Source: Natrinema sp. CBA1119
GTDB lineage: Archaea; Halobacteriota; Halobacteria; Halobacteriales; Natrialbaceae
DNA length: 64,000 nt
Assembly: GCF_002572525.1 (NCBI RefSeq)
Contig: NZ_PDBS01000001.1
Span: 1,550,001 to 1,614,000, forward strand
Direction: 5' to 3'
Positions 1-64,000 of the stretch are shown here, piece after piece. The number at the start of each line of letters is the position of its first letter. Positions within the stretch are counted from its first letter, which is position 1. The translations under genes were made by a program, and so were the position numbers. The notes under the pieces were generated by a model, which was given only the letters and a program-made list of their open reading frames with translations, was not told the origin of the DNA and ran no database searches.

Positions 1-103
1 TATGAAAGCCCGTCTCAAGAAACTCGAGATCACGGACGCGGAACCTGAACCGGACGAGGAAGCGGGGGAGCCCCCGCTCGAGATCGACGAAAACGACGAG
101 TGA
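1..103 (+). CDS. C-terminal end of an unidentified protein (partial)
   Basis: An open frame enters the window and stops with TGA at 101-103. The visible part begins around an ATG at base 2 and encodes about 33 residues: a short basic stretch (KARLKKLEI) followed by a tail rich in Glu, Asp and Pro. Such acidic tails are common in haloarchaeal proteins and carry no family signal. The gene belongs to the plus strand and converges with the membrane-protein gene that ends at 108. I cannot name it; only the tail is visible, and base 2 need not be its start. Confidence 0.5.
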   Translation, partial: MKARLKKLEITDAEPEPDEEAGEPPLEIDENDE

Positions 104-107
104 GCGA

Positions 108-839
108 TCAGCGCTGCGAGTCGACGATCGCTGCGATGTCACGTGCGACTGCGGGCGGGACGACGAGCCGTCTCGGCCCCTGGACGTACTGGCCGTCCGG
201 CTGGGCGTAACTGAGCGTCACCACGGCGCTATCGCCGATCGGCCGGATCGAAACGTCTTCGATGACTGAGAGATCGATCGCCTGATCCGGTTCGTAGAGG
301 TAGACCGTGCGGTCCTCGCGGTCGAGCGCGCCGACCGACTGGAGGAACGAGGCGAACACGAGCGCGAAGAGGGCGATCGGAATCAACAGTGCGGCCAGCC
401 CGGTGAAGGGGCCGGCGCCGACGGCCAGCAGCTCGTTCTGCGAGACGTACCGACCGACCGCCATCAGCGCGCCGATGACCGCCCCCATCACGACCGCACC
501 GACGGCGGCGTCCATCGCTCGATCCAGTTTCGTCCCTGACGGGACGTCGACGGGGAGCGGTCGGGTGAGCCGCTCGAGGTGCCGTTCGGTGTCGTCCGTG
601 GCAGCGAGGGCGAGGACCGTCGCGGCAAGCGCGGCAATGAGTGCGATGACGACGGCTCCGCCGCCAACCTCGCCGGCGACCCTGTACAGACGCCAGCTGA
701 CGACGGTACCGATTGCGGCGAAGAAGGTGCCGACGCCGAAGGTCCACAGGAGTCGAACGGTTCGCGAGGTGCTCGCGTCGCGTCGCCACTGGGTCGTCTC
801 GTCGGGGGTTTCGGTGACGTCGACGGCGTCCTCGTCCAT
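108..839 (-). CDS. four-helix integral membrane protein, unknown function
   Basis: The protein is 243 residues when started at the ATG at 837-839 (MDEDAVDVTETPDET). The frame stays open upstream, but that part is Arg/Ser-rich and low in acidic residues, unlike a haloarchaeal protein. After an acidic N-terminus there are four hydrophobic segments at roughly residues 28-50, 55-75, 105-125 and 138-168. A soluble C-terminal domain of about 70 residues follows, with alternating hydrophobic strands (VSIRPIGDSAVVTLSY). This layout resembles small membrane proteins with a C-terminal beta domain, but I recognise no named family. It lies downstream of the PiT permease on the same strand with an 88-base gap, so the two may be co-transcribed. 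Confidence 0.75.
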   Translation of the reverse strand: MDEDAVDVTETPDETTQWRRDASTSRTVRLLWTFGVGTFFAAIGTVVSWRLYRVAGEVGGGAVVIALIAALAATVLALAATDDTERHLERLTRPLPVDVPSGTKLDRAMDAAVGAVVMGAVIGALMAVGRYVSQNELLAVGAGPFTGLAALLIPIALFALVFASFLQSVGALDREDRTVYLYEPDQAIDLSVIEDVSIRPIGDSAVVTLSYAQPDGQYVQGPRRLVVPPAVARDIAAIVDSQR

Positions 840-927
840 ACTCGCACTCGCGACCCGTCGTGTAAAGACCGTTCGATGTCGCTCGACTCGTCCGGTCTGC
901 TGTGAAACTGATGCACAGTGGTCCGTC

Positions 928-2121
928 TCAGAGCAAGACCGCAGCGATGGCGACGTAGGCGACGTAGGAGACGGCGATCGCGCCGGCGAGCGAACCGATC
1001 CACGCGAGCACGGTAAAGCCCATTTTACGGGGGCTGACGCCACCGCCAGCGCCGGCCGCGGCGTAACCGCTCCCGATGATCGCGCTGACGATAATCTCGT
1101 TGAACGAGACCGGGATGCCGTAGAAGACCGCGGCCTGTGCGATAATAAAGGAGGGGATGAGCGCGGCGATCGAGCGTCGCGGCCCGAGCGAGGAGTAGTC
1201 CTGCGAGATCGCCTTGATCATTCGCGGTGCGCCGGTCCACGACCCGATCAGGAGCCCGAAGCCGCCGCCGACGAGCATCGCGATCAGCGGCAGCTCGAGC
1301 TCGCCCGAGAGGGGGATCAACGGCCCGATCGCCAGCCCAACCTGACTGCCGCCGGCGGAGAACGCGACGAGCCCGCCGAGGATGAGCAGGAAGTGTCGCT
1401 CGCCGCGTTCGGTCCCGTTGTTGAGGTCCAGCGCGATCGCCCCCGCCCAGGCCGCCGCGATGATGAGCGTCGCAGCCGCGGTCCCGGCGATCGCCGGTCC
1501 GGGAAGCGAACCGCCCGCGACCTGCGCGATCGACGCCCCGCCGGCTCCCGGCGAGCCGAGGAGCGCGAACTCGATATTGGCGACGATCGCGCCGACGATG
1601 GCGGCCAGGGCGATGATGAGGTACTCTTCGGCAACCACTTCGGCGCGGAGGGCCCGGGCGACAGCGTAGGCGATGCCGCCGCCGACGAACGGCGTCAGAA
1701 CCCACAGCGTGGCGATCTCGGTGTATTTCGCCCACGCGGGGTCGCCGCCCATGGCAAGTCCGGTCCCGATAACCGCCCCGGTGACGGTAAACGCGGTCGC
1801 GATCGGATACCCTGTGAAAATCCCGATCGCCACAAGGCCGGCCGCGATGAGCAGGGCGATCGTGGCGGCGAGCGACGACAGCGTCACGCCGCCGATCAGT
1901 CCGGTCCCGACCGCCTCGGAGACGTTCGCGCCCTGCAGGACCGCACCGGCGAAACCGAGCAAGCCAACGAGAAAACCGGCTCGCATCACCGAAATCGCGT
2001 TCGCGCCGACGGCCGGCGCGAACGGGGTGGAACCGCTCGAGCCGGCACCGATCGCCCAGGCCATAAACAGACTCGCGACTGCGGCCACAGCAAAGGTGCC
2101 GAACGTGGCGATATCGACCAT
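928..2121 (-). CDS. inorganic phosphate transporter, PiT family
   Basis: This is a 397-residue polytopic membrane protein of the PiT family (sodium- or proton-coupled phosphate uptake). It shows the two-fold PiT repeat. The N-terminal half carries the motif G-S-G-S-T-P-F-A-P-A-V-G-A-N-A-I-S near residues 27-43, and the C-terminal half has the related GGSQVGLAIGPLIPLSG segment. About ten to eleven hydrophobic helices are visible, and the length is typical. The start is the ATG at 2119-2121, directly followed by a membrane helix. It is more distant from the two PiT proteins at 14204 and 16917 than those are from each other. It follows the DUF5828 gene on the same strand after 90 bases. Confidence 0.9.
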   Translation of the reverse strand: MVDIATFGTFAVAAVASLFMAWAIGAGSSGSTPFAPAVGANAISVMRAGFLVGLLGFAGAVLQGANVSEAVGTGLIGGVTLSSLAATIALLIAAGLVAIGIFTGYPIATAFTVTGAVIGTGLAMGGDPAWAKYTEIATLWVLTPFVGGGIAYAVARALRAEVVAEEYLIIALAAIVGAIVANIEFALLGSPGAGGASIAQVAGGSLPGPAIAGTAAATLIIAAAWAGAIALDLNNGTERGERHFLLILGGLVAFSAGGSQVGLAIGPLIPLSGELELPLIAMLVGGGFGLLIGSWTGAPRMIKAISQDYSSLGPRRSIAALIPSFIIAQAAVFYGIPVSFNEIIVSAIIGSGYAAAGAGGGVSPRKMGFTVLAWIGSLAGAIAVSYVAYVAIAAVLL

Positions 2122-2211
2122 CTATCCGGACCCTATTAGCGGCCCCTACAAGTGTGTGCCGACTGTCGGCCGGCAGTACCGGTTGCTCGCAACGTGAGCC
2201 GGCTGACTCGC

Positions 2212-2934
2212 TCAGTTCGTCGTCGACCTCGAGTTGTCATCCGGTTCGGGCGGCGGCTCCGCACCTTCGATGGCTTCGGCGGCGTCGGTGTCTTTCTCGA
2301 CTTCGACGTGCCAGCGGTCGACCTCGTCTTCGTACTCGGCGAGACGGTCGGAGACCTCCTCCTTGAGCTCGTCGTCGTTGACGTTGACTTCGAAGACGAA
2401 CTGCTCGCCGTTGCCGCCGTTGCGCGTCGACTGCTGGACGTTGGCGCTGACGAGTTCGTTGTCGAAGTAGTAGGGCGCAAGCTGGGTCATCACGTTCTGG
2501 TAGACCGTGTCCTCGACCCGGCGCAGGGCCTTGCGGCTCGCGGAGTCGGCCGCCCGCGCGACGTAATCGATCGACTCCTTCCAGTTGTCCATCGCGGCCC
2601 CGGCGTCGTCCTCCTCGAGCTGTTCGTACGACTCCGAGAGTTTCTCGCCGGCGGTCTTGATGTCTTCGTCCGGCTCTTTGCCGGCTTTTTCGCCTTTGCC
2701 CTCCTCGACGCTGGCCTGATCGGCGGTCTTTTCACTGACGTCGGAATCGAGGGTTTCGTGGGCCTTGGGGCGCCACTCGTCCCACTCGTCGAACGCGTCG
2801 GCGTAGCGCGCGTCGGCGTCCCGATCAGGATCGTGGACGCCGGCGTCTCGAAGCGCGCGCGTGATCCGCTCGCCGTGTTCGACGATGTCGCCCCAGTCAC
2901 CGCGAAGCTTGAACCCCGAGATGCTCTCTTCCAT
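2212..2934 (-). CDS. DUF5828-type haloarchaeal protein
   Basis: A soluble, highly acidic protein of 240 residues starting at the ATG at 2932-2934 (MEESISGFKLRGDWGD). The N-terminal 60 residues form a conserved-looking alpha-helical block. A Lys/Glu-rich helical middle (residues 60-110) and an alpha/beta C-terminal part (residues 125-215) follow. The very end is an acidic low-complexity tail. I recognise the N-terminal signature as that of DUF5828, a family restricted to Halobacteria, from memory rather than from a search. No catalytic motif, membrane segment or zinc site is visible, so I give no function. It lies upstream of the PiT gene on the same strand, 90 bases away. Confidence 0.8.
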   Translation of the reverse strand: MEESISGFKLRGDWGDIVEHGERITRALRDAGVHDPDRDADARYADAFDEWDEWRPKAHETLDSDVSEKTADQASVEEGKGEKAGKEPDEDIKTAGEKLSESYEQLEEDDAGAAMDNWKESIDYVARAADSASRKALRRVEDTVYQNVMTQLAPYYFDNELVSANVQQSTRNGGNGEQFVFEVNVNDDELKEEVSDRLAEYEDEVDRWHVEVEKDTDAAEAIEGAEPPPEPDDNSRSTTN

Positions 2935-3135
2935 TCGGCTGGCCGAGTGGTAGCGTGCGGACAGGTATAAACTTCTCTGCCGTCACTCGCCTGTGCTGAT
3001 GGAACCGGTCGATCGGTTTGTATTTGGACTGTGGTAACACCACTCTCATAGCCGAGCGGTGTCCCGAGACGGCACACTGGGCCCTGACCGTGGCTGATCG
3101 ATACTGTGAACTACCCGGCGAGTGGCTGTTGGGAT

Positions 3136-3813
3136 ATGACGATCGAAGACCGGGATAACGCCCACCTCGTTACGCACGCACTGGCGAAGGACACCCTCTC
3201 GCGCATTCGCGACGTCGAGACCGAGCAGGTCAGCTTTCGCAAGGGGCTGGTCAAACTCGGTCGAATCTGTGGCTACGAGATCATCGACGGCCGGATGGAG
3301 ACCGAGTACGTCGAGATCGAGACGCCCCTCGAGCAGACGATGGGCGAGCGCGTCCGCGGCCTCGACGACGTCGTGATCATCAACGTCCTGCGCGCCGCGA
3401 CGCCGTTCGTCGAGGGGCTGTTGAAGGCCTTCCCGCGAGCGCGACAGGGAGTCATCAGCGCGAGTCGGGACGAGGAAGCCGGCCGCGCCGAGGACGGCTC
3501 CTTCCCCATTTCGGTCGACTACGTCAAACTGCCCGAGATCCACGAGGAGGACACGGTCATCATCGCCGACCCGATGCTCGCGACGGGGAGTACGATGTGT
3601 ACCGTCCTCGAACACATCGTCGACAACGCGATCCGACCGGAGAACCTGATCGTCCTCTCTGCCGTGTCGGCACCGGAGGGGCTCCTTCGCGTCAACGAGG
3701 AGTTCGACGAGGCCGACCTGCTGACGGTGTCGATCGACGACCGCCTCGACGAGGACGGGTTCATCGTCCCCGGCCTCGGCGACGCCGGCGACCGGGCGTT
3801 CCGAACGACCTGA
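3136..3813 (+). CDS. upp: uracil phosphoribosyltransferase
   Basis: Converts uracil and PRPP to UMP in pyrimidine salvage. The 225-residue protein carries the PRPP-binding loop [14 protein letters not shown] around residues 142-155 and the uracil-binding C-terminal region ([14 protein letters not shown]), both diagnostic of UPRT. The frame extends ten codons further upstream, but [19 protein letters not shown] at the ATG 3136-3138 is the usual family N-terminus and the length then fits. It is followed on the same strand by a cupin gene after 84 bases. The PRPP synthetase at 32872 would supply its co-substrate. Confidence 0.95.
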
Positions 3814-3897
3814 GCGTTCGTCAATCGATTGCTCCCGAGCGGTCGCGTGATCGACGAGCGCCGACGGACTTTTGCAGGTCGGTCCGAATCGAACCGC

Positions 3898-4275
3898 ATG
3901 GACTACAGCGTCGTCGATCCGGATGATCTCGAACCCGTCGACGGTCGACCCTGCGATCTTCGCAGACTGAGCGAGGCGGCCGGACTGGACAACGTCGCGA
4001 TCAACCGATTCGATGCGGAGCCGGGCGAACAGCTGCCGCTGGCCTACCACTCCCACGAAACGCAGGAAGAGGCGTTCGTCGTCCTCTCGGGGACACTCCA
4101 CGTCGAGACGCCCGCAGAGGAGTTCACAGTCCCGGCGGGATCGATGTTCGCAGTGCAGCCCGAGGCACCACAACGAGCGTACAATCCCGAGGATGCGGCC
4201 GACTCGGTTTCGGTCGTCGCGATCGGTGCTCCACCGGTCGACGGCGACGCCGTACCGTACGACCCCGACGAGTAA
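3898..4275 (+). CDS. cupin-domain protein
   Basis: A 125-residue single-domain cupin. The first cupin motif reads H-S-H-E-T-Q-E-E-A-F-V-V-L-S-G and the second is in PAGSMFAVQPEAPQRAYNP. The HxH plus Glu arrangement suggests a metal site, although the second-motif His is not obvious. The start is the ATG at 3898-3900; a T-rich TATA-like stretch (ACTTTTGC) lies about 28 bases upstream, consistent with a leaderless transcript. Small cupins like this are often sugar or small-molecule binding proteins or isomerases; the sequence alone does not give the substrate. Confidence 0.85.
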   Translation: MDYSVVDPDDLEPVDGRPCDLRRLSEAAGLDNVAINRFDAEPGEQLPLAYHSHETQEEAFVVLSGTLHVETPAEEFTVPAGSMFAVQPEAPQRAYNPEDAADSVSVVAIGAPPVDGDAVPYDPDE

Positions 4276-4328
4276 GCGGGTCGCAAGCGCACGTTCTCGA
4301 GCGGCGTGTTCCGTTCGCTGCGCTGCCG

Positions 4329-4529
4329 TCACTCGGTCTCGCAGGTGTCGATACCGAGCACCGAATTCACCGGACAGCGCTGGATGACGGCGGTCGCGAG
4401 GAGGTCGCTTCCGGCGATGAATCCGAGCGAACCGAGTGTCCGATTTCGGTTTCGATAGCCGACCACGAGGAGTATCGTTGCGAGGATAACGCGGCCGAGA
4501 CGGTCGATTCTACACACGTTTTTGTCCAT
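4329..4529 (-). CDS. DUF2892 / YgaP-like small membrane protein
   Basis: A 66-residue protein (MDKNVCRIDRLGRVILA) with one clear and one weak membrane segment. It matches the short DUF2892 family, which also occurs as the membrane part of YgaP rhodanese proteins: an N-terminal N-V-x-x-x-D-R-x-x-R motif, a glycine-containing helix, and a C-terminal C-P-V-N-x-x-x-G-I-x-T-C segment. The C-terminal cysteine pair is conserved here (RCPVNSVLGIDTC). Role unknown; family members often sit beside sulfur or redox genes, which is not the case here. It converges with the cupin gene, whose stop is 53 bases away. Confidence 0.8.
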   Translation of the reverse strand: MDKNVCRIDRLGRVILATILLVVGYRNRNRTLGSLGFIAGSDLLATAVIQRCPVNSVLGIDTCETE

Positions 4530-4692
4530 GTTTCGCTAGAGGAGCGCGACGCGGATATCGATGATCCTTGCAACCCCTTCGCTTCCGGTCGAACCCCGAC
4601 GCATTCTACGGGATATTTCGTCGCTCGGTCCAGACGAACCGGTCATCGAACGGACGGTCACAGCAGTACTATCCACAGCAATAACCACACCA

Positions 4693-4698
4693 TTTTAA
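4693..4698 (+). promoter_or_regulatory. TATA-like element of a leaderless promoter
   Basis: The hexamer TTTTAA centred about 27 bases before the ATG at 4722 has the spacing typical for haloarchaeal leaderless promoters. It supports 4722 as the true ancestral start of the following gene even though that frame meets a TAG at codon 5. Confidence 0.45.
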
Positions 4699-4721
4699 CA
4701 CGAACTGACATAGGGTCTCCT

Positions 4722-5570
4722 ATGACTGGCAACTAGAACACCGGAACGGCGAAAACGGCGTTTCGACTCGCGTTCGCCGGCTACGTCGGCACGCTCGTCG
4801 CCGGTCTCGTCGCGGTCGCCATCTCGCTCACGGAGCCGACCCGAATCGCTGTCCTCGGGGCGGCCGCGGTCGGTCTCCTGGGGGGCGCGCTCGTGGGCAT
4901 CGTCCTCGCGAGGCGAGTCCGCGAACTCCCGATACGCCTCGGTCGAAACTGGCTTCGACGGACTGCCCTTCCCTTCTCGGCGACACCATTCGGCATCGCC
5001 GTCGGCGCTGCGCTACTCGGCTGGCTCGAGTTCCGTCTCATCGTCGCGGTGCTTGCCGTCGCTGTGGCGATCGCCGGATACGCCGTCATGCGGCTGGCGG
5101 AGGCCCGATACGTCGATTCGGTCACCGACGACGAGCCCGCTGCGACGTGGCAGTGGGAGCCGCCGGGGACCCCGAAACTGGACGCGATCGTCCTCGCCAT
5201 GTGGCTGTTACTGGGCGCGGCCAACGCAACCACCGGTGACTGGTTGCCGTCGATCGTGTGGACGGGACTCGCAATCCTCTGGGCAGTCACCAGCCTCGCC
5301 GAGGGCCGGTGGCGGGTCGGATCGCTGGGTGATTCACCTGCAATCCACGTCCACGATGCCGGTCTCGTCAAGCGACGACCGTACACCCGATCGCTCGTGC
5401 GATGGTCCGACATCTCGCACGTTCGGCTGTGCGAGGACGAACTCGTCCTCGATCAGGGCTTCTTCGACGTGCGCTTCGAGCGCGACCAACTCGCCGACCT
5501 CGAGGCCGCACGGACGGAGATCGAACGTCACCGTCAGTCCCTCCGGAACGGCGCACCTGGCGCGCCGTAA
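4722..5570 (+). pseudogene. membrane protein gene with in-frame amber codon at position 5
   Basis: The frame reads ATG-ACT-GGC-AAC-TAG and then stays open to 5570. The part after the TAG is clearly protein-like: two hydrophobic helices (FRLAFAGYVGTLVAGLVAVAISL and an Ala/Gly-rich one), two more pairs around residues 85-115 and 150-185, then a soluble C-terminal domain resembling a PH-like membrane protein. No ATG, GTG or TTG occurs between the TAG (4734-4736) and GTG 4893, and a start at 4893 would cut away the first two helices. A single C-to-T change of CAG would create the TAG. Either the gene is freshly inactivated, or translation restarts at 4893 to give 225 residues. Unknown function. 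Confidence 0.65.
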
Positions 5571-5615
5571 TGCGGCCTCGAGATGGGTGGTATCGATCAC
5601 CGGTTCGGTTTCCAG

Positions 5616-6245
5616 TCACTCGAGGTCGGCCCGACCGCTCGTCGCGCTCCGAATGCGATCCCGAAGCGCGTCGCCCTCGGCGAGCGGGACCCGAACGTCG
5701 AAATTGACCTCCGCCTCGTAGTCGGCCTCGAACTCGAAGCCCTCGCTCTCGAGGACCGATCGAACGGTCCCCGAGTCGTCGTACGCGACGGTGATCGAGA
5801 TCTGTTCGTGCGGTCGTTCCTCGGCGATTCCCGCCGCCTCGACGGCCTCTTTCACCGCGCGGGAGTACGCCCGGACGAGGCCGCCGACGCCCAGGTTCGT
5901 CCCGCCGTAGTAGCGAGTCACCACGACTGCGCAGTTCTCGAGTTCCTGTTGTGTGAGGACGTTCAGCGCCGGTTTGCCGGCCGAACCCGACGGCTCGCCG
6001 TCGTCGCTCGAGTACTCCCGGAGAAAGTGGCCGTCTGCGTCGTCGCCGTCTCGAACGCGATAGGCGGGCACGTTGTGGGTCGCGTCGGCGTACTCGTCTT
6101 CGACGGCCTCGACAAACGCTTCGGCGGCCGGGACGGAGTCGACTGGTCGGACGTGGCCGATGAACTCCGACCCCTGCACGACGAACTCGGCGGTGGCGGC
6201 GGCCGCGACGGTTCGGTACGCGCCGCTCACGATCGGCCACCCCAT
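5616..6245 (-). CDS. IMPACT/YigZ family protein (UPF0029)
   Basis: A 209-residue protein of the YigZ/IMPACT family. The N-terminal domain has the family signature: SEFIGHVRPVDS, then THNVPAYR, the SSDDGEPSGSAGKP loop, and TRYYGGTNLGVGGLVRAY. The C-terminal DUF1949-like ferredoxin-fold domain spans residues 140-205. The start is the ATG at 6243-6245; the open frame continues upstream but without conserved sequence. Family members bind nucleic acid or regulate translation-linked stress in other organisms; the archaeal role is not established. It is divergent from the gene at 6394. Confidence 0.9.
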   Translation of the reverse strand: MGWPIVSGAYRTVAAAATAEFVVQGSEFIGHVRPVDSVPAAEAFVEAVEDEYADATHNVPAYRVRDGDDADGHFLREYSSDDGEPSGSAGKPALNVLTQQELENCAVVVTRYYGGTNLGVGGLVRAYSRAVKEAVEAAGIAEERPHEQISITVAYDDSGTVRSVLESEGFEFEADYEAEVNFDVRVPLAEGDALRDRIRSATSGRADLE

Positions 6246-6393
6246 CGCCGTCGGGTCCCGACGCTGCTCATGGCGACGATTCGCCGGCCGACGAAAAGAG
6301 ACCGTCGGTCCCCCGCGCGTCGCGAGCGGCGTTGTCCCGTTGATTTCGCTTGGACCCCAGACGCTATTATTCTCGGGTGCTATATGTGCACAC

Positions 6394-6813
6394 ATGAACG
6401 GCGATACAATCGATTCCGAGCTCGCGGATGAAATTCACAGCGTCTGCCGGACGACGGTCGGGGACGAACTGCGGAGTATCACTTACTTCACCGAAGACGA
6501 TGTCGAACAGCTGTATCTCCGCTCGGACCTCGAGCAGACCGCCGATCTCATCGGCTTCGCCGACCACGAACGACTGGGATTTCACTCGCAGTCAGCCTAC
6601 CGAAACACGCAACTCGGCGAGTACGAGGCGACGATCCGCATGTTCGAGAACGGCTTTCTCTCGCGAGTGATCCGGGGTCCCCACGGTGTCTGGGTGACGA
6701 CCGACGACATGTCGATCGACCGGTTCGAAGAACTGACGAGCGCGCTCGCGTCGGTGCTCGACGAGTTCGCGGACGCCGTCGCCGCGGCCGCTCTAGACGA
6801 CGCCGACGACTGA
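6394..6813 (+). CDS. DUF7522-like small haloarchaeal protein
   Basis: A 139-residue acidic soluble protein (MNGDTIDSELADEIHSVCR). Predicted helices at both ends flank a beta-rich centre (EYEATIRMFENGFLSRVI, GVWVTTDDM), a layout like roadblock/LC7 or profilin-like folds. I recall this pattern from the haloarchaeal DUF7522 group, but without a search this is tentative. The ATG at 6394 sits 27 bases after a CTATTATT box, which supports a leaderless start. The open frame upstream crosses the neighbouring gene's promoter and is not believable. Confidence 0.75.
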   Translation: MNGDTIDSELADEIHSVCRTTVGDELRSITYFTEDDVEQLYLRSDLEQTADLIGFADHERLGFHSQSAYRNTQLGEYEATIRMFENGFLSRVIRGPHGVWVTTDDMSIDRFEELTSALASVLDEFADAVAAAALDDADD

Positions 6814-6904
6814 GCGGATCTCTGTACCGGGTTCCCGGTGCGACGGTGACCGTCCTGCGGGTGTGCCCACACCGACTGACAGCAGTCTGTCTGACTCGTG
6901 CGGA

Positions 6905-7408
6905 CTACTGGAGTTCGATCTTCCGGACGAACTCGAGGTCGCGGATCTCGGTGATCACCTCGCCCGGGAGCGTTTCGTCGGTGATCAGATAGAGTCTGGG
7001 CTCGTCGGTGAACTCGGGGTCCTCGCTGATGGTCTGGCGGATCGAGATGCCGTTGTCCGCGAGCGTTCCCGTGACCCGGGCGACGATCCCCTCCCGTTCG
7101 GCGTCGTCGACGGCGACTGACAGCACCGTCAGATCCAACACCGGCGCGAGGTCCATCAGGCTCGGCACCTGCGAGATGTTCTGGAAGATGCGCCGGAGTT
7201 CGGGATCGTCGAGGATGACGTCGGTCGTCGAGTCGACGACGCGTCGGTCGACGCCGATCTCGCGAGCGATCCCCGTGTTCGGAATCTCGATGCCGCCAGA
7301 GACGACCCGTCCGTCGTCGTTGACGGAGAAGCCCCGCTCGAGCAGCAGGCGGATGACGGCCTGCTGACTCGGCGATCCCTCGAACTTTTCCATGATCTCG
7401 TCGAACAT
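6905..7408 (-). CDS. HTH and ACT-domain regulator of amino-acid metabolism
   Basis: The 167-residue protein has an N-terminal helix-turn-helix domain (residues 10-60: QQAVIRLLLERGFSV, IPNTGIAREIGVDRRVV) and a C-terminal ACT domain (residues 90-165). The ACT domain has the usual pattern: VLSVAVDDAEREGIVARVT, then DNGISIRQTIS, then LYLITDETLPGEVI. This is the COG2150-type arrangement of a predicted amino-acid-responsive regulator. The start is the ATG at 7406-7408; on the minus strand a TATA-like ATTATACC lies about 28 bases upstream (7434-7441). It converges with the gene ending at 6813 and is divergent from the zinc-finger gene at 7559. The effector is not determined. Confidence 0.85.
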   Translation of the reverse strand: MFDEIMEKFEGSPSQQAVIRLLLERGFSVNDDGRVVSGGIEIPNTGIAREIGVDRRVVDSTTDVILDDPELRRIFQNISQVPSLMDLAPVLDLTVLSVAVDDAEREGIVARVTGTLADNGISIRQTISEDPEFTDEPRLYLITDETLPGEVITEIRDLEFVRKIELQ

Positions 7409-7558
7409 TCGTTGCCGGGTGTACGCACGCGTCGGTATAATGCCCGGTGATCGGTCTCGCGCGCTGTCTGCGGTTCGCCTCGAGCGGGGAGAGAAATACG
7501 TTCGCGTGACTGTTCGTCTGACGGATGATTTTTTACGTTCTCCGTGATTGCCGACAGT

Positions 7559-8221
7559 ATGCGCGCACTCCGGAACTGTGACTTCTGTGCCGACGACGCC
7601 GTCGGCGCGTTCGAAATCGTCCCGCCCGAACTCGAGCCGACGGAGGCCGAACAGCGCCGCGTCGTCTGCTGTTCCGACTGCAGCGAGCGACTCGAGACGC
7701 TGCTCGAACCGCTGCTCGCCCGCGCCAGGGCCGAGACAGCTGTCGAGACCGACGATGGGGCCGCAGCCGACGTCCTCGAGACGACCGACGACGAGTCGGC
7801 TACTGACGGCTCGAGACTCGCCGTCGGAGACGAACTGACGAGCACCGAAAACGAGCCAAACACTGCCGCGAGTCGCGAGGAGGGGATCACGTTCGAGCGC
7901 GACGAGCGTCCGATCGACACCGAAACGGCGGACGACGCCGAGACACCGGACGACGCTGAGACATCGGACGACGCCGAGACACCGGACGACGCTGAGACGG
8001 CGAACGAGGACTCGCCGTCCGCGTCGACCCGTCCACCGGCGACCTACCGCAAGGTCATCCGGCTCCTTCGGAACCGCGAGTTTCCCATGACACGCAGCGC
8101 CGTCGAGGAGCTCGCTGCGGGTGCTTACGACCTCGAGCGCCACGAGGTCGAAGCGGTCGTCGATTACGCCGTCGAGACCGACGAGTTCGTCGAAGAGCAG
8201 GGAACGCTGCGCCGTCCGTAG
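7559..8221 (+). CDS. zinc-finger and winged-helix-like protein with repeat linker
   Basis: A 220-residue protein in three parts. Residues 1-45 carry two cysteine pairs, CDFC and CCSDC, as in a zinc ribbon. Residues 60-160 are a low-complexity acidic linker with four tandem hexapeptides (ADDAET, PDDAET, SDDAET, PDDAET) encoded by 18-base repeats. Residues 160-220 look like a small winged-helix domain (YRKVIRLLRNREFPMTRSAVEELAAGAYDLERHEVEAVVDYAVE). The start ATG at 7559 lies about 27 bases after a T-rich box. The architecture suggests a nucleic-acid-binding or partner-binding role; I do not recognise a named family. Confidence 0.8.
   Translation: MRALRNCDFCADDAVGAFEIVPPELEPTEAEQRRVVCCSDCSERLETLLEPLLARARAETAVETDDGAAADVLETTDDESATDGSRLAVGDELTSTENEPNTAASREEGITFERDERPIDTETADDAETPDDAETSDDAETPDDAETANEDSPSASTRPPATYRKVIRLLRNREFPMTRSAVEELAAGAYDLERHEVEAVVDYAVETDEFVEEQGTLRRP
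7928..7999 (+). repeat. four 18-base coding repeats
   Basis: Four in-frame copies of an 18-base unit of the form NCG-GAC-GAC-GCN-GAG-AC(A/G) encode the hexapeptide x-D-D-A-E-T. The copies differ only at a few positions, with alternating GCC and GCT, which suggests duplication of a 36-base unit. They sit in the disordered linker between the zinc ribbon and the C-terminal domain of the host protein. Confidence 0.9.
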
Positions 8222-8309
8222 TAGACCGTAGACCGGATACGGTTGTCGGCATCGACTCGAGGCACCGCTCGTCCCGAATCCATGTAATCGCTACAGCGCC
8301 GGTCGACGG

Positions 8310-8897
8310 CTAGAGCGTTCCCTTCGTGCTGGGCGCTCCCTCTCGGCGGTCGTCGATTCGCGTCGCATCGTCGAGCGTCCGCGCGAGCGCCTTGAACAGC
8401 GCCTCGACCTCGTGGTGGGCGTTCTCGCCGGTGACCTCGAGGTGGAGCGTCACTCCGGCGTTCATCGCCAACGATTCGCCGAAGTGTCGCGCCATGTCGC
8501 TGGTGAATCCGCCAATCGACTCCTGAGAGAAGGTCCCATCGAAGTAAAACCGCGGTCGACCGCTCACGTCGACGACGGCCCCCGCGACCGCCTCGTCCAG
8601 TGGCACCCGCCGGTCGGCGTATCGGACGATCCCCGATCGATCGCCCAGCGCCTCGTCGAACGCCTCTCCGAGGACGATCGCCACGTCCTCGACCGTGTGG
8701 TGGTCGTCGATCTCGAGGTCGCCATCACACTCGACCTCGAGGTCGAACAGGCCGTGCTTGGCGAACGACGTCAGCATGTGGTCGAAGAAACCGATGCCGG
8801 TGTCGATCGCGGCCGTCCCGGTCCCGTCGATCGTGAGCGTGCACTCGATCGAGGTCTCGGCCGTCTCGCGCGTACGGGTCGCCGTTCGCTCGCTCAT
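8310..8897 (-). CDS. hisB: imidazoleglycerol-phosphate dehydratase
   Basis: Catalyses the dehydration of imidazoleglycerol phosphate in histidine biosynthesis, with manganese bound by histidines. The 195-residue protein has both diagnostic HisB motifs: an N-terminal metal-site segment ([20 protein letters not shown], then [18 protein letters not shown]) and its C-terminal counterpart ([27 protein letters not shown]). The start is the ATG at 8895-8897, giving [12 protein letters not shown], the usual archaeal N-terminus. hisA lies 2.4 kb away on the same strand with trkH in between, and hisI is 30 kb away, so the histidine genes are scattered. Confidence 0.97.
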
Positions 8898-9163
8898 GAC
8901 GAACTCATACCGCCCCCGGTACAAGGAAATTCCGCTCGTCTCCCCGCCGGCCGCCGCTCGGAGGGCAGCCCGGACAATTCGGAGACAATTCCGGGAAAAC
9001 ATCCCAGAACGGATAGTAAAAGGTCTAACGGCTTCTGAAGGAGTTTGAAAACAACAGTACGATCACAATACGACGATAAAACGGGCCGAAACGGCGACAA
9101 TATTCGTGCCGTTATATGATCCGGGGAGTGAATGTCGTAATCGAGAAGAGGTGTCCCGTCTCG

Positions 9164-9430
9164 ATGTCCAATCCCTCCCCCGTTTCGAACGAATCGATCG
9201 CTCCGTCGAACCCTGAGTCGGAGTCCCAGCACGAGCGAAACCGACTGCTCCGATCGGTCAAAGGCCCCGCCCAGTTCCTCTCGTTCTGGGTCGCTATCGC
9301 GCTCCCATTCGTGCATCTCCCCCTCCTCGCACAGGGACTCGGCGATCCGGCGGTAACGCTGACGTTCGTCGTCTTGCTGACGGCCAATGTCTTTGCTCTC
9401 TACGTGGGTCACGGCTACAACCAGCACTGA
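9164..9430 (+). CDS. small two-helix membrane protein
   Basis: The product is 88 residues from the ATG at 9164 (MSNPSPVSNES). An acidic, Ser-rich N-terminus of about 35 residues precedes two hydrophobic segments (PAQFLSFWVAIALPFVHLPLL and ALTFVV-type residues 62-82). The frame stays open to 9116, so a slightly longer product is possible. It lies between divergent hisB and the trkH gene, 126 bases before the latter on the same strand. No family recognised; similar short membrane proteins are common in Halobacteria. Confidence 0.65.
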   Translation: MSNPSPVSNESIAPSNPESESQHERNRLLRSVKGPAQFLSFWVAIALPFVHLPLLAQGLGDPAVTLTFVVLLTANVFALYVGHGYNQH

Positions 9431-9556
9431 GAGTTGGTTCCCAGCCACCAGTCGCGCTCCGCCGGTCGCCGCTGACACCCTCCCTTTCGATCCCTCGCTT
9501 CCCGTCGCCTCCGTTCCGAATCGTTATACCCTCCGTGAACAACGTATTGCTACTAG

Positions 9557-11053
9557 ATGTCGTTGCGCGTCGATTGGCGCTCGAGTTGTCGTCTCACCGG
9601 AACGATCCTGAAGTGGCTCGCCGTTCCGCTAGGCGGGCCGCTCGCGCTCGCGCTGGTGGACGGCGACGACCCGCTCCCGTTCGCCGTCACTCTCGTGGTC
9701 ACCGTCGTCCTCGGCATCGGTCTCGAGGCGCTGACCGACGACGTCGAGATCGGACAACGGGAGGCGTTCCTGATGGTCGCACTGACGTGGCTCGGCGTCG
9801 CGCTGGTCGGCGCGATTCCGTTCCTCGTCGCGGGCGACGGCGTGCTCGCGCGGCCGGTCAACGCCGTCTTCGAGAGCACGAGCGGCGTGACGACGACCGG
9901 CGCGACCGTGATCGCGGATTTCAGCGCCCACTCCCGGGCGATCATGCTCTGGCGAGCGATCCTCCAGTGGCTCGGCGGCCTCGGGATCCTGATCGTCGCG
10001 ATCGGCCTCTTCTCGCACCTGCTCGTCGGCGGTGCCCAGCTGATGGAGACCGAATCCCAGACGCAGAACGTCCGCAAGCTCCGCCCCCACCTCGACGAGA
10101 CCGCTCGCCTCATCTGGGGACTGTACATCGGACTGACGGTCCTCACGACGGGCTTTCTTTTCGCGCTCCACCTCGTCGGCCTCGCACCCGAGATGACCCT
10201 CTACAACGCCGTTTCGCACGCCCTTACGAGCGTCTCCACGGCCGGTTTCTCACCCGAGCCCGACAGCATCGGCGCGTTCTCGTCGGCGGTCCAGTGGACG
10301 CTGATCCCGGTGATGATCGTCGGCGCGACCAACTTCGTGATCCTCTACGCCGTGACACAGGGCGACATTCGGCGCCCGCTCGAGTCCGCCGAGTTCCGCT
10401 TTTACGCCGGCATCCTCGCGTCGATTGCGACGATCGTCGTCGCCATGCTCGCGCTCGACCCGGATCTCGCGATGGGACTCGAGCCGACGATCCGTCACGG
10501 ACTCTTCAACGTGGTGTCGATGGTGACGACGACGGGCTACGCCTCGGTGAACTTCGATCTCTGGTCGCCCGGCGCGAAGCACATGCTGTTTCTCTGTATG
10601 TTCACCGGCGGGATGGCCGGCTCGACGACGTGTTCGATCAAGTCGCTTCGCTGGCTGGTCATCCTCAAGGCGTTTCGCCGAACCCTGTTTACCGCCGTTC
10701 ACCCGGACGCCGTTCGGCCGGTCCGACTCGACGACACGGTGGTCGACGAGGAGACCATCGGGGACGTCTTCACGTACGTTATGCTCGCGCTCGTGATTTT
10801 CTTTCTGCTGACGATAGTCATCGTCGTCGACGCCGCCCGCGTCGGCAACCCCGTCGACGAGTTCGACGCCCTCGGCGCGGCTGCCTCGATCTTCCTCAAC
10901 ATCGGTCCCGCGTTCGGCGTCGCCGGCCCGTTCGATAACTATCTCGCCTTCTCGCCGCTCACTCGCACCGTAATGATCGTCATGATGTGGATCGGCCGCA
11001 TCGAAATCCTCCCGGTGCTCGTCCTCTTGACGCCGGAGTTCTGGCGGTCCTAA
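9557..11053 (+). CDS. trkH: TrkH/Ktr-type potassium uptake membrane subunit
   Basis: A 498-residue polytopic protein of the TrkH/TrkG/KtrB superfamily, which forms the K+-conducting pore of Trk systems. The four pore loops are visible in part as short glycine-centred segments after helices: STSGVTTTGAT, SHALTSVSTAGFS, VSMVTTTGYAS and NIGPAFGVAGPF. These replace the K+ channel filter motif in this family. The start ATG at 9557 is about 30 bases after TTATACC. Halophiles keep molar potassium inside, so such carriers are expected. No TrkA-type regulatory protein is adjacent, although the SLC13-type carrier at 12181 contains TrkA-C domains. Confidence 0.93.
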   Translation: MSLRVDWRSSCRLTGTILKWLAVPLGGPLALALVDGDDPLPFAVTLVVTVVLGIGLEALTDDVEIGQREAFLMVALTWLGVALVGAIPFLVAGDGVLARPVNAVFESTSGVTTTGATVIADFSAHSRAIMLWRAILQWLGGLGILIVAIGLFSHLLVGGAQLMETESQTQNVRKLRPHLDETARLIWGLYIGLTVLTTGFLFALHLVGLAPEMTLYNAVSHALTSVSTAGFSPEPDSIGAFSSAVQWTLIPVMIVGATNFVILYAVTQGDIRRPLESAEFRFYAGILASIATIVVAMLALDPDLAMGLEPTIRHGLFNVVSMVTTTGYASVNFDLWSPGAKHMLFLCMFTGGMAGSTTCSIKSLRWLVILKAFRRTLFTAVHPDAVRPVRLDDTVVDEETIGDVFTYVMLALVIFFLLTIVIVVDAARVGNPVDEFDALGAAASIFLNIGPAFGVAGPFDNYLAFSPLTRTVMIVMMWIGRIEILPVLVLLTPEFWRS

Positions 11054-11054
11054 G

Positions 11055-11190
11055 GAACGAAATTTTGCTCTGCGGGCCGCCGAAGGCGGCCCTCGGCAAA
11101 ATTTCGTATAAAAGCACTCACTCCGACCTTTTTCCGCTCGGGTTCACTTCGTTCACCACTCGCGCAAAAATCTCGACCAAAAAGCCGCTC
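11055..11190 (-). repeat. hairpin element family 2, copy 1 (modules X and Y)
   Basis: Between the convergent trkH and hisA genes lies a structured repeat. Module Y (11055-11118) is a nested inverted repeat: outer arms GAAATTTTGC and GCAAAATTTC, inner arms GGGCCGCC and GGCGGCCC around a GAA loop. It recurs in opposite orientation at 55589-55652. Module X (about 11124-11190), read on the minus strand, has the order CTTTTTGGTC, TTTTTGCGCGAG, a GTGAACGAAGTGAAC hairpin, then CCGAGCGGAAAAAGGT. It recurs at 29689-29810. In this orientation it is downstream of hisA, so it could belong to the hisA 3' end. Confidence 0.8.
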
Positions 11191-11309
11191 GCTCGGCCTG
11201 CGGCCTCGCTCGCAGTGAGTGTCGGGAAACCGCCTGCCCTCCCCCGAGTCACACGACTCTCGCGTTGCTCGAGCCGCGCTCCCGGCCACTGCAAACTGGC
11301 TCGGTGTGA

Positions 11310-12062
11310 CTACTCCTCGGCGTCGACCGCGGCCTGCGCGTCCTCGAGCGTGAAATTCCCTTCATACAGTGCGCTCCCGACGACGACCGCCGCCGCGCCG
11401 GCCGCGTCGAGCGCTCGGATATCCTCGAGCGTCGCGACACCGCCGCTGGCGATGACGGGGATATCGGTTGCGTCGACCAGTTCGCTGACGGGATCGGTCG
11501 CCACGCCCTCGAGTCGCCCCTCGACGTCGACGTTCGTAAAGAGGATCGCGGCGGCACCGAGTTCCTCGTATCGCTTGGCCGCTTCGACGGGACTGATCCC
11601 CGCGCCCTCAGTCCAGCCTTCGACGACGACCTCGCCGTCCTTCGCGTCGAGGCTGACCACGACGCTGTCCGGCTGCTGGTCGCTGATCTCGCCGACGATC
11701 TCTGGATTCTCGACCGCCGCAGTCCCGAGGATGACGCGGTTGACGCCGCGCTCGAGCAGATCGATCGCTCCCTCCGCGGTGCGGATACCGCCGCCCAACT
11801 GGGTCGGAACGTCGACGGCGTCGATCACCCCGTCGATGGCGGCCGCGTTCTGTCGCTCGCCCTCGAACGCGCCGTCGAGGTCGACGAGGTGCAGCGTCCT
11901 TGCGCCGGCGTCGATCCACCGCCGGGCTGCCTCGACGGGATCGCCGTAGGTCTTCTCCGTGCCGCGTTCCCCCTGGACGAGTTGGACGACTTCGCCGTCC
12001 TGAATGTCGACCGCCGGGATCACCTCGAACTCCTCGAACTCGCCGCTCGCATCGTCGGTCAT
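11310..12062 (-). CDS. hisA: phosphoribosylformimino-AICAR phosphate isomerase
   Basis: Histidine biosynthesis isomerase (ProFAR to PRFAR) with a half-barrel-duplicated TIM-barrel. The 250-residue protein contains the HisA hallmarks: catalytic Asp in EVIPAVDIQDGEVVQL, the paired phosphate-binding loops (GGGIRT near residue 90 and ASGGVAT near 205), and the second catalytic Asp in LDAKDGEVV/FTNVDVEG. The start is the ATG at 12060-12062, giving an acidic N-terminus. A TATA-like CTTTACT on the minus strand at about 12085-12092 fits a leaderless start. It is divergent from the carrier at 12181. Confidence 0.97.
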   Translation of the reverse strand: MTDDASGEFEEFEVIPAVDIQDGEVVQLVQGERGTEKTYGDPVEAARRWIDAGARTLHLVDLDGAFEGERQNAAAIDGVIDAVDVPTQLGGGIRTAEGAIDLLERGVNRVILGTAAVENPEIVGEISDQQPDSVVVSLDAKDGEVVVEGWTEGAGISPVEAAKRYEELGAAAILFTNVDVEGRLEGVATDPVSELVDATDIPVIASGGVATLEDIRALDAAGAAAVVVGSALYEGNFTLEDAQAAVDAEE

Positions 12063-12180
12063 ACTCGAGTGCGCGAGGCCGGCGCGAGTAAAGGCGACGG
12101 TTTCGCCGAACGACCATCGCCGCGACACTGTTCTCCTTTCCAACAGAATTATTACATATATGGTCGGTGTGACTCGTCCC

Positions 12181-14040
12181 ATGCCGCTGTCGGCGTGCGA
12201 TTTCCTCGTACAGGCGACTGTACCTCGATCCGACGTGACGACGGACATGCTTGTCGTATTCGGCGTTGTCGGCCTCGCGCTTGTCCTCTTTCTCACCGAG
12301 CGTCTGCCGATCGACGTGACTGCGATCTTGCTGATCGTGATGCTAGTCGTCCTCGAGCCCTGGACCGGCGTCGATCCCGAGACCGGCATCTCGGGCTTTG
12401 CGAACGAGGCGACGATCACGGTACTGGCCATGCTGATCCTGAGCGGTGGCATCAGTCGGACCGGGATCGTTCAGGAACTGGGTCGCCGGATGGCAGCGTT
12501 CGCGGGCGAAAGCACTCGAAAACAGGTGTTCGCGACCGTCGCTGCGACCGCTCCCGTCTCCGGCTTCCTGAACAACACGCCGGTCGTCGCGCTACTGGTA
12601 CCCGTCGTCACCGATGTCGCGAATCGGGGGAACACGTCGCCGTCGAAGCTGCTCATTCCCCTCTCCTACGCCTCGCAGTTAGGGGGGATGCTCACGCTGA
12701 TCGGCACCTCGACCAACATCCTCGCGAGCGATGTCAGCGCTCGCCTCGGTTCCGAGTATCCCGAACTCCACCGGTTCTCGATGTTCGAGTTCACGGGTCT
12801 CGGCATCATCGTCGTCCTCGTCGGAAGCCTCTACCTGATCTTCGTCGGGCACTACCTCCTGCCCGAGCGCGTCCCGCCGCGCGCGGACTACCTCGAGTCG
12901 TACGAGGTCGGCGACTACATCGCAGACGTCGCCGTCGTCCCGGGATCGCCGCTCGTAGGCGAGACGGTCCGCGACGCGACCGAAGCCCTCGGCCCCGATA
13001 TCGATGTCGTTCAGGTGATCCGCGACGAGGAACGGTCGATCGCACCGCGTCAGGGGGCCACGCTGAGGGAGGGCGACGTCCTCGTCGTCAGGACCGACCG
13101 CGACGCGATCACGGCCCTTGAGGACGCCACTGGCGTCGAACCGGTCGGCCGACCGGACGGAGCCGCGGACGCCATGACAGCGGCCGACGGCGTGCTCACG
13201 GAACTAGTCGTCTCGCTCGATTCGCAACTCGTGGGCGAGCGCCTCGACCTCGAGCGGTTCCGCGAGGAGTTCGACGCCGCCGTGCTCGGATTGCGCAGTC
13301 GGGGCGAACTCGTCGGTGAGCGCATCGTCGGCAAGCGCCTCGGCGTCGGCGACACGCTGCTCGTTCAGGCACCGCCGGATGTACTCGACCGACTCGCCCG
13401 CGGGGACGACGTGATCGTCGCCCGCGAACCGCCACGGCCCGACTACCGCACGGAGAAAGCGCCGATCGCCGTCGCCATCATGCTCGGCGTCGTCGCCGTC
13501 GCCGCCCTCGGGCTCTCACCCATTCTCATCTCCGCGCTCGCGGGCGTCGTTGCGATGGTCGTCACGGGCGTGCTCGAGCCCAACGAGCTCTACGACGCCG
13601 TCGAGTGGGACATCATCTTTCTGCTGGCGGGCGTGATCCCGCTGGGGATCGCTCTCGAGGACAGCGGCGGAGCGGCGTTGCTCGCGTTCGCGGTCGTCGA
13701 GGCCGCGGGACCGCTCCCCGAAATCGCGGTCCTCTGGCTGTTCTACCTGCTCACGGCGCTGCTGACCAACGTTATCAGCAACAACGCCAGCGTCGTCCTC
13801 CTGATCCCCGTCGCGGCGGCCGCGGCCGCGGGGATCGGTGCGAACCCGTTCGCGTTCGTGCTCGCGGTGACCTTCGCCGCGAGCACCGCGTTTCTGGGCC
13901 CGATCGGCTACCAGACGAACCTGTTCGTCTACGGCCCCGGCGGCTACCGATTCGGCGACTTCGCTCGGATCGGCGCGCCACTGCAGGTGGTGTTGTCGAT
14001 CGTGACCGTCCTCGGAATCGCGGTCTTCTGGGGGGTGTGA
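12181..14040 (+). CDS. SLC13/DASS-type carrier with central TrkA-C domains
   Basis: A 619-residue membrane protein. The N-terminal half (residues 22-228) and C-terminal half (430-619) are transporter domains with the family's NNTPVV (131-136) and GTSTN (175-179) motifs and their repeats NVISNNASVV and PIGYQTN. Between them (about 240-415) are two TrkA-C/RCK-C domains (VAVVPGSPLVGETVRD, VVSLDSQLVGERLDLERFR), typical of the SLC13-like group predicted to carry anions. I chose ATG 12181 because the AT-rich box TTATTACATATAT lies about 27 bases before it. ATG 12160 and 12247 are alternatives. The substrate (dicarboxylate, sulfate or other) cannot be read from sequence. Confidence 0.88.
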   Translation: MPLSACDFLVQATVPRSDVTTDMLVVFGVVGLALVLFLTERLPIDVTAILLIVMLVVLEPWTGVDPETGISGFANEATITVLAMLILSGGISRTGIVQELGRRMAAFAGESTRKQVFATVAATAPVSGFLNNTPVVALLVPVVTDVANRGNTSPSKLLIPLSYASQLGGMLTLIGTSTNILASDVSARLGSEYPELHRFSMFEFTGLGIIVVLVGSLYLIFVGHYLLPERVPPRADYLESYEVGDYIADVAVVPGSPLVGETVRDATEALGPDIDVVQVIRDEERSIAPRQGATLREGDVLVVRTDRDAITALEDATGVEPVGRPDGAADAMTAADGVLTELVVSLDSQLVGERLDLERFREEFDAAVLGLRSRGELVGERIVGKRLGVGDTLLVQAPPDVLDRLARGDDVIVAREPPRPDYRTEKAPIAVAIMLGVVAVAALGLSPILISALAGVVAMVVTGVLEPNELYDAVEWDIIFLLAGVIPLGIALEDSGGAALLAFAVVEAAGPLPEIAVLWLFYLLTALLTNVISNNASVVLLIPVAAAAAAGIGANPFAFVLAVTFAASTAFLGPIGYQTNLFVYGPGGYRFGDFARIGAPLQVVLSIVTVLGIAVFWGV

Positions 14041-14203
14041 TCGGACTCGCTGACCGTCGTGACGCGAGCCGTCAGTCGGACCGTCGACCGGAACCGTCCG
14101 CGCCGCTAGTCGCACGACAGTGTCGTCAGATTGCAGTATCGCGGCGCTCTCGCTGCGATCGGTTTCAGTACTTCTTTCAGGAGCAGCCCTGTACTACCGA
14201 TGA

Positions 14204-15370
14204 ATGGTCGAAACCGTTCTGCTGGTGGGAATCGTCGCCTCGATTTTCGTCGGATTCAATATCGGCGGCTCGTCGACCGGGATCGCGTGGGGCCCCGCCG
14301 TGGGTGCCGGTCTCCTCAGCAAGGCGTCCGCGGCCGGACTGATGACGTTCTTCGTCTTTCTCGGGGGGTGGACCGTCGGCCGAAACGTGATGGACACGCT
14401 CAGCGGCGACATCATTTCGATCGAAATCTCGCTCGCGGCGGGCGTCGCCGTTCTCTTCTTCATCGGACTGGGGATTCTCATCGCGAACATCTTCGGCGTC
14501 CCCGTCCCGACGTCGATGACGACCGTCGGGGCGATCGCGGGACTGGGGCTGGCCACGGGAACGCTCGACTTCGAGACGATCGGGTGGATCATCTCGTGGT
14601 GGATCGTCACGCCGATCCTCGCCCTCTGGATCGGCGCGTTCGTCGGCCGGTACATCTATCCGGAACTCAATCGACGGTTCGAGATCTCGGCGACCGAGGG
14701 GTCATTGCTCACCGTCGATCGGACCGGATCGCTCCCCTCGATCGGTCTCGGACCGAACACGACCGGTCAGGAGCTCGTCGGGACGATCGTCGTCCTCGTC
14801 ATCGGCTGTTACATGGCGTTCAGCGCCGGTGCGAGCAACGTCCCGAACGCCGTCGCACCGCTGGTCAGCAGCGGCGCGCTCGGGGCCGATAACGCGATTA
14901 TCATCGCGACCGTCGCGATCGGGCTGGGCGGCTTTACTATCGCGCGTCGGACGATGGAATCCGTCGGCAGCGAACTCAGCGACATCCCATTACTCGCGGC
15001 GCTCGTCGTCATGATAACCGCATCGACGATCACGACCCTGCTCTCGGCGGCCGGGATTCCGATTAGCCTCGTGATGGCCTCCGTGATGACGATCGTCGGA
15101 CTGGGCTGGGGGCGAGCCACTCGCCCCGTCACGGCTCGAGACGCCGTTCGCGGTCAGGTTGACGCGGAGATGTCGATGGGTGCACTGAAGGCAGAGCCCG
15201 AGGCCCCGGTCACGCAGATCGGCGAGGAAGAGCCCGAGGAGGTCCTGAACGCGGGCGATCTCTTCAACCCGCGGGCCATCATGAAATACGTCTCGATGTG
15301 GATCATCGGCCCGTCGATGTCGACGATTCTCGCCTACGGCTTCTTCGTCGCTGTTCCGTTCGTCGGGTGA
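14204..15370 (+). CDS. inorganic phosphate transporter, PiT family
   Basis: A 388-residue PiT permease. The N-terminal family motif is VGFNIGGSSTGIAWGPAVGAG (residues 16-36), and the C-terminal counterpart is AFSAGASNVPNAVAPL. About ten membrane helices are evident. A cytoplasmic acidic loop near residues 310-350 contains QIGEEEPEE. It is closely related to the PiT protein at 16917, with matching motifs such as the same loop and GLGWGRATR, so the pair arose by duplication. A broken universal-stress-protein gene follows in the same frame right after its TGA; PiT genes followed by UspA genes are a common haloarchaeal arrangement. Confidence 0.95.
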   Translation: MVETVLLVGIVASIFVGFNIGGSSTGIAWGPAVGAGLLSKASAAGLMTFFVFLGGWTVGRNVMDTLSGDIISIEISLAAGVAVLFFIGLGILIANIFGVPVPTSMTTVGAIAGLGLATGTLDFETIGWIISWWIVTPILALWIGAFVGRYIYPELNRRFEISATEGSLLTVDRTGSLPSIGLGPNTTGQELVGTIVVLVIGCYMAFSAGASNVPNAVAPLVSSGALGADNAIIIATVAIGLGGFTIARRTMESVGSELSDIPLLAALVVMITASTITTLLSAAGIPISLVMASVMTIVGLGWGRATRPVTARDAVRGQVDAEMSMGALKAEPEAPVTQIGEEEPEEVLNAGDLFNPRAIMKYVSMWIIGPSMSTILAYGFFVAVPFVG

Positions 15371-15806
15371 TACCTCGGGTTTATTCGACGTATCGTCGTC
15401 GGTCACGTTCTCGTTCCGCTGGACGGCTCGGAGATGAGCGAACGTGCACTCGAGGCCAACCCGGACGCCGATATAACCGTCCTGACCGTCGTGGGCGACC
15501 CGTCGTCGATGTGGGGCGAGGTAGTCGGCCTCGCGCTCGCCGACGATCTCGAGGACGAAGCGCAGGAACTCGCACAGCCGGTCTTCGATCGCGCGCGAAC
15601 TCGCCGCGGACGCCGGCGATGACGCGGACCTCGAGACCATTGTTGAACTCGGCCATCCAGTTCGTACGAGTCTCAACTGCGCCGACGACTATGAGACGGT
15701 CGTGATCGGTACGCACGGTGGAACCGTTTCGGAACGACTGTTTGTCGGGAACGTCGCGGAGCGAGTCGTTCGTCGGTCACCGGTTCCAGTCATGGTCGTT
15801 CGGTGA
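15371..15806 (+). pseudogene. broken universal stress protein (UspA) gene
   Basis: Translation immediately after the PiT stop codon gives a UspA N-terminus (HVLVPLDGSEMSERALEANP) with no ATG, GTG or TTG before it; the first ATG, at 15434, is already inside helix 1. At about 15595 the frame must shift. One frame ends FDRAR and the other continues ELAADAGDDADLETIVEL, then VVIGTHGG, and the ATP-binding C-terminus ERVVRRSPVPVMVV, ending TGA at 15804-15806. The break falls in a run of alternating CG, so loss of one CG dinucleotide would explain it. Loss of the start and a frameshift make a functional product unlikely. Confidence 0.8.
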
Positions 15807-15826
15807 GCGGGATAGTTCGGAACCGC

Positions 15827-16564
15827 TCAGCCCTCGGTACGGTCACCCTGGTCACCGTCGTCCGATTCCTCGAGCAGTTCCTCGACTTCGTCCTCTCGAG
15901 GCCGACGGTCGACGCGTTCGTCGACGGACTCGACCTTGGCCTGTACCTCCTCGAGTTGATTGCCGACCGTTTCTTCGACCGTCTCCTCGACGGTTTCACC
16001 AACCGTCTCATCGACCGTTTCTTTGACGGTTTCACCGACCGTTTCTTCGACCGTCTCCTCGACGGTTTCACTCACCGTCTCATCAACCGTTTCTTTGACG
16101 GTTTCACCGACCGTTTCTTCGACGGTTTCACTCACCGTTTTCTCGACGGTGTCTCCGACTGTCTGGTCGACCGTTTCTTCGACGGTCTCGCTCACCGTTT
16201 TCTCGACGGTTTCACCGACTGTCTGATCCACCGTTTCTTCGACGGTCTCACTGACGGTTTGCTCGACGGTGTCGCCGACTGTCTTATCGACCGTTTCTTC
16301 GACCTGTTTCTCGACGGTGTCGCCGACCGTTTCCTCGACCGATCGCTCGACCGACTTCTCGACGGTTTCCTGCACGGTCGACGTCATCCAGTCGGGATCG
16401 AACCGGGCCATCTTCCAGACGACGTGGAGGACATACGAGGCGAAGACCCCCAGCCCGAACGTCAGCCCGACCCGAATATCGAGCGTCGCGATGAGGACGA
16501 CCGCGAGCAGAATCAACCCGCCGTACGCGAAGTCGATGATCGCGTCGATGCGCGCCGGTCTCAT
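15827..16564 (-). CDS. membrane-anchored tetrapeptide-repeat protein (35 x-x-T-V units)
   Basis: The 245-residue product starts at the ATG at 16562-16564. Two hydrophobic segments occupy residues 8-28 and 30-50, so the rest is tethered to the membrane. Residues about 62-200 form 35 uninterrupted tetrapeptides with Val at every fourth position and usually Thr before it (units such as EETV, GDTV, EKTV, DQTV, SETV). The other two positions are mostly Glu, Asp, Lys, Gln, Gly or Ser. A charged tail of 45 residues with a LEEVQAKVESVDERV helix follows. A strict period of four differs from the 3.5 of ordinary coiled coils. No known family recognised. It lies between two PiT permeases. Confidence 0.8.
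   Translation of the reverse strand: MRPARIDAIIDFAYGGLILLAVVLIATLDIRVGLTFGLGVFASYVLHVVWKMARFDPDWMTSTVQETVEKSVERSVEETVGDTVEKQVEETVDKTVGDTVEQTVSETVEETVDQTVGETVEKTVSETVEETVDQTVGDTVEKTVSETVEETVGETVKETVDETVSETVEETVEETVGETVKETVDETVGETVEETVEETVGNQLEEVQAKVESVDERVDRRPREDEVEELLEESDDGDQGDRTEG
15965..16381 (-). repeat. 12-base tandem coding repeats
   Basis: The repeat region of the preceding protein consists of near-perfect 12-base units; read on the plus strand they look like (T/A)CNGTTTCNTCGACCG and variants of GACGGTTTC. Longer blocks of several units are themselves repeated, so the array is a likely site of slippage and length change between strains. Confidence 0.9.
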
Positions 16565-16916
16565 AGCTGACCGACAGTTGTGGACGCATCGATCGACGTG
16601 TTCTCCGATCGCGAGGACCGTCGTCCGTCCTTCGGATCGCTGTCCGGCTGAAATGAGTACGCACGTGATAACATTCTAGAGTACTACAGGGGCCGATTCG
16701 GTGAAATCCTTTGGGATCCCGTCGGGGGGAACGAGCCGTGTCACTGTCGTTCTCGTCCCGATTGCTCCGACTCGAGTAGTGTATTTGTCAGATATCGAGA
16801 CGAAACTCGGGCGGATCCTTGTTCGACCCCTCGAGCGAGTGGGGACTACCTGGTGATTCGCCGACACTGACGCGAATAAGCGCGTTTTTACGGTCGGATC
16901 GCATGACCTACCGAAC
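16565..16916. other. intergenic region, mostly featureless
   Basis: This divergent gap between the repeat protein and the PiT gene holds no convincing gene. The only supported signal is a T-rich box, GTTTTTACGG, at about 16884-16893, roughly 27 bases before the GTG start at 16917, which fits a leaderless promoter for the PiT gene. Confidence 0.5.
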
Positions 16917-18098
16917 GTGCCGGAAGTACTGCTGATCATCGGGATTCTCGTCGCCATCTTCGTCGGGTTCAACATCGGCGGCTCGACGACCGGGCCCGCG
17001 TTCGGGCCGGCCGTCGGCGCGAACGTGATCACGAAGGTGATGGCCGCCGGACTGATGTCGATATTCTTCTTCGTCGGTGCCTATACCATCGGTCCGCAGG
17101 TCGTCGATACCCTCGGCAACGACCTCGTTACCGATACGTCGATCTTCACGATGCGATCGAACGTCGCCGTGCTCTTTTTCATCGGCGGCGCGCTGTTCGT
17201 CGGCAACTACGCTGGCGTCCCCGCCTCGACGTCGATGACCGCGGTCGGCGCGATCGCCGCGCTGGGAATGGCGACCGGTGAACTTGACCTCGAGGTGCTG
17301 GGTGAGATCGTCATCTGGTGGGTCGTGGCGCCGATCTCCGGCTTCTGGGTCGCCGGCGTCGTCGGGCGGTACTTCTACCCCCAGATCAACGCCTGGGTCG
17401 CAATCGAAGGGAAGCAAGAGGGTCGGCCGATGGTCACGATCGACCGCTCGGGGTTCGCTCCGCGGCTCCAGTTCGGTGCTGACGCCACCCGCCGGGAAAT
17501 CACGGGTGCAATGGTCGTCGTCGCTATCGGCTGTCTGATGGGCTTCGCATCGGGAACGAGCAACATCGCCAACGCGATCGCGCCGATCTACGGTACCGGC
17601 GACGTCGCTATGGTGCCGCTGATCCTGATCGGCTCGGCGGCGGTCGCGGTCGGCTGCTTTACTATCGCCCGCCGCACCCTCGACACGCTCGGTAACGACA
17701 TCACGAATCTCCCGCTGACGGCGGCGATCGTCGTCGCCGTGATCAGTTCGGGAATCGTCGTGGGACTCTCGTCGATCGGCATCCCCGCGAGCTTCGTCGT
17801 CATCGCGACGATGAGTATCGTCGGGCTGGGCTGGGGACGAGCCACCCGAACGACGACCCTGTCGGGAGTCAGAGCCGGCGAGGAAACGCGCGTCTCGGTC
17901 GGCGCGCTGACCGCCGAGGAAGAGGGCGAACGATCCCCCCAGATCGGCGAGGAGGAACCCGAGGACATCCCGCAGGCGTCGGATCTGTTCGACCCCTCGA
18001 CGACCGCCCGCGTAATCCTCATGCAGAACGTCGTCCCAGCGATCTCGACGATCGGCGCCTATCTCACGTTCCGGTTCGTTCCGATATTCGGCTTTTGA
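16917..18098 (+). CDS. inorganic phosphate transporter, PiT family
   Basis: A 393-residue PiT permease starting at GTG 16917 (translated MPEVLLIIGILVAIFVGFN). The family motifs are VGFNIGGSTTGPAFGPAVGAN at the N-terminus and GFASGTSNIANAIAPI in the second half. The acidic loop near the C-terminus (PQIGEEEPEDIPQ) matches the PiT at 14204, its nearest relative in this window. About ten helices. The GTG start is supported by the promoter box 27 bases upstream and by a membrane helix starting directly after it. Three PiT genes within 17 kb suggest specialised phosphate uptake or different expression conditions, which is inference. Confidence 0.95.
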   Translation: MPEVLLIIGILVAIFVGFNIGGSTTGPAFGPAVGANVITKVMAAGLMSIFFFVGAYTIGPQVVDTLGNDLVTDTSIFTMRSNVAVLFFIGGALFVGNYAGVPASTSMTAVGAIAALGMATGELDLEVLGEIVIWWVVAPISGFWVAGVVGRYFYPQINAWVAIEGKQEGRPMVTIDRSGFAPRLQFGADATRREITGAMVVVAIGCLMGFASGTSNIANAIAPIYGTGDVAMVPLILIGSAAVAVGCFTIARRTLDTLGNDITNLPLTAAIVVAVISSGIVVGLSSIGIPASFVVIATMSIVGLGWGRATRTTTLSGVRAGEETRVSVGALTAEEEGERSPQIGEEEPEDIPQASDLFDPSTTARVILMQNVVPAISTIGAYLTFRFVPIFGF

Positions 18099-18521
18099 GA
18101 GGCCAGGCCCCAGTATCCGATCCCTGATGGACCGGCAGATCGTCTCTGTCGCGCCGTGCCATTCGTCTTTCCGTTTCCGACTCGTAATGGTGATCGTCGG
18201 ACTGGCCTGCTGACAGGCTTTCGTAGCCGAATCGCGACGACGCGTGAGCCGGTAGACTGCCACGATCGGGTAGTGATGGCCTCGAGCGACGCTTCGCGGA
18301 TCCACGGACCGGTATCAGGACGAGTGACGCCTGTTTCGAATCCGGCAACAAACGCGCCGCTCGGGGGAACACGTTCGGACATTTCTTTTTCCTCTCCCGT
18401 TCGATCACTGATCTTGTGTAGAATCACCGCATTCTTTCCTTCGAATTGGTCAATTCTGACTCAAAGACAATTTAGGACTGAACAGCAAGCTATACCAATG
18501 CGGCCCTCGAACCGCAGAGTG
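18099..18521. other. intergenic region upstream of ferredoxin
   Basis: About 420 bases without a believable gene. Short frames exist on both strands, but their composition (Arg, Ser, Pro rich) is unlike a haloarchaeal protein. The last 90 bases are AT-richer and contain TTTAGG at about 18469 and the ATG at 18498, so the ferredoxin promoter is probably here. Confidence 0.5.
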
Positions 18522-18911
18522 ATGCCCACGGTAGAATACCTCAATTACGAAGTACTGGACGACCAGGGCTGGGACATGGACGACGACGACCTCTTCGACG
18601 AGGCCAGTGACGCCGGCCTCGACGAGGAGGATTACGGCACGCTCGACGTCGCCGAGGGCGAATACATCCTCGAGGCGGCTGAGGCGCAGGGCTACGACTG
18701 GCCGTTCTCGTGCCGAGCCGGTGCCTGTGCGAACTGTGCGGCGATCGTCTTCGAAGGTGAGATCGACATGGACATGCAGCAGATCCTCTCCGACGAGGAG
18801 GTCGAGGAGAAGGACGTCCGTCTGACCTGTATCGGATCCGCCGAGACCGACGAGGTCAAGATCGTCTACAACGCCAAACACCTCGACTACCTGCAAAACC
18901 GCGTCATTTAA
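18522..18911 (+). CDS. plant-type [2Fe-2S] ferredoxin
   Basis: The 129-residue protein is the halobacterial ferredoxin: [18 protein letters not shown], an inserted acidic domain, then the cluster ligands C-R-A-G-A-C-A-N-C at about residues 63-71 and a fourth Cys in LTCIGS near residue 102. It is very acidic, as usual. It is the electron carrier for the 2-oxoacid oxidoreductases of haloarchaea. The start at ATG 18522 matches the family N-terminus. An in-frame ATG at 18498 (MRPSNRRV before it) is an alternative that would fit a leaderless transcript from TTTAGG at 18469. Confidence 0.95.
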
Positions 18912-18992
18912 GCCACATCCGACGGTCGTCGTTCGACCGTTTCCCCGTCTTCGGGGAGTATTTTCAGCCGCTGCCCGAGCTGTATTGCTCGT

Positions 18993-19073
18993 CTATACCC
19001 CAACTAAAACGGTTTATCTGATCGCGAGGGGAGTGTGCGATCTGGTGTATAGTGACCGTCAGTGGCTACTATC
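18993..19073. mobile_element. MITE-like element, diverged copy
   Basis: This 81-base segment aligns with the perfect-ended element at 56693-56777. The shared parts are the ACT(A/G)AAACG(G/A)TTTA block near the left end, GTGCGAT(C/T)TGGTGT in the middle and AGTGGCTACTAT at the right end. Its left end is decayed (CTATACCCCAACTAAAACG against CTATAGTAGCCACTGAAACG). It is too short to encode a transposase, so it would have been moved in trans. Confidence 0.7.
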
Positions 19074-19308
19074 GCACCAGATCCGCCGTTTTGCCATCCG
19101 ATCCGAACGACGGTGACCCACCGTTCGCTCTTCTCCGTTCTCCTCGAGCGGTAGGACCGGTTTTGGCCCTCCGTTTCGGTTCGGGTACTGTTTGGTGATC
19201 GTGATGAACGCAGGGATCGTCCCCCTCTCCCCAAAAGAATTGAATACTTACTCAATCATACTATAGAAATCATTATAAAAATGGCATCCAGTACCCTTAT
19301 CCATGGCT

Positions 19309-19325
19309 CTATATTGACTATATAG
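19309..19325. promoter_or_regulatory. imperfect palindrome, candidate ArsR operator
   Basis: CTATATTGACTATATAG is an imperfect palindrome in the AT-rich region before arsR. It lies just upstream of the TATA-like ATTACTT (19341-19347), which is about 28 bases before the arsR start. ArsR repressors bind such AT-rich palindromes near the promoter of their own operon, so it is a reasonable operator candidate. Confidence 0.45.
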
Positions 19326-19371
19326 ATCCTAACCGGAACTATTACTTGAACTGATTTGCAACTATCTGCTG

Positions 19372-19770
19372 ATGTCTCAAGTGACGGATCGGTTACAACG
19401 GTACCTCGAGGACGAACTCGAGGGCTGCCGCGACGAAGACGTCGATCGGCGGCTCGACGAACTCGAGACGCTCGAGGCGGCGCTCGGCTCGGAGCGGGTC
19501 GACGCCGAGCTCTCGGTGCTCTCGGCGCTGGCAAACGAGACTCGGTACACGCTTGTGCGGGTTCTCGTCGCGGCCGGTGAGGAGCTCTGCGTCTGTGAAC
19601 TGAACGCGGTCGTCGACGTGACCGAGAGCGGGCTGAGCCACGCCCTCTCGCAGCTCGTCGATGCGGGGCTCGTCGACGGCCGGAAGGAGGGGCGCTGGAA
19701 GAAGTATCGAGCGACGAACCGGGCGGTGGCTCTCGTGACCGTCCTCGAGGGAAGCGTGGGAGATGAGTAA
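19372..19770 (+). CDS. arsR: ArsR-family metalloregulator
   Basis: The 132-residue protein has a winged helix-turn-helix (residues 48-120: SALANETRYTLVRVLVAAG, SGLSHALSQLVDAGLVDGRKEGRWKKYR). It contains the metalloid-binding motif E-L-C-V-C-E-L at residues 70-76, the ELCVCDL-type signature of As(III)-sensing ArsR proteins. The N-terminal 45 residues form an additional charged helix. The start at ATG 19372 is about 28 bases after ATTACTT. It overlaps the following acr3 gene by 8 bases, so the two are translated from one transcript. Binding of arsenite would release it from DNA and turn the operon on, as known for the family. Confidence 0.93.
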   Translation: MSQVTDRLQRYLEDELEGCRDEDVDRRLDELETLEAALGSERVDAELSVLSALANETRYTLVRVLVAAGEELCVCELNAVVDVTESGLSHALSQLVDAGLVDGRKEGRWKKYRATNRAVALVTVLEGSVGDE

Positions 19771-20923
19771 CGCAACCCACGAGCACGGACCGAACTGCGG
19801 CTGTGAGAGCTGCGGCGATCCGCGGTCGATGGACTTCCTAGACAAGTACCTGACCGTGTGGATCTTCGCCGCGATGGCCGTCGGCGTCGGACTCGGCTCC
19901 GTCGCGCCGTCGGTGACCGAACCGATCCGGGAGCTCCACCTCGTGGAGATCGGGCTCGTGGCGATGATGTACCCGCCGCTGGCGAAGGCGAACTACTCGC
20001 GGCTCCCGACGGTCTTTCGCAACTGGCGGGTGCTCGGCCTGAGCCTCGTCCAGAACTGGCTCATCGGGCCGACCCTGATGTTCGGACTGGCTGTCGTCTT
20101 CTTCAGCGGGCTCGTGCCCGGCCTTCCGGCCCGTCCCGAGTACTTTCTCGGACTCATCTTCATCGGGATGGCCCGGTGTATCGCGATGGTGCTCGTCTGG
20201 AACGAACTCGCGGAGGGGTCGACCGAGTACGTGACCGGACTGGTCGCGTTCAACAGCCTCTTCCAGATCGTCACCTACGGCGTCTACGTCTGGTTCTTCG
20301 GGCTCTTCTTGCCCCCGCTGCTGGGCATGGAGACGCTCGTCGCCGGAATCACGACGTTCGACGTCTCGCCCGTGCAGGTGTTCGAGGCCATCGTGATCTT
20401 CCTCGGGATCCCCTTCGCCGGCGGCTTTCTCACTCGCTACGTCGGGACGCGGACGAAAGGTCGGGAGTGGTACGACGAGTCGTTCGTGCCGACGATCGAC
20501 CCGCTGACGCTCGTCGCGCTCCTGTTTACCATCGTCGTGATGTTCGCCACGCAGGGCGAGACGATCGTCGCCGCACCGGGCGACGTCCTCCTGATCGCCG
20601 TCCCGCTGACGATTTACTTCATCGTCATGTTCTTCGTGAGTTTCGGCATGGGTCGCGGGATCGGTGCCGACTACTCGACGACGACCGCGATTGGCTTCAC
20701 GGCCGCATCGAACAACTTCGAACTGGCCATCGCCGTCGCCGTGGCGGTGTTCGGCGTCGGCTCCGGCGTCGCCTTCGCGACCGTCGTCGGCCCGCTTATC
20801 GAGGTTCCCGTCTTGCTCGCACTGGTCAACGTCGCGCTGTACTTCCAGCGCCGGTTCGACTGGAGCGGATCCGATACCGGCAGTCTCGAGACGACGACAC
20901 CCGACTCGCCCACTGACGATTGA
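19763..20923 (+). CDS. acr3: ACR3-family arsenite efflux permease
   Basis: A 386-residue ten-helix carrier of the ACR3 type. The conserved Cys needed for As(OH)3 transport lies in IGMARCIAMVLVWN (Cys at about residue 138). Further family blocks are MMYPPLAKANYS and a C-terminal GIGADYSTTTAIGFTAASNNFELAIA. The N-terminal 24 residues are unusual: H-E-H-G-P-N-C-G-C-E-S-C-G contains three Cys and two His before the first helix and could bind metalloid or metal. The start ATG overlaps the end of arsR by 8 bases. Confidence 0.95.
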   Translation: MSNATHEHGPNCGCESCGDPRSMDFLDKYLTVWIFAAMAVGVGLGSVAPSVTEPIRELHLVEIGLVAMMYPPLAKANYSRLPTVFRNWRVLGLSLVQNWLIGPTLMFGLAVVFFSGLVPGLPARPEYFLGLIFIGMARCIAMVLVWNELAEGSTEYVTGLVAFNSLFQIVTYGVYVWFFGLFLPPLLGMETLVAGITTFDVSPVQVFEAIVIFLGIPFAGGFLTRYVGTRTKGREWYDESFVPTIDPLTLVALLFTIVVMFATQGETIVAAPGDVLLIAVPLTIYFIVMFFVSFGMGRGIGADYSTTTAIGFTAASNNFELAIAVAVAVFGVGSGVAFATVVGPLIEVPVLLALVNVALYFQRRFDWSGSDTGSLETTTPDSPTDD

Positions 20924-20977
20924 TAGCCACTGGTAGCCGACACTCACTGACAACTACTGCCCACATCGACCACGATC

Positions 20978-21424
20978 ATGACCCCCAACCCCACGCCGAA
21001 CGAGCCGATTCGTATCGCCTTCATGTGCGTCCAGAACGCCGGCCGCTCCCAGATGTCGACCGCGTTCGCCGAGCGCGAACGCGCCCGACGCGGCCTCGAG
21101 GAGCACGTCGAAATCCTGACCGGCGGCACCCATCCCGCCGACGAGGTCCACGAGGAAGTGATCGAGGTGATGGCCGACGCCGGCTTCGACCTTGCCGACC
21201 GAACGCCCCGTGAGATCACGATCGACGAGCTTCGATCGTGTGACTACGTCGCAACGATGGGCTGTTCGACGCTCGAGGTCGGCGACGTCGGCACGGACGT
21301 GGCGATCCGCGACTGGGCGCTCGAGGATCCCGACGGTCGCGATCTCGAGCGGGTACGCGAGATCCGCGACGAGATCGAACAGCGGGTCGCGTCGCTGTTC
21401 GACGAATTCACCGACGCGCCCTAA
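20978..21424 (+). CDS. arsC: low-molecular-weight phosphatase-type arsenate reductase
   Basis: The 148-residue protein has the CX5R phosphate/arsenate loop C-V-Q-N-A-G-R-S-Q at residues 17-25, and a C-terminal region with SCDYVATMGCS, containing two further cysteines for the redox relay of ArsC-type enzymes. It would reduce As(V) to As(III) for export by the ACR3 carrier. The start ATG 20978 follows acr3 by 54 bases on the same strand, so it is the third gene of the ars operon. The N-terminal dozen residues (MTPNPTPNEPIR) are extra compared with the core domain. Confidence 0.92.
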   Translation: MTPNPTPNEPIRIAFMCVQNAGRSQMSTAFAERERARRGLEEHVEILTGGTHPADEVHEEVIEVMADAGFDLADRTPREITIDELRSCDYVATMGCSTLEVGDVGTDVAIRDWALEDPDGRDLERVREIRDEIEQRVASLFDEFTDAP

Positions 21425-21476
21425 ACTGCAGCTAATATTCGTTCTCCTCCGCCGACTTTCGGCGGGACCGCCGCGG

Positions 21477-21989
21477 TCACTGCTCGAGCGGACCGTAGTC
21501 GCCGAACGACGGCCCGTGTCTCACGAACCTGTGCGCGGCGACGAGGACGACAACGGCCAGCACGATGAGCGCGCCGTCGACGATCGACGAGAGGTATCCG
21601 AGTGAAACGATCAGCGTCGTCGCACAGGCGGGCGGATGGACCGTCTCGGTTGCGAGCATGCCGCCCGAGGTGAGCACGACGGCGATCACGCCGCTGGCGA
21701 CGAATCGGAGCTGTGCGGTCGCGAGTGCCGGTGCGGACGTGGTCACGCTCACGCCGAGATCGGGTGCGATAGCGTGATACGCGATCAGTCCGGCCACGAC
21801 GCCGATGCAGTGCCCGCCGATCACCCGCCGAGGCGCGGTGACCTCTCCCTCTCGAACCGTCGCCAACAGAAAGGCGGAGGGGCCCAGACTCGGAAAAATA
21901 AACGCCTGTCCGGTCACCCAGGCCAACAGTCCCGGAACCGAGAGCAAAACGCCGACGTACAGGGTCGAAAACGCCGCGCCCTCTCTCAT
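21477..21989 (-). CDS. HPP-family membrane protein
   Basis: A 170-residue protein with four to five hydrophobic helices and the family signature H-P-P-A-C-A-T-T-L near residues 119-127. The first helix pair contains FIFPSLGPSAFLL, also characteristic. HPP proteins occur in plants, bacteria and archaea; in some organisms a member is implicated in nitrite transport, but the archaeal role is not known. The start is the ATG at 21987-21989. It converges with arsC (52-base gap) and is divergent from the prepilin peptidase gene. Confidence 0.85.
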   Translation of the reverse strand: MREGAAFSTLYVGVLLSVPGLLAWVTGQAFIFPSLGPSAFLLATVREGEVTAPRRVIGGHCIGVVAGLIAYHAIAPDLGVSVTTSAPALATAQLRFVASGVIAVVLTSGGMLATETVHPPACATTLIVSLGYLSSIVDGALIVLAVVVLVAAHRFVRHGPSFGDYGPLEQ

Positions 21990-22122
21990 GCGCGGTGCTT
22001 GTCAGCGCAAACGGATAGACGTTCACTTTTCGTTGGTTCCGCCTCTCAGAATTGACTCTTTGAACACAATCGCGACCGCTGTCGGAGCGGAACCGATTCG
22101 CTCGAGCGCGGGTCGAGTCGGA

Positions 22123-23208
22123 ATGACGGATTCCGGACAGGCCGAAAACGTAACGGCACCGCGCTTCGGATGGATGATCGTGACGCTCGCTGGTGCCATC
22201 GGGACGGCTCCGGATCTGCTCCGACTCCTCGCCGTTCCCGTCTTCGCCTGGACCGCCTACCGCGACATCGAGACCAGACGCGTCTCGAGTACCGTCTGGA
22301 TCCCCCTCGCCCTGCTCGGGGCCGTCTTGCTGGGCTGGGAGGGCTGGCTCGCCTGGAGCGCCAGCGGGGACGCCTGGACCTTCGAGTTTCTGATTCCGAC
22401 GGCGATCAGCCTGGGTCTAGTCGTCCCGATCGCCTACCTGTTCTGGTGGTTCGGCGGCTTCGGCGGGGCCGACGCGAAGGCCTTGCTCGTGTTGGCCGTC
22501 CTCTTTCCGACCTTTCCCGAGTACGCGCTGGGCTCGCGGACGCTCCCGCTCGGCGAGACGACCGCAATCGGCACGTTCTCGTTTACGATCCTGACCAACG
22601 CCGTTCTGGTGGGGATCGCGCTCCCGATCGCGCTGGCGATCCGAAACGCCGCCGCGGGACGAATCGCGCCGGTCATGTTCGTCGGCTGGCCCGTCTCTTG
22701 GGAGCGGATTCCGGAGACCCACGGCCGCCTGCTCGAGACGCCGGCGGGGCTCTCTCGAGGCGGCCTCGACATCGACGCGCTCCGGATGTACCTCCGCTGG
22801 CGGGGACTCTCGCTTGCCGACCTGCGCGATGACCCGAAGCGGTACCGCGACCCGTCGACGCTGCCCACCGAACCGAATCCGCCGACCGACGGCGCTGTGA
22901 CTGCGACCGCACAGCCGCGCAGCGACGGTGGGACGCTCGAGTCGGACGCCGACGACGCGGTCCCCGAATCCGTGGCGGACTCGGACGCGCCCGAGTACGA
23001 CGATCCGTGGGGTGCCGACGCCTTCCTCGAGGATATCGACGGCTCGGCCTACGGAACGACGCCCGAGACGCTCCGTGAGGGGCTCGACGTGCTCACGACC
23101 GAAGAGACGGTCTGGATCTCGCCGGGAACGCCGTTTCTCGTCCCGGTGTTCGCCGGGCTGGTGATCGCGCTGGTCTACGGCGACCTACTGCTGGGAACGT
23201 TGTTTTAA
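22123..23208 (+). CDS. A24-family prepilin/prearchaellin peptidase
   Basis: A 361-residue membrane aspartic peptidase. The two catalytic Asp are visible: one in the loop W-T-A-Y-R-D-I-E-T-R-R after helix 1, and one in F-G-G-A-D-A-K-A-L, the haloarchaeal form of the G-x-G-D motif. About six helices are in residues 10-190. A long hydrophilic acidic region (200-335) and a final helix (340-358) follow. It would cleave class III signal peptides of pilins and archaellins, like PibD/FlaK. The start is the ATG at 22123; the frame is open much further upstream but across the divergent HPP promoter. It is followed 58 bases after its stop by copy 1 of the modular element. Confidence 0.9.
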   Translation: MTDSGQAENVTAPRFGWMIVTLAGAIGTAPDLLRLLAVPVFAWTAYRDIETRRVSSTVWIPLALLGAVLLGWEGWLAWSASGDAWTFEFLIPTAISLGLVVPIAYLFWWFGGFGGADAKALLVLAVLFPTFPEYALGSRTLPLGETTAIGTFSFTILTNAVLVGIALPIALAIRNAAAGRIAPVMFVGWPVSWERIPETHGRLLETPAGLSRGGLDIDALRMYLRWRGLSLADLRDDPKRYRDPSTLPTEPNPPTDGAVTATAQPRSDGGTLESDADDAVPESVADSDAPEYDDPWGADAFLEDIDGSAYGTTPETLREGLDVLTTEETVWISPGTPFLVPVFAGLVIALVYGDLLLGTLF

Positions 23209-23265
23209 CGTCTCTGACGGCGCGTTCTGTTTCGAACTTTCCCTGCGAAACTCGCGGTAGATATA

Positions 23266-23456
23266 GGGGAACTACGTTTCACTCCAGACCGACCATCCAG
23301 TGTGCGGTGGCGCGCGCTGAGTCGCGGTGAGTCGAAGACGAATCGCGACTCGAAATTGTGCGAGGGATGAGTGAGCGACAATAGGAGCGAACGAATCGGC
23401 TGGGGAGGGCGTGGCGATTCCCTGTTGCCACGATAGCAGGACACTCCGTTCACCGT
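23266..23456 (+). repeat. modular dispersed element, copy 1 (short form)
   Basis: This is the shortest of three copies. It begins GGGGAACTACG and contains block A (CACTCCAGACCGACCATCC through GGTGGCGCGCGCTG), block B (GTGCGAGGGATGAGTGAGCG) and block C (CGGCTGGGGAGGGCGTGGCG through GATAGCAGGACAC). Block C contains the hairpin CGTGGC, an 11-base loop, then GCCACG. It starts 58 bases after the peptidase stop on the same strand and ends 52 bases before the convergent gene at 23508. Confidence 0.85.
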
Positions 23457-23507
23457 ATCCCCCTCAGAACCCACTGCTCCATTTACGAACGCAGTCCCAC
23501 GAACCGC

Positions 23508-23735
23508 CTACAGCGTCCGTTCGTACAGCGGCACCACGACGGTCCAGAAGAGGACGAACGCGACGCCGACGCCGATCAATGCCAGCCACGGATCGCCCCG
23601 GCCGGTCGGCACGCCACTCGAGAGGAGCACGAACGTTCCCGCAAAGAGCAGGCAACAGACGAGGACGCTGCCCAGCTCGAGGGCCGTGGCGACGGGGTGA
23701 GCGCGGAACTGGGCGACGATGCCGGCGATGGTCAT
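23508..23735 (-). CDS. small two-helix membrane protein
   Basis: A 75-residue protein (MTIAGIVAQFRAHPVATALE) with two hydrophobic helices at residues 18-40 and 48-68, a short Arg/Gly-containing loop between them, and a basic C-terminus. The start is the ATG at 23733-23735. It lies on the minus strand 63 bases downstream of the gene ending at 23799. I recognise no named family, but the charge and helix pattern argue for a real small membrane protein. Confidence 0.65.
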   Translation of the reverse strand: MTIAGIVAQFRAHPVATALELGSVLVCCLLFAGTFVLLSSGVPTGRGDPWLALIGVGVAFVLFWTVVVPLYERTL

Positions 23736-23798
23736 ACGCGAGGCTCACGCGCGGACGGTAAAAACGTCACGGCGGCCTCGACGGAGTGCGCCGTCCCG

Positions 23799-24104
23799 TC
23801 AATCAACGACGTACGACTGGTGGTCGCCCCGGGTCCGGGTATCGACGAACTGATGGCGGGTTCCATCGCCGAGATCGCCGGTGAATGAGGGGTCATCCGT
23901 CCCGGTTCCGTACTCTGCATTCGCCCCGCGGAGATCGTGTGCAGCGAGTAGTTCGCGGACGTTCTTCGGAACCGTTTCCTCGCGCTCGAGGTCGAGAACC
24001 AGAATGTGATCGGTGAAACTCTTCGCGATGAACGCGTCGCTGACGGCGTCGTACTCGTGGAGCCGCGTGGCGAGCTCTCGGAGGGCGGCCTCTCGATCGG
24101 TCAT
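23799..24104 (-). CDS. small soluble haloarchaeal protein, unknown
   Basis: A 101-residue acidic protein beginning MTDREAALRELATRLHEYDA at the ATG 24102-24104. It has an N-terminal helix, a beta-alpha-beta-like core (DAFIAKSFTDHILVLDLE, PKNVRELLAAHDLRGANAEY) and a polar C-terminal end. The open frame upstream is without conserved character. No motif allows a function. It is on the same strand as its neighbours at 23508 and 24251. Confidence 0.65.
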   Translation of the reverse strand: MTDREAALRELATRLHEYDAVSDAFIAKSFTDHILVLDLEREETVPKNVRELLAAHDLRGANAEYGTGTDDPSFTGDLGDGTRHQFVDTRTRGDHQSYVVD

Positions 24105-24250
24105 CCAGTGGCGTACTCGGGGCTGCGAAGCAAAGGCGTCGCTGCGAACATGTTCTCCGGGAGCGGCCCGCATCGCGATCGGGGACCGCGAGCCGTAATC
24201 GCGCCTCTGGGATAGCGACGTGACCGGCTCGGTGACGGTGTTCGCTCGAG

Positions 24251-24670
24251 TCAGGATCGAGACTCGATCTCGTCGGCGATGTCGTCGAGTTCGTCGTCCT
24301 CGAGATCGGCCGGGCCACCGAACATGGCGTGAATGGGGCCGCCGCCGTCGCCCTCGAACCGGGGGACGATGTGACAGTGGACGTGTGGAACCTCCTGCCC
24401 GGCGTCCTCGCCGTTGTTGAACGCGACGGTGGTCGCGTCGGCGTCGACAGCCTCCTCAACGGCGGGGACCATGCGATGGATCGTCGCGTAGAGATCCGTC
24501 GCAATGTCTTCGGGAACGTCGTTCAGCCGCTCGTACTCGTCTTTGGGGATCACCAGCGTGTGGCCCGGTGCCAGTTGGTTGGCGTCGAGGAAGGCGATCG
24601 TCGTCTCGTCCTCGTACACGATGCGCGCGGGGATCTCCCCCTCCACGATCTGACTGAAGATCGTACTCAT
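24251..24670 (-). CDS. HIT-family nucleotide hydrolase
   Basis: A 139-residue histidine-triad protein. The catalytic triad H-V-H-C-H-I-V-P lies at about residues 95-102, preceded by the family pattern IPARIVYEDETTIAFLD and APGHTLVIPK. HIT proteins hydrolyse or transfer nucleotidyl groups (Hint/Fhit/GalT superfamily). The short length and motif spacing fit the Hint-like group. An acidic C-terminal extension (DLEDDELDDIADEIE) is halophile-typical. The start is the ATG at 24668-24670. Confidence 0.92.
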   Translation of the reverse strand: MSTIFSQIVEGEIPARIVYEDETTIAFLDANQLAPGHTLVIPKDEYERLNDVPEDIATDLYATIHRMVPAVEEAVDADATTVAFNNGEDAGQEVPHVHCHIVPRFEGDGGGPIHAMFGGPADLEDDELDDIADEIESRS

Positions 24671-24741
24671 GCTCGAGTGTGTGTCGGCTTGCCGTATGAA
24701 GGTTACCCGGCCGATCACCCTGGGGCTGCGCGACACCGGGC

Positions 24742-25218
24742 TCACTCGGCCAGCAGCGTCCGGGTTCGACGGTGGCGATACCACAGCGTGACCGCGAGCG
24801 ACGGCGTCGCCAGCGGCAGGTCGCCGATGCCCGGCAGCCGGTAGTTCACCCGGTCGTGAATCACGGTTTTCCCGTCCAGCGCCGCGAACCGGTGCGTATG
24901 TCGCCACCGTTCGAAGGGCCCTCGATCACCGACCTGCTCGTCGACGAAATACGCCCGCTCCTCGCTCGGCTCGTGTTCGGTGATCCGGACCACCCACTCG
25001 CCGGCCGGAAGCCGCTCGAGCAGCGGCGATCGGAGGTGGATTTCGGTTCCGACCTCGTAGCCGTCCGGATCCCGCTGGCCGTCGGGGCCGATGACGCGAG
25101 GTACCTGTAGTCCCATCCAGTCGGGTGTCAGGACTTCCAGTTCCTCGACGCCGTCGTAAAAGTTCCAGACCGTCTCGAAGTCGGCATCGACCACTGCCGT
25201 CCGTTGATACGTCGGCAT
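24742..25218 (-). CDS. SRPBCC/START-fold ligand-binding protein
   Basis: The 158-residue protein begins MPTYQRTAVVDADFETVWNF, the first strand and helix of the SRPBCC (polyketide cyclase/dehydrase-like) fold. It ends with the long helix LATPSLAVTLWYRHRRTRTLL, which covers the cavity in this fold. In the middle are strands with GTEIHLRSPL and WRHTHRF. Members bind hydrophobic ligands; some are coenzyme- or lipid-related. No ligand can be inferred. The start ATG at 25216-25218 is about 27 bases downstream, on the minus strand, of a TAAAATTTAA box at 25241-25250. Confidence 0.85.
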   Translation of the reverse strand: MPTYQRTAVVDADFETVWNFYDGVEELEVLTPDWMGLQVPRVIGPDGQRDPDGYEVGTEIHLRSPLLERLPAGEWVVRITEHEPSEERAYFVDEQVGDRGPFERWRHTHRFAALDGKTVIHDRVNYRLPGIGDLPLATPSLAVTLWYRHRRTRTLLAE

Positions 25219-25310
25219 ACCGAACGTTTGCGTTCGTGGCTTAAATTTTAGTAGCCGCGGGTGTGAGTTCGTCCGACTCGAGGATCCCGACGATCCGAAC
25301 AGCCGAGTCC

Positions 25311-26000
25311 CTATGCGGTACCGACGCACAGTTCGTCGAGTGTCTCGCCGATCGCCTCGAGGTACTCCTCGGGCTCGTATCCCAGTCGGCCGATCCAGAC
25401 GTCTTGATAGGATGGATGCAGAATCGGCACGAGCCGGACGTCGAGCCGTTCGCACCGTACCGGCTCGAGCACGCTGTCGATAAAGCCCTCGAGCGTCCGC
25501 TCTTCGGCCGCGAGTACGGTCTTCGTCGCGTGCTTTCCCGTCGCGAGGACGACCGTCGGATCGATCGTCTCGAGTTCGGTCAGGAGATGAGTCCGGCAGT
25601 TCGCGCGCTCCTCGGGGGTTGGTTCGCGATTACTCGTCGGGTCATCGCTCGCCGGAAAGCACTTCACGGCGTTCGTGTAGTAGGCGTCGTCGCCGTAGCC
25701 GATCTCGTCGATCATCCGACGGATGCGCCGACCGGAGTGTCTCGAGGTGTAGGCTTTGCCGGTCCAGTTGCCGCCCCGCCAGCGGTCGGCGTCGGGGTTG
25801 CCGTATCCCGGCGCTTCGCCGACGACGACCAGGTCGGCCTCGAGCGGGCCGGTTCCCCACGAGATGCACTCGCGGGACTCGACGAGTGCCGAACAGCGTG
25901 TGCAGTCGGGCTCGAGGACGTTTCGGTCGCTCGGATAGGCCGGGGATTCTGCGGTTGCCGAGTCGGGTTCGGCATCGGTATCGGGGTCGGTCGCGGGCAC
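25311..26000 (-). CDS. uracil-DNA glycosylase, iron-sulfur type
   Basis: A 229-residue UDG-superfamily protein of the family 4/5 kind. After a disordered acidic N-terminus (residues 1-28) it has C33 and C36 (DCTRCSALVESREC), the uracil-recognition motif VVGEAPGYGNPD, the second Cys region (NAVKCFP and ANCRTHL), and the C-terminal HPSYQDVW motif. The four cysteines are expected to hold a [4Fe-4S] cluster. It removes uracil from DNA. The start is GTG at 25998-26000; an ATG overlapping it is out of frame. Confidence 0.88.
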   Translation of the reverse strand: MPATDPDTDAEPDSATAESPAYPSDRNVLEPDCTRCSALVESRECISWGTGPLEADLVVVGEAPGYGNPDADRWRGGNWTGKAYTSRHSGRRIRRMIDEIGYGDDAYYTNAVKCFPASDDPTSNREPTPEERANCRTHLLTELETIDPTVVLATGKHATKTVLAAEERTLEGFIDSVLEPVRCERLDVRLVPILHPSYQDVWIGRLGYEPEEYLEAIGETLDELCVGTA

Positions 26001-26118
26001 ATACCGAGATACGACCGCAGGCGCTTAGACCGGTCGATTCGATGCGGCTTCCGTCCATGTGGTCGTGTCGCACTCGAGGGGACAGGTTTACCTTCTGTGG
26101 GTGGGTACCAGCAGGGTA

Positions 26119-26349
26119 ATGCCAACGCTCGATCCTGAACTACTCGTGGAATCACTCACACTGGTCGTCTACACCGTCGTCGCCGGTGTATTGACGGTCG
26201 GCGGCGTCCTCGTCGAACAGGCGAGCCTCCAGCACCTCGGGGGTGGCGAGGCGATGATCGCAATGTGGATGGCTCTCCTCGGCGGCGTCATGCTCTACGC
26301 TGGCGCGTACGGACTGGGCTATCAGAAGGTCCTCTCGAAGTACGTCTGA
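26119..26349 (+). CDS. small two-helix membrane protein
   Basis: A 76-residue protein (MPTLDPELLVESLTLVVYTV). One hydrophobic helix spans residues 10-33 and another 47-67, with an ASLQHLGGGEA linker. The start ATG at 26119 follows TTTACC at about 29 bases. It lies 93 bases before ileS on the same strand and is probably co-expressed by proximity only. No family recognised. Confidence 0.75.
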   Translation: MPTLDPELLVESLTLVVYTVVAGVLTVGGVLVEQASLQHLGGGEAMIAMWMALLGGVMLYAGAYGLGYQKVLSKYV

Positions 26350-26442
26350 GCGGCCGAAAACGACGTTCGATTTCTCGAGACATCGACGCGAGCGACCTGC
26401 AATATCGATTCCTCTTTACTACCGGAGGCGATTAGGTCGAGT

Positions 26443-29400
26443 ATGAGCAGGTTCGGCGAGGTCGACGACCAGTACGACCCACACGAACTCGAGCAGCGGG
26501 TCTTCGAGTACTGGGACGACGTCGACGCCTACGAGCAGACGGTCGAGCACCGAGCGGACGGTGAGTCCTATTTCTTCGTCGACGGCCCGCCGTACACGTC
26601 GGGATCGGCGCACATGGGGACCACCTGGAACAAGTCGCTGAAGGACGTCTACATCCGCTTCCTGCGAATGCAGGGGTACGATGTCACCGATCGCCCCGGC
26701 TACGACATGCACGGGCTTCCCATCGAGACCCGCGTCGAGGAGCGACTGGGTTTCGAGAACAAGAAGGACATCGAGGAGTTCGGCGAGGAGAACTTCATCC
26801 AGGAGTGCAAGGATTACGCCGACGAACAGCTCGAGGGACTCCAATCCGACTTTCAGGACTTCGGCGTCTGGATGGACTGGGACGACCCCTACCGAACGGT
26901 CGAGCCGGAGTACATGGAGGCGGCCTGGTGGGGTTTCTCGAACGCCGCCGACCGCGGCCTCGTCGAGAAAGGCCACCGCTCCATCTCACAGTGTCCGCGC
27001 TGTGAGACCGCCATCGCGAACAACGAGGTCGAGTACGAGGACGTCGAGGATCCCTCGATCTACGTCAAATTCGACCTCGCCGAGCGAGAGGGCTCGCTCG
27101 TCATCTGGACGACGACCCCGTGGACGATCCCGGCGAACACCTTCGTCGCGGTCGACGAGGACGGCGATTACGTCGGGGTTCGTGCGGAGAGAGACGGCGA
27201 GGAAGAGCTGCTGTATCTCGCCGAGGCGAAACACCAGGAGGTCCTGCGGGAGGGCCGCTACGACGACTACGAGGTGGAGGCGGAAGTCACCGGTGAGGAA
27301 CTGCTCGGCTGGACCTACGAGCATCCGCTCAGCGAGGAGGTTCCCGATCATCCGGACCACGAAGGCGCACTCGAGGTCTACGCCGCCGACTACGTCGACA
27401 CCGACGGCGACGGGACCGGGCTGGTTCACTCCGCGCCCGGCCACGGTGAGGTGGACTTCGAGCGCGGCCGCGAACTCGGCTTCCCGATCTTCTGTCCAGT
27501 CGGTAGCGACGGCGTCTACACCGCGGAAGCGGGCAAATACGAGGGGCAGTTCGTCAAGGACGCGGACGACGAGATCACGGCCGACCTCGAGGACGAGGGC
27601 GCGCTGCTCGCCTCGGGCACCGTCAATCACAGTTACGGCCACTGCTGGCGGTGTGACACGGGGATCCTCCAGATCGTCACCGACCAGTGGTTCATCACGA
27701 TTACCGATATCAAAGACGACCTCCTCGAGAACATCGAGGACAGCGAGTGGCACCCCGAGTGGGCCCGCGACAACCGCTTCCGCGACTTCGTCGAGGAGGC
27801 ACCGGACTGGAACGTCTCCCGACAGCGCTACTGGGGCATTCCGCTGCCGATCTGGACGCCGGAAGACCGGGACGATGATGAGGACATGATCGTCGTCTCG
27901 ACGCGCGAGGAACTGGCCGAGCGCGTCGATCAGGATATCGACCCCGAGGAAGTCGACCTCCACAAGGACACCGTCGACGACCTGACGATCACCGACGGGG
28001 ACACCGCCTACACTCGCGTTCCCGACGTGTTCGACGTCTGGCTCGACTCCTCCGTCGCGTCGTGGGGGACGCTGAACTACCCCTCGGACGACAGCCGGTT
28101 CGACGAGCTCTGGCCCGCCGACCTCATCCTCGAGGCCCACGACCAGACTCGCGGCTGGTTCTGGTCCCAGCTGGGGATGGGCACCGCCGCACTCGGCGAG
28201 AGCCCCTACACGGAGGTGTTGATGCACGGTCACGCGCTCATGCCCGACGGCCGCGCGATGAGCAAGTCCAAGGACATCCTGGTCGACCCCCACGAGGCGA
28301 TCGACCGCCACGGCCGGGATACCATGCGGCTGTTCTTGCTGTCGAACAACCCGCAGGGCGAGGACATGCGCTTCGACTGGGACGGGATGCAGACGATGGA
28401 GAACCACCTCCGGACGCTGTGGAACGTCTTCCGGTTCCCGCTGCCGTACATGCGCTTAGACGAGTTTGATCCACAGGAAACCCCCCTCGAGGACGCGGAC
28501 GAAGATCTCGAGCTGATCGACGAGTGGGTGCTCGCCCGGCTGCAGTCCACGAAGGCCGAGATGACCGACCACCTCGAGGAGTTCCGCCAGGATAGGGCGG
28601 TCGACGCGCTCCTCGAGTTCGTCGTCGAGGACGTCTCGCGCTTTTACGTGCAGGCGGTCCGCGAGCGCATGTGGGCCGAGGAGGACAGCGGTTCGAAGAC
28701 TGCGGCCTACGCGACGATCTATCGGGTGCTCCGGGAGAGCGTCGCCCTGCTCGCGCCGTATGCGCCCTTCATCAGCGAGGAGATTTACGGGACGCTCACC
28801 GGCGACGACGGCCACCCCACGGTCCACATGGAGGACTGGCCCGCGGTCGACGAGTACTGGCAGGACGAACAGCTCGAGGAGGACGTCGCCCTCCTCCGCG
28901 CGATCGAGGAGGCCGGCGCGAACGCGCGCCAGCAGGCCGGCCGCAAGCTGCGCTGGCCGGTTCCGCGCGTCGTCGTCGCCGCGGACGACCAGCGCGTCGT
29001 CGATGCCGTCGAGCGCCACACCGGGCTACTCGAGGATCGGCTCAACGCCCGCGAGATCGAACTCGTCTCGCCCGAGGAGCGCTGGGAGGAACTCCAGTAC
29101 AGCGCCGAAGCGGACATGAGCGAACTCGGCCCGGCCTTCGGCGACCGCGCCGGCCAAGTCATGAACGCGCTCAACGAGGCCCGTATCGACGAACCGAGCC
29201 TCGAGGCGATCGACGACGCCGTCGCGGACGCACTGGACGCGGGTGAGGAGATCACTGACGAGATGGTTTCCTTTGTCACCCAGACGCCCGACGGCGTCGC
29301 CGGCACCGCGTTCAGCACCGACGGCGACGACCGAGGCGTCGCCTACGTCGACGCCTCGCTGACCGACGATATCGAGAGCGAGGGCTACGCTCGCGAGGTC

Positions 29401-29649
29401 ATCCGCCGGGTCCAGGAGATGCGCAAGGATCTCGATCTCGACGTCGAAGAGCGGATCGCGCTGGATCTCGAGATTGACGACGACCGCGTCGCCGACCTCG
29501 TCGCGGACCACGAGGACCTGATCAGCGAGGAGGTTCGCGCGGACGAGCGCCGCGCGGTCGAGGACGGCCACCGCAAGGAGTGGGATGTCGAGGGTGTGAC
29601 GATGGAGATCGCGATCGAGCCGCTGGCGGCCGCGGAAGCGTCGGACTGA
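26443..29649 (+). CDS. ileS: isoleucyl-tRNA synthetase
   Basis: A 1068-residue class I aminoacyl-tRNA synthetase that charges tRNA-Ile. The HIGH-type signature is S-G-S-A-H-M-G-T at about residues 49-56, and the KMSKS loop is A-M-S-K-S-K-D at about residues 606-612. The CP1 editing domain (VIWTTTPWTIPANTF, then DGTGLVHSAPGHGEVDF) is complete. The C-terminal anticodon-binding region and an acidic tail follow. The start ATG 26443 is preceded by GGAGG 10-15 bases upstream, one of the few Shine-Dalgarno-like sites here. A diverged second copy of the last 45 bases lies at 29816-29860. Confidence 0.98.
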   Translation: MSRFGEVDDQYDPHELEQRVFEYWDDVDAYEQTVEHRADGESYFFVDGPPYTSGSAHMGTTWNKSLKDVYIRFLRMQGYDVTDRPGYDMHGLPIETRVEERLGFENKKDIEEFGEENFIQECKDYADEQLEGLQSDFQDFGVWMDWDDPYRTVEPEYMEAAWWGFSNAADRGLVEKGHRSISQCPRCETAIANNEVEYEDVEDPSIYVKFDLAEREGSLVIWTTTPWTIPANTFVAVDEDGDYVGVRAERDGEEELLYLAEAKHQEVLREGRYDDYEVEAEVTGEELLGWTYEHPLSEEVPDHPDHEGALEVYAADYVDTDGDGTGLVHSAPGHGEVDFERGRELGFPIFCPVGSDGVYTAEAGKYEGQFVKDADDEITADLEDEGALLASGTVNHSYGHCWRCDTGILQIVTDQWFITITDIKDDLLENIEDSEWHPEWARDNRFRDFVEEAPDWNVSRQRYWGIPLPIWTPEDRDDDEDMIVVSTREELAERVDQDIDPEEVDLHKDTVDDLTITDGDTAYTRVPDVFDVWLDSSVASWGTLNYPSDDSRFDELWPADLILEAHDQTRGWFWSQLGMGTAALGESPYTEVLMHGHALMPDGRAMSKSKDILVDPHEAIDRHGRDTMRLFLLSNNPQGEDMRFDWDGMQTMENHLRTLWNVFRFPLPYMRLDEFDPQETPLEDADEDLELIDEWVLARLQSTKAEMTDHLEEFRQDRAVDALLEFVVEDVSRFYVQAVRERMWAEEDSGSKTAAYATIYRVLRESVALLAPYAPFISEEIYGTLTGDDGHPTVHMEDWPAVDEYWQDEQLEEDVALLRAIEEAGANARQQAGRKLRWPVPRVVVAADDQRVVDAVERHTGLLEDRLNAREIELVSPEERWEELQYSAEADMSELGPAFGDRAGQVMNALNEARIDEPSLEAIDDAVADALDAGEEITDEMVSFVTQTPDGVAGTAFSTDGDDRGVAYVDASLTDDIESEGYAREVIRRVQEMRKDLDLDVEERIALDLEIDDDRVADLVADHEDLISEEVRADERRAVEDGHRKEWDVEGVTMEIAIEPLAAAEASD
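29605..29649 (+). repeat. ileS 3' end, copy 1 (functional)
   Basis: The last 14 codons and the TGA of ileS. This 45-base stretch recurs at 29816-29860 with four differences, including TGA against TAA. Confidence 0.9.
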
Positions 29650-29688
29650 TGCGATAAATCTCCGGAACGAGAGGCGAAGCCGACCGTT

Positions 29689-29810
29689 CTGCTTTTTGGT
29701 CTCTTGCCGAACGGAGTGAGGCAAGGTCAGCGAGAGCTTTGCTCTCGCCGGACGGATTTTTGCGCGAGGGATGACGACCGAAGGGAGTCATCCGAGCAGA
29801 AAAAGGTGGA
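29689..29810 (+). repeat. hairpin element family 2, copy 2 (module X)
   Basis: Downstream of ileS lies a run of three inverted repeats: TTGCC/GGCAA around a GAACGGAGTGA core, GCGAGAG/CTCTCGC, and GATGAC/GTCATC. The framing sequences CTGCTTTTTGGTC at the left and GATTTTTGCGCGAG then CCGAGCAGAAAAAGGTGGA at the right match module X at 11124-11190 on the minus strand. The internal part is different in length and sequence. Confidence 0.7.
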
Positions 29811-29815
29811 TGTCC

Positions 29816-29860
29816 GAGATTACGATCGAACCGCTGGCGGCCGCGGAAGCGTCGGACTAA
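29816..29860 (+). repeat. duplicated ileS 3' end, copy 2 (fragment)
   Basis: These 45 bases match 29605-29649 at 41 positions. The differences are at codon third positions, one Ala-to-Thr change and the stop (TAA for TGA). It looks like the 3' end of a related but not identical ileS allele, left downstream of the intact gene. No reading frame uses it. Confidence 0.9.
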
Positions 29861-29972
29861 CCGGTCACGAGGCTACCGCTCGCCGGATCGTTCTCACTCG
29901 CCGCTGTTTCAACGAAACGTGACAGTACCGCTGCCATAAACGTCTTGAGCGCTGACTGACCAGCAACGGGTA

Positions 29973-32063
29973 GTGAAATCTCGGCTCGCCACCTTCGTGT
30001 TTGTCGTCTTACTCGTCTGCAGTCTTCCGGCCGGTGTCGGTGCCCTCGAGCCGGCACGAACCGCGGATTCCGAGGCGATGTCCGGTCTCGATGTCGGTTC
30101 CAGCGAGTCGCTCGTTTCGGCCGGGACGAGCGCCGGATCGGTGGCCGCAACGGCCGGCTCCGAGGACGTCCTCCACCGGACGACCGTCCTTCGGCACCGT
30201 CCGGCGGAGTCCGACCTGTTCGAGGCGGAGACGACGCTTGACGTCCCCGACTCCGTCACGGAACTCGAGATCACGTTACAGCCCGGTGCGACCGTCGAGT
30301 CGACGACGGGGTTCGAACGGACGGGCGAGCGGACCTACGAGTGGACCGAGTCGACCGACGAGCCGACGATTCGGTACACGATGCCGGCCGATCGGACGGG
30401 GGACGAGGGGACCGTCGGCTCGTCGAGCGACGGCTACACGTTCGTCGACACCGGTGACTGGGGCGTGGTCCAGGTGCCCGACGTTTCGATCGGGTACAGT
30501 CGGACCGATCCTGTCGGCATCGAAAAGTCGGTGCGCGTCGACGGGCCGGGTGCGACCGGCGGCGACATCGCGTTCTTCGGCGAGGTCCAGGAGCACCGGC
30601 GGACCGTCGGCGGGGAGACGTTCAGGCTGGTCGTTCCCGAGGCCGCGACCCTCGAGGAGTCGCCCGAGGCGATCCTGTCGGCGCTGACGGAGGCCAGCGG
30701 CCGACTCGACGTCGGGATGCGAAGCGACGAGGTGTTCGTCGTCGCGGTCCCAAATGATGTCGACTGGGGGCCGCCGGGGCTCAAGTACGGCCGATCGGAC
30801 GCGTGGGTTGTCGCCGACGAACGGCTCGAGAAGTCGAACCCGGTCTGGTTCCACGAGTACGTTCACGTTCGCCAGCGCTTCTCCAATTCGAACGACGACA
30901 CCGCCGCCGAAGTGGAGTGGCTGGTCGAGGCCCAGGCAGACTACTACGCGGGTCTGCTTGCCCTCGAGACCGGGCGCACCGACTTCGGGGACTTCAGCGA
31001 CCTCCTCGAGCGAGGGGAACGGTCACGGTACGCCGACGGAGTATTGATCGACCGATCGACGTGGGACGACCCGGACACCGACTACGCGAAGGGGGCGCTC
31101 GTCTACGGCGAGATCGACCGCCGACTGCGGCTCGCGACCGACGGCGATCGCACGCTCGAGGATGTCTTCCGCACGCTGAACGCCCGGGAGGGGGAGATAA
31201 CCGAGGCGGACTTCCTCCGCCTGCTCGAGGAGTACGGCGGAACGGACGTCCGGGCCGCCGCCGAGCGGTACACGCGGACCGAAGCGACCCCCGAGATGTG
31301 GAGTCGGAGCCAGCACGGGGCGGCCTTCGACCAGCCGGTCGCAGTCTTCGAGTACGGGCTGGGAACCGAGTCGATCGACGTGGGAGACCGAGAGTGGCCG
31401 CGCTGGAACTTGTCGACGATCGATTCGATCAGCGGCGAGAACGGCGACGTAATCGCAGTTCCGGTCGCTGAATCCGTGTCGATCCCGGTCACGGTCGATA
31501 ACGTCGGCGATCGCGACGGGACCTACGACGCGACCCTGCAGGTCGACGGCCGAGTGGCCGATCACGAGCAGGGGACGCTCGCGCCCGGCGAGGGGACGAG
31601 CCATCGCCTCTCGTGGACGCCGTCGAAGCCCGGCGAGTACACGGTTCGCGTCGGCTCCGAGCGGCTGACCGCCGTCGTCCGGTCGGCTCCGAGCGTGACC
31701 GTTTCCGACCTCCGACTCTCCTCCGAGACGATCGATCCCGGTGAGTCGGTGACGGCGACCGCGACAGTCGAATCCGCCGACGACCGACCGGCGGCGGCCG
31801 TCATCGCGTTCCGGACCGCCGAGGGCGTCGTCGCCGAGCGATCGGTGGCGCTCCGACCCGGCGAGTCGACGACGGTCGAGGCGACCCTCCAGTTCGACGA
31901 GAGCGGGCGATACGAGATCGGCGTCGGCGAGCAGACGGTCACCGTTCGCGTCGGCGGCGGGCCGGCCGCGGCGCTCGATGAGGTCTCCGGCTTCGGCGTC
32001 CCGGCGGCCCTCGTTGCCCTCGTGATGGCCGTTTCCGGGGCGTTGCTGGTCCGCCGTCGCTGA
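29973..32063 (+). CDS. secreted gluzincin-type zinc peptidase with C-terminal anchor
   Basis: The 696-residue product starts at GTG 29973 with a Sec signal peptide (KSRLATFVFVVLLVCSLPAGVGA). The zinc-binding H-E-Y-V-H is at residues 294-298, with the likely third ligand Glu in W-L-V-E-A-Q-A-D at residue 319, the gluzincin arrangement (M1/M61-like). Two CARDB/Ig-like domains follow at about 480-555 and 560-650. The C-terminus has a helix ending in three Arg (residues 670-696). It resembles the PGF-CTERM anchor, but the tripeptide here is S-G-F. It is expected to act on the cell surface, substrate unknown. Confidence 0.8.
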   Translation: MKSRLATFVFVVLLVCSLPAGVGALEPARTADSEAMSGLDVGSSESLVSAGTSAGSVAATAGSEDVLHRTTVLRHRPAESDLFEAETTLDVPDSVTELEITLQPGATVESTTGFERTGERTYEWTESTDEPTIRYTMPADRTGDEGTVGSSSDGYTFVDTGDWGVVQVPDVSIGYSRTDPVGIEKSVRVDGPGATGGDIAFFGEVQEHRRTVGGETFRLVVPEAATLEESPEAILSALTEASGRLDVGMRSDEVFVVAVPNDVDWGPPGLKYGRSDAWVVADERLEKSNPVWFHEYVHVRQRFSNSNDDTAAEVEWLVEAQADYYAGLLALETGRTDFGDFSDLLERGERSRYADGVLIDRSTWDDPDTDYAKGALVYGEIDRRLRLATDGDRTLEDVFRTLNAREGEITEADFLRLLEEYGGTDVRAAAERYTRTEATPEMWSRSQHGAAFDQPVAVFEYGLGTESIDVGDREWPRWNLSTIDSISGENGDVIAVPVAESVSIPVTVDNVGDRDGTYDATLQVDGRVADHEQGTLAPGEGTSHRLSWTPSKPGEYTVRVGSERLTAVVRSAPSVTVSDLRLSSETIDPGESVTATATVESADDRPAAAVIAFRTAEGVVAERSVALRPGESTTVEATLQFDESGRYEIGVGEQTVTVRVGGGPAAALDEVSGFGVPAALVALVMAVSGALLVRRR

Positions 32064-32224
32064 CCGTGAGAGGGATCGCGACCGCGGCTCAGACGGATCC
32101 CGCGTTCGACGTTCGGGGTGACCGCGATCCGTTATGCACGACCGCACCTGCGGCGTTCGTGCTCATCGCTACTGACGAATTTGATTCGAGATGAAAACGA
32201 GTACCGGCCGACTCACCGCGGGGC

Positions 32225-32767
32225 TCACGCCTCGAGGTCGACGCGGAACTGACACGCGTCGGCACCGTCGCTGGCGCAGGCCGTTTCCGTAACGGTCGCG
32301 TCGGCGTCGAACGCGGCGACGATCCCTTCGAGAATCCCGTGGGCGAGGCCGCAGTATCGGGTGTCGCGGCCCGACTCGTACGTGACGACCACAGCGTCGG
32401 ACTCGCGGTGACAGGAGAGTGCAGGCAGCACGGTCCCCTCGGTGGCAGCTTCCACGTCGTCGGTGACCGCCTCGAGTGACTCGAGCAGTTCCGGCAGCTC
32501 CCAGTCGCGGCGCAAGTGAGCGCTGAACGTCGACAGCAGTTCCGGCGCGAGGGTCCGACCGAAGTCGCGTTCGATCGCGCGCCTGTCCTGGGTGGCCATC
32601 GTCGACAGGGTCTCGAGGACGGCGTCGATTTCGCCGTCCTCGTAGTGGGTGACGGGCAGGTACAGCTTCGGCTCGAGGCCGGAGCGCTCGACGATCGTAT
32701 CCCACGTGTCGTCGTCGGTCCGGGCGACGACGTACTCTTTGAGGGTTTTGTGGACGATTCCGTGCAT
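32225..32767 (-). CDS. heme NO-binding (HNOB)-like protein lacking the proximal His
   Basis: A 180-residue protein starting MHGIVHKTLKEYVVAR at the ATG 32765-32767, the usual opening of HNOB/H-NOX domains. The C-terminal half has the conserved Y-E-S-G-R-D motif followed by C-G-L-A-H-G-I-L-E-G-I-V, corresponding to the YxSxR and following helix of HNOB. The helix that carries the heme-binding His in H-NOX proteins reads LESLEAVTDDVEAA here, without a His. The protein probably has the fold but binds no heme, or binds another ligand. It converges with the peptidase gene and is on the same strand as prs. Confidence 0.75.
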   Translation of the reverse strand: MHGIVHKTLKEYVVARTDDDTWDTIVERSGLEPKLYLPVTHYEDGEIDAVLETLSTMATQDRRAIERDFGRTLAPELLSTFSAHLRRDWELPELLESLEAVTDDVEAATEGTVLPALSCHRESDAVVVTYESGRDTRYCGLAHGILEGIVAAFDADATVTETACASDGADACQFRVDLEA

Positions 32768-32871
32768 CGAGTCAATGTAGTTCGATATCCGCGGCGTCTC
32801 GTGTGGCCGAGCAAGTCTCGTGCCACGCGCTAACAACTAGGTGACTGGCCGGGGACTACTTAATCGTTTGC

Positions 32872-33729
32872 TTACAGGTGTCTTGCGAGGGTCGGTGCGA
32901 CCGAGACGGTGCTAACCCCGCGCTCGATGGTGTCGGTGCCATAGATCGCTTCGACGCCGGCCCGCGAGAGCTTCGTGACGGCGTTGCGGGCCAGTAGCGG
33001 GTGGACGCAGGTGACGAACACGCGCCCCACGTTTCGCTCCTGCAGGACGGCGACGGCCTCGCTCATCGTGGACCCCGTCGCGATGATATCGTCGACGACG
33101 ACGACGTCTCGGTCGGCCACGTCGACGTCGCTCGGGGAAATCTCGACGTCGGTCCCGGAGTGGCGGGTCTTCTCGAAGTAGTCGGTCTCACCCGCGCCGG
33201 CGGCGTCCCGAACCGTCTCCGCGAGATCGATTGCGCCGGCGTCGGGGGAGAGAAAGACCGGCTCTACGAGGTCGTCGGGCAGTGGTTCGGCCAGTCGACC
33301 CGCCGCGTCGACGGCCGTCGCCGTCGGCTCGAAGAACTCGCAGACGCCCGCCTCGTGTGGAGTGACCGTGAGCACGCGGTCCGCGCCGGTCGAGATCGAA
33401 CGGGCGACCGCCCGCGCGGAGACGGGATGGCCCGCCTCGAAGGCCTCGTCCTGTCGAGCGTAGCCCATGTACGGCAGCACGGTGACGACCTCCTCGACGC
33501 CCGCTTCGCGAGCGGCGTCCTGTAACTGGAGTACCTCGAGGTGGGCGTCGCTCGAGACGGTCGAGGCGACGATCACCGCCCGATCCGGGTCGGTGTCGGC
33601 CAGTCCCGGGACGGCCGCGAGCAGTTCGCCGTCGGGAAAGCGGTCGTATTCGACGGCGGCGAGCGGTTCCTCGAGCTCTCGAGCGAGCGTCGCGGCGAGA
33701 GCCTGCGACGCCGATCCGCTGACGATCAT
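32872..33729 (-). CDS. prs: ribose-phosphate pyrophosphokinase
   Basis: Makes PRPP from ribose 5-phosphate and ATP, feeding histidine, purine and pyrimidine synthesis. The 285-residue protein has the archaeal PRPP synthetase motifs: RFPDGEL near residue 30, the flexible catalytic loop with PYMGYARQDEAF (ATP region), and the PRPP loop VVVVDDIIATGSTM at about residues 205-218. The start is the ATG at 33727-33729, with a GGTTTACC box about 27 bases upstream on the minus strand. Confidence 0.96.
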   Translation of the reverse strand: MIVSGSASQALAATLARELEEPLAAVEYDRFPDGELLAAVPGLADTDPDRAVIVASTVSSDAHLEVLQLQDAAREAGVEEVVTVLPYMGYARQDEAFEAGHPVSARAVARSISTGADRVLTVTPHEAGVCEFFEPTATAVDAAGRLAEPLPDDLVEPVFLSPDAGAIDLAETVRDAAGAGETDYFEKTRHSGTDVEISPSDVDVADRDVVVVDDIIATGSTMSEAVAVLQERNVGRVFVTCVHPLLARNAVTKLSRAGVEAIYGTDTIERGVSTVSVAPTLARHL

Positions 33730-33895
33730 AGTCGGTGGGACAGGCCGGGGGGTAAACCAGTTTTCGTTCTCGGACCGAGAGAGTCGACTCGCACCGTTCG
33801 CAAAAAAGCGTCGTCGCGATCCGTTGTGAGGAAATGGACGCAACTACCCGTTCGACTCGGCACGCGATTCGATCGCTCGCTCACGACCCGTTCGA

Positions 33896-34423
33896 TCACG
33901 CCTCGGCATCGTCGACCGTCGCATCGCCGTCGCCGCACGCGCCGCCGTCGGTGTCGCTTAGAATCTTCAGTTCGCCGTTTCGGGTGACCAGCGCGAAGAC
34001 GTTGATGCAGTCCGGATCGTTCCACTTCGCCGGCGTGACCTGGGTCGGTTCCCCCCCGTCGAGCCGGAACATGATGTTGAACGCACCCGGTTCGGTCGAC
34101 CAGTTCCGCTCGAGTTCCGCGCCGCTGTCGGCCGCGAGTTCGTGGGTCGACCAGTGTTCGGGATCGCCCCCGAACTCGACGATGACGTCGACCGTATGCG
34201 ATTCGTCGTTTAGATTCTCGACGGAGATTTCCCCGAGGAGCGTGCCGCTCGTCGCATCGGTCGGTTCGTTCTCGGGCTCGGCGGGTTCGTTTCCGTTCCC
34301 GTTTCCGCTCCCGTCCCCGTTACCGTTCCCTGCGTCTTCGTCGCTGCCCGTACAGCCGGCGACCGCACCCGTGAGTGCGGTGCCGGTCACAGCCAGTAGT
34401 CGTCGGCGTGGTAGTTCGCTCAT
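33896..34423 (-). CDS. Tat-exported lipoprotein, unknown
   Basis: The 175-residue protein carries a Tat signal (RRRLLAVTGTALTG) and a lipobox A-V-A-G-C at residues 20-24, followed by a Gly/Asn/Glu-rich linker (GNGNGDGSGNGNGN). The mature domain (60-165) has strands and a conserved-looking WNDPDCINVFALV segment. Such single-domain lipoproteins are abundant in Halobacteria and bind small ligands or metals. The start ATG at 34421-34423 lies 27 bases downstream, on the minus strand, of a GTTTAAC/TATAC box. Confidence 0.8.
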   Translation of the reverse strand: MSELPRRRLLAVTGTALTGAVAGCTGSDEDAGNGNGDGSGNGNGNEPAEPENEPTDATSGTLLGEISVENLNDESHTVDVIVEFGGDPEHWSTHELAADSGAELERNWSTEPGAFNIMFRLDGGEPTQVTPAKWNDPDCINVFALVTRNGELKILSDTDGGACGDGDATVDDAEA

Positions 34424-34525
34424 GTACTCACAGAGAATAATCCCGTATAGTTAAACGTCCGTCAGACATCGCGCCTGACCGGCGGTCTCAGACGCACACT
34501 CTCCGACATCGCTGGGCCGTTGATC

Positions 34526-35470
34526 TCACTCTCGTCGAGGGATCGCAATCCCCGTCACGTCCCTGACACCGAGCGTTCGCGTCCGCCACTCCCCGTCGCT
34601 CCCAACGTGGCCCGTCCCTCCGGAACGCCCCACGCCCGCGAGGAAGGCCCCCTGCTCCGTCACGGCGTAGGTCGTCTCACCGTAGCTAAAGCCGATCACG
34701 GAATCGGTCGACCGATCGGATTCGCGCCACGCGTCGTCGTCGGGCGCGTACTCGTAGATCGCCTCATCCGTGACCGCGTGCGCGCGGACGAGCCGGCCCG
34801 GCTCCGAGCGGGGATCGGCTCCGACGGCGTCGAACGCCCCCTCGAGGACCGCCATCCAGCCGTTGCCGAGCTTGTAGAGTCCGTCCGCGGTGGCGGCGAG
34901 CGGGACGCCGGCCGCCGAGACGTCGCGCACGTCGGTCAGTCCGGCGTGGTCGAGTCCGCCGTCCTGAACGCGGTAGACGCCGTCCGCCGTCCCGACGAGA
35001 TCACCGTCGATCGCCCGAACCGGCGCGACGGTCTCGTCCGCGAGCGCGGTCCACTCGCTCGAGTCCGCGGATTGACACGCGACGCGACCGTCCGGGTCGG
35101 CCGCGAGGAGATCGCCGTCATCGTCGTAGCCGACGGCGACCGCCGGGCCGAACCCCGTCCCGACGAACGTCTCCTCCTCGGTCGCGATTGACGCGTCGCC
35201 AACGTTCTCATCGTCACCGCCGTCGCCGCCGCTGCGGTTCGTTCCGGCTCCGTCCTCGAGGGCGAGTACTCGGACGTCTTCGTCGGTCGCGATGGCGACC
35301 GCGGCGGGGCCCGCCGCGATGTCTCGAGCAGAACAGCGTTCACAGAGGCCGAATTCGCCGACGGTGTCGCCGGCGACGCGCACGCGAACGATGCCCATTG
35401 CGCTCGCGACGTACGCGGTGACTGCCCCTGCGCGGTCGCCGTAGACGCGCTTTTCCTCGATCGAATCCAT
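34526..35470 (-). CDS. HVO_0234-type beta-propeller protein
   Basis: A 314-residue soluble acidic protein starting MDSIEEKRVYGDRAGAVTAY. It consists of repeated beta-strand blades with aspartates at the turns (VAIATDEDVRVLALED, VGYDDDGDLLAADPDG, DGDLVGTADGVYRV, PLAATADGLYKL, ITDEAIYEY-like segments). I recognise this as the haloarchaeal HVO_0234 beta-propeller group by the N-terminus and blade pattern, from memory. The function is not known. Two cysteines in ERCSARD occur near residue 45. The start is the ATG at 35468-35470. It is divergent from glmM. Confidence 0.8.
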   Translation of the reverse strand: MDSIEEKRVYGDRAGAVTAYVASAMGIVRVRVAGDTVGEFGLCERCSARDIAAGPAAVAIATDEDVRVLALEDGAGTNRSGGDGGDDENVGDASIATEEETFVGTGFGPAVAVGYDDDGDLLAADPDGRVACQSADSSEWTALADETVAPVRAIDGDLVGTADGVYRVQDGGLDHAGLTDVRDVSAAGVPLAATADGLYKLGNGWMAVLEGAFDAVGADPRSEPGRLVRAHAVTDEAIYEYAPDDDAWRESDRSTDSVIGFSYGETTYAVTEQGAFLAGVGRSGGTGHVGSDGEWRTRTLGVRDVTGIAIPRRE

Positions 35471-35595
35471 ACGGGAACGTCGTGGGGGCGGGACGAAAAC
35501 GTTCCGTCCTGCGCTGGCACACGGGGCGACGGCGGCCGCCGCGTCGGAATCGGTTTGCGGAATCCCTTTGGGGGGTCCGGTTAGAGTACCACGTG

Positions 35596-36972
35596 ATGCA
35601 AGTCTTCGGATCGAGCGGGACGCGGGGCGTCGCCAACGAGGAGTTGACGCCCGCGTTCGTCCTGCGCGTCGCGAAAGCGGCGGGGACGACCTGGGGTGGT
35701 GGTCGCGGTGGGGACCGGGTTGCCATCGCTCGCGACACCCGTCACACGGGGCGGATGCTGGCCGATGCGGCCGCCAGCGGGCTGGCGAGTACGGGTACCG
35801 ATGTCGATCGCCTTGGGATCGTTCCGACGCCGGGGACACAGGCCTACGCCGAACGCGAAGGAGTGCCGGTCATGGTCATCACGGCCTCGCACAACCCGCC
35901 GCCGTACAACGGCGTCAAACTCGTCGGGAGCGATGGCGTCGAACTCTCGATCTCGGCCCTCGAGGACATCGAGGAGACGTTGCTCGCGGAGTCGTTTACC
36001 GTCGCCCCCTGGGACGAGACGGGTCGCGTCCGCGAGATCGACGGGGTCAAACGGGAGTACGTCGACGGGCTGCTCGCGGCAGCGGATCGGGAGGTGATCG
36101 CCGACGCTGACCTCACCGTCGCGCTCGATCCGGGCCACGGCGCGGGATCGTTGACCAGCCCCGAGTTCTTCCGGGAACTGGGCTGTCGCGTGGTCACCGT
36201 TAATGCTCAGCCCGACGGTCACTTCCCGGGTCGCGACCCCGAACCGGTTCCGGACAACCTCGCGGACCTCGGCCGGCTCGTCCGGGCGACCGACGCCGAC
36301 GTCGGCATCGCCCACGACGGCGACGCCGACCGCGCGATCTTTTTCGACGAGAACGGCGACTACGTCGAGGGCGACGCCACGCTCGCCGCGCTCGCCGCCG
36401 CCGAACTCGAGGCCGGCGACACCACCGTCTCCGCGGTCAACGTCTCCCAGCGACTCGTCGACGTGGTCACCGCGGTCGGGGCCGAACTCGAGTTGACCCC
36501 CATCGGCTCGACCAACATCATCACCCGCATCGAGGAACTCGAGGCCAACGGCGAGCGGGTGCCGGTCGCCGGCGAGGGCAACGGTGGCATCTTCTTCCCC
36601 GAATACCGGCTCTCGCGGGACGGGGCGTTCACTGCAGCGCGCTTCCTCGAGTTAGTCGCCGAGCGCCCGGTCAGCGAGATCGTCGCCCCCTACGACGGCT
36701 ACGTCAACGTCCGGCGCAACGTCGAATACGAGTCGACGGCCGAGCGCGACGCGATGCTCGACGCGGCTGCCAACCACGCCCAGGCGTCCGACGCCGAACT
36801 CAACACCCGCGACGGCTACCGGCTGGATCACGGCGATGCGTGGGTGCTCGCCCGCCCGTCGGGCACCGAACCGCTCGTCCGGATCTACGCCGAGGCCCGC
36901 GAGGGCGACCGCGCCGAGGAACTCGTCGACGACATGTACGAGGCGCTGGCCGACGCGAAGGCCGACGCCTGA
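35596..36972 (+). CDS. glmM: phosphoglucosamine mutase / phosphohexomutase
   Basis: A 458-residue alpha-D-phosphohexomutase. The active-site phosphoserine loop is T-A-S-H-N-P-P at about residues 97-103, the metal-binding loop is D-G-D-A-D-R at about 240-245, the sugar-binding loop is G-E-G-N-G-G, and the phosphate-binding loop R-P-S-G-T-E-P is near the C-terminus. It interconverts hexosamine or hexose 1- and 6-phosphates for cell-envelope sugar synthesis. ATG 35596 gives the standard N-terminus MQVFGSSGTRG. It is followed 49 bases after its stop by copy 2 of the modular element. Confidence 0.92.
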   Translation: MQVFGSSGTRGVANEELTPAFVLRVAKAAGTTWGGGRGGDRVAIARDTRHTGRMLADAAASGLASTGTDVDRLGIVPTPGTQAYAEREGVPVMVITASHNPPPYNGVKLVGSDGVELSISALEDIEETLLAESFTVAPWDETGRVREIDGVKREYVDGLLAAADREVIADADLTVALDPGHGAGSLTSPEFFRELGCRVVTVNAQPDGHFPGRDPEPVPDNLADLGRLVRATDADVGIAHDGDADRAIFFDENGDYVEGDATLAALAAAELEAGDTTVSAVNVSQRLVDVVTAVGAELELTPIGSTNIITRIEELEANGERVPVAGEGNGGIFFPEYRLSRDGAFTAARFLELVAERPVSEIVAPYDGYVNVRRNVEYESTAERDAMLDAAANHAQASDAELNTRDGYRLDHGDAWVLARPSGTEPLVRIYAEAREGDRAEELVDDMYEALADAKADA

Positions 36973-37020
36973 ATTCGGTTTCTACCGCCGCTCGTTCAGC
37001 ACCCACGAACGCTCAGTGAC

Positions 37021-37385
37021 GGGAGCAACGTCTCGCTCCAGACCGACCATCCGGCATGCTGTGGCGCGCGCTGTCGACCGGCCGAGCGTCGCGAGGCGCG
37101 AACACAGTGAGTGCCTCGGAAAGCGAGCGGTGACCGCAGGGAACCGTGAGCACAGTGAGGGCGGTCGATGGACACTGCGCGAGGGATGAGTGAGCGCCGT
37201 GAGGCGCGAACGTTAGCGCGGAACCTCCGGTTCCGCGAACCATACGAATAGTGCGAGACCGGAGGTCTCGCAGACCATGCGAACGGGCGAAGGCCCGTAA
37301 GCAGACGGCGGCTCCGCCGCCGTGAGTAGAAATCGGCTGGGGAGGGCGTGGCGATTCCCTGTTGCCACGATAGTAGGACGCTTCT
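37021..37385 (+). repeat. modular dispersed element, copy 2 (long form)
   Basis: The longest copy. Block A (CTCCAGACCGACCATCC, GTGGCGCGCGCTG) is followed by GCCTCGGAAAGCGAGCGGTGACCGCAGG-type sequence, then block B (CTGCGCGAGGGATGAGTGAGCG), then at least four short inverted repeats (GCGGAAC/GTTCCGC, GCGAGACC/GGTCTCGC, GGGC/GCCC, GGCGGC/GCCGCC), then block C with the CGTGGC/GCCACG hairpin. It begins 49 bases after the glmM stop and ends 66 bases before the convergent stress-protein gene. Confidence 0.85.
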
Positions 37386-37450
37386 TTCGCTGTTTCTCAT
37401 TAGAATCGGCGATTCCATTCATAGCTCTCTCGACCGACTCCGACTGTCCG

Positions 37451-37846
37451 TCACGGAACGATCGTCACCGGAATCTCCGCGCGCCGCGTGACCGCCTCCG
37501 CGACGCTGCCGAGCAGCATCCGCGAGACGCCGGCTTTCCCCTCGCTGCCCATGACGATCGCGTCGACGTCCGCCTCGCCGACGTACTCGAGGATGGTGTC
37601 CGCCACCCCCGACCCTTCGGCGACGGTCGTCTCGACCGATCTATCGTACTCGTCGGCGATCGCCCGGACCTCGGCGAAAAAGTCGGGCTCGTCGTCACCC
37701 GAGACGACGCTGCCGTAATCGGCATCGAGGTCGTCGACCGCGAAAACGACCGTCACTCGATCGGCGGGAACCCACTCGAGGGCGTGCTCGAGGGCCGCCC
37801 GCGCCGGCTCGGAGTCGTCCATCGGGACGAGGACGTGTCTGCTCAT
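37451..37846 (-). CDS. universal stress protein (UspA family)
   Basis: A 131-residue single USP domain. It starts MSRHVLVPMDDSEPARAALE and has the ATP-binding motif G-S-E-G-x-x-G-x-S-R-x-L-L-G-S near residues 98-112, followed by the final strand ITIV-type residues. USP proteins bind ATP and respond to stress; their targets vary. The start is the ATG at 37844-37846. It is 88 bases downstream of the DUF7118 gene on the same strand, possibly one transcript with hisI. Confidence 0.92.
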   Translation of the reverse strand: MSRHVLVPMDDSEPARAALEHALEWVPADRVTVVFAVDDLDADYGSVVSGDDEPDFFAEVRAIADEYDRSVETTVAEGSGVADTILEYVGEADVDAIVMGSEGKAGVSRMLLGSVAEAVTRRAEIPVTIVP

Positions 37847-37934
37847 GCGAGTGAAATCGGGCTCCGACGGCTAAAGTGCGGGGCCCAAACGAACCGAGCC
37901 GCTCGGACCATGAGCCGCTCGAACTGCGAGCCGC

Positions 37935-39116
37935 TCAGACCAGGTCGTCGGCCTCGAGCGCCGCCTCGAGTCGCTCCCGTTCGGCCCGCAGAGCCTCGAG
38001 TTCGTCCGCGACGCGACCGTCGGTCAGCCGTTCGCGTTCGGCGGGGTCGAGCCGGGCGACGGCCTGCGCCGCGGTCTGGAGGCGGTCGTAGTCGCTGTCG
38101 GTCGTGAGGAGGCGGACCTCGCGAAGACTCGCGACCACGTCTTCGTCGGCGACGCGAGCGACGAAGGGGCGGTACTCCCGGACGCGTCGACGCAGCGTGC
38201 CGGCCGACTCCGGTGGCCAGTCGACCGTCAGCGGCTCGGCGTCGATGCCGTCGAGGTACGTCTGCTGGGTCGCGACGTTGCGCTTGAGTTCGTCCGCGCT
38301 GTCGACGTAGTGTGAGAGCTTCGATCGGGAGTAGTCGGCGTACTCGAGCAATTCCGGAATCGTGTACTCGCCCGCCGGATTCTCGTGGACGTACTCCAGC
38401 AGATCGTCGGGCGGCTGCTCGTAGTTCACGAACGGGTACCACGCGCTCCGCTCGAGCAGGTCGAACACTTCGCGTGCGCTGGCCGCGAGCCGGTACTCCT
38501 GTACGGCCTCGCGGATGGCCTCGTTGTAGTGCTCGATCGGCTCCCGAAGCCGCTCGACCGGCGCGTCGAGATCGGCGGTCGCGAGTTCGAGTAGCCGCTC
38601 GCGTTCGGCGATTTCGTCGTCGAGCGCTCGCGAGCGCTTGTTGGCTGCCTTGCGCGCCTCCGCGACCTCCTCGCGGGCGGCTTCGCGTTCCTCGAGCAGG
38701 TCGGCGTACTCGGCGGCCGGCTCGAGGGCCTGGCGAGCGCGCTCGAAGTCCGACTCGCTGAGCCGGCGTTTGTCGATCGCCTCGAGGGAGTCCTCGAAGG
38801 CCTCGTACTCGACGATGTCGTCAGAGAGGCTCGAGACGAGTCCGTCGAACTTCCCCTCGAGTTCGATGTAGGCCTGGAAGTTCTCCTTGCCGGTCCCGGT
38901 CGCTCGGTCGACGTAGTCGTCCAGTAGTTTCGTCGCGTCGCGGTAGGCCGTCGCGACCTCCTCGACGGTCTCCTCGCCGTGCTCCGCGATTCGCCGCTCG
39001 GCCGTGTCGAACCGCTGGCGGGCGGCCTCGAGCGCCTCGAGCGGGGTCGGTCCGTCGTCGTCAGTGCCGACGCCGGCGTCCGAGTCGGCGTCGGCGGAGT
39101 GGACGCGCTCGCTCAT
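37935..39116 (-). CDS. DUF7118-like coiled-coil protein
   Basis: A 393-residue soluble protein, nearly all helical and very charged (EALEAARQRFDTAERRIAEHGEE, ERARQALEPAAEYADLLEEREAAREEVAEARKAANKRSRALDDE). Coiled-coil segments span about residues 25-185. A globular part (195-340) contains YPFVNYEQPPDDLLEYV, and another short coil ends the protein. I recall this as the haloarchaeal DUF7118 group, tentatively. Its ATG at 39114-39116 lies one base after the hisI stop (39118-39120), so translation is coupled. The function is unknown. Confidence 0.8.
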   Translation of the reverse strand: MSERVHSADADSDAGVGTDDDGPTPLEALEAARQRFDTAERRIAEHGEETVEEVATAYRDATKLLDDYVDRATGTGKENFQAYIELEGKFDGLVSSLSDDIVEYEAFEDSLEAIDKRRLSESDFERARQALEPAAEYADLLEEREAAREEVAEARKAANKRSRALDDEIAERERLLELATADLDAPVERLREPIEHYNEAIREAVQEYRLAASAREVFDLLERSAWYPFVNYEQPPDDLLEYVHENPAGEYTIPELLEYADYSRSKLSHYVDSADELKRNVATQQTYLDGIDAEPLTVDWPPESAGTLRRRVREYRPFVARVADEDVVASLREVRLLTTDSDYDRLQTAAQAVARLDPAERERLTDGRVADELEALRAERERLEAALEADDLV

Positions 39117-39117
39117 C

Positions 39118-39486
39118 TCACTCGTAGACTGCGTCGGGGTCAAACACTTGCTCGCCGACGTTCTCGCCCGCTATCGTCCGGTAGAAACACGACCGGTGGC
39201 CGGTGTGGCACGCGCCGCCCTCCTGGTCGACCAGATAGAGGAGCGTGTCGGCGTCGCAGTCGACCCGGACCTCCGCGACGTCTTGTACGTGGCCGCTCGT
39301 CGCCCCCTTCTCCCAGAGTTCCTCCCGGCTCCGGGAGTAGTAGTGTGCACGGCCGGTCTCGCGGGTCCGCTCGAGGGCCTCCGGGGAGACGTACGCGAGC
39401 ATGAGCACCTCGCCGGAATCGGCGTCCTGTGCCACGGCGGGGACGAGTCCGTCCTCGCCGAAGTCGACCGAAACGTCGTCGTCCAT
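39118..39486 (-). CDS. hisI: phosphoribosyl-AMP cyclohydrolase
   Basis: Catalyses a ring-opening step of histidine biosynthesis. The 122-residue protein has the HisI pattern: [19 protein letters not shown], the [11 protein letters not shown] motif, the metal-binding DCDADT, then [14 protein letters not shown], which contains the conserved Cys and His. There is no fused HisE part. The start is the ATG at 39484-39486. It is coupled at its 3' end to the DUF7118 gene. Confidence 0.95.
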
Positions 39487-39631
39487 ACGCGCAGTATCGT
39501 TCGTCCGAGCGATAGGTCTTTTGCCGCGAGCATGGACCTCCACGACGCCGAGCGGTGTGACGGGTACGAGAGTGAGATGGCATTCGGGAGCGATAGCTCC
39601 GTAACACTCGAGATCAGAGGTACAACAACAA

Positions 39632-39910
39632 ATGAGTAGTAGTACGAACGGCCCAGAAGTTGTCCGCGTCTCGCAGAAGGGGCAGGCGACGAGTCCGAAG
39701 GCGCTCCGCGAAACGTTCGGGATCGAGACGCCGGGTGAGGTATTCGTCTACGAAGCAGACGAGCGGATCGTCATCGAACCGGTCCCGTCACCCGATGAAC
39801 TCCACGGAATTCACGCCGATGAGCGCGAATCCGGGTCGGTCACCGAACGAGTACGCGAACTCAGAGACGCCGACCACCGTCGTGAAGCGGAGACGCTCGA
39901 CCGTCTCTGA
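39632..39910 (+). CDS. AbrB/SpoVT-type antitoxin-like DNA-binding protein
   Basis: A 92-residue protein with an N-terminal swapped-hairpin AbrB domain: [21 protein letters not shown] at residues 10-30, followed by [17 protein letters not shown]. The C-terminal half is charged and helical and would be the toxin-contacting part in VapB antitoxins. Position 21 is Ser where Ile is usual (QATIPK). No PIN-domain toxin follows; only a 25-codon frame lies downstream before the convergent serA. It may be an orphan antitoxin or a stand-alone regulator. Confidence 0.85.
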
Positions 39911-39924
39911 CCTGACACTGACGA

Positions 39925-40002
39925 ATGACCGATAGCTACGACGATTTCGATAATCTCCCGCTCGAGGTATCGTCCGAGCGGTTCCGTGATCACGGCGTCT
40001 GA
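39925..40002 (+). CDS. possible 25-residue peptide after AbrB gene
   Basis: An ATG 14 bases after the AbrB stop opens a 25-codon frame (MTDSYDDFDNLPLEVSSERF then RDHGV). Its acidic composition is haloarchaeal-like, and its position is where a VapC toxin would start, but nothing resembles a PIN domain. It may be a relic, a small peptide or chance. Confidence 0.2.
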   Translation: MTDSYDDFDNLPLEVSSERFRDHGV

Positions 40003-40092
40003 GTCGGTCCGTCGAGACGAAAACACTCGATGCGATCGAATAGAGCTGAAAACGAGCACCGTGTCCGTCCCGATTCGTCCGTTCGAGACCGC

Positions 40093-41679
40093 TCAGCTCT
40101 GACCGTTCAGCGTGATGTCGCTGACGCCGATGACCCGCTCGTCTTCCTCGAGTTCCGCTTTCGCTTCCGCGGGGACTTCGCTGTCGACGTTGTAGACGGT
40201 CAGCGCCTCGCCGCCGATGGTCTCGCGAGCGTTGAACATGCCGGCGATGTTGACGCCGTGTTTACCCATCACGGAGCCGATGAGGCCGATGACGCCGGGC
40301 TCGTCGGTGTTTCGCGTGATGACCATCCGGCCGTGGGGGATGGCGTCGACGCGGTAGCCGTCGATGCGGACGATGCGCGGGTCGTCGCCGGCGAAGAGCG
40401 TCCCGTCGACGGAAACCTGATCGTCGTCGTTGCTGACCGTCACGGAGATCAGGCTCTGGAAGTCCTCGGCCTGTCGCGTCTTGGATTCGGTGACGTCGAC
40501 GCCGCGATCCTCGGCGATCTGGGGAGCGTTGACAGCGTTGACCTGCCACTCGAGGGGTTCGAAGACGCCCTTGAGCGCGCTCGCGGTGACGAACTCGACG
40601 TCCTCGTCGGCGATGTCGCCCTCGTAGACGACTTCGACGTTCTCGATGCGGCCCTCGAGCAACTGCGCGGCGACCTTGCCGGCGGTTTCGGCGAGTTCGA
40701 TGTAGGGCTCGACGCGGGGGAACGCGCTCTCGTCGATCGACGGCGCGTTCAGTGCGTTCGCGACCGGCTCGCCGACCAGCGCGGCGTTGACCTGTGCGGC
40801 CGTCGAGGTCGCGACGTTCTCTTGGGCGGCCTCCGTCGAGGCACCGAGGTGGGGCGTAACGATGATGTCGTCGTGCTCGAGCAGCGGGGAGTCCGCCGGG
40901 AGCGGTTCCTCGGCGAAGACGTCGATCGCCGCGCCGGCGAGGGTGCCGTCCTCGACTTTCGCCGCGAGGGCGTCCTCGTCGACGACGCCGCCGCGGGCGC
41001 AGTTGACGAGGTAGCCGTCGCCGAGCTGATCGAGTTCGGGCTCGCTGATCAGGCCCTCCGTTTCCGGCGTGAGCGGGGTATGGACGGTCAGGACGTCGGC
41101 GCGCTCGAGGCACGGATCGAACTCGACGAGTTCGGCACCGATGCGCTCGGCGCGCTCCTCGCTGATGTAGGGGTCGTAGGCGACGATGTCCATCCCCAGC
41201 GAGTCGAGCTTCTTGGCGACCTCTTGGCCGACGCGGCCGAGGCCGACGACGCCGAGCGTCTTGCCGTCGAGTTCGGTGCCGAGGTAGTCGCTTTTCGCCC
41301 ACTCGCCGTTTTTCAGGCGGATGTGGGCCTGCGGGATTGAGCGAGCGCTCGCGAACGTCATCGCGACGGTGTGTTCGGCGGCCGCGCGAACGTTCCCCTC
41401 GGGGGCGTTGGCGACGATGACGCCGCTGTCCGTCGCGGCGTCGATGTCGATGTTGTCGACGCCGATGCCGGCTCGGCCGACGATCGCGAGTTCGTCGGCG
41501 GCTGCGAGGACTTCCTCGGTGACCTCGGTGCCCGAGCGGACGATCAGTCCGTTCGCGTCCGAAACCGCCTCGAGGAGGTCGTCGCCCTCGAGTTCGTAGC
41601 CCGTTTCGACGTCGTGGCCGGCGTTTCTGAGTACGTCCAGACCCGCGTCTGCGATCGGATCCGTGACGAGAACCTTCAT
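40093..41679 (-). CDS. serA: D-3-phosphoglycerate dehydrogenase
   Basis: The first enzyme of serine synthesis. The 528-residue protein is the long form: a substrate- and NAD-binding part (residues 1-310) with the Rossmann motif G-L-G-R-V-G-Q-E-V, the catalytic Arg in N-C-A-R-G-G, the Glu and the His in P-H-L-G-A-S-T; an intervening domain (320-450); and a C-terminal ACT domain (455-528: MVITRNTDEPGVIGLIGSVMG) for serine feedback. The start ATG 41677-41679 has a GGTTTACG box about 27 bases upstream on the minus strand. serB lies 2.3 kb away. Confidence 0.96.
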   Translation of the reverse strand: MKVLVTDPIADAGLDVLRNAGHDVETGYELEGDDLLEAVSDANGLIVRSGTEVTEEVLAAADELAIVGRAGIGVDNIDIDAATDSGVIVANAPEGNVRAAAEHTVAMTFASARSIPQAHIRLKNGEWAKSDYLGTELDGKTLGVVGLGRVGQEVAKKLDSLGMDIVAYDPYISEERAERIGAELVEFDPCLERADVLTVHTPLTPETEGLISEPELDQLGDGYLVNCARGGVVDEDALAAKVEDGTLAGAAIDVFAEEPLPADSPLLEHDDIIVTPHLGASTEAAQENVATSTAAQVNAALVGEPVANALNAPSIDESAFPRVEPYIELAETAGKVAAQLLEGRIENVEVVYEGDIADEDVEFVTASALKGVFEPLEWQVNAVNAPQIAEDRGVDVTESKTRQAEDFQSLISVTVSNDDDQVSVDGTLFAGDDPRIVRIDGYRVDAIPHGRMVITRNTDEPGVIGLIGSVMGKHGVNIAGMFNARETIGGEALTVYNVDSEVPAEAKAELEEDERVIGVSDITLNGQS

Positions 41680-41920
41680 GCGCGAGACAACCGCGTGGAG
41701 AACGTAAACCCTTCCGTTGTCGCGAGGGGCGGCAAAAAATACCGCCACTTCCGAAGCGAAATCGGGGCGATGCGACCGTCGCCGGCCAACTCTGCGCTGG
41801 TGCCGACGCCGTTCCTCGTTCGGTCGACGTCCGCTCGACCACTGGCAGCCGTCCGGACGATATTCCCGCGAACGTGAAATAGCCGGTCCAACTTATCCCG
41901 TCGAGCGCGTACCATTGAGT

Positions 41921-42376
41921 ATGTACGACCGAATCCTATTACCGACGGACGCGGCGGAGGGGACGGAACTTGCCACCGAACACGCCATCGCCGTCGCCGA
42001 ACGGACCGGTGCGGAGCTCCACCTGTTGTACGTCGTCGACAGCGACGTGTACGACTCCTACAGCGGCGACGAGTACGTCCACGAGTTCGAGGGTCTCGAG
42101 GCAGCGCTCGAACACGTCGGCGAGGACGCCCTCGAGTCGGCGGCCGAGGCGGCCCGGAACGCGGGGCTGAAGCCGACGACGGTCGTCAGGCACGGCTCTC
42201 CTCACGAGCAAATTCTCGCGTACGCGGACGAAGCCGACGTCGACCTGCTCGTCATGGGATCGAAGGAACGGCCCGGTGACTACCGCCAGCTGCTGGGGAG
42301 CGTCACCGACCGAGTCGCACGATTGGCCTCGCGACCGGTGACGATCGTCAAGACGCCGGTCGAGGACGAGATGTAA
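41921..42376 (+). CDS. universal stress protein (UspA family)
   Basis: A 151-residue USP domain starting MYDRILLPTDAAEGTELATEHA. The helix 1 loop contains the usual acidic residue, and the C-terminal half has L-V-M-G-S-K-E-R-P-G-D-Y-R-Q-L-L-G-S-V-T, in which the glycines of the ATP motif are partly replaced, so ATP binding is uncertain. The start ATG 41921 follows a CTTATCC box by about 26 bases. It converges with the histidine kinase gene (34-base gap). Confidence 0.9.
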   Translation: MYDRILLPTDAAEGTELATEHAIAVAERTGAELHLLYVVDSDVYDSYSGDEYVHEFEGLEAALEHVGEDALESAAEAARNAGLKPTTVVRHGSPHEQILAYADEADVDLLVMGSKERPGDYRQLLGSVTDRVARLASRPVTIVKTPVEDEM

Positions 42377-42410
42377 CTTCCGACGCCGTCGGCCGCTCCC
42401 GGCCGATCGG

Positions 42411-43910
42411 TCAGTGCGTTCGCGGGAGACAGACGGTCACGCGGCTTCCAACGCCGTCGGACCGGGGCTCGTAATCAAGATATCCGCCGTAGTCGTCGAC
42501 GATCAGGCTTGCGAGCCAGAGCCCGAGCCCGTTCCCGTGTTTGATCTGCGTGATCTGCTCGTCGTTGAAGATCCCCGTCCGCTCCGTCGCGGGAATCCCG
42601 GGACCGGTATCGAAGACTCGCACATCGATCGTGTCGCCGCCGGTGTCGACGATCGCGATCTCCACCGTCGGATCGGACTCCTCGGCGTGTGTGATCGCGT
42701 TGTGGATCACTTCTTCGAGGACGGTGTGCAGTCGAGGGTCCGCAGCGACCGCGACGTCGATCGACTCGGTCACCGTGATCGAACTCGCGGGGTACTGCTC
42801 TCGGAGGTCGCAGACGACCGCCTCGAGAACGTCCCGAACGTCAGTCGCCGTCTGTTTCCCGCCTCCGTCGAGGGCGACATCGGCGAGCTGTTTCGCCGTT
42901 TCGGTCATCTCGATGAGCGCGCTCGAGGTCTCTGCGATTTCGTCCGCGTACTCGCGATGTGCGTCGGTTTCGACCTCCGATAGGAGGGTTTCGGTGTACC
43001 CGTTGATCACGTTGAGTTCGTTTCGAAGGTTGTGTCGGAGCAGTCGATGGAGGACCCGCAGGTGTTGTTCGCGCAGTTTGAGGGCGGTGATGTCTCTCCC
43101 CTCGGGGATGAGGAGCTGTACCTTCCCGTTCCGATCGGTGACCGGTCGGATCGAAAAGTCGATGGTCGCGGTTCTGTCGGTTCCCTGAACTCGAATCTCG
43201 CCCCGAAACAGGTCCCCGTCCCTGGCACGTTCGACTCCCTCGAGCGCCGTTTCGCGCGCTTCCTCGCGGGTCCGGAACCAGTACGTGTCCCAGATCGCCG
43301 TCCCGACGACGTCGTCGCGCTCGAGGTCGCCGAAGGACAGCGCGGCCTCGTTCATCTCGAGGACCGTTCCGTCGGGCTCGAGGAGGCCGGTGAACTGGTA
43401 GGTGTTGTTGAAGACGGCCTCGAAGCGGCGCTGACGCGCCTTCTGATCGGAGATATCTCGGAACAATCCCGTGAATAGCCGCCGTCCCTCGTGGGTGTGC
43501 TCTCGGAGGCTCACTAGCACGGGAACCTCGTGTCCGTCCTTGTGCAAGGCGGGGAGTTCGATCCCGTCCCAGTTAATGTGTTTGTCGCCCGTTCGCAGGT
43601 ACTTCTCGAGGCCGGCGGCGTGGGCCGACTGGAGCCGCTCGGGAATCAGCGTCATCTTCGAGGAACCGATGAGATCTCCCGGACTGTAACCGAGGATGTC
43701 CTCGATTGCGGGGTTCGCGAACACGATGGTGCTCTCCTCGTCGATGGTCAGCAACCCCTCGGAGGTGTTCGCGACGAGCTGTCGGAAGAACTCGCTCTCG
43801 TCGAACGCAAAGAGCGGCGACTCGAGGGACTCGGTCGCGTTCGTTTCGTTCCGTTCGCCGTCTATCACGCAACAGTCACGGAACGCCCGATGTATATAGA
43901 CAGTGGCCAC
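42411..43910 (-). CDS. soluble PAS-PAS sensor histidine kinase
   Basis: A 499-residue kinase without membrane segments. PAS 1 spans about residues 40-155 (FRQLVANTSEGLLTIDEEST), PAS 2 about 162-280 (FEAVFNNTYQFTGLLEPDGT). The phosphoacceptor His is H293 in L-L-R-H-N-L-R-N-E-L-N, and the HATPase domain spans 385-499 (N-box VIHNAITHAEE, DTGPGIP, GNGLGLWL). It senses a cytoplasmic signal by PAS domains. No response regulator is adjacent. The start is GTG at 43908-43910; GTG at 43866-43868 is an alternative, giving about 14 residues less. It is divergent from serB. Confidence 0.92.
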   Translation of the reverse strand: MATVYIHRAFRDCCVIDGERNETNATESLESPLFAFDESEFFRQLVANTSEGLLTIDEESTIVFANPAIEDILGYSPGDLIGSSKMTLIPERLQSAHAAGLEKYLRTGDKHINWDGIELPALHKDGHEVPVLVSLREHTHEGRRLFTGLFRDISDQKARQRRFEAVFNNTYQFTGLLEPDGTVLEMNEAALSFGDLERDDVVGTAIWDTYWFRTREEARETALEGVERARDGDLFRGEIRVQGTDRTATIDFSIRPVTDRNGKVQLLIPEGRDITALKLREQHLRVLHRLLRHNLRNELNVINGYTETLLSEVETDAHREYADEIAETSSALIEMTETAKQLADVALDGGGKQTATDVRDVLEAVVCDLREQYPASSITVTESIDVAVAADPRLHTVLEEVIHNAITHAEESDPTVEIAIVDTGGDTIDVRVFDTGPGIPATERTGIFNDEQITQIKHGNGLGLWLASLIVDDYGGYLDYEPRSDGVGSRVTVCLPRTH

Positions 43911-43999
43911 TCACACCCGTTCGCCGGTGACGACCGATCGGTCCGCTCGACGACGGGAAACCTGAACTGGTTTATCCGGGGACCCACAACCGGGGCACA

Positions 44000-44644
44000 A
44001 TGACAGTCGTCGCTTTCGACTTCGATGGGACGCTTTCGGACTCCGAGATGACCGTCCTGCTGGGCGACCGCCGCGGCGTCGCCGCCGATATGGACGAGAT
44101 TACCGAGCGCGCGATGAACAATGAAATCGAGTACGCCGAGAGTCTGCGCAAGCGCGCGGCCCTGCTCGAGGGGCTCCCCCGAGACGAGGCCGACGCGGCC
44201 TTCGACGAGGTCGTCCTCCGCGAGGGGGCCGCCGACCTCATCGAGGAACTGAACGCGGCTGGCGTCACAACTGCTATTCTCACGGGGGGATTCGAACGCG
44301 GCGTCGCGGCCGCCCTCGAGCGCGAGGGCGTCTCCGTCGATCACATCGTCTCGAACTGGCTCCCGATGGAGGGAGACGAGCTCACCGGTACGGTCGACGG
44401 CCCGCTGATCGAGGGCACCAAGGACGACGCCCTTGCGGCCCTCGCCGACGACGTCGGCGTCGACCTCGCGGAGACCGTCGCGGTCGGTGACGGTGCCAAC
44501 GACTTGCCGATGCTCGAGGTCGCCGGACTGGCGATCGGGTTCGAACCCAAACCGGCGGTCGAGCCCCACTGTGACGTCGTCGTTACGTCGATGGCCGAGG
44601 CCCGCGAGACGCTGCTCGACGAGGCTGTTCTCACCGAGCGCTGA
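44000..44644 (+). CDS. serB: phosphoserine phosphatase (HAD superfamily)
   Basis: The last step of serine synthesis. The 214-residue protein carries all HAD motifs: catalytic D-F-D-G-T-L at residues 7-12, motif II T-G-G-F near 95, Lys in EGTKDDAL, and motif III/IV V-G-D-G-A-N-D-L-P-M. The SerB type is supported by the length, the cap region (EITERAMNNEIEYAESLRKR) and the sequence GFEPKPAV near the C-terminus. The start ATG 44000 lies about 28 bases after TTTATCC. Confidence 0.9.
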   Translation: MTVVAFDFDGTLSDSEMTVLLGDRRGVAADMDEITERAMNNEIEYAESLRKRAALLEGLPRDEADAAFDEVVLREGAADLIEELNAAGVTTAILTGGFERGVAAALEREGVSVDHIVSNWLPMEGDELTGTVDGPLIEGTKDDALAALADDVGVDLAETVAVGDGANDLPMLEVAGLAIGFEPKPAVEPHCDVVVTSMAEARETLLDEAVLTER

Positions 44645-44842
44645 TCCGTCGGGAACGCGTTCTATTATGATCGCGTAATCGCTGATTGCGGTCCTGCGAC
44701 GTCGGATCGTTCTGCGGATTCCGGCGTTTTTCGTCCTCCTGGCGCCGGTTTCGACACTCCGTTAGTACTCGGTGAGTGTCCGTGATAACTACCGATTTCC
44801 GGACCGAGAGAGTTTTAACTCACACTCGAGTAAGTACTTTCG

Positions 44843-45220
44843 ATGATGTGGCAAGATCTCGTATTCATGCTCGGAAGCGGCCTTTCGATTATCTTCCTCG
44901 CGCCGACGCTGCGCGACTCGAGCGCGCGGGTTCCGCTCGGCACGAGCCTCCCGTCGATGGGGATCGGGTTCGTCTACGGCACGACGTTTTTCACACTCGG
45001 GATGAACTTCTCCGCGATGGGCGCGTTCGCCGCCGGCTCGATGTGGTCGCTGATCGCCCTGTTCCGCTCGCCGCAGGGCGTCTCGATGAAACTGCTCGCC
45101 CGCGAAAACCTCGCGCTGTTCGTCTCCGATCTGCAGTACTGGATCGACCGCCGACGCTCCGACCGCTCGACCGCAGACCAGTACGTTTCGTTCGACCACG
45201 GTCACAAACAGCAGTACTGA
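44843..45220 (+). CDS. membrane protein, unknown
   Basis: A 125-residue protein with three hydrophobic segments: residues 4-22 (FMLGSGLSIIFLAPTL), 36-56 (MGIGFVYGTTFFTLGMNF) and 58-74. A hydrophilic C-terminal half of about 45 residues ends in HGHKQQY. The TATA-like TTTAACT lies 30 bases before ATG 44843, and 33 bases before the second in-frame ATG 44846, so I prefer the first. I do not recognise the family; similar proteins are found in other Halobacteria by my recollection. Confidence 0.8.
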   Translation: MMWQDLVFMLGSGLSIIFLAPTLRDSSARVPLGTSLPSMGIGFVYGTTFFTLGMNFSAMGAFAAGSMWSLIALFRSPQGVSMKLLARENLALFVSDLQYWIDRRRSDRSTADQYVSFDHGHKQQY

Positions 45221-45420
45221 TACTCGACAGTTCGCGTCCGGAACCGTTCCTTTCCTCGTGTTTCCGCCGCCATGCTCGCGTCGTCGCTATCGTCCGTCGA
45301 CCGTTCCGACAGTGGCGACTCGAGCGCCGCAGCTCTCGGCGCAGTGATCAGCTCGGAAAAATCAGTTGAGACACTGATCTATATCTGTGCCGGGTAGTTC
45401 GATCGGTGATCGTAGTTCCC

Positions 45421-46227
45421 TTACTGAACCTTCGCCATCACGGTCTCGAGGGCGTCACGCGGCTGGGTGAGCAGGCCGCCGACGGCGCCGAAGATCGCCG
45501 GAACGATGATGCCGGCGAAGAGAATCGCATCGGTCATCGACGGAGCGAACTCGACGTCAGTGCTGACCGAATCTCCCGCGTCGTTGAGGTAGTCGCCGGT
45601 GGTGAGTCCGAGAACGCCGCCGTCCTCAGCGCCGATGAGGTTCACGACAGTGGGCACCTCGGAGTACGTCTGCGTCATCACGAACGCCGCGATCGCGGCG
45701 AACGCGAGGTAGGGGATAGCGACGGTAACGCCGGCTTTCGCGGCGTCGACGGGGCCGTCTGCGTCGGTGTACGTCGCGACTGCATACCCGGCGACGACGA
45801 TTCCACCGACCGTCACAAGGAACAGGAACAGCGTCGCCAGTTCGAATGCGCTGCTCACATCGTTTATGAGGGTACTTGCGAACGCGGCACCGTGGTTCGG
45901 AGCGTCACTGAGCGTTGCGGCTTCGCCGTCGGCCTCGAATCCGGTCCCGAACACGCTGAGGTAGCTCCAGCCAGCGGCCTTCCAGGAGGCGACCATTTCG
46001 GTGACGACCACGTCGCCGTCCGCCCCGACGGATGCAGCGATGGGGGACGATTGTGCCGTCGCAATCGCCGTCAGAAGCAGGTGCGTCAGATACGTGGCGA
46101 CCACGGCGATGGCTCCGAACACCGCCCCCTCTTTGATCGGTAGATCGCTCCCCTCGTCCCGCGGTACGCGTTGGCGTTCTTCCGTCGATTCCTCGGTGTC
46201 GTAATCCAGTTGCTTCCCGTCTGACAT
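45421..46227 (-). CDS. five-helix membrane protein, DUF7978-like
   Basis: A 268-residue protein starting MSDGKQLDYDTEESTEERQR at the ATG 46225-46227, with an acidic cytoplasmic N-terminus. Hydrophobic segments lie at about 35-58, 125-150, 165-190 and 235-258, with a weaker one near 85. The loops contain NDVSSAFELA and GAEDGGVLGL. I associate it tentatively with the haloarchaeal DUF7978 group. The promoter is clear: GTATAATACC on the minus strand at about 46247-46256 is 25 bases before the start. The function is unknown. Confidence 0.7.
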   Translation of the reverse strand: MSDGKQLDYDTEESTEERQRVPRDEGSDLPIKEGAVFGAIAVVATYLTHLLLTAIATAQSSPIAASVGADGDVVVTEMVASWKAAGWSYLSVFGTGFEADGEAATLSDAPNHGAAFASTLINDVSSAFELATLFLFLVTVGGIVVAGYAVATYTDADGPVDAAKAGVTVAIPYLAFAAIAAFVMTQTYSEVPTVVNLIGAEDGGVLGLTTGDYLNDAGDSVSTDVEFAPSMTDAILFAGIIVPAIFGAVGGLLTQPRDALETVMAKVQ

Positions 46228-46360
46228 CACTAACACATCAGACAGAGTGGTATTATACTTTACGACACTGTTTATATAGCATGATCTTCTGTTTATCGTA
46301 CGTATACTCGAGGCCTCCTTTCGAGCGGAAATTTCCGTTCGTATCGGTTGGGCGATTATA

Positions 46361-47566
46361 TCACTTCGAAAACAGACTCGTGTGAACCGGGGCGAAGTCG
46401 CTGGTCTCGTCGGCCGCCGGTGCCGTATCGGTGATCGCACGGCCCTCGAGTCCGGTCTCGAGCAGGTCCGAGAGCGGCGGGCCGACGGTTTCGGGCTCGA
46501 CGAGGAACGCGTCGTGGCCGTGATCGGACTCGATCACGTGGTGTGCGACGTCGACGCTCGCGTCGCGACAGGCCTCGGCCAGCGCTTCGGCCTGTTCGAC
46601 GGTGAAGTGCCAGTCGCCGGTAAACGAGAGCACGAGGAGTTCTCCCTCGAAAGCCGCGAGCGCGTCGGCGTCGGACTCGTACCCCGCCGAGAGGTCGAAG
46701 TCGTCCATCGCGCGGGTCATGTAGAGGTAGCTGTTGGCGTCGAACCGGTCGGTGAACTTGTCGGCCTGGTAGTCCAGATAGGACTCGACCTCCCGGTAGG
46801 GGAAGAAGGCGGCCGCGGAGTCCGGCGGGTCCCCGCGGACCGCTTCCCGACCCGCCGAGCGGCGGCCGAACTTCCGCCCCATCGATGCCTTCGAGAGGTA
46901 CATGATGTGGCCGATCTGGCGGGCTCGAGCGAGGCCGTCCCGGGGTTCCGGGCCGCCGTAGTAGTGGCCGCCGTTCCAGTTGGGATCGCTGGTGATCGCT
47001 CGGCGGGCAACGGTATCGAGCGCGAGACACTGCGGGTCGAGCCGAGCGGCGGTGGCGACCGCGCCGGCGCGTTCGACGTCGTCGGGGAACCGGCGGAGCC
47101 AGTCGAGGACGTTCATCCCGCCGACGCTGCCGCCGACGACGGCGTGGAGCCGGCCGACGCCGAGGGTGTCGAGTAGCTCCCGCTGAGCGCGGGTCCAGTC
47201 GCCGACCGTGACCGGGGGGAAGTCGGTGCCGTAGGGCTCGCCCGTCTCCGGGTTCTCGCTGGCAGGGCCGGTCGTCCCGTAACACGACCCGGGTGCGTTC
47301 GCACAGACCACGTAGTACTCGCTCGTGTCGATCGCCTTCCCGGGACCGACGACGTCGCCCCACCAGGCGCGGGCCTGTCCCGCCGTCTCGCCGCCCGCGT
47401 CCGGTCGCCGGGCGACGTGGGCGCTGCCGGTCAGCGCGTGACAGACGAGGACCGCGTTATCGCCGGTGAAATCGCCGTAGGTCTCGTAGGCGACCTCGAG
47501 GTTCGGGATCGATTCCCCCGACTCGAACTGAAACTCCCCCAGATCGACCGTCTCCTTCGTCGTCAC
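46361..47566 (-). CDS. metX: homoserine O-acetyltransferase
   Basis: Acetylates homoserine in methionine synthesis. The 401-residue alpha/beta-hydrolase has the nucleophile elbow G-G-S-V-G-G-M near residue 144, the [14 protein letters not shown] oxyanion region, the active-site Asp in SFTGDWHF and the catalytic His in [10 protein letters not shown]. The start is GTG 47564-47566, which overlaps the metY stop as GTGA. The two are therefore translationally coupled, with metY first. Confidence 0.93.
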
Positions 47567-48915
47567 GCTGTCTCACCCGTCCCTCCACTGGCCCGCGTCG
47601 CCGTCTCGATCGCCTGCTCGAGGTCGGCCAAGATGTCCTCGGGATCCTCGATCCCGACCGACATCCGGATCAGATCGGCCGTCACGCCCGCTTCTTCGCG
47701 CTCTTCCGGCGAGAGTTGACCGTGGGTCGTGCTTGCCGGGTGAATGACGAGCGTCTTCGCGTCGCCGATGTTCGCGAGGAACTGGGCGAGGTCGACGCTT
47801 TCGCAGAACGTCTTTCCAGCTTCGAACCCTTCCTCGAGCCCGAACGCGACCATGCCGCCGAAGTCCGCGAGATACCGCGTGGCGTTGTCGTGAGTGGGGT
47901 GGTCCGCGAGTCCGGGATGCGTGACCCAGGCCACGTCCTCGTGGTCGTCGAGGTACTCCGCGACGATGGCGGCGTTCTCGCAGTGCTTTTCGACGCGCAG
48001 GGGCATCGACTCGAGCCCCTGGAGGGTCTGCCAGGCGTCGAACGGCGACTGCTGGTTGCCGAGACTGCGCAGCGAGCGGAATCTGGCCGTGGCCGCGAAC
48101 GGTGCGTCCGAAAAGTCCCGCGAGAAGTCGACGTCGTGGTAGGCGTGATTCTGCCCCGCGATCTCGTCGTAGCCGTGCTCACCCCAGGGGAACGAGCCGC
48201 CGTCGACCAGCACGCCGCCGACCGTGGTGCCGGAGCCGTGGAGCCACTTGGTCGTCGACTCCCAGACGACGTCGGCCCCGTGCTCGAGCGGTCGACACAG
48301 CGCCGGCGTCGCGAAGGTGTTGTCCACGACGAGCGGGACGCCGTTGTCGTGGGCGATCTCGGCGACGCGCTCGAAGTCGGGCGTCACCAGCGACGGGTTG
48401 CCGATCGTCTCGACGTGGACGAAGGCGGTGTCCTCGTCGATGGCCTCCTCGTAGGCGTCGTACTCGAGCGTGGGGACGAATTTCGGTTCGATATCCCTGC
48501 GGGTCGCCGTCTTCGAGAAGTAGGCCGTCGTCCCGCCGTAGGTGTCGGTCGAACAGACGACGGTGTCGCCCGCCTCGGCGAGGATCAACACCGCGGAATC
48601 CAATGCGGCCATGCCGCTACCGGTCGCGACCGCGCCGGCACCGCCCTCGAGGTCGGCGAGGCGGTCCTCGAGCGTCGTGACGGTCGGGTTGGCGATGCGA
48701 GAGTAGATGTAGCCGTCGTCCTCGAGGGCGTAGCGGGCGGCGGCCGTATCGGCGTCCTCGAAGACGTAGGAGGTCGTCTGGTAGATCGGCGGTGCCATCG
48801 CGCCAGTCTCCGGATCGGGAGACTGGCCGGCGTGGACGCTGCGCGTGCCGAGTCCGCGCCCGCCGACCTCGGCGTCGGAGTCGGCACCGTGCTCGTCGCT
48901 CGCGTCGTCGCTCAT
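47563..48915 (-). CDS. metY: O-acetylhomoserine aminocarboxypropyltransferase
   Basis: A PLP enzyme that makes homocysteine (or methionine) from O-acetylhomoserine and a sulfur donor. The 450-residue protein is of the Cys/Met metabolism PLP family: [15 protein letters not shown] at the N-terminus, [19 protein letters not shown], and the PLP lysine in [10 protein letters not shown]. The C-terminus has [11 protein letters not shown], characteristic of the group. The first 20 residues are acidic and extra. The start ATG 48913-48915 lies four bases downstream (minus strand) of a perfect 12-base palindrome. It forms an operon with metX. Confidence 0.93.
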
Positions 48916-48919
48916 GTTT

Positions 48920-48931
48920 AGTATGCATACT
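48920..48931. promoter_or_regulatory. palindromic operator before metY-metX
   Basis: AGTATGCATACT is a perfect 12-base palindrome four bases before the metY start. Immediately upstream a second inverted repeat, CCACG-TTCATATG-CGTGG (48935-48952), surrounds a CATATG that lies at the TATA distance (about 27 bases) from the start. A repressor bound to either would cover the transcription start or the TATA box. Confidence 0.55.
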
Positions 48932-49176
48932 ACTCCACGTTCATATGCGTGGCAGTAACGGCAAAAACCGCAGACTAGAGAATGTCACGCATTGGTCGAT
49001 CGTGGACTGATCGGGGCTACTCGCGTCTGTCCACCGAAGCCACGCGCTTCGAGTACTCGAGTCGGTGAGTTGCGATGACGAGAGCGACCGTTTCCATCGG
49101 CTCGAGCCGATCGGTTCCGCCGGGCGCTTCGCTTGCAGGCTCAAACGCTTTCCCTAGCCGGCCGCCCTATCGAGAC

Positions 49177-49515
49177 ATGCAGACGGTCTTCCACCTCATC
49201 GCCGACGAACCGGCACAACAACAGACCGCGCTCACGATCGCAGAAAATCTCACGAAAGACGACTCCGTCGAGATCGACGACATCGCCATCGTCGCACAGG
49301 CCGACGGGATCGAGCCGCTGACGGCCGGTGGGGAGGGCAGCGACACGGTCGAATCGCTCCTCGAGACGGGCATCTCGGTCAAGGCCTGTGGCAACACGCT
49401 CGATCTCAAAGACCTCGCGGAATCGGATCTCGTCGAGGGCGTCGAAACAGTTCCCTCCGGCGGCGGCGAACTCACCCGACTGCAGAGCGAGGGCTACGCC
49501 TACATCCGTCCGTAG
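49177..49515 (+). CDS. DsrE/DsrF-like family protein
   Basis: A 112-residue protein that begins MQTVFHLIADEPAQQQTALT and has the DsrE-like alpha/beta pattern: strand-helix, then DSVEIDDIAIVAQADGIEPL, TGISVKACGNTLDLKDL with a single Cys at about residue 74, and a C-terminal VETVPSGGGELTRLQSEGYAYIRP. In DsrE-related proteins the conserved Cys carries persulfide in sulfur transfer; this is inferred here. ATG 49177 lies about 27 bases after CTTTCCCTA. The MFS gene follows after 41 bases. Confidence 0.85.
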   Translation: MQTVFHLIADEPAQQQTALTIAENLTKDDSVEIDDIAIVAQADGIEPLTAGGEGSDTVESLLETGISVKACGNTLDLKDLAESDLVEGVETVPSGGGELTRLQSEGYAYIRP

Positions 49516-49556
49516 GTTCGGCCGCTCTCATCGTCCCACCGAGCCCCTTCTCCCGC

Positions 49557-50879
49557 ATGACAGGGCCGACGAGGATCTCTCTCAGGCGGGTACTGGCTCG
49601 CCTCGAGACGGACGGCTTCATACTCACGGAGCGCCAAGCCCCCGTCGTGCACTCGAGTGATCGCGACCGGGCCGTGCTTGCCGCTCTCGTCTTCGCGGTG
49701 TTGTTCTCGCAGGTGCTGCTCTATCCGGGCGTGGCGACGCTGGTGGCGGCGCTGGGTGCGGACGCGACGGGTTCGGCGTTCGCGGCGACACCGCTTGATG
49801 CAAGCATGTGGTTTCTGGTCGCCGAGTTCGCCGCCTACGTCACGTTCGTCGGCGTCTGGGGCGTCGCGAGCGATGCGACCGGCCGCCGGACGCCGTTCAT
49901 CGTCGCCAGCGCCGTCGCCGGTGCCGTCGGCTACGCCGCGCTCGCCGCCGTGCCCGCGGTGGGTTCGATCCCTTTCGAGGGCGTGCTCCTCCTGCGGGTC
50001 TTTCAGGGCGCGATGACCATCGGCGCGTTCTCCCTGACGATGACTATGCTGATGGACCTCGAGGGCGGCCACGGTCGGAACATGGGCGCGGCGGGGATCG
50101 CCATCGGACTCGGTGCCGCCCTCGGCGCGCCGATCGGCGGCCAGCTAACGGAGGTCGACCCGCTTGCACCGCTGCTCGTCGCCGCCGGCTTACTCGTCTT
50201 CGTTGGCATCGCCGTCTCGCTCGTCGAGGACCGCACGCCAGACGAACGCCGGTCCGCTCGCGTGCTCGTCGACGGGATCCGCCGGCGGCCGACGCTGTCG
50301 ATTCCGTTCGCCTTCGGCTTCGTCGATCGGCTCACGGCCGGTTTCTTCGCGCTCGTGGGGACCCTCTACTTCCAGGAGGCGTTCGGGCTCGACGCCGGAA
50401 CGACCGGGCTCATGCTGGCGTGCTTTTTCGCGCCCTTCGCCCTCCTGCAGTATCCGATGGGTACCCTCTCGGATCGGATCGGCCGCACGATCCCGATCGT
50501 CGTCGGTTCGCTGTGTTACGGCGGTGGGATCCTCCTCGTCGGGGCCTCGCCATCGGTCGCAACCGCCGCGATCGCGATGGTCGGCGTCGGCGTCCTCGGC
50601 GCGCTCGTGGCCCCCGCGACGATGGCGCTTGTCACCGACCTCGCAGACGAGAGCGAACGCGGGATCGCCATGGCCGGATTCAATCTCGCCGGCAGCCTCG
50701 GCTTCCTCGGCGGCTTCCTCCTCGGCGGCACCGTCGCCAGCAGCTACGGCTACGGCACCGCCTTTCTCGTCGTCGGCGGCCTCGAGATCGCGATCGCCGT
50801 CGTCACGGTGCCACTGTTTTTGCGACTCCCGCTCGAGGCGACCGATCGCGTTCGCTCGAGCGACCGCGGCGACGCCTGA
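49557..50879 (+). CDS. MFS transporter
   Basis: A 440-residue major facilitator with twelve predicted helices. The loop 2-3 motif is G-V-A-S-D-A-T-G-R-R (about residues 102-111), and its counterpart in the second half is GTLSDRIGR. A central cytoplasmic loop (residues 215-240) carries EDRTPDERRSARVL. The product may start at ATG 49557 or at GTG 49647 (HSSDRDRAVLAALV); the 30 extra residues are basic and of a different composition, so the shorter form is plausible. Substrate unknown; drug or sugar efflux is typical for such families. Confidence 0.85.
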   Translation: MTGPTRISLRRVLARLETDGFILTERQAPVVHSSDRDRAVLAALVFAVLFSQVLLYPGVATLVAALGADATGSAFAATPLDASMWFLVAEFAAYVTFVGVWGVASDATGRRTPFIVASAVAGAVGYAALAAVPAVGSIPFEGVLLLRVFQGAMTIGAFSLTMTMLMDLEGGHGRNMGAAGIAIGLGAALGAPIGGQLTEVDPLAPLLVAAGLLVFVGIAVSLVEDRTPDERRSARVLVDGIRRRPTLSIPFAFGFVDRLTAGFFALVGTLYFQEAFGLDAGTTGLMLACFFAPFALLQYPMGTLSDRIGRTIPIVVGSLCYGGGILLVGASPSVATAAIAMVGVGVLGALVAPATMALVTDLADESERGIAMAGFNLAGSLGFLGGFLLGGTVASSYGYGTAFLVVGGLEIAIAVVTVPLFLRLPLEATDRVRSSDRGDA

Positions 50880-50997
50880 CACCGGTCACGTTATCGGACA
50901 GTCAGCGAATATACTCTCCCCTATGTTGCGGTATGTATTCACATAACATTGTAACGAGAGAAGGTATCAATTTTTATGCGGTCAGACCCAATCCCCG

Positions 50998-51477
50998 ATG
51001 ATGGCACGAGACAACCCAGTTTCGCGGCGGACAGCACTGAAGCTCACGGGCGCGGCCGCATCGACGGCGCTCGTCGCCGGCTGTAGCGGTGGTAACGGAG
51101 ACGGTAACGGCAACGGCAACGGTAACGGAGACAGTGAGGGCCCGTATTCGATCGAGTCCGGAACGACCATCGAACTCAAATCGCTGGCTCAGTCCTGGGA
51201 AGGCGTCGCGCCGTCTTCGATCGAAGGCGTGGAGAACCCCGACCTTAGCCTCACCGAGGGCGAGACCTACACGATCGAGTGGGTAGAGAACGAGGGTGGT
51301 TCGCACAACCTCGCAATCTACGACGACAGCCAGTCGGCAGTCGCGGGACCGACCGAACAGGTCAGCGACAGCGAACCCGGCCTGAGCGTGGAATTCGACG
51401 CGTCGAGCGATACCGTCGAGTACGTCTGTGAGCCCCACTACTCCGCCGGAATGGCGGGCAGTATCGAGCTCGAATAA
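50998..51477 (+). CDS. halocyanin-like blue copper lipoprotein 1
   Basis: A 159-residue Tat lipoprotein (SRRTALKLTGAAAST, lipobox V-A-G-C with C29) with a Gly/Asn linker. The cupredoxin domain (50-159) contains the complete type I copper ligand set: H103 in G-S-H-N-L, then C144, H147 and M152 in Y-V-C-E-P-H-Y-S-A-G-M. Such anchored proteins carry single electrons in haloarchaeal respiration. The promoter box TTTTATGC is about 27 bases before ATG 50998; a second ATG follows directly. It is a tandem paralogue of the protein at 51757. Confidence 0.9.
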   Translation: MMARDNPVSRRTALKLTGAAASTALVAGCSGGNGDGNGNGNGNGDSEGPYSIESGTTIELKSLAQSWEGVAPSSIEGVENPDLSLTEGETYTIEWVENEGGSHNLAIYDDSQSAVAGPTEQVSDSEPGLSVEFDASSDTVEYVCEPHYSAGMAGSIELE

Positions 51478-51638
51478 CGGCTTCTAGTCTCGAATTGACC
51501 GCAACGGTCGATACCGCACTGACCGCTGTAATTGCCGGTCACTTTCTGACGTTTTTTCTCCGGTGGGACACGATAGCCACACAGGAGCCGGTAGCGAACA
51601 TTGACGGAGCTGATGCCGTCCTCGGTCGTCCCGATGCA

Positions 51639-51660
51639 GCATCAAAAGTACCATTCCACC
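51639..51660. repeat. 22-base repeat, copy 1
   Basis: GCATCAAAAGTACCATTCCACC occurs here and again, with one change (T to A), at 52451-52472. Both copies are intergenic, one before the second copper gene and one before the aminotransferase gene. Confidence 0.8.
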
Positions 51661-51756
51661 GCGTTGCTCTGTCAACTTCGATACGTTACCGGGTGTGGCC
51701 ACTACGTTTCCAGCCGAATGAGCACCTTTTAGTATGGCTGACATATTCTCATATTC

Positions 51757-52434
51757 ATGGAAAACGACAAATACCGGACGCGTCGCAGACTACTCCGAGT
51801 CGGCGGACTGACAGCAGTGACTGGCGTCCTCGCGGGTTGTCTAGACGGAAGTACGACCGACGATCCCGGCAGCTCGACCAACGACAGCGATGGCGACAAA
51901 ACCGGGACTGGAGACGATACTGATGGAGAGAACGGGTCGGCAGCGGACGGTTCTGACGGTGATTCGGCGTCGGACGGGGACGGTTCTGACGGTGATTCGG
52001 CGTCGGACGGTTCCGCCGACGCCGACGACTCCGATTCGGATACCAACGCCGAGGACGGAGAGACCGAACCGACCGATACCAATCGCAAATTCGAGATCGA
52101 ACCAGGAGCCGAGGTCCTATTCAGCGGAGAAACCGTCGAATGGGTCGGCCTCGAGCCGTCGCGAATCGAGGGAATCTCGAACCCGACGCTCGTTCTCGAG
52201 GCGGGCGAGGAGTACACGATCGGCTGGACCGAGAACAACGGATCCATGCACAACATCGAGATCTGGAACGACGACGAGGAGGTCGTTAATGGACTCGAAA
52301 CCGAACTAGTCACCGATCCCGGTGAGGAGCAGAAGATGACGGTTACCGCCAGCGAGGAGATGACTCTCTATGTCTGTCACCCTCACAACAACGCCGGAAT
52401 GCGGGGAAGCATCGAGGTCCGAACCGGCGAGTGA
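51757..52434 (+). CDS. halocyanin-like blue copper lipoprotein 2
   Basis: A 225-residue relative of the preceding protein. It has a Tat motif (RRRLLRVGGLTAVTG), lipobox L-A-G-C with C28, then a long acidic Ser/Asp/Gly linker (residues 31-108) containing an internal repeat (GSDGDSASDGD twice). The cupredoxin domain has H165 in S-M-H-N-I and C207, H210, M215 in Y-V-C-H-P-H-N-N-A-G-M. An extra His (H208) stands between Cys and the usual ligand. The promoter TTTTAGTA is about 26 bases before ATG 51757. The longer linker would hold the domain farther from the membrane. Confidence 0.9.
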   Translation: MENDKYRTRRRLLRVGGLTAVTGVLAGCLDGSTTDDPGSSTNDSDGDKTGTGDDTDGENGSAADGSDGDSASDGDGSDGDSASDGSADADDSDSDTNAEDGETEPTDTNRKFEIEPGAEVLFSGETVEWVGLEPSRIEGISNPTLVLEAGEEYTIGWTENNGSMHNIEIWNDDEEVVNGLETELVTDPGEEQKMTVTASEEMTLYVCHPHNNAGMRGSIEVRTGE

Positions 52435-52450
52435 TGCCGGCGTCGGTCGG

Positions 52451-52472
52451 GCATCAAAAGTACCATACCACC
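52451..52472. repeat. 22-base repeat, copy 2
   Basis: GCATCAAAAGTACCATACCACC, 21 of 22 identical to 51639-51660. It starts 17 bases after the second copper gene and ends 33 bases before the GTG start of the aminotransferase gene. Confidence 0.8.
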
Positions 52473-52505
52473 TCGCGACTCAGTAATCCGTATCAGGTGA
52501 TTTCC

Positions 52506-53618
52506 GTGAGCAAGAAACGCGAATATAAGGACGACTATCCGGACAAAACGCTGTACATCCCGGGCCCGACCGAGGTACGCGAGGACGTCCTCGAGGCGAT
52601 GTGCCAGCCGATGTTCGGCCACCGAATGGATCGAATGACCGACCTCTACACCACCGTCGTCGAGGACACGAAGGAGTTCCTCGGCACCGACAACGAGGTC
52701 ATCATCCTCACGGGGTCGGGGACCGAGTTCATGGAGAGTTCGCTCCTCAACCTCGTCGACGAGAACGTCCTCTGTACGACCTGCGGGAGCTTCAGCGAGC
52801 GACAGGCTAACGTGGCCGAGCGACTGGGGAAGTCCGTCGACACGCTCGAGTATGAGTGGGGCCAGGCGGTCAAACCCGAGGACGTCCGCGAGGCCCTCGA
52901 GGAGAGCGAGACTGAGTACGACGCCGTCACCTGCGTCATGAACGAGAGTTCGACCGGCGTCCGCAATCCGATCGAGGAGATCGGCGACGTCGTCGCCGAC
53001 TATCCGGACACCTACTTTGTCGTCGACGCCGTCTCCGCGCTCGGTGGCGACCTCGTCGATATCGACGAGCACGACATCGACGTCATCTTCACGTCGGTTC
53101 AGAAGGCCTTCGCCATGCCGCCGGGGCTCGCCGTCTGCGTCGTCAGCGACGACGCCTACGAACGGGAACTCGAGTCCGAGTCGGCGTCGTGGTACGGCGG
53201 CTTCCAGCGCTCGCTGGACTACTACGACCGGAAGGGCCAGACCCACTCGACGCCGGCGATTCCCGTCATGCTCGCGTATCGGAAACAGATGAAGCATATG
53301 CTCGAGGAGGGCCACGACGCCCGCGACCAGCGCCACCGGGAAATGGCCGAGTACACGCGCGAGTGGGCCCGCGAGCACTTCGATATGTTCCCCGAGGCGG
53401 GGTACGAATCGCAGACGGTGGCCTGTATCGAGAACACGCAGGGGATCGACGTCGCGGAGACGATCGAGGCCGTCGACGAGAAGTACGACATGGTCTTCTC
53501 GAACGGCTACGGCTCCCAACTCGGCGAAGAGACGTTCCGCATCGGCCACATGGGCGAACACGACCTCGAGTCGATCGAGGAACTGACCGACGCCATCGAA
53601 GACGTCGCCGGGCTGTAG
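52506..53618 (+). CDS. class V aminotransferase (alanine-glyoxylate/serine-pyruvate type)
   Basis: A 370-residue PLP enzyme starting at GTG 52506 (MSKKREYKDDYPDKTLYIPG). The family N-terminus IPGPTEV, the GSGTEFME loop, and the PLP-binding Lys in F-T-S-V-Q-K-A-F are visible, with SLDYYD and THSTPAIP blocks further on. The C-terminal domain ends with IGHMGEHDLESIEELTDAI. It belongs to the AGXT-like group, whose members act on alanine, serine or, in some archaea, phosphoserine. serA and serB lie within 12 kb, so a role as phosphoserine aminotransferase is possible but inferred. The frame is open to 52431. Confidence 0.88.
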   Translation: MSKKREYKDDYPDKTLYIPGPTEVREDVLEAMCQPMFGHRMDRMTDLYTTVVEDTKEFLGTDNEVIILTGSGTEFMESSLLNLVDENVLCTTCGSFSERQANVAERLGKSVDTLEYEWGQAVKPEDVREALEESETEYDAVTCVMNESSTGVRNPIEEIGDVVADYPDTYFVVDAVSALGGDLVDIDEHDIDVIFTSVQKAFAMPPGLAVCVVSDDAYERELESESASWYGGFQRSLDYYDRKGQTHSTPAIPVMLAYRKQMKHMLEEGHDARDQRHREMAEYTREWAREHFDMFPEAGYESQTVACIENTQGIDVAETIEAVDEKYDMVFSNGYGSQLGEETFRIGHMGEHDLESIEELTDAIEDVAGL

Positions 53619-53794
53619 TCGGCGCTCGCGTCGCTGCTCATCCTCGTCACACAGATGGGGGTAACCAATTCTAAATTTAGTACTATCGACCGGTGCTGCG
53701 GTGGGGTCTCGCCGCGCTCCGTCCGGTCAATAACTGGCAGCCTACACGGTCAGTGTGTACGCGCTCGCCTGCGAGCGAGCCGCTCGACCGATGC

Positions 53795-55156
53795 TCACCG
53801 GAACAGGCCCAGGAACCACTCGAGGACGGCCGCGATCTGATTCGCGATCCATTCCAGTCCCGAGACGATATTCTCGATAATCGACCCCACGCCACCGGCA
53901 ACGACGCCACCGCCCCCGTCCGCGCGTTCGTGACCGAGCGCCGTGCGGGCGTCCACGAGTCCGTGTCCCTCCTCGCAGGAGCCCAGCACCGGTTCGGCGG
54001 TGTCAGTGAGAATCCGGCGCACCTGCTCAGTGGGACCGGGGGCGTCTTCCTCTCGGGTCTCCCAGACGAGCGCCGCGACGCCGGTGACGAACGGGCAGGC
54101 GACGCTCGTCCCGCTGGCCTCCGCGTACTCGTTGTCGACGGTGCTCGAGGTGATGCCCGTTCCCGGTGCCAGCAGGTCGATATTCGAACCGACGCTGCTG
54201 TAGGACGCCAGCGTGTCGTCCTCGTCCATCGCGGTCACCGCAATGACGTCCTCGTGGGTCGCCGGATAGGTCATCGTCTCCGCCTCGCACGACCCGTTCC
54301 CGCCGTTTCCTTCGTTCCCGGCCGCACAAAGCAGGAGGTGTCCCGCCGAGTGTGCGGCCTCGATCGCCCGGTCCATCGTGGAACTCGCGGCCTCGCCGCC
54401 GAGGCTCATCGAGATTAGCTCCACGTCGTTCGACAGACACCAGTCGATCCCGGCGATCAGTTCGCTGTACCGACCGGAGCCGTCGTCGTTGAGCACCTTC
54501 ACCGCGTATAGATTCGCTCCGGGAGCGACGCCGACGACGCCGAGGTCGTTGTCCGACGCGCCGGCGACTCCGGCGACGTGCGTCCCGTGGCCGTGGCGGT
54601 CCTCGTAGTCGCCTGGCGTCCCGTCATCGGTGAAGTTTCGACCGCCCTCGACCGAGAGACTGCAGTGCTGCGATTCGATTCCCGTGTCGAGAATCCCAAC
54701 GTCGACGCCCGAACCGTCCGGTTCGACGGTATCGGCGCCGATGCGTTCGACGCCCCAAGACGGTCGTTGATCGGGATGACCGAAACAGTCGGATCCCCCG
54801 GGGGGATTCAGGATGTCCGACAGGGACGGCGACCAGTTCGACGGGATCCCCGTCTCCTCGTCGTCTTCGACGGACGCCACGCGGCGGTCGCCGCGCAGCT
54901 CGTCGAGCCTGTTCGACGGCACCTCCGCGACCACGAACTCGAAGTTGTCGTACTCGAGGACCGTGATTCCGCCGCTGTCATCGATGACGCCGAGGAGTTC
55001 GCTGAGGTCCTCGAGCAGCCCCGTTTCGGGGTGGACGAACACCCGCTCGGTGTCGGTATCGGTATTAAATTCCGCAGCCGACGCCGGCGCTCCGAGCAGC
55101 CCGGCCGCGGCGCCGGCCCCGATACCGCCGAGTAACCGTCGCCGGCTGAGTTTCAT
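53795..55156 (-). CDS. Tat-exported subtilisin-like serine protease
   Basis: A 453-residue halolysin-type S8 peptidase. The Tat signal is MKLSRRRLLGGIGAGAAAGL. A propeptide (31-105) with the I9-like VFVHPETG pattern precedes the catalytic domain. The triad is D157 (GILDTGIES), H190 (HGHGTHVAG) and S351 (SGTSVACP), with the oxyanion Asn in AAGNEGN. The C-terminus is an amphipathic helix rich in Trp, Leu and Ile (residues 425-453), replacing the long extension of classical halolysins and perhaps attaching the enzyme to the surface. The start is the ATG at 55154-55156. It converges with the aminotransferase gene. Confidence 0.93.
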   Translation of the reverse strand: MKLSRRRLLGGIGAGAAAGLLGAPASAAEFNTDTDTERVFVHPETGLLEDLSELLGVIDDSGGITVLEYDNFEFVVAEVPSNRLDELRGDRRVASVEDDEETGIPSNWSPSLSDILNPPGGSDCFGHPDQRPSWGVERIGADTVEPDGSGVDVGILDTGIESQHCSLSVEGGRNFTDDGTPGDYEDRHGHGTHVAGVAGASDNDLGVVGVAPGANLYAVKVLNDDGSGRYSELIAGIDWCLSNDVELISMSLGGEAASSTMDRAIEAAHSAGHLLLCAAGNEGNGGNGSCEAETMTYPATHEDVIAVTAMDEDDTLASYSSVGSNIDLLAPGTGITSSTVDNEYAEASGTSVACPFVTGVAALVWETREEDAPGPTEQVRRILTDTAEPVLGSCEEGHGLVDARTALGHERADGGGGVVAGGVGSIIENIVSGLEWIANQIAAVLEWFLGLFR

Positions 55157-55738
55157 GCGCGGGTCGACGGACAAGGACGGAATAAGTCTTCTGTGTCCGA
55201 TGACAGTCTGCCGAAGCGATCAGTCGTGCGTCCTCGAGCAACAGTAGAATTGACTGACGAGTGACGGATAGCGGAAACAATCCACCGGTATCGTCGCCGA
55301 GTGAGCGGTTCGAAGAACCCGAACAGTGCGCGGTTCGGGGCCCGAAGGGGCGAGAACCGCGGGAATGCGAATGGCGAATGCAATGAGCCGTGAGCAACGC
55401 CGTTCACCGCGAGCGAAGCCGTGCGCGGCGCTACGCGCCGCGATCAGTCGAACGGCCGAAGGCCGTGAGACGGCTGAGCGAGCGGGCCGACGATTGACGT
55501 GGAGTGACGCGAAGCGTCACGAAACGGAAGGAGGAGTGTCCTCGTGAACGGAGTGAACGAGGGCTCGGAAGACGCTTCGCGTCTTCCGGTGCTTTTAATC
55601 GAATTTTTGCCGAGGGCCGCCGAAGGCGGCCCGCAGCGCAAAACTTCGTTTCTATCTTTCTTCGAGGAGAGAATCCTGCCGTTTGCGGCGGGAGTGAATC
55701 CGACGATGCCTCCACGAACCACATTTTGACGCTACTCC
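55157..55738. other. hairpin-rich intergenic region
   Basis: This 580-base stretch between the protease start and the TnpB relic has no gene. It is packed with short inverted repeats, for example GCGCGGCGC/GCGCCGCGA, GACGCGAAGCGTC, GAAGACGCTTCGCGTCTTC and GGCCGAAGGCC, in the style of the family 2 elements. Module Y of family 2 is at its end (55589-55652). Confidence 0.6.
55589..55652 (+). repeat. hairpin element family 2, copy 3 (module Y)
   Basis: Module Y: GTGCTTTTAATCG, then TTTTTGCC, GAGGGCCGCC, a GAA loop, GGCGGCCCGC and GCAAAACTTCGTT. The inverted arms GGGCCGCC/GGCGGCCC are perfect. It matches 11055-11118 in opposite orientation. Confidence 0.85.
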
Positions 55739-56081
55739 AGATATTTAAGTGTCATCACGTCGTAACATGACGTACACCGAGGCGGTCTCACCGCCACCCT
55801 AAATGCACAATATTGGGGACTCCGAGACCCAGAACGTTCGAGACACCCTCTCGAACCGCTGTGGTGTCTCGGTCAAGATAACTCTGAGTCCCCCTACCGG
55901 GATAGGAGTAACGGCGGTGTGGCCCCGCCAGTAGCCCAGTCATGCCGACCGGGTTACAAACCAGCAAATATCCCAAACCAGCGTTGCGGTGCGGACGTGG
56001 GAAGCCTCGCCGTCGTCGGGCTCCGCCCGACTGCTTGAGGGAGCTTCGCCCCCTCTCCGTTTACGGCGAGGAGGAGGTCAC
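55739..56081 (+). mobile_element. relic of an IS1341/IS605-type TnpB element with omega-RNA-like end
   Basis: The left side (AGATATTTAAGTGTCATCAC, then ATG-ACG and an early stop) resembles the start of haloarchaeal TnpB elements. The right part, with one base inserted at about 55901, reads ITLSPPTG then DRSNGGVAPPVAQSCRPGYK, the typical TnpB tail. It is followed by the element end GGAAGCCTCGCCGT ... ACGGCGAGGAGGAGGTCAC. The middle of tnpB is missing. Inside, perfect stems are visible: GGGGACTC/GAGTCCCC, GAGACACC/GGTGTCTC, GGCGG/CCGCC, GTCGGGC/GCCCGAC, CCTCGCCGT/ACGGCGAGG. The end overlaps the stop codon of the convergent aIF1A gene. Confidence 0.65.
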
Positions 56082-56365
56082 TGAATATGCCCTTCCTCGC
56101 GAAGCTGATCGGCCTCGCTCTTCTCGTAGCGCCAGGTGATGTCGGCCTTCTCGTCCTGCCAGTCCCAGGGTTCGACGAGCACGACGTCGTCCTCGCGGAT
56201 CCAGACGCGCTTTTGCATTTTTCCGGGGATGCGCGCGGTGCGCTCGGTGCCGTCGGCACAGCGTACTGTGACCCGATTCGCCCCGAGCATGTTCGTGACG
56301 GTCGCGAAGACCTCGTCATCCTCGGGCATCCGGAGGTTCTTCCGACCGCCGTCTCCGTCGCTCAT
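56078..56365 (-). CDS. eif1A: translation initiation factor aIF1A
   Basis: A 95-residue OB-fold S1-like factor that promotes initiator tRNA binding on the small ribosomal subunit. It matches archaeal aIF1A throughout: [46 protein letters not shown], and [18 protein letters not shown]. The start is the ATG at 56363-56365; GGATTAAACC on the minus strand at about 56388-56397 is the promoter. Its stop codon (56078-56080) lies inside the last bases of the TnpB-element end. Confidence 0.97.
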
Positions 56366-56495
56366 GACCGTGGATTCGCGTTCGAGTGGTTTAATCCTTT
56401 ATCGTCCGTCCGAACGCCGGACGCTGACAGCGCGTGACGGACGTGCGAGCGCGGAAACCACGCCGTTTATTTCGCTCGGCTCTGCACCCCTGCGT

Positions 56496-56675
56496 ATGTT
56501 GAAAAACCTCGGCGCGCTCGGTATCGCCGGTATCGTGATCTTGCTCGCCGGTATCGGTCTCATCGCCTCCCAGAATCTACTGATCGCTGCGGGGATGGCA
56601 CTCATCGTTGCTGGCCTCGGCCTGGTCGTCAAGTCCCTGATCTCGGGGATGCTCCAGAACTTCGGGATGTTCTGA
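56496..56675 (+). CDS. DUF7470-like small membrane protein
   Basis: A 59-residue protein (MLKNLGALGIAGIVILLAG) made of two hydrophobic, glycine-rich helices (residues 6-24 and 28-46) and a short amphipathic end (SLISGMLQNFGMF). The start ATG 56496 is about 27 bases after TTTATTTC. I recall the pattern from haloarchaeal DUF7470, tentatively. It is divergent from aIF1A. Confidence 0.75.
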   Translation: MLKNLGALGIAGIVILLAGIGLIASQNLLIAAGMALIVAGLGLVVKSLISGMLQNFGMF

Positions 56676-56692
56676 GACGGTCTGCTGTCTCT

Positions 56693-56777
56693 CTATAGTA
56701 GCCACTGAAACGATTTACACACTGATCCAATGCACTCGTGCGATTTGGTGTGCATTGACTTTTAGTGGCTACTATAG
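56693..56777. mobile_element. MITE with near-perfect terminal inverted repeats
   Basis: An 85-base element ending in CTATAGTAGCCACT-GAAA at the left and TTTT-AGTGGCTACTATAG at the right; the outer 14 bases of each end are perfect inverted repeats. It has no coding capacity. A diverged copy is at 18993-19073. It lies 17 bases after the small membrane-protein gene. Confidence 0.85.
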
Positions 56778-56854
56778 TATCCCGTCTGAGTCCTCGAGCG
56801 AGGACCTGAGCACAGAGGGTCAAGCGCTTTCCGTTCGAATCGCGTATCCCTCGT

Positions 56855-57115
56855 ATGGGATACACGCTCCAGTACTACGATCTCGTGTTGGTCGCCATCG
56901 CAGCGAGCCTCGGGACCGGAGCCGTCGTCGGGTACGCGACGCCCGTCCCGCTCACGGCCGCGATCGGCGTGCTCGGACTCGTTTCGATCGCGTTCATCGG
57001 TCACGCGCTGTTCGTCAACGGGCCGGTCGACGACGCCGAGGATCTGCGGGAGGAAGTCTCCGTCGAGGAGGTGCCAGAGGTGCTCTCAACGATGAAAACC
57101 GGTCCCGAATCGTAA
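56855..57115 (+). CDS. two-helix membrane protein, unknown
   Basis: An 86-residue protein (MGYTLQYYDLVLVAIAASLG) with two hydrophobic helices at about 8-30 and 32-54, followed by a 30-residue acidic tail (DDAEDLREEVSVEEVPEVL). No family name is evident. It converges with the end of the COG2433 gene, 15 bases away. Confidence 0.75.
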   Translation: MGYTLQYYDLVLVAIAASLGTGAVVGYATPVPLTAAIGVLGLVSIAFIGHALFVNGPVDDAEDLREEVSVEEVPEVLSTMKTGPES

Positions 57116-57444
57116 CGCGATCGAGCCGGTTCACACTTCGCTGTCGCCGGCTCGGTGCTCGCTGATGAGCTGGTCGACCATCGCCGATTTGCGGTCGCGT
57201 TTCCGCGCCTCGGCGCGTTCGTGCCAGTCGTCGATAGCGGCTTCGACGTCGGCCTCGCGGGCGACGGCGAGTTCGTCGACCTCCTGCATGGCCACGTCGT
57301 CGGCGGGGCCGACCGGAATCTCGCTCTCGAAGAGGAGTTCGTCGGCGATCTCCGAGAGGCCGCCGTCCTTGAGGACGACGCGAGGATCGAACTCCGCGAG
57401 GAGTTCGGCTGTCGACCGGCCCGCGCCGCTGGCGTCCCGGATGT

Positions 57445-57449
57445 AGACT
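57445..57449. repeat. 5-base target-site duplication, left copy
   Basis: AGACT precedes the left end of the ISH3-family element; the same pentamer follows the right end at 58838-58842. Removing the element and one copy restores the reading frame G-D-V-V-Y-I-R of the host gene. Confidence 0.92.
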
Positions 57450-58837
57450 CAGTACCTCACAAAGCCGGTTAGTTAGAACGTCTGCTTGCTGAAGGTGTGT
57501 TCAAGACCCAACAAGCAGACAATGAAATCCACGAAGACGAACTCCTTAACTTTCTCGTCAACCGGCTTGACGAGGAAGTTTCGCTCGGCCTTTCGAAAAA
57601 CGCTGAAATAGATGCTGAGGTCATCTACGAGGTCCTCGTCGGCGCGTGCGCCGACGGGACCTCGGTCTCTACGTTATGTGGCTCTAGCGAGAACTCACCC
57701 GCAGCGAACACGATTCTCTATCATCTGCGGACGAAGTTCGAGCCGGAACGGCTCGAACGAGTGGCTAACACACTCCTTCGGCAGGATGTCGTCGAATTGC
57801 TCCCCGAGCAGGTGGAGGTCTGCGCAGACCTCCACCTGCGACCCTACTACGGTGACGAAGCCGACACAGACGGCCTCTACCACTCCGAGGCCAAGCGCGG
57901 AACCACCGCCTTCCACGCCTACGCCACACTCTACGCGCGTGTGAAGAACAAACGCTACACGCTGGCGGTGCGCCGTCTCGAAGACGGCGACACCGCCAGC
58001 AGCGTCCTCGCTGAGTTCCTCGGCGTCCTCGACGGCCTTGACACCGAAGTCAAGGCCGTCTACCTCGATCGCGGATTCTACGACAGCAAGTGTCTCACGT
58101 TACTCCAGACGCACAACTACGCCTACGTTGTCCCGATTATCCGGTGGGGTGAGACGATTCAGCAGGAACTCTCGGAAGGATGGAGTCGCGTCATCAACCA
58201 CGACCTGACAGGGAAACTCGACGGTCACAGCTGGACCGTCGAGTTTCCGGTCTACATCGACTGTACGTACCTGAACGGACGGTACGACGAGAACGGCGTG
58301 GCGCGTCACGGCTACGCCGCTGACGCACCGTTCATTGACACGCCACGCGACGCTCGATACCATTACTCGAAACGCTTCGGTATCGAGTCGAGCTATCGCT
58401 TGTCCGAGCAAACGATAGCGACGACAACAACGCGAGACGCGACGGTGAGACTGCTGTACGTCGTAGTAAGTCTGCTGTTGCAGAACGTCTGGCGGTATCT
58501 CCACCACGAATACGTGGCGACGCCCCGCCGAGGCGGGCGCCGCCTCTGGTGGTGGCCGTACAAGGAGTTTATCAATATGGTTCGACGGGCTGCGTGGACG
58601 GCCCTCGCGGTGCGTCGGGCCGTCCCCGCGAACCGGCCACCAGACGACCGGTTCCACCGGTAGTCACCGACCAGGAACGCCGCCTTGTGAGTGGCTACGC
58701 TGTCGCTGTCGGCGGCGGTCAGCCGCCGACGCGACAGCTCCGCCTTCGAACAGCGTTGTTCAACCGCTATCGGCGACTCATCACAACAGAACAGGTGACT
58801 CAGGTCAGGTGAACTGGCGATGCTTTGTGAGGTACTG
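57450..58837 (+). mobile_element. complete ISH3-family insertion sequence
   Basis: A 1388-base element bounded by perfect 16-base terminal inverted repeats (CAGTACCTCACAAAGC and its complement). It encodes one DDE transposase and is flanked by AGACT direct repeats. Length, 5-base duplication and transposase agree with the haloarchaeal ISH3 family. The intact ends and perfect duplication show a recent insertion. Confidence 0.95.
57497..58663 (+). CDS. ISH3-family transposase
   Basis: A 388-residue DDE transposase. The catalytic residues are likely D111 in C-A-D-L-H-L-R-P-Y-Y-G-D, D191 in V-Y-L-D-R-G-F-Y, and E297 in F-G-I-E-S-S-Y-R. Strings such as SEAKRGTTAFHAYATLY and a C-terminal WWWPYKEFIN are typical of the ISH3 family. 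The start is GTG 57497. The gene is full length with no frameshift, so the element may be active. Confidence 0.95.
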   Translation: MFKTQQADNEIHEDELLNFLVNRLDEEVSLGLSKNAEIDAEVIYEVLVGACADGTSVSTLCGSSENSPAANTILYHLRTKFEPERLERVANTLLRQDVVELLPEQVEVCADLHLRPYYGDEADTDGLYHSEAKRGTTAFHAYATLYARVKNKRYTLAVRRLEDGDTASSVLAEFLGVLDGLDTEVKAVYLDRGFYDSKCLTLLQTHNYAYVVPIIRWGETIQQELSEGWSRVINHDLTGKLDGHSWTVEFPVYIDCTYLNGRYDENGVARHGYAADAPFIDTPRDARYHYSKRFGIESSYRLSEQTIATTTTRDATVRLLYVVVSLLLQNVWRYLHHEYVATPRRGGRRLWWWPYKEFINMVRRAAWTALAVRRAVPANRPPDDRFHR

Positions 58838-58842
58838 AGACT
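58838..58842. repeat. 5-base target-site duplication, right copy
   Basis: AGACT directly after the right inverted repeat of the ISH3-family element, matching 57445-57449. Confidence 0.92.
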
Positions 58843-60654
58843 ACGTCGCCGCTCGCGATGCCGTACTGTTCGTCGGCCTCGCGGATCGCGCCCTTCGTGA
58901 ACTTCTCGACGACCTTCACCGGAACCAGCCCCTCTTTCTTCGCGGAGACGTCGCTGAAGTTCGAGTGGTCGAGCTTCCAGAGGGCCTTCATCCGCTCGAC
59001 CTTGTTCTCGAGGCTCTCGACGTCCTCGCGGGCGTCGTCGCGCTCGCGCTCGAGGCGGTTCGCCTTCCGCTCGAGGCGGTTCACCTCGCGGTCCTTGCGA
59101 ACTTGCGTTCGTTCCTCGCGGCGGGCGAGTGTCAGTTTCGACTCGAGTTCGTCGATCCGGTCGTCACGCTCGGCGACGCGGCCCTCGAGGCGTTCGACGT
59201 GTGACTGGAGCCGTTCGACCTGGCGCTCCAAGTCCTTGATCCGCCGTTCTTCCTCGGTGAGTTCGCGGGGCTCGTGCTCGTTTTGTTCCTCCTCCTCGCC
59301 GCCCTCGTCGTCGGTCAGGTCCCGCAGGGCGGCCTCGACGCTCTCCTCGCCGGCGACGACGCGGGCGGTGACTTCGCCGCGATCGATCCCCGGCGGGAGC
59401 TTGTCGGCGATGCGCTCGAACTGGTCCTCGTGAGCGTCGAGGGCGAAGAGCGCGGCGGCCATCGCGTCGCGCTGGTGGTCGTCGTCGTAGGGGTGCTCGC
59501 GCGTGCGGTGTTGCTTCTCGTCGACCGGGAGATCGCTCTTGGGCGTCCAGCCCGCGGCGTCGAAGCTTCGGCGGAACTTCTCGACGGTTTCGGGGATCGG
59601 CGTCACGTCGGCCGCGACGATGACCGGGCGGCCCCGCTCGACGATCCACTCGATCACGTCGGCGGTGTCGCTGGTGCGGGAACTCCAGACGTCGAGCACC
59701 TCACCCTCGAGGCCGACGATGGCGACGGCGGTCGTCGTCCCGGGGTCGATGCCGACGACGACGTGATCGCGGCGCTTGACGAGGGGTTCGAACTCGATGC
59801 CGTCGCGGCGCTCGCGCTCGATCTCGACGCGGACGTCCCCCGATCGATTCCGGGAGACGGGGATGTCGCTGGGCCGGGCCTGCACGGTGAAAATCGCGTT
59901 CGCGAAGCCGCCGTAGGCCTCCCGAACGTCGCGCTCGTACTCGAGGTTGTACGCCTCGAGTTCGGACTCGACCTCGCGGGCTCGTTTCCTGACCGAGCCG
60001 TGGATGCGGCGGGTGTAGCGGTCCTCGCTCCAGCCGCCGCTGCCGGTCGAGCGGCCGCGGGCGACCTTCACTTCGGTCGTGTCGGTGAACGCGGAGACTT
60101 CGTGGCCGACGTTGTGGGCGGCCAGCCGGGCGGCGGCTTCGGCCTCCTGCATCGGGTCTTTCCCGTAGGGAACGTTGTGGCGGTTCGCGACGCGGGAGAG
60201 GGGCTCGGGCTGTTCGGCACCTGTTACCTGTACGAGCTTGGTTCCGGTCGGCAGCGAGCCGAGGAAGTGGATCAGCTGGTCCTTGTCGGCGGCCAGCTCG
60301 TACATGTTGTCCGTCGCGACGATCGCCGGCTCCTCGTCGTCGATCAGCCGTCTGAGCTTGCGGTGGGAGACGACGTCTCGAGTGATCTCCTCCCCATCGT
60401 AGACCGCCAGTGCGTACGATGGTGCATCGCCGCGCACGTCACCGCTCTGGATATCGACACCGAAGACGACCGCATCGAGCGCACTCGTTCGCGTACTCAC
60501 AGCGGGCCATAGGAACGAGACGGCTATAAATCCGACGCGGGTTCGCACTCCGATAGAGTCGGGTGACAGTCGGGAGCAGGGACGCGTTCTCCGGCCGAGT
60601 CGCTTATTCACTTGGTGAATGGAACAGCGGATTTTGATAGGTATCCGGTGAACG

Positions 60655-60892
60655 AAGTGTCCTGCTTTCGTGGCTACACGGAATCGCCACGCCCTCCCCA
60701 GCCGATTCGCTCGCTCTGCTCACGGTTCCCTTCAGTCACCGTTCGCTATCCGAGGCGCTCACAGTGTTCGCGCCTCGCACCGCTCGCTCATCCCTCGCGC
60801 AGTGTCATCGGCCACCCTCACTGCGTTCGGTTGGCCTCAAGCGCGCGCCACTGCACGCCGGGTGGCTGGTCCGAAGTGATCCGCAGTTCCCC
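60655..60892 (-). repeat. modular dispersed element, copy 3 (medium form)
   Basis: Read on the minus strand it begins GGGGAACTGCG, 27 bases after the RNase Z stop codon. Block A is the most diverged (CACTTCGGACCAGCCACCC, then AGTGGCGCGCGCTTG). Block B follows (CACTGCGCGAGGGATGAGCG), then GCCTCGGATAGCGAACGGTGAC, then block C (CGGCTGGGGAGGGCGTGGCG through GAAAGCAGGACAC). Blocks found before B in copy 2 come after B here. The CGTGGC/GCCACG hairpin is preserved. Confidence 0.85.
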
Positions 60893-60918
60893 TGTCTCGG
60901 ACGGTAGCGTCGACTGGC

Positions 60919-61857
60919 CTACTCGCCGTCGGGATACGGAATCTCGAGCCCCTGTCCGTCGTCGGGAACGAACACGTTCTCGCCGTCGCCCGCGAAGACC
61001 TCGCGAGCCTGTTCCTCGTGATCGGCGGTGTGACCGGCGTAGCGCGAGGAGAGGTGCATGAGCGCGAGCCGATCCGCGCCGGCGCGGTTCGCGATTTCTG
61101 CGGCCTGACGGGCCGTCGAGTGGGCGGTGTCGGTCGCCCGATCGGCCCGGTCGTCGGCGAAGGTCGCGTCGTGGATCAGCAGGTCGGGGTCGTCCGCGAC
61201 TTCGATCGTCGCCTGCGCGGGGCGGGTGTCACCGGTGTAGACGATCGATCGACCGGGGCGGGGGTCGCCGACGACCTGTTCGGGGTCGACGACGGTGCCG
61301 TTCTCGAGCCGGACGGACTCGCCCTCGTGGAGTCTCGAGAACTTCGGCCCGACGGGAACGCCGAGTTCTTCGGCGCGCTCGCGGTCGAACCGGCCCTTGC
61401 GGTCGTCCTCGACGAGCGCGTAGCCGACCGAGCGGGTGTCGTGGTCGGTGTCGAACGCGCGGACCTGGTACTCCTCGGCGCGATAGGGGACGTCGCCGCC
61501 GCCGACTTCGTTGATCCGCACCGGAAACGAGGGGCGGTTTCCGAGGGCGTTCACCAGCGATTTGAGCTGGGTACGCGTGCCGCGAGGGGTATGAATCGCC
61601 AGCGGTGCTTCGCGGTCGTTGAAGGCCATCGTCTGGAGCAGTCCCGGAATCCCGAGAACGTGGTCGCCGTGGAGGTGCGTGACGAACAGATTCGAGATGG
61701 AAAAGCCCGTCCCGAAGCGCATCATCTGGCGCTGGGTTCCCTCGCCGGCGTCGAACAGCAGCCCCTCGCCCTCGCGGGCGACGAAGACGCTGCTCGGGTT
61801 CCGCTCCGTCGTCGGAATCGCGCCGGCCGTCCCCAGAAACGTCACGCGCAGTGGCAT
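60919..61857 (-). CDS. rnz: ribonuclease Z (tRNA 3'-processing)
   Basis: Cleaves the 3' trailer of tRNA precursors. The 312-residue metallo-beta-lactamase has the signature H-L-H-G-D-H at about residues 61-66 and the other zinc ligands in YTGDTRP, HDATFADD (Asp/His) and HLSSRY. The N-terminal MPLRVTFLGTAGAIPTTERN and DAGEGTQRQMMRFG are diagnostic of RNase Z. The start is the ATG at 61855-61857, with CCGGTTTAG about 27 bases upstream on the minus strand. The modular element follows 27 bases after its stop. Confidence 0.96.
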   Translation of the reverse strand: MPLRVTFLGTAGAIPTTERNPSSVFVAREGEGLLFDAGEGTQRQMMRFGTGFSISNLFVTHLHGDHVLGIPGLLQTMAFNDREAPLAIHTPRGTRTQLKSLVNALGNRPSFPVRINEVGGGDVPYRAEEYQVRAFDTDHDTRSVGYALVEDDRKGRFDRERAEELGVPVGPKFSRLHEGESVRLENGTVVDPEQVVGDPRPGRSIVYTGDTRPAQATIEVADDPDLLIHDATFADDRADRATDTAHSTARQAAEIANRAGADRLALMHLSSRYAGHTADHEEQAREVFAGDGENVFVPDDGQGLEIPYPDGE

Positions 61858-62111
61858 CGGTACCCCTTCGGCGGGCCGCGACTAAACCGGCTTCGGATCG
61901 CTCGAGTCGAGTCTCGCGTTTCGCACTCCCCTCCTCGGGAGGGAATCGCGAGCCCGACCGTTCGGATCGCCCGTTAGCGACGAACAGATTCTCTGAACTC
62001 TCGTAACTGGCGATTATTCAGCAAAACTATCCCGAACCAAGTCGGTTGTCTGCGAACGGACTGCGCATTTTACGTCCGTCGAACACGAAGACGAGGACGA
62101 CGACACCCCCA

Positions 62112-63236
62112 ATGAGTTCGAGACTGACGTTCGGCACGCTGAAGCGGATCGGTGCGATTCTGATCGCGATCATGATCGTCATCGCCGCCGGTATCGTCGT
62201 CGGCCAGGCCCCCGCCATCTTCGGCGTCGAGGAGGACCCCGAGGCCTCGATCACGTTCGAGGATCAACAGGGCAACGGCTCCACTGTCACGGTGCAGTCG
62301 GTTACCCTTTCTGAGGGCGGCTACGTCGTCATCAGCGATGGCGGCGATGAGCCGCTGGCGGTCTCCGAACGCCTCGAGGCCGGCAGCCACGAGAACGTAA
62401 CCCTCGAGCGCGAGGACGACGCGACCCGCGAACTCCTCGGGCAGCTGACCGCGACGGTTCATCGGGACACGTCGGACGACGAAGGGTACGCCTACGAGGC
62501 GAGCGGCGGCGAGGAGGATCAGCCCTATCTCGAGAATGGGTTCCCGGTCAGTGACACCGCGACGGTGACGACCGGCGACGATGCGGTCAGCGACTCGTTC
62601 ATGGTCGAATCGATCGACGTGCCGGCGACGGCGACGACGAACGAGACGATCGAGGTGAACGCCACGATCCGAAATCCGACGGAGTTCCGGGCCCAACAGC
62701 CCGTCGAGGTCCGTATCGACGGGGCCGTCTTCGCGAGACAGGTGCTGGAACTCGAGGGCGGTGAGACCCGGACCGTGGCCCTCGAGACGGACACAAGCGG
62801 CGCACCGCCTGGGAACCAGTCGATCGGCGTCTACACCGAGGACGACGGGGAACTCGACCGGATCGATCTCGAGTTCCATACCGATCCGAGCGTCTCGGTC
62901 CAAACCGCGAGCGACGGGAACGTGACGGTCTCCGCGGCGATTCCCGAGGCGGGATTCGTCGCCCTCGAGCACGACGGCTCGATGATCGGCACGAGCGACG
63001 AACTCGAGCCCGGCGAGCACGAGAACGTCACCGTCGATCTCGCCAACGACACCGCCATCGACGAGAACGAGGAGCTGACGGCGAGCCTCTACGCGGGCGA
63101 TCCGAACGACGTTGATTCGGCGTCGCCGATCGAGTTCGAGGGAGAACCGGTCGAAACGACGTTCACGCTCGCGGGTGCGGCCGAGAACTCGAGCGATGAC
63201 GGTGACGGCTCCGACAACGAATCGACCGGCGAGTAG
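62112..63236 (+). CDS. membrane-anchored surface protein with DUF7282-like domains
   Basis: A 374-residue protein. The N-terminal helix (residues 8-30: GAILIAIMIVIAAGIVVGQAPAI) acts as anchor or signal. A first domain (44-160: VTLSEGGYVVISDGG, GSHENVTLE) and a third (270-365: IPEAGFVALEHDG, GEHENVTVDL) are related to each other and to DUF7282. Between them (180-260) is a CARDB-like Ig domain (NATIRNPTEFRAQQPVEVRIDGAV). The tail is acidic. Start ATG 62112. The frame is open 66 bases upstream but begins basic. Function: probably surface adhesion or structure, inferred only. Confidence 0.82.
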   Translation: MSSRLTFGTLKRIGAILIAIMIVIAAGIVVGQAPAIFGVEEDPEASITFEDQQGNGSTVTVQSVTLSEGGYVVISDGGDEPLAVSERLEAGSHENVTLEREDDATRELLGQLTATVHRDTSDDEGYAYEASGGEEDQPYLENGFPVSDTATVTTGDDAVSDSFMVESIDVPATATTNETIEVNATIRNPTEFRAQQPVEVRIDGAVFARQVLELEGGETRTVALETDTSGAPPGNQSIGVYTEDDGELDRIDLEFHTDPSVSVQTASDGNVTVSAAIPEAGFVALEHDGSMIGTSDELEPGEHENVTVDLANDTAIDENEELTASLYAGDPNDVDSASPIEFEGEPVETTFTLAGAAENSSDDGDGSDNESTGE

Positions 63237-63321
63237 CCGTCCGTTCAATCGCCGAGTCGCTGCCGGTTCGACCGCCGAGTAACCGACCGATTCTTACCCG
63301 GCCCACCCCTACTGGCTGGCG

Positions 63322-64000
63322 ATGGACGCGCCGCTGTGGACCGAAACCCACGCCCCGGAGCTGGCCGAGTTGCCACAGGACGACGCCCGCGAGTACCTCG
63401 AACGGGCCGTCGAGGAGCCGATCAACCTCCTCCTACAGGGCCCGCCCGGAAGCGGGAAGACGGCCGCGGCGCGCGCACTGGTCCGCGAGGCGCACGCGGA
63501 TCCGGACAACGATTTCGTCGAGATCAACGTCGCCGACTTCTTCGGCCGGACCAAGACCGAGATCAAGAACGATCCCCGCTTCGAACACTTCCTCGTCGGC
63601 CGCTCGTCGATGTCCAAGCGGGACATGATCAACCACGTCCTCAAGGAGTCGGCGAGCTACGCGCCCGTTTCAGGGGGGTACACCACAATCTTGCTCGACA
63701 ACGCCGAGGACGTCCGCGAGGACTTCCAGCAGGCCCTGCGCCGGATCATGGAGCAACACCACCGGACGACGCAGTTCATTGTCGCCACGCGCCAGCCGAC
63801 CAAGCTCATCCCGCCGATCCGTTCGCGGTGTTTCCCCGTCTCTTTCCCCTCGCCGACCAGCGAGGAGATCGTCACCGTCCTCGAGCGCATTGTCGAGGAA
63901 GAGGAAGTCGCGTACGACGACGACGGCCTCGAGTTCGTCGCGGGCTACGCGAACGGCAACCTTCGACAGGCGATCCTCGCGGCCCAGACGACCGTCGAGA
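63322..64000 (+). CDS. RFC-like clamp-loader AAA+ ATPase (partial at window end)
   Basis: The first 226 residues are visible. Walker A is G-P-P-G-S-G-K-T (residues 40-47), Walker B L-L-D-N-A-E-D near residue 124, and the SRC-type arginine finger is I-R-S-R-C near 166. The N-terminus MDAPLWTETHAPELAELPQDD matches the W-x-E-K/T-x-x-P start of small replication factor C proteins. In Walker B the family's usual D-E is N-A here (LLDNAED), which suggests a non-canonical paralogue. It belongs to the RFC family that loads PCNA. The promoter CTTACCC lies about 29 bases before ATG 63322. Confidence 0.9.
   Translation, partial: MDAPLWTETHAPELAELPQDDAREYLERAVEEPINLLLQGPPGSGKTAAARALVREAHADPDNDFVEINVADFFGRTKTEIKNDPRFEHFLVGRSSMSKRDMINHVLKESASYAPVSGGYTTILLDNAEDVREDFQQALRRIMEQHHRTTQFIVATRQPTKLIPPIRSRCFPVSFPSPTSEEIVTVLERIVEEEEVAYDDDGLEFVAGYANGNLRQAILAAQTTVE

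Follow-up and report, generated by a model that had tools for sequence, protein, structure and literature searches.

The BOX elements of Streptococcus pneumoniae, built as boxA-(boxB)n-boxC, are modular, tightly folded and enriched between convergent genes, about half of their insertions are common to all strains, and their turnover is slow (PMC3049150). Among haloarchaea, transposase-free MITEs and short mobile repeats (SMRs) have been described from Haloquadratum walsbyi; the SMRs have inverted ends without a known partner, are >95% identical within a type and have mostly hit other mobile elements, and the "SwitchRepeats" of Haloquadratum are two repeats found at one position in two strains (PMC3119063). 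PATEs and other IS605-type elements are hairpin-rich and non-coding and are associated with single-stranded DNA transposition (PMC3119063).

The element of Natrinema sp. CBA1119 and other haloarchaea described here recalls each of these systems. With BOX it shares fixed ends, a variable number of interior modules inserted as quantised units, a folded form, a bias to convergent genes and slow turnover; it differs in being archaeal, in carrying its modules in hairpin apical loops and in its repeated tandem G.A pairs, and whereas BOX belongs to one species group, the haloarchaeal element occurs in many genera with its content exchanged at fixed addresses. This likeness lies in the way of working, and membership is not claimed. 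As with the SMRs, we are dealing with a short, transposase-free haloarchaeal repeat, and the SwitchRepeats resemble its address-stable replacement, but its copies are diverse, conserved in structure and located between ordinary genes. The hairpin-rich, non-coding character and a plausible single-strand intermediate are common to the element and the PATEs; the latter have near-terminal palindromes, whereas the element has a core of several hairpins, with inverted outer ends in some lineages.

Results and Discussion

The window, the whole stretch of 64,000 nucleotides that was analysed, corresponds to positions 1,550,001-1,614,000 of the 4.09-Mb main contig of strain CBA1119 (genome 5.06 Mb). 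A first-pass annotation had marked three copies of a modular element in it, at 23266-23456, 37021-37385 and, on the minus strand, 60655-60892. All three were confirmed, and the stated distances of 27-58 bases after stop codons were correct: the stops end at 23208, 36972 and 60919, 58, 49 and 27 bases away. The features of the copies are the following:

23256-23307, plus strand: copy 1, left flank of the GTTCRGTACAGGGGAACCACG...CCAACCGGCGTGCGG type, from the left-flank consensus of 67 genomic copies; outer limit approximate
23308-23317, plus strand: copy 1, 5' block TGGCGCGCGC, in which CGCGC (23313-23317) is the 5' strand of stem P2
23319-23351, plus strand: copy 1, hairpin H1, 10 pairs, tandem G.A and loop, the minimal form without inserted unit; covariation
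23358-23362, plus strand: copy 1, 3' strand of stem P2, GTGCG, followed by conserved AGGG
23366-23397, plus strand: copy 1, hairpin P3, GAT-GA-GT-GA-GC ... GC-GA-AC-GA-ATC, Watson-Crick pairs alternating with tandem G.A pairs
23398-23415, plus strand: copy 1, G-rich segment GGCTGGGGAGGGCGTGGC, the most conserved part
23416-23490, plus strand: copy 1, lineage-specific 3' part (GATTCCCTGTTGCCACGATAGCAGGAC) and right flank; outer limit approximate
37011-37061, plus strand: copy 2, left flank; outer limit approximate
37062-37379, plus strand: copy 2, core, both the H1 loop and the P3 loop enlarged by inserted hairpin units; the G-rich segment lies at 37335-37352
37380-37430, plus strand: copy 2, right flank; outer limit approximate
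60851-60903, minus strand: copy 3, left flank; outer limit approximate
60659-60850, minus strand: copy 3, core, the P3 loop enlarged by an inserted hairpin unit; TGGCGCGCGC lies at 60841-60850 and the G-rich segment at 60686-60703
60605-60658, minus strand: copy 3, right flank, ending near CCATTCAC; outer limit approximate

The reading of these stretches as copies of a dispersed, modular element whose ends are fixed and whose interior varies was supported, with strong covariation, and the swapped order of its inner blocks is real. The shuffled blocks are hairpin units of about 55-62 nt located in the apical loops of H1 and P3 or at the junction between P2 and P3: a GCCTCGG-type unit stands in the H1 loop of copy 2 and in the P3 loop of copy 3. 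Copy 1 has no inserted unit; both loops of copy 2 carry them, as does the P3 loop of copy 3. Segment lengths were grouped accordingly, at 38-42, 99-104 or 157-187 nt for H1, 2, 52-56 or 115 nt for the P2-P3 junction, and 25-33, mostly 84-99 or 142-154 nt for P3. The arms of H1 are paired with or without an inserted unit, and since the units enter apical loops or the junction, the scaffold is left intact.

The genome was searched with a 23-base pattern from the last block, block C (GGCTGGGGAGGGCGTGGCGATTC), allowing up to three mismatches and using the reversed pattern as control. This search gave 68 copies (38 forward, 30 reverse), a number well above chance, and none for the control. A covariance-model search of related genomes detected the element in 14 of 15 genomes from other families of the order, and the core was found in 124 of the 341 haloarchaeal genomes and 40 of the 81 genera sampled, on both strands about equally and in 1 to 134 copies per carrier genome. 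The carriers include Natrinema, Haloterrigena, Natronococcus, Halopiger, Haladaptatus, Halorussus, Halogranum, Halobium and Halococcus. The look-alike stretches are a large family of small non-coding haloarchaeal repeats, far beyond three copies, in which conservation across genera is limited to the core, from GGCGCGCGC to GTGGC, and the outer parts vary. The first-pass annotation had not recognised the kind of element; an Rfam covariance-model search likewise gave no match, even at E 5, and no earlier description of the repeat family was found in Rfam or in the literature searched, a search that left most subscription journals outside.

Across 29 genomes of the genus, the element at the glmM locus was present, decayed, absent or replaced by another element. 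A relative (G348) has seven copies at the same addresses as CBA1119, with flanks 86-98% identical; at three of these seven loci no part of the element clearly resembled its positional partner more than it did random copies, and the other four had mosaic copies, in which only some parts were closer to the partner. The address of copy 3, next to RNase Z, is occupied in G348 by an element with different content. Related species keep the addresses, with contents swapped wholly or in patches. Exchange among dispersed copies, or repeated replacement at one spot, would leave such a pattern at orthologous addresses, and the exchanged content suggests a mixing of copies by gene conversion. In two genomes (G025 and G091) the glmM-usp gap (L103, L107), where other species hold the element, is filled by another insert, which is AT-rich and has the inverted ends CTGTTCAGTACAG...CTGTACTGAACAG. 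The ends of this insert resemble the GTTCAGTA left end of the element.

One strand of the element folds into a GCGCG stem (P2) bearing hairpin H1, followed by hairpin P3 and an invariant G-rich tail, and these parts, with the repeated tandem G.A pairs of P3 and the G-rich single strand, make up a conserved core of about 95 nt. In an alignment of 28 minimal copies fitted to no structure, 114 double-change cells were counted, as compared with 43.6 in shuffles (none of 500 shuffles as high), and 95% of cells were paired versus 29-47% when the partner was slid. Both sides had changed in nine of the ten pairs of H1 and in five of the eight pairs of P3, and stem P2 (CGCGC with GCGCG or GTGCG) was supported by one-sided changes from G-C to G-U. 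An alignment of 100 copies from many genera of other haloarchaea, this one fitted to the model, gave 495 double-change cells versus 158. The pairing of the core has been maintained by compensatory change.

In P3, two-base Watson-Crick steps take turns with tandem G.A pairs (GAT-GA-GY-GA-GY...RC-GA-RC-GA-ATC), and its tandem positions held G.A or A.G in 160 of 168 cells. The neighbours of these pairs are mostly in Y-GA-R order, G-C being exchanged mainly with A-U and C-G with U-A, and the retention of this order matches the expectation for sheared pairs. Wobble G.U exceeded A.C (57 versus 10) in P2, H1 and P3; therefore, the folding strand is the strand as read and not its complement.

Other candidate stems were set aside. 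A closing stem P1 (GTGGC/GCCAC) had support in the fitted alignment but is not claimed, because in a model-independent test its own partners (13.10) were no better than swapped ones (13.04). Neither is a stem P4 (GGGGA/TTCCC), the 3' side of which is unconserved in other genera, and a CCTG/CAGG hairpin showed no covariation. The CGTGGC/GCCACG hairpin proposed earlier for block C can form; the covariation sought there was present in H1 and P3 but absent from this hairpin, whose 3' half is unconserved in other genera.

The tail of the core, GGYTGGGGAGG..GTGG (for example at 23398-23415), is its most conserved part and contains four G-runs. From its composition it could form a putative two-layer G-quadruplex.

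In 192 copies, 293 mini-hairpins built as GA-NN-loop-NN-GA with a loop of three or four bases were counted, whereas dinucleotide shuffles gave about 22 and the complementary strand 2. The commonest loop was the three-base GNA type (122 versus 1.05 in shuffles), and the four-base loops included 38 GNYA and 19 GNRA. In RNA a preference for GNRA would be expected in tetraloops. An independently transcribed structured RNA present in many copies, either an ncRNA that binds a ligand or a protein or the RNA component of a guide-RNA transposon system, would agree with the covariation, the excess of G.U over A.C and the order-wide conservation of the G-rich single strand, and tandem sheared G.A pairs occur in RNA too; we nevertheless regard it as unlikely, given tetraloops lacking that preference, the lack of an Rfam match and the swapping of content between orthologous copies. 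GNA loops have been described as extraordinarily stable loops of DNA mini-hairpins (Yoshizawa 1997, as cited in PMC6479982). The prevalence of GNA and GNNA loops, with no GNRA preference, therefore makes us lean, from loop types only, to single-stranded DNA rather than RNA as the folded form.

All 68 copies of CBA1119 are on the main contig and none on the 0.97 Mb of the eight other contigs (P = 1e-6); the core was not found in the viral contigs searched. Such a distribution is unusual for an active transposon. The plasmids searched gave two records. Together with the addresses kept between species, the restriction to the main contig would suit a chromosomal DNA site that serves the host, for example through a nucleoid or replication protein, and that in the single-stranded state folds or is bound. 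This is improbable, however, as some near-complete genomes of the same genus (G118, G096) have zero copies where their relatives have about 40, and the copies have no fixed orientation. Within the 4.09-Mb contig the copies are unevenly distributed, only 6 of the 68 being in its last third.

The copies are short (about 190-370 bp), intergenic and gene-free inside. Their position was determined from gene calls of a codon-usage gene finder trained on the loci, which are uncurated, a few small calls being possibly wrong. Of the 68 Natrinema copies, 29 occupied convergent gaps, 14 shared the direction of the genes around them in a tandem gap, 15 opposed it, and 10 occupied divergent gaps; the corresponding figures were 29, 22, 17 and 6 for 74 copies from other haloarchaea and 58, 36, 32 and 16 for the pooled 142. 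Convergent gaps were enriched (58/142 copies versus 112/630 local gaps, P = 2e-8), divergent gaps were depleted (16/142 versus 178/630, P = 1e-5), and orientation within tandem gaps was even (P = 0.72).

The rule that a copy always follows a same-strand stop codon, put forward from the window, did not hold in this sample. It arises from the enrichment of convergent gaps, where either orientation follows a stop; three of three copies after a same-strand stop are expected 29% of the time, and the annotation had itself allowed for chance. The placement rule is therefore a by-product of tolerated insertion sites. As the copies are intergenic in either direction, the element is most likely mobile DNA rather than the tail of particular genes. 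That it is the 3'-UTR or terminator of the upstream gene, as had been proposed, is highly improbable and largely refuted by orientation: a same-strand gene lies upstream at 66% of the 142 copies, and in some convergent gene pairs of one genome (G165; L068, L127) each gene has a core just past the stop on its own strand, but against this stand the evenness of the tandem gaps, the 16 copies between divergent genes and the lack, among the 68 copies, of a conserved run of T following the block.

The outer ends differ among lineages. Terminal inverted repeats are clear in one genome (G123) and its relatives, where two head-to-head cores lie between inverted repeats GCTAGGTAATCACGACTCCAA; in CBA1119 there are weak GTTCRGTA / TAYCGAAC ends in some copies only. 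The palindromic elements of this type (L300, L302 and L327-L335, from G123, G352 and G353) are 370-510 bp long, and some contain further end-like repeats (L302, 1580-1660). A different arrangement was observed at L134 (4590-4880), with a full core, a second half core about 155 bases on and a TTTTTAGTCCAGGTTTTTGCGAGGAG stretch between them; the spacing of paired matches in three other genomes (G236, G253 and G256) is similar.

No autonomous partner with matching ends was found by end-pattern searches in the searched genomes, which returned almost only core-bearing elements, and the inverted-end search in the G123 family gave only core-bearing elements. The idea that the ends are a separate transposon was dropped, the right-flank consensus having 15 occurrences, nearly always beside a core. 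None of the five Y1-transposase (Y1_Tnp) loci of CBA1119 matched the core, and as far as these loci tell, the near-terminal palindromes of an IS605-derived element or PATE are not present. No target-site duplication was seen in the copies and orthologous loci compared, among which there was no clean empty site. Like a MITE, the element is short, non-coding and present in many copies (68, with no gene inside); ends common to an autonomous transposon were not found in the searched genomes. Because neither a partner transposon nor a target duplication was found, the status of a MITE in the strict sense is not claimed.

Conclusions

The element probably represents non-autonomous, MITE/BOX-like small interspersed repeats that spread in trans, with gene conversion mixing the copies. 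The enzyme provided in trans would recognise the folded strand, which would more likely be single-stranded DNA, exposed during replication or transfer, than RNA, and would spread the element; gene conversion among dispersed copies would then mix the modules, and insertions would survive mainly where neither promoters nor operons are broken. It is possible, though we consider it doubtful, that the order-wide element is moved or copied via its folded strand (Y-GA-R tandem G.A, GNA loops and possibly the quadruplex tail) by a strand-specific enzyme that also swaps modules at fixed addresses; if true, this would be a new mobilisation mechanism and not another MITE.

The family, apparently undescribed, would rank among the haloarchaeal non-coding repeats with the widest distribution, and its structure is demonstrably selected on one strand. 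It offers a rich covariation data set for tandem G.A helices and a natural system for how gene-less small repeats spread and how gene conversion reshuffles them in polyploid archaea.
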